From Nitrospira sp. (GTDB lineage: Bacteria > Nitrospirota > Nitrospiria > Nitrospirales > Nitrospiraceae): a stretch of DNA of 35,751 nt. The notes under the pieces are model-generated. The model was given only the letters and a program-made list of their open reading frames with translations. It was not told the origin of the DNA and searched no databases. The DNA is taken from contig JACOEL010000029.1 in NCBI GenBank assembly GCA_024998625.1, positions 1 through 35,751 of the forward strand. The letters run 5' to 3'. The translations under genes and the position numbers were made by a program. Numbering within the stretch: the stretch's first letter is position 1; each line of letters opens with the position of its first letter. Positions 1 through 35,751 of this stretch are shown one piece after another.

Positions 1-56
1 TTCGAGAGGGCGGCAAGACCGTCGGCTCGGGCGTCGTCACGGAAATTTTAGCGTAG
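1..56 (+). CDS. tuf: Elongation factor Tu, C-terminal fragment (partial)
   Basis: Only the last 17 codons are inside the window, read in the frame starting at base 3 and ending at TAG 54-56. The peptide contains [15 protein letters not shown], which matches the conserved C-terminus of EF-Tu domain 3 (usually REGGRTVGAGVV). EF-Tu delivers aminoacyl-tRNA to the ribosome. A tuf gene directly before rpsJ is the usual bacterial str-S10 junction, which supports the call. Domains 1-2 cannot be examined. Confidence 0.9.
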
Positions 57-96
57 TGATGTCCCGGTCCATTGGCCGGCATGTGAGGAGTTGAGC

Positions 97-408
97 GTGA
101 AAGTCGATCAAAGAATTCGAATCAGGTTGCGCGGTTTTGATTATCGCGTGCTTGATCAATCGGTAGTCGAGATCGTTGAGACTGTGAGGCGTAGTGGTGC
201 TCGAGTCGTCGGGCCTATTCCCTTGCCGACTCGCATTGAAAAGTTTACAGTGCAGCGCTCGACTCACGTTGATAAGAAGTCTCGTGAGCAATTTGAGATC
301 CGCACTCACAAGCGGTTGTTAGATATTATGGAGCCGACGCCGGAAACGATGGACTCGCTCATGAAATTGAATTTGGCGGCCGGTGTTGACGTGGAGATTA
401 AGCTCTGA
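97..408 (+). CDS. rpsJ: 30S ribosomal protein S10
   Basis: S10 is a small-subunit head protein and, as NusE, takes part in transcription antitermination. The 103-residue product begins [20 protein letters not shown] and carries the typical VGPIPLPT segment. I chose GTG 97 because TGAGGAG at 84-90 then lies 6 nt upstream; the in-frame TTG at 91 would touch the SD directly. It is the first gene of the S10 operon, 40 nt after tuf. The short spacer holds a small imperfect CCGG inverted repeat and no obvious promoter, so co-transcription with tuf is plausible. Confidence 0.97.
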
Positions 409-450
409 CGATTGGGAACGTCCAATCTCCCTTGAGCTGACAGGAAGACG

Positions 451-1071
451 ATGACAAACGGATTGTTGGGAAAAAAGTTGGGGATGACCCAAATTTATGA
501 CGAAAGTGTGCTGGCGCCAGTCACGGTGATCGAAGCTGGTCCTTGCCGCGTCGTTTCGGTCAAGACGAAAGAACGTGACGGCTATGAGGCGGTGCAGCTG
601 TCCTTCGGCGAAGTCAAGGAGCAGAGGTTGTCGCAGGGGGAGCTTGGTCACCTGAAGAAGCATCAAGCCCCTCCGAGTCGTTGGCTACGAGAGTTTCCTA
701 CAATGGGGGACGTGGCCGTCGGGCAGACTGTTAAAGTCGATATGTTCAAGAAGGGCGATTGGGTCGATGTGGTCGGTGTTTCTAAGGGTAAGGGATTTCA
801 GGGTGTTGTCCGCCGTCACAATTATGCTGGCGGCCCTGAAACGCACGGATCTATGTTTCACAGGGCGCCGGGATCCATCGGAGCCAGCTCGTATCCTTCC
901 CGCGTTTGGAAAAATAAGGCCCTTCCAGGGCATATGGGGGATGAGCGCGTCACGGTGCAGCGACTGAAGGTAGTTGACGCCCGTCCAGATGAAAACCTGT
1001 TGTTTGTCCGCGGAGCAGTGCCGGGTGGTGTGAATGGGCTGCTTATTGTGCGGAAGTCAAAAAAGAGTTGA
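451..1071 (+). CDS. rplC: 50S ribosomal protein L3
   Basis: L3 binds 23S rRNA near the peptidyl transferase centre and is an early assembly protein. The 206-residue sequence starts MTNGLLGKKLGMTQIYDE and contains the signature GVSKGKGFQGVVRRHNYAGG followed by THGSMFHRAPGSIG. Length is normal for bacterial L3. The ATG is preceded by AGGA at 442-445. It is the second gene of the S10 operon, 42 nt after rpsJ and 3 nt before rplD. Confidence 0.98.
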   Translation: MTNGLLGKKLGMTQIYDESVLAPVTVIEAGPCRVVSVKTKERDGYEAVQLSFGEVKEQRLSQGELGHLKKHQAPPSRWLREFPTMGDVAVGQTVKVDMFKKGDWVDVVGVSKGKGFQGVVRRHNYAGGPETHGSMFHRAPGSIGASSYPSRVWKNKALPGHMGDERVTVQRLKVVDARPDENLLFVRGAVPGGVNGLLIVRKSKKS

Positions 1072-1074
1072 GCC

Positions 1075-1698
1075 ATGCCGATCGTTGATGTCGTTGACTC
1101 GAAAAAGAAGAAAGTCGGTACCGTAGACTTGCCGAGCGAAGTATTCGGCTGCAAACCCCATGTACCCTTGGTTCATGAAGCCGTTGTGATGCAGCGTGCT
1201 TGTGATCGACAGGGGACCGCATCCACTCTGCGCAGGGGTGAGGTGAGCGGTTCAGGCAAAAAGCCGTGGAAGCAAAAGCATACCGGTCGAGCTCGAGCGG
1301 GTTCTTTGCGTTCTCCTGTCTGGAGGCATGGAGGGACTGTTTTCGGTCCGAAGCCGCGAAGTTACGCGTTTGGGATGCCAAGAAAGAAGTACCGCGCAGC
1401 GCTACAAAGTGCCTTGTCGGCAAAAGTGTTGGAAGGGAATGTTGTTGTGGTATCTGATTTATCCATCAATCAGGCCAAAACGAAATTGCTCGCTAACGCG
1501 CTGACGCAACTCGGTATATCCGGCACCGCTTTGCTCGTTGTTGGTGACGCCAATTCGCATCTCGTTCAGGCAGGAAAGAATCTTTCCAGCGTGACGATCT
1601 TGAGGCCTGAAGAGCTGAATGTGTACGACGTCCTTCGATGTCACTCCCTGGTCATCCCGCAAAGTGAATTAGGTCGGGTTAAGGAGGTGTGGTCATGA
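1075..1698 (+). CDS. rplD: 50S ribosomal protein L4
   Basis: L4 lines the nascent-peptide exit tunnel. In E. coli it also represses the S10 operon, a role not demonstrable here. The 207-residue product has the conserved loop KKPWKQKHTGRARAGS and SPVWRHGGTVFGPKPRSY near residues 60-95. The start has only a weak SD, and the gene begins 3 nt after rplC ends, so translation is probably coupled. Its stop overlaps the rplW start as ATGA (1695-1698). Confidence 0.98.
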   Translation: MPIVDVVDSKKKKVGTVDLPSEVFGCKPHVPLVHEAVVMQRACDRQGTASTLRRGEVSGSGKKPWKQKHTGRARAGSLRSPVWRHGGTVFGPKPRSYAFGMPRKKYRAALQSALSAKVLEGNVVVVSDLSINQAKTKLLANALTQLGISGTALLVVGDANSHLVQAGKNLSSVTILRPEELNVYDVLRCHSLVIPQSELGRVKEVWS

Positions 1699-1988
1699 AG
1701 GGCGACCTGCACCAGGTATTGATACAGCCGTTATTGACCGAAAAAATTACGGCCTTGCGTGAGCAGGGGAATACCGTAGGTTTTTTGGTGCATCCCGACG
1801 CGAATAAGATTCAGATCAGGCAGGCCGTTGAATCGCTTCTGAAGGTGAAGGTTTCCCGCGTGAACGTGGTGAATATTCGCGGAAAGGTGAAGCGGCTCGG
1901 TCGGTTTGTTGGAAAGCGGTCTGATTGGAAGAAGGCATTTGTCACGTTGAAGGAAGGCGAGAAGCTAGAGCTATTCGAAAGCGTGTAG
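1695..1988 (+). CDS. rplW: 50S ribosomal protein L23
   Basis: L23 sits at the tunnel exit and is the docking point for trigger factor and SRP. I chose ATG 1695 over the in-frame GTG 1689 because a perfect AAGGAGG (1681-1687) is then 7 nt upstream and the ATG overlaps the rplD stop. That gives 97 residues (MKGDLHQVLIQPLLTEKITAL), normal for the family. The block VRVNVVNIRGKVKRLGR-like (here VSRVNVVNIRGKVKRLGRF) and the KKAFVTL strand are typical. Confidence 0.97.
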   Translation: MKGDLHQVLIQPLLTEKITALREQGNTVGFLVHPDANKIQIRQAVESLLKVKVSRVNVVNIRGKVKRLGRFVGKRSDWKKAFVTLKEGEKLELFESV

Positions 1989-2021
1989 CCGATGGGTCTC
2001 TCGATAAAGTGAGAATCAGCT

Positions 2022-2849
2022 ATGGCATTAAAAGTTTATAAACCAACGACACCTGGCCGGCGTGGCATGACGGCCATCCAGGGAGAGAAGCTGACTAAGA
2101 AGAAGCCTGAGAAGGCTTTGACCGGTTTCCATCTTCGGACAGGCGGGCGTAATAATGACGGTCGCCAGACCATTCGATTTCGTGGGGGTGGGCATAAACG
2201 ACTTTACCGCCAGATTGATTTTCGGCGGGATAAGGCTGGCATTCCGGCTAAGGTCGCGTCCATCGAATACGATCCTAACCGCTCCTCCAGAATTGCTTTG
2301 CTGCATTATGCGGATGGAGAGAAACGTTACATTCTTGCGCCGGTAGGGTTGTCTCTCGATGATGTGGTGCAGTCTGGTGTCGGCGCCGAGGTCCGTCCTG
2401 GGAATGCGTTGCCGCTCGTGAATATTCCCCTGGGTACCACGATTCACAATATTGAATTGAAACCAGGCAAGGGTGGGCAGCTGATTCGCAGCGCCGGTGG
2501 ATCTGCTCAGGTGATGGGTCGTGACGGGGCCTACGTTCAGATTCGTCTGAAATCCGGCGAGATGCGCAAGGTGCTCTCGACTTGCATGGCCACGGTCGGT
2601 CAGGTTGGTAACGTTGATCACGAAAACGTTGTTGTTGGTAAGGCCGGTCGTACGCGGTGGAAGGGGAAACGCCCTCACGTTCGTGGTGTGGTTATGAATC
2701 CTGTCGACCACCCGCACGGTGGTGGAGAAGGAAAGTCAGGGCAAGGCAATCCCCACCCTGTGTCCCCATGGGGCACACCGGCTAAGGGGTATAAAACCCG
2801 CAAGAACAAGGCGACCGATAAGTTCATCATCTCGCGTAGGAAGAAGTAG
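2022..2849 (+). CDS. rplB: 50S ribosomal protein L2
   Basis: L2 is a primary 23S rRNA-binding protein required for subunit joining and peptidyl transferase activity. The 275-residue product has the two-domain layout, the GGGHKRLYR block near residue 56 and the C-terminal [16 protein letters not shown] motif, whose His is conserved for activity. The upstream SD is weak. The rpsS SD overlaps its stop codon. Confidence 0.98.
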
Positions 2850-2860
2850 GAGAGCGGACA

Positions 2861-3148
2861 ATGCCTCGTTCAATTACTAAGGGTCCATTCGTTGACGATC
2901 ATCTGATGAAGAAGGTTGAGCTGATGAATCAGACGAAGGATCGGAAACTGATTAAGACCTGGTCGCGTCGGTCTACTGTTGTGCCGGACATGATTGGTCA
3001 CACGTTTGCGGTGCACAACGGGAAGAAGTTTATTCCGGTTTTCGTCACGGAAAATATGGTTGGCCATAAGCTTGGTGAATTTGCTCCTACCCGGTTTTTT
3101 AAAGGGCATGGACAGGCAAAGACCGAAAAAGCAGTGGCTCTTAAGTAA
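2861..3148 (+). CDS. rpsS: 30S ribosomal protein S19
   Basis: S19 forms a head complex with S13 and contacts A-site tRNA. The 95-residue product starts [19 protein letters not shown] and contains the family motif [30 protein letters not shown] at 2848-2854 overlaps the rplB stop and gives 6 nt spacing. Length is typical. Confidence 0.98.
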
Positions 3149-3192
3149 TCGCTGGTTCGCTGAAGGATCGGAAGGTTTGGGTGGGGTCAGCT

Positions 3193-3546
3193 ATGGCAGA
3201 AGCAAAAGCAATATTACGATTTGTGAGAGTGACGCCTCGGAAGGCGCGCATTGTCATCGATATGATTCGCGGGCAACAGGTGCCGATGGCGTTGGCTATG
3301 CTCCGGCACACTCCGAAGCATGCCGCACGTGTCATTGAGAAACTTCTTCGTTCCGCCGTTGCCAATGCCGAGCAGAAGGAATTGGGCGACAGCGACGAAA
3401 TGTGGGTGTCTCAAGCCGTGGTGAACTGCGGCCCCATTTATAAGCGTTTTCGGGCGCGATCGATGGGCCGGGCGAACTCAATCCAGAAGCGCACCAGCCA
3501 TATCACCATTGCGGTTGCTGCTCCTGGCGCCGCGGTGAACAGCTAG
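3193..3546 (+). CDS. rplV: 50S ribosomal protein L22
   Basis: L22 extends a hairpin into the exit tunnel. The product (117 residues from ATG 3193, MAEAKAILRFVRVTPRKARI) has the conserved RVTPRKARIVIDMIRG start and the C-terminal loop RARGRA-type segment (here RFRARSMGRANSIQKRTSHITI). An in-frame GTG at 3181 exists, but it forms part of the G-rich SD-like stretch 3181-3186, which sits 6 nt before the ATG; I prefer the ATG. Confidence 0.97.
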   Translation: MAEAKAILRFVRVTPRKARIVIDMIRGQQVPMALAMLRHTPKHAARVIEKLLRSAVANAEQKELGDSDEMWVSQAVVNCGPIYKRFRARSMGRANSIQKRTSHITIAVAAPGAAVNS

Positions 3547-3578
3547 AGCTTTTACACTTAGACTGAGGGTTATTCTTC

Positions 3579-4247
3579 ATGGGTCAGAAGACACATCCAA
3601 TTGGGTATCGCATCGGGTATAACTACACGTGGAGCTCCCGCTGGTACGCGGATAAGGACTATGCAAGGCTTCTCCATCAGGACATTAAGATCCGAAAGAT
3701 GGTGAAAGCAAAGCTGTACCATGCTGGAGTCGCCAAGGTGGAAATTGAGCGCTCTGGTGATCAGACGCGGGTGATTATTCATACGGCTCGTCCGGGAATC
3801 ATCATTGGACGCAAAGGCGCAGAGGTTGACAAGCTCAAAGCTACTCTAGAGAAGGAATACTCCGGTCAGGCGTACATCACGGTCAAAGAAATCAAGAAGC
3901 CAGAATTGGACGCGCAGTTGGTTAGCGAGAATGTCGCGACTCAATTGGAGAAGCGCGTTGCGTTTCGTCGCGCGATGAAGCGTAGTGTGCAGTCTGCCCT
4001 TCGTCTAGGGGCCCAAGGCATCAAGATTATGGTGGCTGGACGTTTGGGTGGTGCGGAAATTGCCAGAACAGAGTGGTATCGCGAAGGGCGCGTACCCCTT
4101 CATACTTTGCGCGCCGAGGTGGACTATGGTTTCGCCGAGGCTCATACCACCATGGGGCAGATTGGTGTGAAGACCTGGATCTACAAGGGTGAACTATTGC
4201 CTGCCCTTCAACTGAAACCAGACTCGGCATTAGGCCGTCTTGGCTGA
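3579..4247 (+). CDS. rpsC: 30S ribosomal protein S3
   Basis: S3 lies at the mRNA entry tunnel and helps the ribosomal helicase activity. The 222-residue protein begins [14 protein letters not shown], has the KH domain with [15 protein letters not shown] near residues 75-90, and the C-terminal [29 protein letters not shown] block. GAGGG at 3565-3569 is the SD, 9 nt from ATG. Confidence 0.98.
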
Positions 4248-4275
4248 AGAGCCTCGATAAGGAAAAGGTGGGTTT

Positions 4276-4692
4276 GTGTTAGCGCCAAAGAAAGTTAAGT
4301 TCAGAAAAATGCAGAAGGGTCGCATGCGGGGGAAAGCCTACCGTGGCGGGGCGATTACACTTGGTGAGTTTGGCTTGAAGGCATTGGAGCCGGGTTGGGT
4401 CACTAGCCGCCAAATTGAGGCAGCGCGTATTGCCATCACCCGCTTCGTCAAGCGCGGTGGGCAAGTTTGGACTAGAATATTCCCGGATAAACCTATTACC
4501 AAAAAGCCGGCTGAAACTCGCATGGGTAAGGGAAAAGGAAACCCGGAATATTGGGTGGCGGTGGTCAAGCCTGGTCGGATCATGTACGAAATGAGTGGCG
4601 TAGCTCCCGATGTCGCGAAGCAGGCCTTGAAATTAGCTGCTTACAAGCTTCCTGTCGCAACTAAATTTGTTGTCCGCGGCGAGTTTCAGTAA
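4276..4692 (+). CDS. rplP: 50S ribosomal protein L16
   Basis: L16 organises the A-site and tRNA-binding region of the large subunit. The 138-residue product starts at GTG with [18 protein letters not shown] and contains [34 protein letters not shown], the L16 signature. AAGGTGG at 4265-4271 lies just upstream. It starts 28 nt after rpsC. Confidence 0.97.
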
Positions 4693-4720
4693 CCTGTAGC
4701 GCGTGTTGAGTGGTGATGTG

Positions 4721-4942
4721 ATGGATGTAAAAGAACTGAGCGGTCTCTCAATTGATGAGTTGGCCGAAAAAGAAAAGCAGTTGCGTCATGAGCTGTTTAA
4801 TTTTCGATTCCAGCTCGGGATCGGACGGTTAGAGAATCCGATGCAAGTTCGGGCTACGAAGCGTGATATTGCCCGGCTCAAAACAGTCAGGCGTCAACTG
4901 GAATTGTTGCAGACACAGGCCGATCAGCCGGTCGCCAAGTAG
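4721..4942 (+). CDS. rpmC: 50S ribosomal protein L29
   Basis: L29 is a small two-helix protein at the tunnel exit next to L23. I chose ATG 4721 ([17 protein letters not shown], 73 residues). The in-frame GTG 4703 and TTG 4706 would add six or five residues absent from the family, whereas GAGTGGTG at 4708-4715 gives proper SD spacing to 4721. The conserved KELFNLRFQ-like segment appears as [19 protein letters not shown]. Confidence 0.95.
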
Positions 4943-4956
4943 GAGAGAAGGGGCGT

Positions 4957-5226
4957 ATGAAGGAAGGCCAACAACATCGACGTGAATGGTATGGCAACGT
5001 CGTCAGCAACAAGATGAATAAGACGGTGGTCGTTGCCGTGGAGCGCTCCGTCATTCATCCCATCTACAAAAAAGTTCTTCGCCGAGTGACAAAGCTCAAG
5101 GCGCACGATGAAGGTAACGTGTGCAAAGTAGGGGATCGGGTGCAGCTCAGTGAGACACGTCCCATCAGCAAAGATAAGCATTGGCGTGTGGTGCGCGTCA
5201 TGGTCAAGGGGCAACCTGAAAAGTAA
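4957..5226 (+). CDS. rpsQ: 30S ribosomal protein S17
   Basis: S17 is a primary 16S rRNA-binding protein of the small-subunit body. The 89-residue OB-fold product shows [17 protein letters not shown] and [27 protein letters not shown], the diagnostic family blocks. AGGAGAGAAGGGG starting at 4942 gives an ample SD that overlaps the rpmC stop. A 60-nt spacer follows before rplN. Confidence 0.98.
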
Positions 5227-5286
5227 CTACGGAACACACTTGAACCGCTGAGGTGATTCGATCCTTAGCAGTGAGTAGGGCAGGGC

Positions 5287-5655
5287 ATGATTCAGAATTA
5301 CACATACATGGATGTGGCCGATAATTCCGGCGCGAAGCAAGTCATGTGTTTTCATGTGCTTGGTGGGACCAGGCGTCGGTATGGATCGTTAGGCGACATT
5401 GTTGTCGTGGCTGTCAAGGAGGCGATCCCTCAGGCTGGTGTGAAGAAAGGTGATGTGAGTCGGGCAGTCATTGTCCGCACGACGAAGGAAGTTCGCCGTG
5501 ACGACGGGTCTTACATCAAGTTTGACCGCAATGCCTGTGTGTTGATCAACGCACAAGGTGAGCCTGTTGGGACCCGTATTTTCGGCCCAGTCGCTCGTGA
5601 GCTTCGATGGAAGAAGTTCATGAAAATTATCTCGCTTGCGCCGGAAGTCTTGTAG
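5287..5655 (+). CDS. rplN: 50S ribosomal protein L14
   Basis: L14 lies at the subunit interface and forms an inter-subunit bridge; it is the first gene of the spc operon in E. coli. The 122-residue product starts [21 protein letters not shown] and has the signature [19 protein letters not shown]; length is exactly typical. The 60 nt upstream carry AGGGCAGGG as SD but no clear promoter, so S10 and spc genes are probably one transcript. Confidence 0.98.
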
Positions 5656-5681
5656 TTGAAGGAAGAAAGGTTCTGGTAGGG

Positions 5682-6008
5682 ATGGCACGAATCAAAACGA
5701 AAATTCGCAAGGGCGACACCGTCGTGGTGGTGACCGGCCGTGAGCGCGGCAAATCAGGCAAGGTCTTGTCTGTCGATACTGTAAACGGCAAGGTCTTGGT
5801 GGAAAAACTGAATATGATCAAGCGTCATACCAAGCCGAATCAAAAACTTCGTCAGGGTGGGATTCTTGAGCGCGAGGCACCGCTTGCCATTTCCAATGTG
5901 ATGTTTTTGTGTCCAGTTACGAAGAAGCCAACTCGGTTGGGGGTCAAGCGACAGGAAGATGGTCGGCGGGCCAGGCTGAGTAAGAAATCTAAAGAAATCG
6001 TCGAATAG
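5682..6008 (+). CDS. rplX: 50S ribosomal protein L24
   Basis: L24 initiates large-subunit assembly. I start it at ATG 5682 ([19 protein letters not shown], 108 residues), which gives the KOW motif at residues 9-35 and a normal length. An upstream in-frame ATG at 5607 lies inside rplN and would add 25 residues unlike any L24. GAAAGG at 5665-5670 is a slightly distant SD. Confidence 0.96.
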
Positions 6009-6028
6009 TCGGAACAGGAAAGACGTTC

Positions 6029-6682
6029 ATGGCAAAAGTAGAGAAGGGTAAGGGCGGCAAAGGAGTTACTCCAAAGTCGTCAGCAAAGAAGGAAGCGGCT
6101 GTTCCTGAGATCTCTCAGGACTCCGGCAATGAGCATCAATTCGCGCCGCGACTGAGGGAGACCTATCGCGAGCAGGTAGTTCCGGCTCTCATGAAAGAGT
6201 TTGGCTACGGAAATTTGATGCAAGTTCCAAGGCTTGAAAGAATCGTCTTAAACGTGGGTATGGGTGAGGCGATTCAGAACGTCAAGTTACTTGAGAGTGC
6301 GTCGAATGAACTGGGGATCATCACCGGTCAAAAGCCTGTGACTACAAGAGCAAAAAAGGCCATCGCCGGCTTTAAGCTGAGGCAGGGCATGCCCATCGGT
6401 GCGAAGGTTACGCTTAGGAGCCGTCGCATGTGGGAGTTCCTTGATCGATTAATTTCTCTCGCGCTCCCACGAATCCGTGACTTTCGTGGTATATCCCCCA
6501 AGGCTTTTGATGGCCGCGGCAATTATACGCTCGGCTTAAAAGAGCAATTGATTTTTCCGGAGATTGAGTATGATAGTGTCGCCTCGATCCACGGTATGGA
6601 TATCACCATTGTCACTACCGCGAGAACGAATGACGAAGGCAAGGCGTTGCTCAAGCACTTGGGTATGCCGTTTCGGGCCTAG
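6029..6682 (+). CDS. rplE: 50S ribosomal protein L5 with N-terminal extension
   Basis: L5 binds 5S rRNA and contacts P-site tRNA. The conserved body starts near residue 39 ([20 protein letters not shown]) and includes [36 protein letters not shown] and FPEIEYD. At 217 residues it is about 38 longer than the usual 179-180. The excess is an N-terminal tail rich in Lys, Gly and Ser ([13 protein letters not shown]). No in-frame start codon lies near the canonical start, and CAGGAAAG precedes ATG 6029, so the extension appears genuine. Confidence 0.97.
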
Positions 6683-6739
6683 TGCGCATTTAGTTCGCTA
6701 GCTGTGGCGTGGTAGGCAAGTACCAGTAAGGGGGATTCA

Positions 6740-6925
6740 GTGTCTAGATTAGCGCTCAAGAATAAGGCCGCTGCAAAGTCAAAGTTCGTCTGTCGTGACT
6801 ATCACCGATGCGGGCTCTGTGGTCGCGTCCGAGGGTTTTTGCGCCGTTTTCGGATGTGCCGTATTTGTTTTCGATTTCTGAGCCTCAAGGGTGAAATTCC
6901 CGGAGTGCGAAAGTCAAGCTGGTAG
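6740..6925 (+). CDS. rpsN: 30S ribosomal protein S14, zinc-binding type Z
   Basis: S14 is a late-assembling small-subunit head protein. The 61-residue length and two CxxC pairs (C24/C27 and C40/C43, in RCGLCGR and CRICFR) identify the short zinc-ribbon form. Translation starts at GTG, with AAGGGGG at 6728-6734 placed 5 nt upstream. Spacers of 57 nt before it and 45 nt after it hold no recognisable element. Confidence 0.97.
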
Positions 6926-6970
6926 TCGGCCTGCTGGAAGCTTGCCGCTGCAAGCGTAGAAGAGGAATGC

Positions 6971-7366
6971 ATGATTACTGATCCAATTGCTGATCTGTTA
7001 GTGAGATTAGGGAATGCTGCTCGTCGGCGTCAAGATGTGGTGAAGATCCCAGTTTCCAAGGTGAAGCGGCAGATTCTCAATATCCTTGGCAAGGAAGGAT
7101 TCATTCTTGGTTACGGCGAAGTTCAAGAAGACGGTCATCCCTACTTCTCCGTCCAGCTTCGCTACGTTGAGGAGGCGCGACCGATGATCACGGGTATGCG
7201 TCGAATCAGCAAGCCTGGGCGTCGCGTGTATGTCGGTCGGGATGACGTGCCTAAGGTAAGGAATGGGATTGGTTTGGCGGTCATCTCTACCTCGAAAGGT
7301 CTTATGACCGACAGTGATTCCAGGCGGTCAGGGTTAGGTGGGGAAGTTCTTTGTTCCGTCTGGTAA
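6971..7366 (+). CDS. rpsH: 30S ribosomal protein S8
   Basis: S8 is a primary 16S rRNA binder and, in E. coli, the spc-operon repressor. The 131-residue product begins MITDPIADLLVRLGNAARRR and ends in the conserved GIGLAVISTSKGLMTD block, followed by GGEVLCSVW. AGAGGAA lies upstream of the ATG. Length is normal. Confidence 0.98.
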   Translation: MITDPIADLLVRLGNAARRRQDVVKIPVSKVKRQILNILGKEGFILGYGEVQEDGHPYFSVQLRYVEEARPMITGMRRISKPGRRVYVGRDDVPKVRNGIGLAVISTSKGLMTDSDSRRSGLGGEVLCSVW

Positions 7367-7422
7367 AAGTGTCGGCTGAGGCGCGGTAATAACTGGGGTC
7401 GCTGTAACGTAACGGGGTTCGT

Positions 7423-7959
7423 ATGTCGCGGATAGGGCGGAAACCAATTTCAGTTCCAGCTGGTGTGGACATTAAGGTGGCCGGTCGTGTCGTTTCAGTT
7501 AAGGGCCCGATTGGAAAACTTGACTGGAAGTTGACCGATGGATTGAGCGTTGCTGTCAATGACGGGCAGTTAGTGGTCAACCGTTCCGGTGACGCGCGCC
7601 AGATACGCGCGATGCACGGGTTGGTGCGTGCTGAGCTCAGTAACATTATCCAGGGTGTCACGAAGGGTTATGAGAAAGCCCTTGAGATTACTGGTGTCGG
7701 TTACAAGGCGCAGCTTCAGGGACGGGAGATGAGTTTCAATGTCGGGTACATTAATCCCGTGACGTATACCGTTCCCGCAGGCATTGATGTCAAGGTCGAC
7801 AAGCAGACCCTCATCTCCATTAAGGGCGTTGATAAACGGCTAGTCGGTCAAGTCGCAGCGAACATTCGCTCGATTAAGCCACCTGATGTGTATAAGCAAA
7901 AAGGAATTCGATACGCCGGGGAAGTCTTGAGGAAGAAGGCGGGCAAGACCGGCAAGTAG
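7423..7959 (+). CDS. rplF: 50S ribosomal protein L6
   Basis: L6 sits near the sarcin-ricin loop. The 178-residue product has two repeated alpha/beta domains, starting MSRIGRKPISVPAGVDIKV, and carries the C-terminal signature RSIKPPDVYKQKGIRYAGEV. The SD is weak (GGGG just upstream). It is separated by 56 nt from rpsH and 9 nt from rplR. Confidence 0.98.
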   Translation: MSRIGRKPISVPAGVDIKVAGRVVSVKGPIGKLDWKLTDGLSVAVNDGQLVVNRSGDARQIRAMHGLVRAELSNIIQGVTKGYEKALEITGVGYKAQLQGREMSFNVGYINPVTYTVPAGIDVKVDKQTLISIKGVDKRLVGQVAANIRSIKPPDVYKQKGIRYAGEVLRKKAGKTGK

Positions 7960-7968
7960 AGGCATCTG

Positions 7969-8334
7969 ATGAATACTCAAGAAAAAAATAGAAAATTAGC
8001 ACGCCGTAAACAACGTGTTAGGAAATCAGTCATCGGGACGAGTGAACGCCCGCGTTTGAATGTGTTTCGCAGTCGTGCTCACATTTACGCGCAAATTATC
8101 GATGACCTGCGCGGGCATACGGTAGCGTCGGCTTCTACGCTGGACGAATCATTGCGCAAAACCGTGAAGTCGACGGGAAGTATCGAGGGTGCGAAAGCCG
8201 TTGGAAAGCTTATCGCCGAGCGTGCAAAGGCTGCCAAGGTCTCTACGGTAGTTTTTGATCGCGGAGGCCGGCAGTATCATGGTCGCGTGAAGGCCTTGGC
8301 TGAAGCGTCGCGTGAAGGCGGCCTGCAGTTTTAG
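7969..8334 (+). CDS. rplR: 50S ribosomal protein L18
   Basis: L18 binds 5S rRNA together with L5. The 121-residue product has a basic N-terminus ([18 protein letters not shown]), then [22 protein letters not shown] and the C-terminal [26 protein letters not shown] typical of bacterial L18. GAGG overlapping the rplF stop serves as SD. Confidence 0.98.
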
Positions 8335-8397
8335 GCAAGGAATCATGCAGATTGCTCGTGACGAGCCAATTGCGACGACTTAAAGGAGAATGACGTT

Positions 8398-8901
8398 GTG
8401 CGAGTCAATCCCGAAGAATTGAGCCTCAAAGACAAGGTGGTATTTATCAACCGTGTCGCCAAAGTAGTTAAGGGCGGTAAGCGTTTTAACTTCTGCGCGT
8501 TGGTTGTGGTCGGAGATGGGCAGGGGTACGTTGGTGTGGGGAAGGGCAAAGCGGCAGAGGTGCCCGTCGCAATTTCAAAGGCTGTCGAACAGGCGAAAAA
8601 GCATCTGGTGCGCGTTCCCATCAAGGGGGGTACTATACCGCACGAAGTGCACGGACTGTTTGGTGCTGAGCATGTGCTGTTGAAGCCTGCTGCCGATGGA
8701 ACCGGAATCATCGCCGGAGGCGCTGTGCGGGCTGTGGTCGAACTCGCAGGGGCGCATAACATTATTGCCAAAACATTGGGCCGCGGCAATCCGTTTAATG
8801 CCGTCAGAGCCACTCTTCATGGGCTCCAGCAGTTGTGTGATCCTCAAGAAATGATGAGGCTACGCCGCAGCGCTGGAAGCGAAGCGCAGGTACATGTCTA
8901 A
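8398..8901 (+). CDS. rpsE: 30S ribosomal protein S5
   Basis: S5 contributes to decoding fidelity at the mRNA entry site. The 167-residue product starts at GTG, preceded by AAGGAGAA, and has the double-stranded RNA-binding fold followed by [22 protein letters not shown] and [14 protein letters not shown]. Its stop TAA shares its last A with the rpmD ATG. Confidence 0.98.
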
Positions 8902-9110
8902 TGGCTACTGAAAAGAAATCAACAATTGCTCAGGCGAGCCTTCGTATCACCCTGAAGCGGAGCCCTATCGGTACGCCGCATAAGCACCGATTGGTGCTGA
9001 GGGGATTGGGGCTTCGAAAACTCAATGCTACTGTGTTGCGTCCTGCCAGTGATCAGGTGAAGGGCATGATTGCAAAGGTGGGCTATTTACTGGAAGTGAG
9101 TCCCCAATGA
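8901..9110 (+). CDS. rpmD: 50S ribosomal protein L30
   Basis: L30 is a small peripheral large-subunit protein. The 69-residue product shows ITLKRSPIGTPHKHRLVLRGLGLRKLN, the family signature, after a 12-residue N-terminal tail slightly longer than in E. coli. The start overlaps rpsE by 1 nt, and its TGA overlaps the rplO start as ATGA, implying coupled translation along rpsE-rpmD-rplO. Confidence 0.97.
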   Translation: MATEKKSTIAQASLRITLKRSPIGTPHKHRLVLRGLGLRKLNATVLRPASDQVKGMIAKVGYLLEVSPQ

Positions 9111-9556
9111 AGCTGCATGATCTTGCTCCTTCTCGAGGAGCGAAACACAAGCGGAAGCGAATCGGGCGCGGTCCAGGGTCCGGTCATGGAAAGACTGCGA
9201 CTAAGGGGCACAAGGGTCTTAAGGCGCGTTCCGGCGGCGGGAAGCGCCCTGGATTTGAAGGCGGTCAGATGCCCTTGATTCGTCGGGTCCCGAAGTATGG
9301 CTTCACGAATCAATTTCGAACTGAGTATACGATCATTAATTTGAAAAGTCTGGCTGATCTGGAAACGACAGAAGCCATTACGCCCCAACTCTTGATGAAT
9401 GAAGGCCTTGTGCGACGAAAGGGAGAGCTGATTAAGATCCTTGCCCAGGGAGAGCTCACGAAGCCTCTGGTGGTTCAGGCTCATAAGTTCAGCAAGTCAG
9501 CAGAGGCAAAGATTCAGGCAGCCGGGGGGAGGGCCGAGGTCATTCCCTGTGTTTGA
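9107..9556 (+). CDS. rplO: 50S ribosomal protein L15
   Basis: L15 is a late assembly protein with a long glycine-rich N-terminal extension. The 149-residue product starts MKLHDLAPSRGAKHKRKRIG and shows GRGPGSGHGKTATKGHKG and SGGGKRPGFEGGQMPL. The C-terminal AGGRAEVIP block is normal. It overlaps rpmD by 4 nt and secY by 8 nt. Confidence 0.98.
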   Translation: MKLHDLAPSRGAKHKRKRIGRGPGSGHGKTATKGHKGLKARSGGGKRPGFEGGQMPLIRRVPKYGFTNQFRTEYTIINLKSLADLETTEAITPQLLMNEGLVRRKGELIKILAQGELTKPLVVQAHKFSKSAEAKIQAAGGRAEVIPCV

Positions 9557-10862
9557 GCGTCTGCTGACTAGTTTTCAAAACATCTTCAAGATTCCTGAGC
9601 TCCGCACGCGCGTGTTGTTTACGCTGGGGATGCTCATCGTCTATCGTGTCGGCGCGCACATTCCCACGCCCGGTATCAATGGAGAGGCCCTCTCTGATTT
9701 CCTGCAGAAGCAAGGCGGTGCGCTTCTCGGCTTTCTGGATATTTTTTCCGGTGGCTCGCTCTCACGACTGACAATCTTTGCGCTGGGGATCATGCCCTAC
9801 ATCAGCGCATCGATTATTCTTCAGTTGTTGACGGTGGTAATTCCTCATCTCTCTAAACTAGCGAAAGAGGGTGAACGAGGCCGCAAGAAGATTATTCAAT
9901 ACACGCGATTCGGTACGATCGTAATCGCCTTGATTCAGGGCTTCGGTATCGCCGTCGGTCTTGAGCAAATGAACCAAGGTGCCTTTGTGCTCAGCCCAGG
10001 CTGGGGATTCCGATTCATGACCGTCATTACGCTCTGCGCCGGTACCGGCTTTTTGATGTGGCTGGGTGAGCAGATCACCGAGCGAGGAATCGGGAACGGC
10101 ATTTCGCTGATCATTTTTGCCGGGATTGTAGCCAGACTTCCTGCAGCGGTGGCTCAAACGTTCGACCTCTATAAGGTGGGGCAACTGAGCTTTCCACTCC
10201 TAGTTGTCTTGACGCTCATCATGTTTGGCGTAGTGGCGGCCATTGTATTTTTGGAGAGCGGGCGAAGAAAAGTACCGGTTCAATATGCGAAAAGAGTCAT
10301 TGGCCGGCGCGTTTACGGTGGCCAAAGTACTCACATTCCACTCAAGATTAATACGGCCGGGGTCATCCCCCCGATCTTCGCTTCTTCGATTATTGCCTTT
10401 CCAGCGACGATCGCCGGATTTTTTGAAACACCGTGGATCAAGGCGATTGGCTCTCAATTAGCGCCTGGTTCCCTTCTTTATACGTTGATGTATGTCGGCC
10501 TGATCGTATTTTTCTGCTTCTTTTATACTGCAGTGGTCATGAACCCGGTTGATATGGCTGATAACTTAAAAAAATATGGTGGATTCGTTCCTGGCATCAG
10601 GCCAGGCCAACGTACCTCAGACTACATCTACTCCGTCCTGACAAAAATCACTTTTGCTGGGGCTATTTATCTGGCTATTGTGTGCGTGATTCCTGAATTT
10701 TTGATCTACAAGCTCAATATGCCCTTCTACTTCGGCGGAACATCTCTTTTGATCGTAATCGGCGTGGGTCTGGATACGGCCCAACAAATTGAATCCCATT
10801 TATTGAATCGCAATTATGATGGGTTCCTTCAAAAGGGCAAACTTCGCGGAAGAACGACCTAA
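9549..10862 (+). CDS. secY: Protein translocase subunit SecY
   Basis: SecY forms the protein-conducting channel of the SecYEG translocon in the inner membrane. I chose GTG 9549 (FERLLTSFQNIFKIPELRTRVLFTLGML, 437 residues). CGAGGT (9535-9540) precedes it by 8 nt, and it overlaps the rplO stop. An upstream in-frame ATG at 9441 lies deep in rplO and is not credible. About ten membrane segments are visible, with the plug-region GGSLSRLTIFALGIMPYISASI and the loop motif LGEQITERGIGNGISL. Its place between rplO and adk is standard. Confidence 0.98.
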   Translation: MFERLLTSFQNIFKIPELRTRVLFTLGMLIVYRVGAHIPTPGINGEALSDFLQKQGGALLGFLDIFSGGSLSRLTIFALGIMPYISASIILQLLTVVIPHLSKLAKEGERGRKKIIQYTRFGTIVIALIQGFGIAVGLEQMNQGAFVLSPGWGFRFMTVITLCAGTGFLMWLGEQITERGIGNGISLIIFAGIVARLPAAVAQTFDLYKVGQLSFPLLVVLTLIMFGVVAAIVFLESGRRKVPVQYAKRVIGRRVYGGQSTHIPLKINTAGVIPPIFASSIIAFPATIAGFFETPWIKAIGSQLAPGSLLYTLMYVGLIVFFCFFYTAVVMNPVDMADNLKKYGGFVPGIRPGQRTSDYIYSVLTKITFAGAIYLAIVCVIPEFLIYKLNMPFYFGGTSLLIVIGVGLDTAQQIESHLLNRNYDGFLQKGKLRGRTT

Positions 10863-10871
10863 GGCGATTTG

Positions 10872-11528
10872 ATGCGACTTGTGTTTCTCGGCGCACCAGG
10901 TGTTGGGAAAGGGACTCAGGCTGACCGGGTAACTGCTCAGTTTGGTTGGCCTAAGATTTCTACCGGCGACCTTTTAAGAGAGGCTGTGAGGAATCAGACA
11001 GCCTTAGGGATCGAAGCAAAGAAGAGTATGGACGCCGGGAAACTTGTTCCTGACAATGTTGTTATTGGTATGGTTCGCGCCAAAGTGACTGAGCCGATGT
11101 GTCAGAATGGTTTCATCTTAGATGGATTCCCACGGACGGTTCCTCAGGCAGAAGAGTTGAGTGAAATTCTGGCCGAGCGTGGTGTAAGCCTTGATCGGGT
11201 TGTTAATTTTAGGGTCTCTCGCCAAGATGTGATTAGACGCCTGAGCGGCCGCCGGAGTTGTCCCAAGTGTCAGAGCGTGTATCATATAGATTTTGCCGCG
11301 CCGAAAATTGAGGGGCAATGCGATCGCTGTGGCACTGCGTTGGTTCAACGAAGCGATGACAAGCCCGAGACCATTGAAGCTCGTTTAAAGGTGTATGATG
11401 AGCAGACGGCGCCGTTAATTGCCTACTATGGAAAGAAGAAAATCCTAAGTGATCTTGATGGGTCTGGCGATATGACGCACGTTTACGAGAGGTTATCGCG
11501 GGTGCTCTCTGGGCTTGGCGCTAGATGA
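10872..11528 (+). CDS. adk: Adenylate kinase, zinc-binding LID form
   Basis: Converts ATP and AMP to two ADP in the cytoplasm. The P-loop is GAPGVGKGT (residues 7-15), and DGFPRT (84-89) is the AMP-site motif. The long LID domain contains C130, C133, C150 and C153, a four-cysteine zinc site seen in Gram-positive and some other Adks but not in E. coli. The 218-residue length fits the long form. I use ATG 10872; the ORF also contains TTG at 10869. It follows secY by 9 nt and overlaps map by 4 nt. Confidence 0.97.
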   Translation: MRLVFLGAPGVGKGTQADRVTAQFGWPKISTGDLLREAVRNQTALGIEAKKSMDAGKLVPDNVVIGMVRAKVTEPMCQNGFILDGFPRTVPQAEELSEILAERGVSLDRVVNFRVSRQDVIRRLSGRRSCPKCQSVYHIDFAAPKIEGQCDRCGTALVQRSDDKPETIEARLKVYDEQTAPLIAYYGKKKILSDLDGSGDMTHVYERLSRVLSGLGAR

Positions 11529-12280
11529 TCGTGTTCAAGACGCCGGACGAAGTCTCGTTGATGGCGCAGGCTTCTCGTGTGGTGGCAGAAGTGTTGGAGT
11601 TGTTAAGGGAGAAGGTGGCACCGGGCATTACAACTGATGATTTGGATCGCATGGCTGAAGAGGCGATTCGAGTTCGTGGCGCCATTCCCGCCTTCAAAGG
11701 ATATCGGAACTATCCCAAGACGCTGTGTGCATCCGTCAACGAGCAGGTTGTTCACGGAATTCCATCGAAGCGTCGCCTCAAGGAAGGTGATATTATCGGT
11801 CTTGATCTGGGAGCGATCGTCTCAGGCTTCTATGGTGATTCTGCGATAACAGTGCCGGTTGGTGCGGCCAGCAGCGAGGCTCTACGGCTCATTCAAGTGA
11901 CCGAAGAGTCGATGTACCGAGGCATCGCGAAAGCCGTGGTCGGTAATCGGCTCTCTGATGTCTCTCACGCGGTGCAAACTCATGTTGAGCAAGCGGGATT
12001 TGCTGTGGTGACTGAATTCGTCGGTCATGGTATAGGAAGGCAGCTCCATGAAGAGCCTCAGGTTCCAAATTATGGACGGCCTGGGCAGGGGCCGCGTCTT
12101 CAGGTTGGGATGGTGTTGGCGATTGAACCTATGGTGAATATGGGCAGCGGTGCGATTCGTATTTTAGAGGATCGATGGACGGCTGTGACTCAGGACGGGC
12201 GCTGGTCCGCTCACTTCGAGCACACGATCGCCATTCAGCCGAATGGCCCGGCGCGAATTCTTTCACAGCTATCACATTAA
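11525..12280 (+). CDS. map: Methionine aminopeptidase type I
   Basis: Removes the initiator methionine from nascent proteins. All five metal ligands are present: D94, D105, H168, E201 and E232, spaced exactly as in the E. coli enzyme. The 251-residue length is typical of the type Ia enzyme without the zinc-finger extension. The ATG overlaps the adk TGA, suggesting coupling. The secY-adk-map-infA order is a common bacterial arrangement. Confidence 0.98.
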   Translation: MIVFKTPDEVSLMAQASRVVAEVLELLREKVAPGITTDDLDRMAEEAIRVRGAIPAFKGYRNYPKTLCASVNEQVVHGIPSKRRLKEGDIIGLDLGAIVSGFYGDSAITVPVGAASSEALRLIQVTEESMYRGIAKAVVGNRLSDVSHAVQTHVEQAGFAVVTEFVGHGIGRQLHEEPQVPNYGRPGQGPRLQVGMVLAIEPMVNMGSGAIRILEDRWTAVTQDGRWSAHFEHTIAIQPNGPARILSQLSH

Positions 12281-12301
12281 GATTGGGAGGCGTACCGATA
12301 C

Positions 12302-12520
12302 GTGCCAAAAGAAGATGTCATAGAAGTGACCGGCACGGTGGCTGAAACACTCCCGAATGCAATGTTTCGCGTAGAACTGGAACATGGGCACAGAATTTTA
12401 GCGCACATCTCTGGGAAAATGCGGATGCACTTCATCCGTATTCTTCCTGGCGATAAGGTGACTGTGCAATTGTCGCCCTATGATCTAACCAGGGGCCGCA
12501 TTACCTATCGCTTCAAGTAG
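12302..12520 (+). CDS. infA: Translation initiation factor IF-1
   Basis: IF-1 blocks the ribosomal A site during initiation. The 72-residue OB-fold protein ([25 protein letters not shown], ending RGRITYRFK) is a textbook match in length and sequence. Start is GTG 12302, with GGGAGG at 12285-12290 11 nt upstream, slightly long spacing. It lies 21 nt after map and 18 nt before rpmJ. Confidence 0.98.
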
Positions 12521-12538
12521 TGGAGAAATGGAATTACT

Positions 12539-12652
12539 ATGAAGGTCAAGTCGTCAGTCAAGCCGATTTGTGCGAAATGTAAAGTGGTCCGCCGACGTGG
12601 TGTCGTTCGGGTATTATGCGCCAATCCGCGTCACAAGCAGCGACAGGGTTGA
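12539..12652 (+). CDS. rpmJ: 50S ribosomal protein L36
   Basis: L36 is a tiny zinc-ribbon protein that stabilises 23S rRNA in the large subunit. The 37-residue product starts [20 protein letters not shown] and has zinc ligands C11, C14, C27 and H32 in the canonical spacing, identifying the C+ form. GTGGAGAAATGG upstream contains the SD GGAG. Location between infA and rpsM is conserved across bacteria. Confidence 0.97.
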
Positions 12653-12785
12653 CCGGAATGTGGGTTGCCTTGGCAGGGATCTGCCGAGCCTGCAAGAGGC
12701 TGGTCGAGGCGACATCGGAATGGTGTTGCGAAGGCCCTTCAAGCCAGCTCACGGTGCAATCAAAGGAAGAAATTAGGGGGTAATT
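12653..12785 (+). promoter_or_regulatory. Intergenic leader before rpsM (possible alpha-operon control region)
   Basis: At 133 nt this is the longest gap inside the ribosomal cluster, and no ORF in it looks real. It contains a small hairpin, GGCAG (12672-12676) with CTGCC (12681-12685) and a four-base loop, and ends in AGGGGG before the rpsM ATG. In E. coli S4 binds an mRNA structure before rpsM to repress the alpha operon. The position fits such a role, but I could not identify the pseudoknot, so the function is a suggestion only. Confidence 0.3.
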
Positions 12786-13175
12786 ATGGCGCGTATTGCG
12801 GGCGTGGATTTGCCAAAAGACAAACGGATCGATATCGGTCTGACCTATGTGTATGGAATTGGCCGTGTTGCCGCTCAGGCGATTCTGAAAAAGGCCGGAG
12901 TCGACGGATCCATTCGCGTAAAGGATGTCAGTGAAGACAAAATCGTCAAGATTCGTGAAGTCATCGAACGTGACTATCGCGTGGAAGGCGATTTGCGTAA
13001 AGAAGTGTCGATGAACATCAAGCGACTGGTGGATACCGGAACATTTCGTGGGCTCCGGCATCGCAAGGGGTTGCCTGTTCGTGGACAGCGGACCAAGACG
13101 AATGCGCGTACCCGCAAGGGGCGCCGCTCCGGTGTAGGAAGCAAACCGCAGAAGCCCGCTGGTTCGAGAGCATAA
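12786..13175 (+). CDS. rpsM: 30S ribosomal protein S13
   Basis: S13 at the top of the small-subunit head contacts L5 and P-site tRNA. The 129-residue product starts [26 protein letters not shown] and contains [24 protein letters not shown], the diagnostic C-terminal block. AGGGGG is the SD. It starts the alpha operon after the 133-nt spacer. Confidence 0.98.
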
Positions 13176-13216
13176 GAGATTAGACCGAGCAGGCGCCATG
13201 CGCTGAGGGAGATTCT

Positions 13217-13600
13217 ATGAGTGTCAAGAAGGGCAAGAAGAAAGAACGGAAGATTGTTCAGAGCGGAGTCGCTCACGTTCAAGCATCGTTCAATAACACG
13301 ATTGTGACCATTACGGATATGAGCGGGAACACCGTGGTGTGGGCCAGCTCAGGGAATCAAGGGTTTAAAGGCTCCCGTAAGAGTACGCCGTTTGCGGCGC
13401 AGCGAGCGGGAGAGGCGGCGGCGAGAAAAGCCATGGAGAACGGTATGCGGCAGGTTGATGTGTATGTCAACGGGCCGGGGGCGGGCCGTGAGTCTGCCAT
13501 TCGTTCATTACAAAGCGCCGGGTTGCGCATCAATCTGATTCGAGACGTGACGCCAATCCCCCACAACGGGTGCCGGCCTCCCAAGCGCCGACGTGTATAG
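13217..13600 (+). CDS. rpsK: 30S ribosomal protein S11
   Basis: S11 forms part of the platform near the E site. The 127-residue product includes [41 protein letters not shown] and the C-terminal [18 protein letters not shown] signature. SD GAGGGAG is present. An 81-nt spacer without a recognisable element precedes rpsD. Confidence 0.98.
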
Positions 13601-13681
13601 TTGTGGTCCCGAAGTCATCAGAACAAGGTAATCGCTGAGTTGGTCGTACTTGAGTCGTTGAGGTAGAGGAGGGGTAGTAGC

Positions 13682-14308
13682 GTGGCAAAATATAGTGGAC
13701 CAGTCTGCCGCTTGTGTCGGAGAGAGGGCGAGAAGCTCTTTTTAAAAGGGTCTCGTTGCATGACCGAGAAGTGCGCGATTGAGCGCCGGAGTTATCCCCC
13801 TGGGCAGCATGGTCAGGCTCGTCAGCGGACGTCGGATTACAGTCTGCAGCTGCGTGAGAAACAGAAGCTCAAGAGGATTTACGGACTTCAAGAGTGCCAA
13901 TTCCGTGGCATTTTTGAGCGGGCGGAACGGCAAGCTGGCGTCACTGGCGATACATTGCTGCGCCTCCTGGAATGCCGCTTGGATAACGTGGTGTATCGGC
14001 TCGGCTTTGGAGCCTCTCGGAAAGAGGCCCGGCAGTTGGTCAATCATGGTCACATGATGATCAACGGTCGCAAAGTGAAGGCACCCGGTGCCCTTGTTAA
14101 AGCGGGGGATTCCGTGGAGGTCCGGCAGAAAAGCCGTGAACTCCTCCCCATTCAAGGAGCACTGGCGGCCGTGGATGGCCGGGGTATTCCGGAGTGGCTT
14201 GAATTGGACCGAGCAGCCTGCAAGGGCACTATCCGTTCGTTGCCGACCAAGGAGCACATCGTGCTCCCGGTCAACGAGCAGATGGTCGTGGAATTGTACT
14301 CGCGGTAA
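13682..14308 (+). CDS. rpsD: 30S ribosomal protein S4, zinc form
   Basis: S4 nucleates small-subunit assembly and in E. coli represses its own operon. The 208-residue product begins AKYSGPVCRLCRREGEKLF; C9, C12, C26 and C31 form the zinc-binding version of the N-terminal domain. The S4 RNA-binding domain covers about residues 98-160 (RLDNVVYRLGFGASRKEARQ). Start is GTG with a strong GAGGAGGGG SD. A 209-codon antisense ORF overlaps it and is a shadow. Confidence 0.98.
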   Translation: MAKYSGPVCRLCRREGEKLFLKGSRCMTEKCAIERRSYPPGQHGQARQRTSDYSLQLREKQKLKRIYGLQECQFRGIFERAERQAGVTGDTLLRLLECRLDNVVYRLGFGASRKEARQLVNHGHMMINGRKVKAPGALVKAGDSVEVRQKSRELLPIQGALAAVDGRGIPEWLELDRAACKGTIRSLPTKEHIVLPVNEQMVVELYSR

Positions 14309-14391
14309 GAATACGTGGTTGGAGAGTGGCTTGCTCATCCGGCCATGGCTGAACGATAGATGGGCATACACGAGTTAATGAAGGGGGAGTC

Positions 14392-15393
14392 ATGATTAAA
14401 GCGATGAAAGACTTTCAGATCCCCATGCGGGTGGAAGTCGACAAGGACACTCTTTCCCCGACATTCGGCAGATTTACGACCGAGGCATTTGAGCGAGGAT
14501 TTGGCACCACGGTGGGGAACTCTCTGCGTCGTGTGTTGCTGTCTTCTTTGACGGGGGCTGCGGTGACCACCGTCAAGATCGAAGGAGTGTTGCACGAATT
14601 CTCCACGATTCCTGGCGTGACAGAAGATGTCACATCCATTATTCTAAATGTGAAAAGTCTGCGGTTGGCGTTGCAGGGTGACAAGCCAAAGACTATCCGG
14701 CTCAAGAAAAAGGGACCTGGTGAAGCGAAGGGCTCTGATATTACGCACGATGGGGATGTGACGATTCTTACTCCTGATCTGCATATTGCGACTCTGGACA
14801 AAGATGCCTCGCTTGATTTGGAAATGACGATCAAGCATGGCCGTGGATTTGTGCCGGCTGAACGAAATAAAGAAGAAGGATTGCCCATCGGGGTGATCGC
14901 CGTGGACTCGATTTTCTCCCCGATTAAGCGGGTGAATTTCCATGTCGAGAACGCGCGTGTGGGACGCATGACCGACTATGACAAGTTGACGCTTGAAATC
15001 TGGACGGACGGCACAATCTCTCCGCGTGACGCGTTGTCCAACGCGGCAGGCATTCTCCGCGAACATCTGGATATCTTCATTAATCCTGAAGAGCGCTCGG
15101 ATGCGAAACCGACTGCGGGCAGTGAAGATTTGTCGGACGAAGTGAATAAGAATCTCTACCGCAGCGTGAATGAGTTGGAATTGTCCGTTCGGGCAGCCAA
15201 TTGCCTGAAGAATGCCAATATCAAGACGATTGCCGACTTGGTGCAAAAAACAGAAGCGGAAATGTTGAAGACCAAGAATTTCGGAAAAAAATCCCTCAAC
15301 GAAATCAAGGAAATCCTGACCGAAATGGGACTGAGCCTTGGAATGAAAGTCGACGCCTTGCCGTCAGGCGACGCGGGCGTACGTTCAGAGTAA
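14392..15393 (+). CDS. rpoA: RNA polymerase alpha subunit
   Basis: Alpha dimerises to start RNA polymerase assembly and its C-terminal domain contacts UP elements and activators. The N-terminal domain spans about residues 1-235 (with [23 protein letters not shown]). A linker follows, then the helix-hairpin-helix C-terminal domain at about 255-320 ([21 protein letters not shown]). AAGGGGGAG precedes the ATG. The 333-residue length is typical. It lies between rpsD and rplQ as usual. Confidence 0.98.
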
Positions 15394-15411
15394 GAAAGGA
15401 ACAGGACTACC

Positions 15412-15858
15412 GTGCGCCACAAAAAGAAGGGTCGACAGCTCGGACGTCAAACTAAACACCGATGGGCTCTGTTCCGGAGTCTGGTGACTTCGTTACTGGA
15501 ACATGAGCGAATCGAAACGACGGAAGCCAAGGCCAAGGAAGTTCGTGGCTTTACCGATCGCATGATTACCCTCGGAAAAGAGGGGGGGCTTCCTGCCCGT
15601 CGTCGCGCTCTGAGCTTCTTACGAAGCAAGACGGTAGTGGCGAAGTTGTTCGGTGATGTTGCCTCACGCTTTCGTGAGCGCCCAGGAGGCTACACGCGCA
15701 TCATTCGCACCCGTCGGCGGATCGGTGATGCTGCAGAGATGGTTGCCATTGAATTGGTGACCAGACCGGAGAAGCCGAAGGCTGTGCCATCGACGGACGT
15801 CGCGGTCGCTGAGAAGAAAGATACGACAGAAAAAACTTCTGCCCCAGCAGAAAGCTAA
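15412..15858 (+). CDS. rplQ: 50S ribosomal protein L17 with C-terminal tail
   Basis: L17 lies near the tunnel exit. The body ([36 protein letters not shown] and [25 protein letters not shown]) is conserved. After about residue 122 there is a non-conserved Lys/Thr/Ala tail that brings the length to 148, against 116-127 in many bacteria. Start is GTG with AAAGGAACAGGA upstream. It is the last gene of the cluster and is followed by a strong hairpin. Confidence 0.97.
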
Positions 15859-15868
15859 ACATCGAGAG

Positions 15869-15894
15869 CCACGACGATCCTAGGGTCGTCGTGG
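15869..15894 (+). terminator. Hairpin terminator after rplQ
   Basis: CCACGACGA (15869-15877) pairs perfectly with TCGTCGTGG (15886-15894), and the stem can extend inwards by two more pairs to a CTAG loop. It starts 11 nt after the rplQ stop. The following sequence is only mildly T-rich, so termination may be partly Rho-assisted. It marks the end of the ribosomal protein cluster. Confidence 0.65.
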
Positions 15895-15964
15895 CCGTGT
15901 TCCCTCCCCACCCCTCTGCATCATTATCTCCGATCAGTTTCTCGGGCCGTGCGCGAGCTGTAGG

Positions 15965-15993
15965 TTTACTTGGCCAGGGTGGAATGCTACTAT
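15965..15993 (+). promoter_or_regulatory. Putative sigma70 promoter of the lptC operon
   Basis: TTTACT (15965-15970) and TACTAT (15988-15993) are 17 bp apart, and TGC directly precedes the -10, making it an extended -10 element. Each hexamer matches four of six consensus bases. Transcription would begin near 16000, giving a leader of about 45 nt that contains the hairpin at 16017-16038. No other gene boundary lies between the upstream terminator and lptC. Confidence 0.45.
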
Positions 15994-16016
15994 CATGCCA
16001 CCGACTGTGACCTGGG

Positions 16017-16041
16017 AAGCTCTTTAAATTAGGGGCTTTTT
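16017..16041 (+). promoter_or_regulatory. Hairpin covering the lptC ribosome-binding site
   Basis: Bases 16017-16024 pair with 16031-16038 (eight pairs, two of them G-U) around a TAAATT loop, and five Ts end at 16041, three bases before the lptC ATG. The 3' arm contains AGGGG, the only SD-like sequence for lptC. The element therefore resembles an intrinsic terminator and would also mask the SD. Whether it acts as an attenuator, thermometer or simple noise is unknown. Confidence 0.4.
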
Positions 16042-16044
16042 GCC

Positions 16045-16617
16045 ATGTGGGAACGTTGGATTCGACGAAGCCTTCTAGCTCTGAGTGTGGTGCTTGCAGC
16101 GTTCCTTGGGTATTTGCTCGTCACACGCACCAATCCTGGATCGTCGTCGCGTTCGGTCGCGTCGGTCGGCACCGAATCGGCCGACGCCAGAATTCAAGAC
16201 TTTACCTTCACCCAGACAAAAGGCGATCTTGTTCAGTGGAAAGTTCAAGCCGAACAGGCGCGTCTATTTGAAAAGGAGGGTCGGGCACTATTGAGCAATG
16301 TGCAAATTACTATGTACGGGGCTCAGGGAAAGGAACTGACCTTGGCCGGTGATGAGGGCACGCTTGATACACAGACCAAGAACTTTCAACTTTCCAATAG
16401 GACCACGCCGATTGTGGTTGAAACGCAAAGTGGCTATACCATTCAGACAAATCATCTTGTGTGGACCGATGCGCGGCATGAAATTCAAACTCCAGACCAT
16501 GTCACGATTAACGGACATGGGTTGCAAGTCACCGGCAGAGGGTTGCTGGGAAAAATGGACACAGAAGAATTTCAGGTGTTGGACGACGTGCGCGTCGATG
16601 TGGTGCCTGCTTCTTAG
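16045..16617 (+). CDS. lptC: LPS export protein LptC
   Basis: LptC is the bitopic inner-membrane component that passes lipopolysaccharide from LptBFG to the periplasmic bridge. The 190-residue product has one N-terminal membrane helix (RRSLLALSVVLAAFLGYLLV, about residues 7-26) and then a beta-jellyroll domain with GDLVQWKVQAEQARLFEKEG and YGAQGKELTLAGDEGTL. It is the first gene of lptC-lptA-lptB-rpoN-hpf-rapZ. Its 3' end overlaps lptA by 20 nt. Sequence conservation of the family is low, but domain layout and neighbours agree. Confidence 0.88.
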   Translation: MWERWIRRSLLALSVVLAAFLGYLLVTRTNPGSSSRSVASVGTESADARIQDFTFTQTKGDLVQWKVQAEQARLFEKEGRALLSNVQITMYGAQGKELTLAGDEGTLDTQTKNFQLSNRTTPIVVETQSGYTIQTNHLVWTDARHEIQTPDHVTINGHGLQVTGRGLLGKMDTEEFQVLDDVRVDVVPAS

Positions 16618-17191
16618 CGGCGTCGCGCTGCAGACCATTCCCGTGGCGCACGGGGCAGAGCCAAGCGCTGCGAAAGAGTCGACTTCCAACCCTGCATCGA
16701 CGACGATTACGTCTCGCACCATGACGGTCAGTAATCAGGCCAATACCGCGATTTTTGACGGCGCGGTTGTCTTGACTCGTGGCCTATTGGTGGTGCATTC
16801 GGATCACATGGTGGTCTCGTTTCATCCCAACCGCAATGGCGTCGACAGCAAGAATGTTAACGGTGGGACCAAGTCGAAGAACAATTCGAGTGCGAACAAG
16901 CCGGAGCCGCGAGGGCAGGATACGGCTCCTGGGGTCTCGGAGCGTAGTATCCGGATGGTTGAAGCGACAGGCCGAGTGAGAATTGAGAAAGAAGATGGGC
17001 GCGCGACCTGCCAGAAGGCCGTGTACTACGAAGATGAAAAGAAAATCATTCTGACAGGTGATCCGGTGGCTTGGCAGAAGGGGACGCGCGTATCCGGCAA
17101 GCGGATCATTATGTTCCTAGACGAGGATCGCAGTGTGGTGGAGGGGGACTCTCAGGTAGTCATCGAGGGCGAAAGCGGTGGAAAGCGGTGA
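16598..17191 (+). CDS. lptA: LPS transport periplasmic protein LptA (OstA-like)
   Basis: LptA oligomers bridge inner and outer membranes for lipopolysaccharide. I start at ATG 16598, which gives a short signal peptide ([20 protein letters not shown]) and 197 residues; further upstream the frame is antisense-like noise inside lptC. The OstA repeats are seen in [26 protein letters not shown] and [38 protein letters not shown]. Between them lies a low-complexity insert rich in Asn, Ser, Lys and Gly of roughly 45 residues. The TGA overlaps the lptB GTG. The start has a poor SD, so coupling to lptC is likely. Confidence 0.85.
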
Positions 17192-17973
17192 TCCCCACGT
17201 CTTCTGACGCCCAGACATCGGTCCCCCACGGCTCGACGGCAACGGGCATGCCAGATCGCCTGGCCGCCAACAGCCTGGTGAAGAGTTTTCGCGGGCGGAA
17301 AGTGGTAAAGGGGGTGTCGCTTGATGTGCAGGCCGGCGAAGTCGTCGGTCTTCTCGGGCCGAACGGAGCAGGGAAAACGACTATTTTCGATATGATGGTG
17401 GGACTGTGTCAGCCGGATGAAGGCACGATTGCCTTAAGCGGCCAAGAAATAACCGATTTGCCCATGTATAAGCGGGCCCGGAGGGGTATCGGATATTTGC
17501 CGCAGGAGTCGTCGGTGTTTCGCCGGCTGTCAGTGGAACACAATATCCTTGCGATTCTGGAGATGCTGGGCTATTCGAGAAGTGAGCGCATGGAGCGGGT
17601 CGAGACATTGCTGAAAGAACTGGATCTGGTGCATATTCGCAAGAGTAAGGCCTATGCCTTGTCAGGCGGGGAGCGCCGGCGTTTGGAGATTACCCGCGCA
17701 TTGGCGACTAGCCCCTCCTTCATGTTGCTGGATGAGCCTTTTGCCGGCATCGATCCCATTGCGGTGGCCGACATCCAGCAAATCATTATCAGGTTGAAAC
17801 GGCGGAATATCGGCGTGTTGATTACGGACCACAATGTTCGGGAGACGTTGTCGATTACCGATCGAGCCTACATCATCAATGAAGGCACGATCTTGGAAGC
17901 GGGCCCGCCCGGGGTAATCGAGAAAAGTGAAATGGCCAGGGCCGTGTATTTGGGCGAAGGATTCCGCCTGTAG
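17188..17973 (+). CDS. lptB: LPS export ABC transporter ATP-binding protein LptB
   Basis: LptB powers extraction of lipopolysaccharide by LptFG. Walker A is GPNGAGKTT, the signature is [11 protein letters not shown], Walker B is [14 protein letters not shown], and the switch histidine is in [10 protein letters not shown] report GTG 17188 (261 residues), which overlaps the lptA stop. ATG 17248 ([18 protein letters not shown]) gives 241 residues, matches E. coli LptB better at the N-terminus, and could be the true start. The permeases LptF and LptG are not in the window. Confidence 0.95.
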
Positions 17974-17993
17974 CGGCAGGGAGTGAGTGTGCG

Positions 17994-19511
17994 ATGAAGC
18001 TGCGACTGGATCTCAGGCTCAGTCAAAAACTGATTATGACGCCGCAATTGCAGCAGGCGATCAAATTGCTGCAACTGTCTCGTTTGGAACTTCAGCAAAG
18101 CCTGCAGCAGCACCTCATGGAAAATCCGTTGTTGGATGAATTGGCGACGGAGACGGAAGAAAGTGAGGAGACGGCGACGGCGGAGCGGGAACAGCCCGAT
18201 ACGTCGACCACCGTGTCCAGTGAAGTGCGAGGAGAGGGCGACGATAAGCCCGCCGAAAGCGGGGAAAACGCCGAGGAGTTTTCGGCCTCCAGCTGGGAAG
18301 ATTACTTCGATACGGACATGCGTCGCGGTGAAACCGAGTACAGCTCTTCCTCGAAGGAGGAGTTCCCCTCGTATGAGCAAACTGTGGCGAAGTCGACGTC
18401 GTTAGAAGATCACCTTGTCTGGCAGTTGTCGTTATCGGGCCTCTCGGATCGAGAAAAAGCGATCGGACGCCTGATCATCGGAAATCTGGACGACGACGGG
18501 TATCTCCGGATGAGCTTAGATGAGCTGGTCGCCGGCACGGACTATTCGGTGGCGGAAGCTGAGTCGGTGCTGAAAGATGTTCAGGGATTCGATCCAAATG
18601 GCGTGGCGGCACGGGACTTATCCGAATGCCTGCTGCTTCAACTGAAGTTTTTGGGCCGGAGCCAGATTGGCTCCTTGGGGTCGCGCCCGGGAGTGCTGAA
18701 GGGGACGGTGCTGGAATCCATCGTGCTCCACCATCTGAAGGATCTGGAGAAGAAACAGTACAACCGCATTGCGAAGGCGCTGAACATTTCGATGGATGAC
18801 GTCTTCGAGGCGACCCGCATCATCGAAGGGTTAGAGCCGAAACCGGGACGCCCCTTCTCCAACACACAGAATTATGCGATTGTGCCTGATGTCTTTGTCG
18901 TCAAGAACGAAGGGGTGTGGGAAGTGTTGCTCAATGACGATGGCCTGCCGCGTATGCGGATCAGCCCGTACTACAAGCAGTTGATGTCGTCAGGACAATC
19001 GGGATCGGCGGAGACTAAGGCCTATCTGGACGACAAGTTGCGGGCGGCGCAGTGGGTGATTCGGAGTATCGAACAGCGCAACAAGACCATTGTGAAGGTC
19101 GTGTCGAGTATCGTGAAGTTCCAAGAAGGCTTTTTCGAGCGCGGGATCCAGCACTTGAAACCGTTGGTTCTCAAGCAAGTCGCCGAGGATATCGGGATGC
19201 ATGAGTCGACGATCAGCCGGGTGACGGCCAATAAATATATGTATTGTCCGCAGGGGATGTTGGAGTTGAAATTTTTCTTTAACGCCGGGCTCCAGCGCGC
19301 CGATCAGCCGACGGACATGTTGTCGTCCCTCACGGTGCGCGAGATGATCCGGCAAATGGTTGCGGCGGAAGACGCGCGCAAGCCTCTCAAAGATGAGGAG
19401 ATCGCTGCGCGGCTGCGGACGCAGCAGGTGCTGATCGCGCGTCGCACCGTTGCAAAGTATCGTGCGGAGGACAATATACCCTCCGCCACCCAGCGCAGGA
19501 AGTTTTTCTAA
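17994..19511 (+). CDS. rpoN: RNA polymerase sigma-54 factor
   Basis: Sigma-54 directs RNA polymerase to -24/-12 promoters and needs an AAA+ activator; it often controls nitrogen and pilus genes. The 505-residue protein has the glutamine-rich region I (SQKLIMTPQLQQAIKLLQLS), an acidic region II at about residues 50-105, the core-binding domain, a helix-turn-helix (HESTISRVTANKYMYCPQG), and the RpoN box ARRTVAKYR at residues 482-490. It starts 20 nt after lptB. No bona fide -24/-12 promoter was found in this window by eye. Confidence 0.98.
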   Translation: MKLRLDLRLSQKLIMTPQLQQAIKLLQLSRLELQQSLQQHLMENPLLDELATETEESEETATAEREQPDTSTTVSSEVRGEGDDKPAESGENAEEFSASSWEDYFDTDMRRGETEYSSSSKEEFPSYEQTVAKSTSLEDHLVWQLSLSGLSDREKAIGRLIIGNLDDDGYLRMSLDELVAGTDYSVAEAESVLKDVQGFDPNGVAARDLSECLLLQLKFLGRSQIGSLGSRPGVLKGTVLESIVLHHLKDLEKKQYNRIAKALNISMDDVFEATRIIEGLEPKPGRPFSNTQNYAIVPDVFVVKNEGVWEVLLNDDGLPRMRISPYYKQLMSSGQSGSAETKAYLDDKLRAAQWVIRSIEQRNKTIVKVVSSIVKFQEGFFERGIQHLKPLVLKQVAEDIGMHESTISRVTANKYMYCPQGMLELKFFFNAGLQRADQPTDMLSSLTVREMIRQMVAAEDARKPLKDEEIAARLRTQQVLIARRTVAKYRAEDNIPSATQRRKFF

Positions 19512-19616
19512 GTTGGTCGGGTCCGGCACCAGGGAGGAGGTTTCCCTGGGGTACAACAATCGTCGCAACGGGTTTGTACGTCCGGTGGTGCGGACAGCCT
19601 GAGAAACGAGGATGGA

Positions 19617-20168
19617 ATGCGATTGATGATCACAGGGCGGCATGTGGCAGTCACTCCTGCTCTACGGGAGTATATCGAAACACGCATGGAGCGGCTGGAC
19701 CGCTACGGACTGAAGCTCGGGACCTTGCAGATTCTGCTCAGTGTGGAAAAGTTTCATCATGTGGCCGAGGTGGTGGGTGTCGTGCAGAGCCGGCGCTTGC
19801 AAGCAAAGACCTCGACCGAGGAAATGTATGCCTCGATCGATGAAGTCGTCGATAAACTCGGCGCCCAGCTGCGAAAATTGAAAGAGCGCAAGGTCAACCA
19901 CAAATTCGGCGATCAACCACGTGTGCGGGCAGTTGCGCGGAAGGCTCCACGGGCTGCGCGCAACGAAGTCGAAGTGGTTCGACCGACTCTCGAAGTATTG
20001 ACAGTGGAAGAGGCTGTCGAGGCGCTCAATTCCTCGAAGCTCGCGGTGCTGGTCTTTGTGAATGCGCTGTCCGGCACGATTCAGGTACTCCAGCGTTTGC
20101 CGAATGGACGAGTGTCTCTGATCGATCCCGCGAGCGACCGCGCCCGCACTGCTCATGGCCGCGCTTAA
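19617..20168 (+). CDS. hpf: Ribosome hibernation promoting factor, long form
   Basis: HPF binds the decoding centre of idle ribosomes. The N-terminal S30AE domain (MRLMITGRHVAVTPALREYIETRMERLD) and the C-terminal dimerisation domain (VLTVEEAVEALNSSKLAVLVFVN, then GRVSLIDP) together make 183 residues, the long form that forms 100S ribosomes directly. E. coli has a short form at this locus. GAGG at 19608-19611 supports ATG 19617; an ATG at 19626 is also possible. It overlaps rapZ by 14 nt. Confidence 0.95.
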   Translation: MRLMITGRHVAVTPALREYIETRMERLDRYGLKLGTLQILLSVEKFHHVAEVVGVVQSRRLQAKTSTEEMYASIDEVVDKLGAQLRKLKERKVNHKFGDQPRVRAVARKAPRAARNEVEVVRPTLEVLTVEEAVEALNSSKLAVLVFVNALSGTIQVLQRLPNGRVSLIDPASDRARTAHGRA

Positions 20169-21021
20169 TCTTGTCGTGATCAGCGGCCTTTCCGGATCCG
20201 GAAAGAGCCATGCCTTGAAAGCCTTCGAAGACGCGGGATATTTCTGTGTCGACAATCTTCCTCCGGCCCTTCTTCCCACCTTTGTCGAGTTATGCCATCA
20301 GCAGGGCGGGGAGATTAAGAATGTCGCCCTAGGCATCGATATTCGCGAGCGAGTCTTTTTCGGGGACTTAGCGAAGGTGTTGGGCGAGCTGAAAGCGCAG
20401 GGACATGCGCTGCAACTCGTGTTTCTGGAAGCCCGAGAAGAGGTGCTGGTTCGTCGGTTTTCTGAGAGCCGCCGCCCGCATCCCTTGTTGCCGCATATGC
20501 CGGTCGTGGAAGGCGTGCGGTTTGAGCGTGAGCGCCTCAGCGAACTACGGAAGCATGCCGACCGGGTTATCGACACCTCCAACATTACGGTGCATGAATT
20601 ACGCGAGTTGCTGATCCGGCAGTTCCGCCAGGAAACGGCCGGCCGTCGTATGACCATTTCGCTGGTCACATTCGGGTACAAGTTCGGCGTGCCCTATGAC
20701 ATCGACCTGCTCTTCGACGTGCGGTTCATTCGAAATCCGTTCTTCGTGCCCGAGCTCAAAGCATTGACCGGGGAGGATGCTCGCGTGCAGCAGTATGTGT
20801 TGGGAGATCCCGCGGCCGGTCAATTTCTCGAACACCTGCAAGGCTTGTTCGGCTTTCTGGTCCCGCTCTATGAGCGGGACCAGCGGAGCTACCTCAGTAT
20901 CGGCATCGGTTGTACCGGCGGCCGTCATCGGTCTGTGACCATGGCGTTGCATCTCCGGGAACAATTTTCCGCCCTCGGTTATGATGTGTCCGTTACCCAC
21001 CGCGACATGCAAAAACCCTAG
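20155..21021 (+). CDS. rapZ: RapZ/YvcJ family nucleotide-binding protein
   Basis: RapZ is an RNase adaptor that senses glucosamine-6-phosphate in E. coli; YvcJ is its Bacillus homologue. The 288-residue product has Walker A GLSGSGKS (residues 11-18) and the conserved C-terminal RNA-binding region with FGYKFGVPYDIDLLFDVRFIRNPFF and IGIGCTGGRHRSVTM. It follows hpf directly, and the ptsN gene usually found between them is absent. The E. coli GlmY/GlmZ role should not be assumed here. Confidence 0.95.
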   Translation: MAALNLVVISGLSGSGKSHALKAFEDAGYFCVDNLPPALLPTFVELCHQQGGEIKNVALGIDIRERVFFGDLAKVLGELKAQGHALQLVFLEAREEVLVRRFSESRRPHPLLPHMPVVEGVRFERERLSELRKHADRVIDTSNITVHELRELLIRQFRQETAGRRMTISLVTFGYKFGVPYDIDLLFDVRFIRNPFFVPELKALTGEDARVQQYVLGDPAAGQFLEHLQGLFGFLVPLYERDQRSYLSIGIGCTGGRHRSVTMALHLREQFSALGYDVSVTHRDMQKP

Positions 21022-21077
21022 TTCCTGAGCGCTGTTTCGCCGTTTCCTTCCGAGAAGCCCCTGAGGAGTCCGCTTTC

Positions 21078-21105
21078 TTGACAGGTGGACTATATCAACT
21101 ATACT
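21078..21105 (+). promoter_or_regulatory. Strong sigma70 promoter for the pil operon
   Basis: TTGACA (21078-21083) is a perfect -35 and TATACT (21100-21105) a five-of-six -10, spaced 16 bp apart. ACTATA occurs twice (21089-21094 and 21098-21103), overlapping the spacer and -10, and could be an operator. The promoter lies about 50 nt before the MerR-like gene and is the best sigma70 match seen in the window. Confidence 0.8.
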
Positions 21106-21156
21106 TAATTCCGTGGGCTCGAAACATGCGATGAATAGAGGCGTTTGAGGCGGTTT

Positions 21157-21372
21157 GTGAAGAAAGTCAGCGATGTCCCCAAAAAGAAATTGTACAAGAC
21201 CAATGAGGTCTGCGAGATGTTCGACATCTCGCGCGCGACGTTATTTCGCTGGGAGCGTGAAGGATTGATCACCGGGCCGCCCCGCGACTGGAGAAATTGG
21301 CGTCTGTATACCGCCGAAAATATCGAGCAAATCAGGCACGTGATGGGTGGTGGGCGAAAAGAGGTAGCGTAG
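21157..21372 (+). CDS. Small MerR-type helix-turn-helix protein
   Basis: The 71-residue product (GTG 21157; GAGG at 21147-21150 upstream) has the MerR-like winged helix LYKTNEVCEMFDISRATLFRWEREGLI, followed by WRLYTAENIEQIRHV, and ends without any effector or dimerisation domain. A TTG start at 21145 would add four residues. It lies between a strong promoter and pilM, with 13 nt to pilM, so it is probably co-transcribed with the pilus genes and may autoregulate. Target and ligand are unknown; an excisionase-like or MlrA-like small factor is the alternative. Confidence 0.8.
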   Translation: MKKVSDVPKKKLYKTNEVCEMFDISRATLFRWEREGLITGPPRDWRNWRLYTAENIEQIRHVMGGGRKEVA

Positions 21373-21385
21373 AGAGGGCATGAGC

Positions 21386-22483
21386 ATGCTGGCTTCACTG
21401 AAAAATCTGGCCGATATCGAATTTTTCTCGATGTTTTCTCCGCAGCGGCAGTTGCTGGGGCTCGACATCGGTTCGAGCAGCATCAAACTGGTGCAGATTA
21501 AGGAACATCGGGGCCGGTATACGTTGCAGAAGTTCGCCGTCAAGGAATTGGAACCCGAAGTGATCGTGGACGGCACAGTCATGGATGAAGGGCGTGTCGT
21601 GTCGGCCATCAAGGAATTGTTGGCCGAACAGAATGTCAAATTGAAGCAGGTCGCCATCTCCATCTCCGGCCATGCGGTCATTGTGAAGAAGATCTCGCTG
21701 CCGCCGATGCCCGACGAAGAACTCGATGCACAGGTGAAGCTGTCTGCCGAACAGTACATTCCCTTCGACATCAATGAAGTGAACCTGGACTTTCATGTCT
21801 TGCCCCCGTCGGAGAATCCGGACGAGCAGAGCGAAATGTCGATTGTGCTGGTCGCGGCGAAAAAGGACAAAATCAACGAATTGACCGAGCTGGTGAAGGC
21901 GGCGGGACTGACTCCCGTCGTAATGGATGTCGATGCCTTTGCGGTCGAGAACATGTACGGGGTGACCTCGCCCGCCACGCAAGAGGACACCACGATTCTC
22001 GTGAACATCGGGGCCAGCGTGATGAACGTGAATATCGTGGGAGGAGGAGTCTCCCTCTTTACGCGCGACATTCCTTTGGGAGGGAACCGGTATTCCGAGG
22101 CTGTGCAGCGGGAAATGGGCGTCTCGTTCGAAGAAGCGGAGCAACTCAAGAAAAGCGACCGAGACGACGATCATACACTAGCATCGGTCATGGAGAGTGT
22201 GAATGCGGAAGTGGCGTCGGAGATCGCCCGCACGATCGATTACTTCAAGACAACCTCCTCGGAGAGCGAAATTGCGCGGGTCTTGCTGTTCGGCGGGGGA
22301 GCCAAGGTCAAGGGTCTGGCTCAACAGCTTCGCGATCGCATGCACGTCGAGGTGGAAATCGCGAATCCCTTTAATGAGATCGACACGTCGCAGTGCGACG
22401 TCGATCCCGATCAGTTGACCGAAATGGGGCCGCTTGCGGCGGTGGGGGTAGGCCTCGCGCTTCGGACGGTGGGGGACCGATGA
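21386..22483 (+). CDS. pilM: Type IV pilus assembly protein PilM
   Basis: PilM is an actin-like cytoplasmic ATPase that binds the N-terminal tail of PilN and links the pilus motor to the alignment complex. The product has LGLDIGSSSIKLVQIKE (phosphate-1 motif), SISGHAVIVKKISLPPMPDEEL and, near the C-terminus, LLFGGGAKVKGLAQQL. I favour ATG 21386 (365 residues) because GAGAGGG at 21372-21378 is then 7 nt away; ATG 21380 is nearly equivalent. The stop overlaps pilN as ATGA. Confidence 0.96.
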   Translation: MLASLKNLADIEFFSMFSPQRQLLGLDIGSSSIKLVQIKEHRGRYTLQKFAVKELEPEVIVDGTVMDEGRVVSAIKELLAEQNVKLKQVAISISGHAVIVKKISLPPMPDEELDAQVKLSAEQYIPFDINEVNLDFHVLPPSENPDEQSEMSIVLVAAKKDKINELTELVKAAGLTPVVMDVDAFAVENMYGVTSPATQEDTTILVNIGASVMNVNIVGGGVSLFTRDIPLGGNRYSEAVQREMGVSFEEAEQLKKSDRDDDHTLASVMESVNAEVASEIARTIDYFKTTSSESEIARVLLFGGGAKVKGLAQQLRDRMHVEVEIANPFNEIDTSQCDVDPDQLTEMGPLAAVGVGLALRTVGDR

Positions 22484-23034
22484 TTAGAATCAACTTGCTC
22501 GCAACTGGACCCCGGTCCAGAAAATCAAAACCGCAGTGGGATGTACGTGCTGAGGCCTTGATCGGCATCGGAGTGTTGCTGGTCACCTTGACGGGGTGTT
22601 GGTATTACGCCGCTTCGCTTGATGAGGAGATTCAGGCTAAACAGAGCGAGAAGCAGGTTAAGGATAGGCAGGTCGCTCAGCTGAAAGAGCAAGTCAAGGC
22701 CGTGCAAGACTTTGAAGAGAAAAAAAAGCAGCTTGAAGCGAAGAATCGCATCATCGATCAGCTTGAAAAGAGCCGGACAGGACCGGTCAAGGTGTTGGAC
22801 CACGTCAGTCAGAGTCTGAATCCCCTGAAGGTCTGGCTCGTGCGGTTGAATCTCAAAGGCAACAACGTCGAGCTCGAAGGTCGCGCACTGACGAACGATG
22901 ATGTGGTGGAATTCGTGAACAACCTGCGGCGGACCGATCAATTCGGCGCCATCAAGCTGATGGAGAGCCGGGCGGGACTGGACAACAAAATGAACACCTA
23001 TCAATTCAAACTCGACCTGTCGATGAAAGGCTAA
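22480..23034 (+). CDS. pilN: Type IV pilus assembly protein PilN
   Basis: PilN is an inner-membrane alignment protein that pairs with PilO. ATG 22480 overlaps the pilM TGA and gives MIRINLLATGPRSRK, the conserved INLL PilM-binding tail. A membrane helix follows (ALIGIGVLLVTLTGCWYYAA, about residues 22-42), then a coiled coil (EIQAKQSEKQVKDRQVAQLK) and a small periplasmic domain. It has 184 residues, typical. An upstream in-frame start at 22393 lies inside pilM and is rejected. Confidence 0.93.
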   Translation: MIRINLLATGPRSRKSKPQWDVRAEALIGIGVLLVTLTGCWYYAASLDEEIQAKQSEKQVKDRQVAQLKEQVKAVQDFEEKKKQLEAKNRIIDQLEKSRTGPVKVLDHVSQSLNPLKVWLVRLNLKGNNVELEGRALTNDDVVEFVNNLRRTDQFGAIKLMESRAGLDNKMNTYQFKLDLSMKG

Positions 23035-23035
23035 C

Positions 23036-23659
23036 ATGAGTCTGAATGCAATCAGCTTAGACGGCCTCCGCAGCATTCCGACAGGTCAGAAAGTCGCGCT
23101 GCTCGGACTGTTGGTGGCGGCGATTTTGGTAGGGTTCTATTTCTACGTGGTTGATCCCAAGAACATGGAGCTGGAAGCGGTTCAGGGTCAGGTCGCCCAG
23201 TTGGATACGGAGATTCAGAATCTGACCTTGAAGGTCAAACATCTGGATGAATTGGTGGCGGCGAGCAAGCAGCTGGAAATCGAATTGGCCGCAAAGAAGG
23301 AGCGCCTCCCGCCGGAAGAAGAGGCGGTGATGTTGCTCAAGCAAGTGTCCGATCTCGGCATGCGACTGGGTTTGGATGTCCGTCTCTGGAAGCCGGGCAC
23401 GCAAGCCGAGGATCCGTCGAAGCTCTTTATTCGGATGCCGATCAACGTGGAAGTGGCCGGCGGATACCATACAGCCGCCATCTTCTTCGACCGTATCAGC
23501 AAGCTGTCCCGTATCGTGACAGTTCAGGATGTGCGGATCGGCGCGGCTCGTGTCGATCAAGGACGTGTGGTCACGCAGACGGTGTTCGATCTGGTGGCCT
23601 ATGCTGCCCCGGGAGAGAAAAAGGTCGTCGCGCCCGCTGCTGCGGCGAAGCCAAAGTGA
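23036..23659 (+). CDS. pilO: Type IV pilus assembly protein PilO
   Basis: PilO heterodimerises with PilN in the periplasm. The 207-residue product has a cytoplasmic tail, one membrane helix (VALLGLLVAAILVGFYFYVV, about residues 19-38), a coiled coil (LEAVQGQVAQLDTEIQNLTLKV) and a ferredoxin-like domain with VEVAGGYHTAAIFFDRISKL. It starts 1 nt after the pilN stop. Alanine-rich tail AAAAKPK at the end. Confidence 0.93.
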   Translation: MSLNAISLDGLRSIPTGQKVALLGLLVAAILVGFYFYVVDPKNMELEAVQGQVAQLDTEIQNLTLKVKHLDELVAASKQLEIELAAKKERLPPEEEAVMLLKQVSDLGMRLGLDVRLWKPGTQAEDPSKLFIRMPINVEVAGGYHTAAIFFDRISKLSRIVTVQDVRIGAARVDQGRVVTQTVFDLVAYAAPGEKKVVAPAAAAKPK

Positions 23660-23676
23660 GGATTGGAGCCTAGCTT

Positions 23677-24306
23677 ATGCCCAACGCGAGGGGAAGCACC
23701 GTGAAGAGACGAATCTTGTGGCGAGGGTCGAGGGCCGTAGTGGCGATTCTGCTGGCGAGCGGGGGCGCGGTGTCGCCTGGCGAGGCGAAGACACTGCCTC
23801 ACTTGCGCCAGGTGGCGTCCATGCGGCCGGCCGATTCTCTGAAGGTCATGCCGTTGCCGGAGGGGCCGCGCTCTGGGCCGGCTGTTGAAGCTCCAGCCTC
23901 GCGTTCCGAAGCGCCGGTCTCAGCATCGGGGGATTCCTTATCGACGGAATTTTCAGGCACATCGTACGATCCGTCGGGTCGTCGGGATCCCTTCCTGCCC
24001 ATGATCCAGTTGGGCCAACAGACCGAGCAGGATGCGACTCTTCCCCCGCTGCAGCGTGTCGGCCTCACGGAGCTGAGTTTGATCGGGGTGCTCTGGGGTA
24101 ATTACGGTTACACGGCCATGGTTCAGACGCCGGACGGCAAAGGGTACAGCATTCGCCGTGGGACACGAATCGGGCCCAACAATGGTGTGGTCAGTTCAAT
24201 CACCGAACGAGGCATCATCGTTCAAGAGCGGTTCACGGACGTGTACGGGAATAAACAGGAGCGGGAATACGTCAAGCTCCTGCACCCGAAAGAGGGTACA
24301 GAATGA
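23677..24306 (+). CDS. pilP: Type IV pilus assembly protein PilP
   Basis: PilP connects the PilNO complex to the PilQ secretin. The C-terminal domain is recognisable: YDPSGRRDPFLPMI, then LIGVLWGNYGYTAMVQTPDGKGYSIRRGTRIG. The N-terminus has a signal-like stretch (RAVVAILLASGGAVSPGEA) but no lipobox cysteine, whereas many PilP proteins are lipoproteins. ATG 23677 has GGAG 8 nt upstream; GTG 23701 has a better GAGGGG and would give a more compact signal peptide. The stop overlaps pilQ as ATGA. Confidence 0.9.
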   Translation: MPNARGSTVKRRILWRGSRAVVAILLASGGAVSPGEAKTLPHLRQVASMRPADSLKVMPLPEGPRSGPAVEAPASRSEAPVSASGDSLSTEFSGTSYDPSGRRDPFLPMIQLGQQTEQDATLPPLQRVGLTELSLIGVLWGNYGYTAMVQTPDGKGYSIRRGTRIGPNNGVVSSITERGIIVQERFTDVYGNKQEREYVKLLHPKEGTE

Positions 24307-26297
24307 AACAAGCACAGGTTGGTGTACATCCGCTGCTGAGTGTCGCTGTGATGGCCGGAGTGTTGGGGCTTGCCGGATATGTGCAAGCCGCGACGCCAGG
24401 CGAGACGACCGGGCTGACCGGATTCACGCAGGCCACTGACCAGAGTATGGCCGTGTCCGTTGAGAGTGTGGCACCTGTCCGTGAGCGCGCCGTTCCCGAC
24501 GGCGCGGCTGCGACGATGCTGACAAAAGTGGAAGCGAAACCTGATGGGAGTCGGATGACGTTGATTCTGAGCGGGAACGGCGTCTTCACGCATACCGTGA
24601 AGATGATTGGGGATCGTCGGATGGTCGTCGACATGCCGCACATTCAGTCGGATGGCCACCAGTCACAGTTGATGGTCGGGCATGCCTTGTTGTCGAGAGT
24701 CCGATTCGGGTATCACCCGGACAAGGTGCGGTTAGTGCTGGATTTAACGCAGTCCGTCGAACATACCATCGATTCAACCGACGGCCGCCTGGTCCTGACG
24801 CTGGAGCCGAAAGCGGTGGCGTCCATCGCTGAAACCAAAGCCGTGGACGGTGGCGCCATGGCCCAGGTTGAGGCGTCGACGGAACAGACGGGCTTGCTAG
24901 AACCGAAGCAGCCGGCGTCCCATTCCATGTTGGTGGCGCATAAATCACCCAAAACGTTGTTTCGTACCCAGCCGATTCAATTGACGGCGGAGTCGGTTCA
25001 GAAAGAAGACCGGAAGCCGGAGAACAATGAGGTGGTGAACGGCGCGTCACGATTCATTGGCCGTCGTATTTCGCTCGATTTTCAGCAAGCCGATATCAGC
25101 AATGTGCTGCGGTTGATTGCGGAGGTCAGCGGCTTCAACATTGTGGTCGGTGAGGGCGTTAAAAACAAAGTCACGATGAAGTTGGCAAATGTGCCGTGGG
25201 ATCAGGCCCTCGAGATGCTGCTGAAAATGAATGCGTTGGGGATGATCCGCCAGGGCAACATCGTGTGGGTGGATACCCTGCAGAATATTGCCAAGCAGCA
25301 GGATGAAGAAGCGCGTGCCAAGGACTCGAAGGCGAAGGCAGAGCCGATCGTCACCCGGGTATTCTATATCCGGAATCTCAACGCCACGGAAGTGCAAACG
25401 TCGTTACGCCAGAACTTGAGTCCGCGCGGGACCATGACGGTCAGCGCCGCGAGCAACGCCCTCATCATCAGCGACACGGAGTCCAAGCTGGAAGTCCTGC
25501 GGCAGTTGCTGGACGGCGTCGATCTCGAAGTGCCGCAAGTGCAGATTGAGGCCCGCATCGTTCAGGCCGACACGACCTATACCCGCTCACTCGGTGTGCA
25601 GTGGGGTATCCAGAACGTCAACCAGCTGGGAAGTTCCAGCGGAACGTCTGCCTTCAAGACCGGCACCACTGGGGCATTCGGCGCCCAAGTCTCGGACTTC
25701 CTGATCAATTTGCCGGCTAACCCCGGATTGCCGTCGGTGCCGGGTGCTGGGTTCTCGATCGGGAAAACCGACGGAGCGATGTTGGATGTGCGGTTGTCGG
25801 CCGGTGAATTGCTGGGCTTGACCAAGGTGATTGCAGCGCCGAAGATCACGACGCTGGACAAGCGGGACGCCAAGATTGCCCAGGGTGAATCGATCCCGTT
25901 CCAGACCACGTCGCTGCAGGGAACACAGACCACCTTCGTGGATGCGAATCTGGAGCTGAACGTGACGCCGCAAATTACCTCTCGCGACCCGAAAGAGATC
26001 GGCAAGCAGATTCTCATGAAGGTGCGGGCCACCCGGAACGCCGTCGGCGCCCGGAGCAACCCGGCCGGCCCGAGCATCGATCGTCGTGAAGCGACGACCC
26101 AGGTGTTGGTGCGTGACGGGGAAACCATGGTCATCGGCGGTGTCTTCGTCGATACTCAGTCGAACAACGTGGCCGGTATTCCCTATCTGTCACGTATCCC
26201 GGTCCTGGGTTGGTTGTTCAAGAACAAGACCGAGAACGTCTCCAAGCAAGAGTTGCTGATCTTCCTCACGCCGACGATCGTGCGCTCTACAACTTGA
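24303..26297 (+). CDS. pilQ: Type IV pilus secretin PilQ
   Basis: PilQ forms the outer-membrane pore for the pilus. The 664-residue product has a signal peptide (PLLSVAVMAGVLGLAGYVQA) and one AMIN domain at about residues 75-170, which binds peptidoglycan. An STN/N0 domain follows (ISLDFQQADISNVLRLIAEVSGFNIVV), then a NolW/N1 domain (FYIRNLNATEVQTSLRQNL) and the secretin core ending KQELLIFLTPTIVR. It closes the pilMNOPQ operon and is followed by a long hairpin. Confidence 0.97.
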   Translation: MKQAQVGVHPLLSVAVMAGVLGLAGYVQAATPGETTGLTGFTQATDQSMAVSVESVAPVRERAVPDGAAATMLTKVEAKPDGSRMTLILSGNGVFTHTVKMIGDRRMVVDMPHIQSDGHQSQLMVGHALLSRVRFGYHPDKVRLVLDLTQSVEHTIDSTDGRLVLTLEPKAVASIAETKAVDGGAMAQVEASTEQTGLLEPKQPASHSMLVAHKSPKTLFRTQPIQLTAESVQKEDRKPENNEVVNGASRFIGRRISLDFQQADISNVLRLIAEVSGFNIVVGEGVKNKVTMKLANVPWDQALEMLLKMNALGMIRQGNIVWVDTLQNIAKQQDEEARAKDSKAKAEPIVTRVFYIRNLNATEVQTSLRQNLSPRGTMTVSAASNALIISDTESKLEVLRQLLDGVDLEVPQVQIEARIVQADTTYTRSLGVQWGIQNVNQLGSSSGTSAFKTGTTGAFGAQVSDFLINLPANPGLPSVPGAGFSIGKTDGAMLDVRLSAGELLGLTKVIAAPKITTLDKRDAKIAQGESIPFQTTSLQGTQTTFVDANLELNVTPQITSRDPKEIGKQILMKVRATRNAVGARSNPAGPSIDRREATTQVLVRDGETMVIGGVFVDTQSNNVAGIPYLSRIPVLGWLFKNKTENVSKQELLIFLTPTIVRSTT

Positions 26298-26324
26298 CAG
26301 GCCCCAGCGCGGCAAGTTAATAAT

Positions 26325-26363
26325 CGCCCCCATTGAAGATGGTACGCTATCTCAATGGGGGCG
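26325..26363 (+). terminator. Long hairpin with UACG tetraloop after pilQ
   Basis: CGCCCCCATTGA (26325-26336) pairs perfectly with TCAATGGGGGCG (26352-26363). Inside, 26338-26342 pairs with 26347-26351 (one G-U) around a TACG loop, with a single bulged A. The result is about 17 pairs. It starts 27 nt after the pilQ stop. No T-tract follows, so it is either a Rho-type or U-less terminator, or an mRNA 3'-end stabiliser. Confidence 0.65.
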
Positions 26364-26566
26364 AATCCTGCGGAACGTGTCTTCTTCCCCTGTCTGATAG
26401 CGCTCCTTCCGGGTGTTGTCTCCCTCTAGTATCGCAGGTTACGATCCAGTCTCCTTCGCCTCATGGCCTATCGGGTGTCTGGATGGTTCACCTGGCTCGC
26501 TTCCCGGGCCTCGCCGCCATCATGGGCTTGAGACTCAGTCCTGCTCCACATTCTGTGTAAGACATC

Positions 26567-27724
26567 ATGACAATTTCTTCTACTGATAGGCCGTCTTCCT
26601 CTATTCAAGTCGAACTCGGTGCGCGAAGTTACGCCATCGTCATTCGCCGCGGTCTTCTTCAGGAGATCGGGGAGGAACTGAAGCGTCTCACATGCGTGGG
26701 CAAGGTAGGAGTCGTGACCGATCGCAATCTTGCCAAGCACTATCTCACGCAGGTGACTCGCAGGCTGAAGGCGGCCGGGTTTACGGTTGTTCCCATCGTG
26801 CTGCCTCCCGGGGAGCGGACGAAAACTCTTCGCTCCATCGGGACGGTCATGGATGCTCTCGTGAATGCCAGGTTTGAGCGTTCCTCGATGTTGCTGGCCT
26901 TGGGTGGCGGTGTCATCGGCGACATCACGGGATTTGCCGCTGCAATCTATCAGCGTGGTATCCCGTTCGTGCAAGTGCCGACGAGTCTGGTAGCCCAGGT
27001 CGATTCAAGTGTCGGCGGAAAGACAGGGGTCGATCACCCGAAGGGGAAGAATTTGATCGGGGCCTTCAACCAGCCGCGCGCGGTGTTCATCGATCCTGCG
27101 ATGCTAGCGACTCTGCCGCCGCGTGAATGGATGGCCGGTCTAGCTGAGGTCATCAAGTACGGTGTGATTGCGGACGCGATCTTCTTTGAGTATCTGGAAC
27201 AGAACATAGAATCGATCCGGAAGTTGACCGACGACGCTGTTGCGCACATCGTGAAGCGGTCCTGTGAGATCAAGGCACAGGTGGTGTCGGAGGATGAGCG
27301 TGAGGCAGACCGGCGCCGGATCTTGAACTTCGGCCATACGATCGGGCATGCGTTGGAATCCCTCGGCGGGTATCGGGGCTTCATCCATGGGGAGGCCGTT
27401 GCAGTCGGGATGGTCTATGAGGCCGACATGGCCAGGCACCTCGGCTATTGTGGAACTGAGGTGGTCGTTCGATTGCGAGCACTGGTGAAAGCCGCGGGTT
27501 TGCCGGACCGGCTGCCGAAGGTCTCGTTCAATGCGTTGTGGGGCGCGATGCAGCAGGACAAGAAAGTGTCTGCGGGAACGATTTTTTGTGTGCTGCCGAG
27601 GCGAATCGGAGCTGTGTGCATCGTCCCGCTGGAAAAAACCAAGACGCGCGCTTGGTTTCAGGATGTCCGCACCAGAGAAGCAGCCGAATTGACGCGCGCA
27701 AGGGCTGCCGGACGGGCACGTTAG
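26567..27724 (+). CDS. aroB: 3-dehydroquinate synthase
   Basis: AroB cyclises DAHP to 3-dehydroquinate, step 2 of the shikimate pathway, using NAD and a divalent metal. The conserved block GGGVIGDITGFAAAIYQRGIPFVQVPTSLVAQVDSSVGGKTGVDHP is intact (residues about 110-155). Metal-binding NFGHTIGHALE and HGEAVAVGM are present. At 385 residues it is slightly long because of a basic C-terminal tail. The SD is weak. The gene ends 7 nt before the GAF-GAF-ANTAR gene, so the two are probably one operon. Confidence 0.97.
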   Translation: MTISSTDRPSSSIQVELGARSYAIVIRRGLLQEIGEELKRLTCVGKVGVVTDRNLAKHYLTQVTRRLKAAGFTVVPIVLPPGERTKTLRSIGTVMDALVNARFERSSMLLALGGGVIGDITGFAAAIYQRGIPFVQVPTSLVAQVDSSVGGKTGVDHPKGKNLIGAFNQPRAVFIDPAMLATLPPREWMAGLAEVIKYGVIADAIFFEYLEQNIESIRKLTDDAVAHIVKRSCEIKAQVVSEDEREADRRRILNFGHTIGHALESLGGYRGFIHGEAVAVGMVYEADMARHLGYCGTEVVVRLRALVKAAGLPDRLPKVSFNALWGAMQQDKKVSAGTIFCVLPRRIGAVCIVPLEKTKTRAWFQDVRTREAAELTRARAAGRAR

Positions 27725-27731
27725 GAGTGGA

Positions 27732-28991
27732 ATGGCGACCAAACGAACGCTGACTCAAGTCGAACAAGCCTTGCGCGAAAAGACGCGCGAAGTGGATGCC
27801 CTCCATCGCATCAGCGAGTCGATCAGCAACACACTTGATTTGGAGGCCGTGCTCCGGCATATCGTGGATATGGTCGTGGAAGTGACTAAGGCCGACGCCT
27901 GCTTGCTGTATCTGTTGTCGGATAACAGAGACGAGCTGATCCTGCGGGCCTCCAAGAATCCGCATCCGAAGCTGATCGGGCGGATCACCATCGGCATGGG
28001 CGAAGGCATCACCGGATGGGTCGCGCGGGAGCGGACGCGCGTCGTCATTCCCAACAGCGCCAGCGATGACCCGCGGTTTAAGTTCTTTCACAACCTTCCC
28101 GAAGACCGCTACCAGGCGTTCGTCTCGGTGCCGATTACGACCAAACAGGAGGTCGTCGGTGTTATTAATGTACAGCACAAACGGTCGCGCCGATACCGGC
28201 CCGACGAACTAGCGTTGCTCTCGACCATCGCCACGCAGGTCGGAGGGGCCATTGAGAACGCCCGCCTGTACGATCAAATGACGCGGAAGGCGCTGCAACT
28301 GGATACGCTATCCCAGGTCTCGGAGACCGTGTCGTCGAATCGATTGATCGAGGACGTGCTGCAGTTGATTGTGACGATGACGGCTCAAATGATGGGATCG
28401 AAGATTTGCTCCATCATTCTTTTGGATCAGCCGACCGGTGAACTTCGGATCGCCGCCACGCAAAGTCTGAGCGAACAGTACCGGCGCAAGCCCAACGTGA
28501 AGATCGGGCAAAGCATCAGTGGGCGTGTCGTCCAGGATCGCCGGCCGATCATTGTGCCGGATGTCACCAAAGAAGGCACCTATATGTATCCGGACATGGC
28601 TGCGAAGGAGGGCCTTTGTTCGCTCCTGTGCGTGCCGATGCTGGTGCGTGAAAAGGCCATCGGCGTAATCAATACGTATACGTCCAAGCCGCATACCTTC
28701 ACGGCGGAGGATGTCAAACTGATGCAGGCGATTGCCAATCAGGCCGCGATTTCCATTGAGCACACCACGTTGCTTGAGAAATCGTTTGAAATGCAGGAAG
28801 CCTTGCAGGTCCGCAAGTTGCTCGATCGGGCTAAGGGATATCTCATGCGGTCGAAGCGGCTGTCGGAGGAAGACGCGTTCAAATTGATTCAACGGCAGAG
28901 CATGGATCTTCGCAAATCCATGCGAGAGATCGCAGAAGCCATTCTCCTAGCCGGAGAAATCGAACAGCGGGCCGATAAGGACAGGAGTTGA
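27732..28991 (+). CDS. GAF-GAF-ANTAR protein, predicted RNA-binding transcription antiterminator
   Basis: The 419-residue protein has a short coiled coil (EQALREKTREVDALHRISESI) and GAF domain 1 at about residues 25-165 (MGEGITGWVARERTRVVIPN; FVSVPITTKQEVVGVINVQH). GAF domain 2 covers about 190-340 (IGQSISGRVVQDRRPIIVPDV; SLLCVPMLVREKAIGVINTY). The C-terminal ANTAR three-helix domain lies at about 352-408 (VRKLLDRAKGYLMRSKRLSEEDAF and SMREIAEAILLAGEI). ANTAR domains of NasR, AmiR and EutV bind paired hexaloop hairpins in nascent RNA and prevent terminator formation. Two such leaders lie 2-4 kb downstream. There is no response-regulator receiver domain, so the signal is presumably a GAF ligand, which I cannot identify. 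Confidence 0.93.
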   Translation: MATKRTLTQVEQALREKTREVDALHRISESISNTLDLEAVLRHIVDMVVEVTKADACLLYLLSDNRDELILRASKNPHPKLIGRITIGMGEGITGWVARERTRVVIPNSASDDPRFKFFHNLPEDRYQAFVSVPITTKQEVVGVINVQHKRSRRYRPDELALLSTIATQVGGAIENARLYDQMTRKALQLDTLSQVSETVSSNRLIEDVLQLIVTMTAQMMGSKICSIILLDQPTGELRIAATQSLSEQYRRKPNVKIGQSISGRVVQDRRPIIVPDVTKEGTYMYPDMAAKEGLCSLLCVPMLVREKAIGVINTYTSKPHTFTAEDVKLMQAIANQAAISIEHTTLLEKSFEMQEALQVRKLLDRAKGYLMRSKRLSEEDAFKLIQRQSMDLRKSMREIAEAILLAGEIEQRADKDRS

Positions 28992-29287
28992 TTGCCACTC
29001 GGCGCATCTGACAACCATAAGGGAGGGCGCAGGCCCTGGCAGTTGGATCGATCTTCGCGGTGCTGGAGTTGAACCCGAGCCATGCCTTCTTATTACTTCG
29101 CTCCGTTTGTCTTCTGCACCTCATTCTGCTTCATTGGCGGTACTCTCTTGGAGGCTTAGGGAGTGGAGTGATTTGTGACCCGCCTGACGGCCAAGTGCCA
29201 TAGTGAACTGATTTCGCTGAACGTCCACCATCATCAATGAACGCAATTGCACATGTTCGAGCCTGTTTGGGAATGGGTGAGATTTGG
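28992..29287 (+). other. Intergenic region without a recognisable gene
   Basis: About 296 nt between the ANTAR protein gene and the small lipoprotein gene. Short antisense ORFs here have no recognisable product. A small AGGGC/GCCCT hairpin with GCAG loop lies near 29024-29037. No tRNA, no clear promoter with both hexamers and no repeat was found. Confidence 0.4.
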
Positions 29288-29680
29288 ATGTCGAAGAGAC
29301 CATGTGTTGCCACAATTTTTCTGCTAATTCTTGTAACAAGTGGCTGCGCTACCGGTCACTACTCCCCGCTTGCCGGAGCCGACAAGGACCAGGTCGAGCA
29401 GCTCAAGGAGCACGTCTATCGTGTGGAATACCGCGTTAGTTCGTTTACGTCGCAAGAACAACTGGATGCCTACCTGCGACGGCGTTGCGCGGAGCTGACC
29501 TTGCGCGAGGGCTACGATTTCTTTCACTTCGCCCAGCGTGCGGATGTGCTGGCACTTTCACGACGAACGTCGATGACGGTGACGATGTACAAGGGCAAGA
29601 AGCCGGTGGGCGTTGATAACGTCTATGACGCGAAGGAGGTCCTGGCGCAGCAGCCGGACCTTCTTTCCGGCGCCCAATGA
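29288..29680 (+). CDS. Small lipoprotein, CC0125/CC1285-like
   Basis: The 130-residue product has a signal peptide with a lipobox (LVTSGC, cysteine about residue 20) and a domain YRVEYRVSSFTSQEQLDAYLRRRCAELTLREGYDFFHF that resembles the CC0125/CC1285 lipoprotein family, whose function is unknown. ATG 29288 is preceded by GGGTGAG at 29275-29281 with 6 nt spacing; earlier in-frame starts from 29237 would put residues before an otherwise proper signal peptide. It converges on the next gene with a 16-nt gap. Confidence 0.75.
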   Translation: MSKRPCVATIFLLILVTSGCATGHYSPLAGADKDQVEQLKEHVYRVEYRVSSFTSQEQLDAYLRRRCAELTLREGYDFFHFAQRADVLALSRRTSMTVTMYKGKKPVGVDNVYDAKEVLAQQPDLLSGAQ

Positions 29681-29696
29681 CTGCTGCCGTTCGGCG

Positions 29697-30611
29697 CTAG
29701 GGTGTTGCGGTCGGCTTGCGGGGTGCCGCTTTCGGTTTGGCCTTGGAGGCAGCGGTGTCTTTCTCAGCTAACTGCCGCCGTGCCGATTCCAACTCTGCCT
29801 TGAGCTTCTGGAGTTCCTCCGCCTGTTTGACCACCACATCCTTCGCGGATTGGAGTTCCTGTTGCAAGCGGCTCTGTTCGGCAGTGGGTGAAGTTTGTAT
29901 CGGTGCTGCCTCGGCAGTGGTGTTGTGGTCGGCCGTGACAGGAGATGGCGCAGGAAGTTGACTCAACGCCTCAAGGGAGACGGCGATACGCGGCTGTTCC
30001 GGCTCGACGATCATCCAGGGGTGAGGAACATCGGCTCGCACAAGGGCTTGTGGGGGGGTGAAGGAGAGCAGGAGTGTCGCCGGTCTGGCCTGACCATCCG
30101 CAGCCGCCGATCGATAATGAGACAGGGTCACTCGAAGCGTGGTCTTATGCACGTAGAGCGTGCCTTGGGTTTTGAGACCGTCATCCTGCATGGTGAAGCG
30201 AACCCGTTGATCAGGCTGAGCCTGTGCGAGTGCGGTGACGATGAGCGGGGACAGAAACTCCACCTCCTCGTGAGAGAACAGCGGATAACTCTCCTGCGCC
30301 ATGCTGCTTCCCGGCCGATCGAGTCCTGAAACGGACAGGCCGGTGAGTAGGCGTCCCATCAGCGAGGCCGTCAGATGGGCAGGATGCGACGCCTGAAAAG
30401 TCTGCGGCGTGCCGTATTTGGCGGTGGTCCCACGGCTGGTCTGGCGTTCAAGAGCGACGGTTCCCAGGGGGCCCTGTCCGACGGGAGTCAGGTTTGTTCC
30501 GAGGCTGCAGGCGCAGAGGAGGAGACAGGGAACAAGCGCCAGCTGCCAGGCGAGCCGGAAACCACTGAGGCGTGATTGTGTCGGGGTAGGATGGCGAATC
30601 ATGAGCCGCAT
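29697..30611 (-). CDS. Putative lipoprotein with C-terminal coiled coil, unknown function
   Basis: Read on the minus strand from ATG at 30611 (304 residues) or 30602. The N-terminus has a basic region and a lipobox-like LLLCAC, so membrane anchoring at the second Cys is likely. The middle (about 100-220) contains FSHEEVEFLSPLIVTALAQAQPDQRVRF and WMIVEPEQPRIAVS. The C-terminus is a coiled coil (QQELQSAKDVVVKQAEELQKL) ending in a Lys/Ala/Pro-rich tail. I do not recognise the family. It is the only convincing minus-strand gene in the window. Confidence 0.75.
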   Translation of the reverse strand: MRLMIRHPTPTQSRLSGFRLAWQLALVPCLLLCACSLGTNLTPVGQGPLGTVALERQTSRGTTAKYGTPQTFQASHPAHLTASLMGRLLTGLSVSGLDRPGSSMAQESYPLFSHEEVEFLSPLIVTALAQAQPDQRVRFTMQDDGLKTQGTLYVHKTTLRVTLSHYRSAAADGQARPATLLLSFTPPQALVRADVPHPWMIVEPEQPRIAVSLEALSQLPAPSPVTADHNTTAEAAPIQTSPTAEQSRLQQELQSAKDVVVKQAEELQKLKAELESARRQLAEKDTAASKAKPKAAPRKPTATP

Positions 30612-30619
30612 GGCGGCCG

Positions 30620-30630
30620 ATTGTACCACA
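30620..30630 (-). promoter_or_regulatory. Possible extended -10 for the minus-strand lipoprotein gene
   Basis: On the minus strand TGTGGTACAAT (30630 to 30620) contains TGG plus TACAAT, an extended -10. Initiation about 7 nt downstream would fall two or three bases before the ATG at 30611, giving a near-leaderless mRNA, in agreement with the missing SD. No good -35 was seen. The evidence is a short motif only. Confidence 0.3.
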
Positions 30631-30681
30631 GGCTGACCGCGGAACCGCCCGGTTTCCCCTGGAAAAGTGCGGTTCAAGTGA

Positions 30682-30711
30682 TTGACAGCCTGCTTAGGCC
30701 GATGGTATACA
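30682..30711 (+). promoter_or_regulatory. Sigma70 promoter of the nadE leader
   Basis: TTGACA (30682-30687) is a perfect -35. TATACA (30706-30711) lies 18 bp away and is preceded by TGG, forming an extended -10. Transcription would start near 30718, so the mRNA has a leader of about 240 nt before the nadE ATG, beginning just before the first ANTAR-type hairpin. Confidence 0.7.
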
Positions 30712-30725
30712 CACGGGATCATTTC

Positions 30726-30795
30726 CGGGGACAACGGCGTCTCCGACGAGCAATTCGTTCCTAACGATACATTGGAACCAGGACAACGACGTCCT
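30726..30795 (+). promoter_or_regulatory. ANTAR-target leader 1: paired hexaloop hairpins upstream of nadE
   Basis: Hairpin P1 is CGGGGAC-AACGGC-GTCTCCG (30726-30745; seven pairs, one G-U). Hairpin P2 is AGGAC-AACGAC-GTCCT (30780-30795; five pairs). Both loops are six bases with A1 and G4, the documented requirement for ANTAR proteins. The linker can form its own stem, GTTCC (30757-30761) with GGAAC (30774-30778). The 3' arm of P2 (30791-30795) is also part of the 5' arm of the terminator, so P2 and the terminator exclude each other. This is the architecture known for NasR and EutV targets. Direct reading shows the motif; protein binding is inferred. Confidence 0.85.
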
Positions 30796-30831
30796 CCGAT
30801 CCACCGAGGTGGGTCTGAGGACGTTTTTTTT
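30789..30831 (+). terminator. Intrinsic terminator/attenuator in the nadE leader
   Basis: Bases 30790-30796 (CGTCCTC) pair with 30817-30823 (GAGGACG). After one mismatch, seven further pairs including one G-U (30798-30804 with 30809-30815) close on a CGAG loop. Eight Ts follow (30824-30831). It lies about 127 nt before the nadE start and after the promoter, so it must act as an attenuator unless relieved. Formation of P2 removes its outer stem. Confidence 0.88.
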
Positions 30832-30837
30832 ATCAGT

Positions 30838-30860
30838 CTGCTGATAACTTCCATCAGCAG
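30838..30860 (+). promoter_or_regulatory. Second hairpin after the nadE leader terminator
   Basis: CTGCTGAT (30838-30845) pairs with ATCAGCAG (30853-30860) around a seven-base loop. An alternative stem, TATCAG (30831-30836) with CTGATA (30841-30846), competes with it. The element would be the first structure in read-through RNA and may protect its 5' side or help unwind the terminator. Function is unknown. Confidence 0.4.
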
Positions 30861-30957
30861 GCAAGGATCGCCGACAGCCCAGGATCGTGAAGTTCCGATG
30901 ACTCGTGTTCAGGCTGACAGCTGATTGCTGAGCGCCGACGGCTTACAGGCTTTAGAT

Positions 30958-32727
30958 ATGCGTCCCCTCAGAATTGCCATGGCCCAGATCAATCCGACCG
31001 TCGGGGACATTGTCGGCAACACGCGCTTGATCCAGACGTGGATTAAGGAAGCGCGACGGGCCAAGGCCGACCTCGTGGCCTTCCCGGAATTGGCCATCAC
31101 CGGCTATCCGCCGGAGGATCTGTTGTTCAAGCCCCGCTTCATCGCGGACACGCATCGTGCCTTGAAGGCGGTCGCGGCGGAAGCGCGCGGCTTGGTCGTG
31201 GTCGTCGGGTATGTCGGGCAGGGGGCGACGGCTGTTTCGGCGTCGGAGGCTTCTTCGTTCCCGCTGCCTGGTCGGCATGAATTGTACAACGAGGCAGCGG
31301 TGCTGTCCGATCGACGGATTTTGGCCACCTACCGGAAACGGCATTTGCCGAACTACGGCGTGTTCGATGAGAGCCGGTACTTTCACCCCGGTTCTCGTCT
31401 GCCGTTGCTGGTCCTGGACGGCGTGACGATCGGCGTCAATATTTGCGAAGACATCTGGTTCTCGGACGGGCCCACGCGGCTGCAGGCCGCAGCCGGCGCC
31501 GAGGTCATCGTCAATATCAACGCATCCCCGTTCCATGTCGGGAAGGGGCGGATGCGCGAACAGGTGCTGGCGACCAGGGCCCGTGAAAATCGCCTGATCG
31601 TGACCTACACCAACACGGTCGGCGGGCAGGATGAACTGGTGTTCGACGGCTGCAGCATGATTGTGGACCAGGCGGGCGAGATCGTGGGGCGGGGGAAGGC
31701 GTTTGAGCAGGATCTCATCGTTGCGGATCTCGATGTCGCGGCCGTGGGGCGGGCGCGACTGGCCCAGGGACGCAAGAAACCCCTGCCGCCGCGTGTGGCG
31801 GCCCTCATTGATCGGGTCGATGTACGCCTGCCTGCGAGAAAGTTGCAGTCAGTCGTGGTGCCGGATCTAGAGCCTCCGCTGGGGCGTCTCGACGAGGCCT
31901 ATCGTGCCTTGGTCCTCGGGGTGCAGGACTATGTCCGCAAGAACGGGTTCAAGCGCGTCGTCATCGGATTGAGCGGCGGGGTGGACTCGGCCATCACCGC
32001 GGTCATCGCGGTAGACGCCTTGGGTGCTGAGAATGTGCTCGGGGTGTTCATGCCCTCGCCCTATACGTCCAGAGCTAGCCGCGAAGATGTCGCCGATCTG
32101 GCCAGCCGGCTGCACATTCAGGTCGATACCCTGTCTATTACCGCGACGTTCAAGAGTTACCTGCGCGCCCTCAGCCGATCCTTCAAGGGACGGCGTCCCG
32201 ACACGACCGAAGAGAATTTGCAGGCTCGGATCAGGGGCAATCTGCTGATGGCCTATTCGAATAAGTTCGGGCATCTGGTGCTGACCACCGGAAATAAAAG
32301 CGAAATGAGCGTCGGGTACGCAACGCTGTACGGCGATATGGCAGGAGGGTTTGCGGTGATCAAGGATGTGCCGAAGACCATGGTCTACGAGCTGTCGCAC
32401 ATGCGCAATCAGGTCGGGCCGGTTCCGGTGATCCCGAAACGTGTTCTGGAGCGGGCTCCCACCGCGGAGTTACGACCCGATCAAAAAGACGAAGACAGTT
32501 TGCCCCCCTACGCTATTCTCGATCCGGTTCTCAAGGCCTACGTCGAGGAGGACCGCGCGTTGGAAGACATTGCAGCGATGGGGTTCGATCGGAAGACGGT
32601 CGCGCGGGTGATCGCGCTGGTGGACCGGAGTGAATACAAGCGGCGGCAGGCCCCGCTCGGAATCAAGATTACGCATCGCGCATTCGGGAAGGATCGACGG
32701 ATGCCGATCACCAATGGGTACCGGTAG
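30958..32727 (+). CDS. nadE: Glutamine-dependent NAD synthetase
   Basis: Makes NAD from deamido-NAD, ATP and glutamine-derived ammonia. The N-terminal nitrilase-type amidase domain has the triad E44 (FPELAITGYPPEDLL), K127 (YRKRHLPNYGVFDE) and C163 (NICEDIW). The C-terminal synthetase domain has the PP-loop LSGGVDS near residue 340 and TTGNKSEMSVGYATLYGDMAGGF. The 589-residue length is typical. ATG 30958 has a weak SD; an in-frame TTG at 30925 is less likely. The NAD synthetase of Azospirillum has been reported to be controlled by PII, and here glnB lies in the same gene run. Expression is probably gated by the upstream ANTAR-type leader. Confidence 0.96.
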   Translation: MRPLRIAMAQINPTVGDIVGNTRLIQTWIKEARRAKADLVAFPELAITGYPPEDLLFKPRFIADTHRALKAVAAEARGLVVVVGYVGQGATAVSASEASSFPLPGRHELYNEAAVLSDRRILATYRKRHLPNYGVFDESRYFHPGSRLPLLVLDGVTIGVNICEDIWFSDGPTRLQAAAGAEVIVNINASPFHVGKGRMREQVLATRARENRLIVTYTNTVGGQDELVFDGCSMIVDQAGEIVGRGKAFEQDLIVADLDVAAVGRARLAQGRKKPLPPRVAALIDRVDVRLPARKLQSVVVPDLEPPLGRLDEAYRALVLGVQDYVRKNGFKRVVIGLSGGVDSAITAVIAVDALGAENVLGVFMPSPYTSRASREDVADLASRLHIQVDTLSITATFKSYLRALSRSFKGRRPDTTEENLQARIRGNLLMAYSNKFGHLVLTTGNKSEMSVGYATLYGDMAGGFAVIKDVPKTMVYELSHMRNQVGPVPVIPKRVLERAPTAELRPDQKDEDSLPPYAILDPVLKAYVEEDRALEDIAAMGFDRKTVARVIALVDRSEYKRRQAPLGIKITHRAFGKDRRMPITNGYR

Positions 32728-32742
32728 TACGGGCCGCAACAG

Positions 32743-32813
32743 GACCGACAACGACGTCGGTCAGCAACACTGGCAATGGCGCCAGAGAGACGGGGCTTAC
32801 AGACTGTTCTGTA
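32743..32813 (+). promoter_or_regulatory. ANTAR-target leader 2: three consecutive hexaloop hairpins before the barrel-amtB genes
   Basis: Hairpin A is GACCGAC-AACGAC-GTCGGTC (32743-32762; seven perfect pairs). Hairpin B is CTGGC-AATGGC-GCCAG (32770-32785; five pairs). Hairpin C is TACAG-ACTGTT-CTGTA (32798-32813; five pairs). All three loops are six bases with A1 and G4. Loop and closing base pairs of A are identical to hairpin P2 of the nadE leader; the 12-mer GACAACGACGTC occurs in both. Hairpin C overlaps the following terminator-like hairpin. No promoter was found between the nadE stop and hairpin A, so this may be an internal checkpoint in a nadE read-through transcript. Confidence 0.75.
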
Positions 32814-32825
32814 CGACGGTCTTTT
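32801..32825 (+). terminator. Weak terminator-like hairpin overlapping hairpin C
   Basis: AGACTGTT (32801-32808) pairs with GACGGTCT (32815-32822), eight pairs with two G-U, around a six-base loop. It runs into a T stretch at 32822-32825. Its 5' arm contains the loop of hairpin C, making the two exclusive. The stem is modest and the T-tract short, so this is a weaker candidate than the nadE leader terminator. Confidence 0.5.
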
Positions 32826-32863
32826 GAGCGGGCACTTTTACTTCTTCTCTCTTTGGAGGCGTC

Positions 32864-33742
32864 ATGAATATGCTGGTTGGTCGAAAGGCACGGACATGGG
32901 TGTTGGGGCTGGCATTACTGGTAGGGGTTGGGGGTGAGGCGCTCGGCGAGGCGCAAGCCGGGACGACAGACGACCTGATGGATACGACCAAACACCCCGT
33001 GTCGGTCACCATGGCGATGCAAGCCGACAGTTTCTTCGGGTTTAATCCCTCCATCTACGGGACGTACGGATTGACCGACAACATCGCCCTGGCCTTCAAC
33101 TTTACCTATTGGACCATGATCAACGGCGTGGGTGTGCACGACAACGCGCCCTGGCTTGAAACTGATATGGGCTTGAATTTTACCTTCCTGGAAAAGCGGT
33201 TATCCGTCACTCCTATGATTGGGTTTGTCCATGGGCAATTGCTCTCTTCTCGCGGCGGCTTCTTTCCCAACGGCGGTGGGAGTGTGAACGAGCGAACGAC
33301 GGCGTTTGAAGGCGTCGTTCCCAACATTATCGCGAATTACACAGACGATCGCTTCGAAGGCGAGTTCTATCTGGGCTACTACAAGGCCATCCGGAGTGAA
33401 GGGGGCAGCGGAGGCGGCGGTGCGACCGGTTGCAGCGGACTCGTCGACACGAATTGCTTGGGCACCAGTCAGACCGGTGGTCGAGGGACCTGGGACTTCC
33501 TGCATTATTGGGTAAGTGCTGGAATGCGTGTGAACAGCATGTGGTCCCTCGGGGCCCACTACGAGCATTTGTTGACGACGAGAGACAGCAGCGCCCCCGG
33601 GGCGGCTCAGGACTACTATCGCTGGATCGGACCGTACGTCGAAATGAAATTGCCGGGGAACATGGCCTTCCGGTTCACGGCGGGTAAGGACCTGACGGAC
33701 AATCAGGATTTCTATAAGTTGAAGTTCACGAAGACGTTTTAG
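32864..33742 (+). CDS. Outer-membrane beta-barrel protein of unknown function, amtB-linked
   Basis: The 292-residue product has a signal peptide (VLGLALLVGVGGEALGEAQA) and then alternating beta-strand patterns (IALAFNFTYWTMING; MGLNFTFLEKRLSVTPMIGF; FEGEFYLGYYKAI). It ends KLKFTKTF; a C-terminal Phe is the classic barrel-assembly signal. A Gly-rich loop (GGSGGGGATGCSG) is present. GGAGG precedes the ATG. Barrel proteins next to amtB are seen in other bacteria, and a role in passage of small nitrogen compounds across the outer membrane is a guess. Family not securely identified. Confidence 0.8.
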   Translation: MNMLVGRKARTWVLGLALLVGVGGEALGEAQAGTTDDLMDTTKHPVSVTMAMQADSFFGFNPSIYGTYGLTDNIALAFNFTYWTMINGVGVHDNAPWLETDMGLNFTFLEKRLSVTPMIGFVHGQLLSSRGGFFPNGGGSVNERTTAFEGVVPNIIANYTDDRFEGEFYLGYYKAIRSEGGSGGGGATGCSGLVDTNCLGTSQTGGRGTWDFLHYWVSAGMRVNSMWSLGAHYEHLLTTRDSSAPGAAQDYYRWIGPYVEMKLPGNMAFRFTAGKDLTDNQDFYKLKFTKTF

Positions 33743-33753
33743 TCTCTCGCCTG

Positions 33754-33786
33754 GGCCTCCTCCTCTGCTCAGTCAGGGAGGAGGCC
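33754..33786 (+). promoter_or_regulatory. GC-rich hairpin between the barrel gene and amtB
   Basis: GGCCTCCTCC (33754-33763) pairs perfectly with GGAGGAGGCC (33777-33786). Inside, CTG (33765-33767) can pair with CAG (33774-33776). There is no T-tract. The 3' arm contains an SD-like GGAGGAGG but lies 30 nt before amtB, which has its own AAGGAGG. It may be a partial terminator or processing site that sets the ratio of barrel to transporter mRNA. Confidence 0.45.
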
Positions 33787-33816
33787 GATCGGTGAGCGGC
33801 GCAGCCGAAGGAGGAT

Positions 33817-35148
33817 ATGGTGAAGAGATCGGCACAGCGGAAAACGGTCGTCGTGAGCGTCGCCGGGGTGTTGATTCTGCTGGCGGAGTCATGGGGGACT
33901 CAGGTCTGGGCGCAGAATACGCCGCTGAAGGTCGATACCGGTGATACGGCATGGGTCCTGGTGTCCTCGGCTTTTGTGCTGGCGATGCTCATGCCGGGAT
34001 TGGCGCTGTTTTACGGGGGCCTGGTACGGACCAAGAACGTACTCGGCACGATCATGCAAAGTGTCATGATCCTGAGCGTGGTGAGTCTGCTGTGGATCCT
34101 GTTCGGATACAGCCTGGCGTTCGGGCCGGATAGGGGCGGGGTGATCGGGGGCTTGGAATGGGTCGGGCTCAGTGGGGTGGGCAGTGAGCCGCACCCGGTC
34201 TATGGACCGACGATTCCCCACCAGGCCTTCATGTTGTTCCAATTGATGTTCGCCGCCATCGCACCGGCGTTGATCACCGGCGCGTTTGCCGAGCGGAAGC
34301 GGTTTACGGCGGTCGTCTTGTTTGCGGCCTTGTGGTCGGTGTTCGTCTATATCCCCCTGGCGCACTGGATCTGGGGCGGTGGCTGGCTGGCCAAGCTGGG
34401 GGCGTTGGATTTTGCAGGCGGTGCGGTGATCCATATCAGTTCCGGGGCGGCGGCCCTGGTCTGCGCCATCGTGCTGGGCAAGCGGCGAGGCTATGGGACC
34501 GACTATATGGCGCCCCACAATCTGCCGATGACGTTACTCGGAACCGGATTCCTCTGGTTCGGCTGGTTTGGGTTCAATGGAGGCAGCGCGCTCGGCGCCA
34601 ACGGGATCGCCGTCTCCGCGATTATCGCGACCCATGCAGCGGCGGCGATGGGGGCTATTGCCTGGTGCAGTGCCGAATGGGCGCATCGCGGCAAACCCAC
34701 GGTGCTCGGAGTCGCCAGCGGCGCGGTGGCAGGATTGGCGACCGTGACCCCGGCCGCCGGCTATATCGCACCCATGTCGGCCATTGCCATCGGTTTGGTC
34801 GCCGGCATAATGTGTTATGCCGCGATTGTCTGGAAGGGGCGATTCGGCTATGATGACTCGCTTGACGTCGTGGGAATCCATGGAGTCGGGGGGGTGATCG
34901 GAATTCTGGCTACGGGACTGTTTGCCAGCAAGGTCGTCAATCCGGGCGGCGCCGATGGATTGTTCTTCGGTAACCCCGGCCTCTTCGGCATCCAACTCCT
35001 AGTCGTGGCTGTCACGACGATCTTCACGATGGTCGGCACGTTCGTCATCCTCAAATTGGTGGATTCCATAACGGGGCTACGGGTGTCGTCTGAGGAAGAA
35101 GCGACCGGTTTGGACTTGAGCCAACATAACGAGCGGGCGTATTCGTGA
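33817..35148 (+). CDS. amtB: Ammonium transporter AmtB
   Basis: A trimeric inner-membrane ammonium channel. The 443-residue product has an N-terminal signal-like helix (VVVSVAGVLILLAESWGTQVWA) and then about eleven membrane segments. Pore residues are intact: D198 (GALDFAGGAVIH), the twin histidines H206 and H355 (VVGIHGVGG), and WFGWFGFNGGSALG for the periplasmic gate. It is Amt type rather than Rh type. AAGGAGG (33808-33814) is only 2 nt before ATG 33817 and 5 nt before the in-frame GTG 33820, so either could be used. It is followed by glnB, the normal partner that blocks the channel. Confidence 0.97.
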   Translation: MVKRSAQRKTVVVSVAGVLILLAESWGTQVWAQNTPLKVDTGDTAWVLVSSAFVLAMLMPGLALFYGGLVRTKNVLGTIMQSVMILSVVSLLWILFGYSLAFGPDRGGVIGGLEWVGLSGVGSEPHPVYGPTIPHQAFMLFQLMFAAIAPALITGAFAERKRFTAVVLFAALWSVFVYIPLAHWIWGGGWLAKLGALDFAGGAVIHISSGAAALVCAIVLGKRRGYGTDYMAPHNLPMTLLGTGFLWFGWFGFNGGSALGANGIAVSAIIATHAAAAMGAIAWCSAEWAHRGKPTVLGVASGAVAGLATVTPAAGYIAPMSAIAIGLVAGIMCYAAIVWKGRFGYDDSLDVVGIHGVGGVIGILATGLFASKVVNPGGADGLFFGNPGLFGIQLLVVAVTTIFTMVGTFVILKLVDSITGLRVSSEEEATGLDLSQHNERAYS

Positions 35149-35168
35149 AGCCAGCTCTGCGCAATCGG

Positions 35169-35594
<426 letters not shown>

Positions 35595-35596
35595 GT

Positions 35597-35751
35597 ATGT
35601 CGCACGCTGTGAATGCAGATGCTTATACGGCCCAGGACGCGGTTCCCGCCTCGGTATCTCAGCTGCTGGTCGAGCAGCGACAGGCGATCCGGCAACGGCT
35701 GCTCGCGGGCGCCTCTGGCGACGAGGTGGTCACGGCGACCACCGACATGGT
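35597..35751 (+). CDS. glnD: Probable PII uridylyltransferase GlnD, N-terminal fragment (partial)
   Basis: The frame opens at ATG 35597, two bases after the glnB stop, and runs out of the window after 51 codons. The segment SQLLVEQRQAIRQRLLAGASGDEVVTATTDMV resembles the poorly conserved N-terminal helix region of GlnD, which has a similar GASG-x-EVV stretch before the nucleotidyltransferase domain. The catalytic GxGGxGRxEL-type motif would lie outside the window. The position directly after glnB supports the call, but identity rests on a short region. Confidence 0.55.
   Translation, partial: MSHAVNADAYTAQDAVPASVSQLLVEQRQAIRQRLLAGASGDEVVTATTDM

Follow-up and report, generated by a model that had tools for sequence, protein, structure and literature searches.

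The nadE gene of the Nitrospira sp. genome GCA_024998625.1 is preceded by an RNA leader that very probably works as an ANTAR attenuator, and that appears to belong to a nitrogen regulon in Nitrospira and its relatives within the Nitrospirota. On the comparative sequence evidence described below, we put the probability of this reading at roughly 0.88. The best reading of the sequences is that the mechanism is a known one and the regulon is new, with NAD synthetase as an unexpected target. Members of Nitrospira rank among the major nitrite oxidisers, and complete oxidation of ammonia is carried out by some of them. The system offers a candidate nitrogen regulator for these bacteria, together with a list of likely targets.

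Anatomy of the nadE leader

The window analysed here is the whole stretch of 35,751 nt, contig JACOEL010000029.1 positions 1 to 35,751, forward strand. Within it, nadE (30958-32727, + strand) encodes a glutamine-dependent NAD+ synthetase of 589 residues (NF010588, 742.4 bits against a cut-off of 479). Of the six TIGR00552 matches in the genome one passes the cut-off, which makes nadE its sole NAD synthetase by that measure. The leader sits between the start of nadE at 30958 and an oppositely oriented ORF (29697-30611), for which profile searches gave no family match.

The elements of the leader all lie on the + strand. A sigma-70-like promoter at 30682-30711 consists of TTGACA (30682-30687), a spacer of 18 nt and TATACA (30706-30711). 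It is followed by a hexaloop hairpin P1 (30726-30745, seven pairs, loop AACGGC), a linker of 34 nt (30746-30779) which is predicted to form a five-pair hairpin of its own (30757-30761 with 30774-30778), and a second hexaloop hairpin P2 (30780-30795, five pairs, loop AACGAC), which is the proposed antiterminator. The intrinsic terminator occupies 30788-30831, with a stem that spans 30788-30825 in the fold, a G+C core at 30790-30823 with an inner arm, and eight T at 30824-30831. Read from the sequence, the 3' arm of P2 is contained in the 5' arm of the terminator. The leader has two features of the dual-hexaloop class, namely loops whose first base is A and whose fourth is G (A1/G4), and a terminator that overlaps P2. 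A reading made earlier from the sequence alone (the sequence-only reading) had described the A1/G4 hexaloops and the shared arm before nadE, and had placed promoter, P1, P2 and terminator with an error of one or two bases at most; the hairpins and the arm reuse are seen directly, and a composite scan agrees.

In that scan, which covered both strands of the window, the composite of P1, P2 and terminator was found once, and it was found in none of 120 dinucleotide-shuffled strands. Pairs of P1 and P2, with or without a terminator, occurred 62 times in the same shuffled strands, so that the hairpin pairs alone prove little. The full leader folds as P1 plus terminator, at -44.1 kcal/mol (z -3.37, with none of 200 shuffles as stable), and RNA cut at 30796 folds as P1 plus P2 (z -1.62, with 10 of 200 shuffles as stable).

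A generic scan of positions 30600-31000 reported neither a promoter nor a terminator. Its rules call for a -10 box ending in T and a loop of 3-8, which exclude both the promoter and the terminator of this leader, and the blank is therefore not taken as absence. The promoter call rests instead on conservation: TTGACAG is identical, and the TAT of the -10 box is present, in all 26 aligned leaders of the genus. Rfam gave no family at its gathering score in the window, and the leader searched at E up to 5 gave one meaningless match (15.6 bits against a gathering score of 126).

Conservation and covariation

A nadE of this kind was obtained from 27 of the 29 genomes of the same genus, one of them partial. 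The P2 core and T tract precede it at 26 of these 27 loci, the exception being L057, which also has the most divergent full-length nadE. The leaders of the genus were located by a P2 pattern, so P1 was not part of the selection; the alignment has the promoter, and P1 with its A1/G4 loop, in 26/26.

An alignment of 18 nadE leaders, drawn from several lineages, provides further information on pairing. In P1, five of the seven pairs have changes on both sides. P1 and the terminator together have 96.8% of cells paired and a covariation score of 0.249, against 0.154 when shuffled and at most 0.080 when slid; for P1 and P2 the values are 94.4% and 0.254, and for the terminator stem alone 98.4% of cells are paired. 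The P2 loop has G4 in all 18 rows and A1 in 17, in rows that were mostly chosen by a scan demanding A1/G4 hairpins. Checks less affected by this selection are those on P1 in the genus alignment, on the 45 nadE loci described below and on the genome counts across the phylum. No pair of P2 changes on both sides, and the outermost one is broken in 6 of the 18 rows, so the pairing of P2 is without covariation support in this alignment. The expectation from the single sequence, of covarying stems around fixed A1/G4 loops in homologous leaders, is borne out for P1, while the stem of P2 has no such support in this alignment. The overlap of P2 with the terminator, which had also been put forward as a mark of homologous leaders, is present in the aligned leaders. 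A covariance-model search had been suggested as a check, with a model built from known ANTAR RNAs. The model used here was built from the present leaders rather than from published ANTAR RNAs, and the outcome was favourable.

Further loci were fetched by means of the ANTAR protein described below. There were 80 of these, and 45 of them include nadE together with 350 nt or more of sequence before it. The element precedes nadE at 34 of the 45 (29 at a model E up to 0.01 and five on weaker criteria), and all 34 have the T tract; 12 of the 34 served to build the model. At the other 11 loci, which are ANTAR-positive, nadE has no leader. At three of these (L094, L096 and L098) nadE comes directly after the ANTAR gene. 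A matching leader is found further downstream in L094 and L098, and it precedes a BBP2 porin in L098 and in L080.

The GAF-GAF-ANTAR protein

The sequence-only reading had merely assumed that an ANTAR protein exists. One is in fact encoded 1.7 kb upstream of the leader, adjoining aroB, at 27732-28991 (+ strand), and it is the single match to Pfam ANTAR (PF03861, 67.3 bits against a cut-off of 27.3) in the whole genome (4.42 Mb in 37 contigs). The protein has 419 residues, with two GAF stretches in addition to the ANTAR domain, and is here proposed as the antiterminator. Its Pfam matches are GAF and ANTAR only. No NIT domain was matched, and for this reason it is not filed as a NasR orthologue.

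The residues that contact RNA in the structure of EutV are described in PMC8934654. They were mapped by hand onto the window protein using an ungapped alignment in which the EutV chain is numbered two higher than in the paper. The residues making hydrogen bonds to G4 are identical (R142, K149 and E160 of EutV correspond to R361, K368 and E379), and the stacking aromatic Y164 is replaced by F383. Further contacts are kept at K143 (K362), M172 (M391) and R175 (R394), and four are changed, these being K147 to R366, R168 to Q387, N173 to D392 and R177 to S396. In a set of 21 sequences, made up of the window protein and 20 relatives at 70-94% identity, all mapped positions are invariant except R366 and D392. 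The RNA-contact residues of EutV are largely kept, and the protein is predicted to bind RNA.

The closest curated families are PtsP for the first GAF domain, and NifA for the second GAF domain and the C-terminal part, in both cases far below the cut-off. The best Protein Data Bank chain is an unnamed domain (3e0y), followed by PtsP GAF domains. PtsP GAF domains sense glutamine. The likeness to PtsP and NifA, below cut-off as it is, may point to a nitrogen metabolite as the ligand.

Joint presence and absence of leader and protein

In a survey of 245 genomes of the phylum, each at least 80% complete, an ANTAR match was found in 97 (96 of them over the cut-off), and the RNA was matched with E no higher than 0.01 in 54. 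RNA and protein are both present in 53 genomes, RNA alone in one, protein alone in 44 and neither in 147, which gives a Fisher p of about 1.6e-25 when relatedness is ignored. The window genome has both, as do 53/54 of the RNA-positive genomes. The RNA search across the phylum used stricter filters, so that RNA-negative genomes, including the 44 of 97 that are ANTAR-positive, are not proven negative; and the RNA matches at E 0.003-0.009 (G049, G063, G088, G095 and G179) are counted as positive here and may be chance.

The nadE locus was inspected in 26 genomes of the family, comprising 20 named genomes from the 148 with no ANTAR match, and six with a match. All 20 ANTAR-less genomes have aroB within 1.5 kb upstream of nadE. 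None of the 20 has a hexaloop composite at the locus, and none shows six consecutive T within 350 nt upstream of nadE. They are all of one genus, and therefore do not represent 20 independent losses. Among the six ANTAR-positive genomes, the composite lies before nadE in two and elsewhere at the locus in three. The sixth, G193, has the protein and shows neither composite nor model match at nadE. In G121 the model also places a leader before nadE.

The sole genome with RNA alone (G165, loci L221 and L222), which is one of these 20 ANTAR-less genomes, has, between aroB and nadE, a fragment that matches residues 1-58 of the ANTAR protein. Its nadE is leaderless, and one orphan leader with a terminator is found elsewhere; no ORF of 100 codons starts within 1.3 kb of this leader on its strand. 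It looks like a genome that is mid-way through loss of the system.

The comparison thus favours ANTAR control as originally read from one sequence, in that leader and protein occur together and go missing together. Relatives that lack the system are natural controls. The same comparison bears on the alternative that the attenuator is real but responds to a different factor than an ANTAR protein (for example an uncharged tRNA or a small RNA, a metabolite, or some other protein that binds RNA), with the likeness of P1 and P2 to ANTAR targets being coincidental. The composite does not by itself identify a ligand, and the Rfam result, with no family at the gathering score, leaves room for such a factor. 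However, it would have to account for A1/G4 loops in P1 in 26 of 26 leaders of the genus, for a P1 stem that covaries while its loop stays fixed, and for the tight association with the ANTAR protein in both presence and absence. We consider it improbable.

Other leaders of the same type

The covariance model contains 18 leaders, 13 from before nadE and five from before other genes, the latter being two porin leaders (L080 and L098), a similar leader (L091), that of a reductase (L072) and that of a 744-residue protein (L112). Matches of the model to porin leaders are partly by construction, because porin leaders are among its rows. The leaders before the nitrite transporter-cyanase genes and before amt are not among its rows.

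Searched at E up to 1, the genome of the window itself gave the nadE leader at 62.4 bits. It also gave a pair of leaders in front of a gene for a formate/nitrite transporter of the NirC type, which is followed by cyanase; the first of the pair scored 31.7 bits (E 1.9e-4) and the other 19.7 bits (E 0.17). A further leader, at 32.4 bits (E 1.2e-4), stands before a second ammonium transporter gene. The nitrite transporter-cyanase and ammonium transporter genes lie at a contig end with glnD and glnA beside them, a location which suggests that this contig end adjoins the PII gene of the window. In G001 the corresponding leaders are 9 kb from nadE. A match at 16.6 bits (E 0.97) is inside an ORF with a phosphofructokinase domain and was rejected as chance.

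A possible second dual-hexaloop element in the window (32741-32785, + strand) was matched at 16.5 bits, E 0.97. It lies upstream of a DUF6733-amtB-PII gene series, and has a 7-bp P1 and a 5-bp P2 with loops AACGAC and AATGGC, joined by a linker of 7 nt. No U-tract terminator is found at this element. Both hairpins are kept in six aligned close relatives, over a region that is 85% identical overall, and equivalents are found in L064, L073, L074, L076 and L077. The element scores no better than the match rejected as chance, and the case for it lies in its position and in the retention of both hairpins among close relatives; it may work at the level of translation or be a chance resemblance. Through it the ammonium transporter gene amtB (33817-35148, + strand) and the PII signal protein gene (35256-35594, + strand), both identified from family matches, are possible members of the regulon.

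All 29 genomes of the genus contain at least one model match at E up to 0.05. Five genomes of the genus are single contigs, and 21 of the 22 matches in them are within 47 kb of the ANTAR gene, which is a crude count of matches that are not independent. A match at 3.03 Mb in G021 is considered to be chance, having no T tract after it and being far from the ANTAR gene.

The genes downstream of leaders include nadE, FNT/nirC, cynS, amt, BBP2 porins and a PAS histidine kinase, a 306-residue protein with a start that is lipoprotein-like by eye, and a pyridine-nucleotide reductase carrying a BFD-like domain, for which NirB-like is our own label. Proteins of 440-490 residues encoded beside leaders (for example in L066, L082, L083, L084 and L092) gave no Pfam match. 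This distribution suggests that nadE is one target among nitrogen genes, predicted to be controlled through RNA, which goes beyond the original proposal for nadE alone. NtrC was also sought: the genome gave 112 matches, all of them short of the NCBIfam cut-off, and only one of 14 control genomes passes the same search. Since the controls mostly fail this cut-off, the result lends the absence of NtrC weak support.

Two variations on the arrangement were seen. Tandem attenuators, with two units of P1, P2 and terminator, precede FNT/nirC or the 306-residue protein (L148:11132-11310 (-), L223:6518-6696, L229:4103-4281 (-), L226:17299-17454 and L225:6115-6273 (-)), and in the second unit the P1 loop can, by eye, start with G rather than A. 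A leader of the same type is also followed by a protein of around 745 residues in L103 (12796), L090 (5440) and L088 (10409). The protein of L103 is a Cache-PAS histidine kinase, which hints at further sensory input to the regulon.

Proposed mechanism

We hypothesise that by default RNA polymerase would start some bases before P1, at a site inferred from the promoter, and would make P1 and then the terminator. The terminator would consume the 3' arm of P2, and transcription would stop at the U tract before nadE. The GAF-GAF-ANTAR protein, when active and probably as a dimer, would bind the hexaloops of P1 and P2 through their G4 bases. P2 once bound would persist, so that the terminator could not form and transcription would enter nadE. 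The same protein would act on the leaders of the ammonium transporters and of the operon for the NirC-type nitrite transporter and cyanase, and in relatives on those of the porins, which would make nadE a member of a nitrogen-acquisition regulon. The GAF domains would sense a signal of nitrogen status. Binding, antitermination and the signal are what we infer here, as is the direction of control, which is taken from the structure of the leader. Given that the only NAD synthetase of the genome lies behind the terminator, either termination must be incomplete or a second promoter must exist. Neither basal read-through nor a second nadE promoter was found, in a promoter scan that misses the conserved promoter too.

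The direction of control could in principle be reversed, the ANTAR protein lowering nadE by acting in the opposite sense or at translation, or the element could feed a short decoy RNA that titrates the protein. Decoy RNAs that sequester EutV are known, as described in PMC7602753, and the element at 32741-32785, having no U tract, could act at translation. In the nadE leader, however, P2 and terminator are mutually exclusive, as in antitermination, and nadE follows directly. We regard this version as quite improbable. Least credible, with only a very slight chance of being correct, is that the terminator is a constitutive insulator against upstream transcription, with hexaloop hairpins that regulate nothing: the neighbouring upstream ORF on the other strand could call for insulation, and hairpin pairs do arise by chance in shuffled strands, but the terminator is fed by a conserved promoter upstream of it, P1 covaries, and the same arrangement stands before unrelated genes and is absent where there is no ANTAR protein.

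Relief of termination by the ANTAR protein thus stays the preferred reading, and a broader proposal can be built on it. The GAF-GAF-ANTAR protein might be the principal nitrogen regulator in Nitrospira and its relatives, working at the level of RNA and replacing NtrC. A sole, presumably essential NAD synthetase would then be under the same nitrogen-status control as the use of ammonium, nitrite and cyanate, the long linkers would form a spacer hairpin, and the system would be without precedent, as far as the search extends, both as ANTAR control of NAD synthesis and as a GAF-ANTAR regulon. This broader proposal is tentative, and we think the odds somewhat against its holding in full.

Relation to known systems

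In Geobacter, nitrogen genes are under the control of ANTAR proteins (GnfR). The one paper found on gnfR names it as a nitrogen fixation response regulator and nothing more. Among the closest known leaders are those of the EutV/eut system of Enterococcus faecalis which, as described in PMC3369931 and PMC8934654, likewise have two A1/G4 hexaloop hairpins with P2 overlapping the terminator, and several leaders per genome. The differences are that EutV is a phosphorylated REC-ANTAR protein, whereas the Nitrospira regulator is a one-component GAF-GAF-ANTAR protein, and that the eut leaders have linkers of 5-12 nt and serve ethanolamine use, whereas the Nitrospira linkers are mostly 21-36 nt and the predicted targets are NAD synthetase and nitrogen uptake. 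In its one-component sensor-ANTAR design, its dual-hairpin leader and its connection with nitrogen metabolism, the system resembles NasR/nasF of Klebsiella oxytoca as presented in PMC7496416. NasR uses a NIT domain to sense nitrate; the Nitrospira protein has GAF domains and other target genes.

Nitrogen regulons under ANTAR control have been predicted in Desulfotomaculum and Pelobacter (Ramesh et al., 2012, PMC3369931), with several leaders found before genes for PII and for ammonium and nitrite transport, among others. The organisms are different from ours, and nadE, NAD synthetase and Nitrospira are absent from the main text of that paper; its supplementary hit tables might still list Nitrospira. 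According to the same text, no ANTAR protein with a PAS or GAF domain had been characterised as of 2012, and the one-component ANTAR class as set out in the 2020 paper (PMC7496416) consists of PAL and NasR only. Among the matches listed in a search of the open-licence literature, supplementary tables excluded, none joins ANTAR to nadE or to regulation in Nitrospira.

A tie between NAD synthesis and nitrogen status is also known from the control of NadE-Gln by PII, and PMC7196632 describes PII-nadE gene islands that include Nitrospirae. That control is a protein-protein contact acting on the enzyme, whereas the leader is predicted to attenuate transcription of nadE. The present system would place NAD synthesis in a nitrogen regulon by way of RNA, at a level of control separate from the contact between PII and NadE. 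The GAF-ANTAR protein and its leader form a pair suited to study in vitro.

The linker and the region before nadE

The P1-P2 linker is 21-36 nt long in 37 of 41 non-redundant cases, the window's own having 34 nt; the rest range from 13 nt upward, apart from one doubtful case of 3 nt. In the eut leaders, lengthening the linker to 14 nt drastically reduced induction (PMC3369931), and with EutV an extension by 20 nt stopped antitermination in vitro (PMC8934654), according to the relevant parts of those papers. Linkers of 2-25 nt are described as accepted in actinobacterial ANTAR RNAs (PMC8164766), a range that the linker of the window also exceeds, and the published definition of the dual-hexaloop motif permits a variable linker. 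If the EutV rule is strict here, it counts against the ANTAR model unless a linker hairpin forms.

Such a hairpin would bring P1 and P2 closer together, and the predictions are suggestive of this. When linkers of at least 27 nt were folded, 3 of 13 folded better than their mononucleotide shuffles at p ≤0.05 (range 0.015-0.82). The linker of the window, folded alone, gave p 0.11 and is not significantly structured. Because the linkers are mutually related and few of them fold significantly, the spacer hairpin is treated as a lead only.

Downstream, between the U tract and the start of nadE, an 8-bp inverted repeat (CTGCTGAT/ATCAGCAG) can be seen by eye at 30838-30860.
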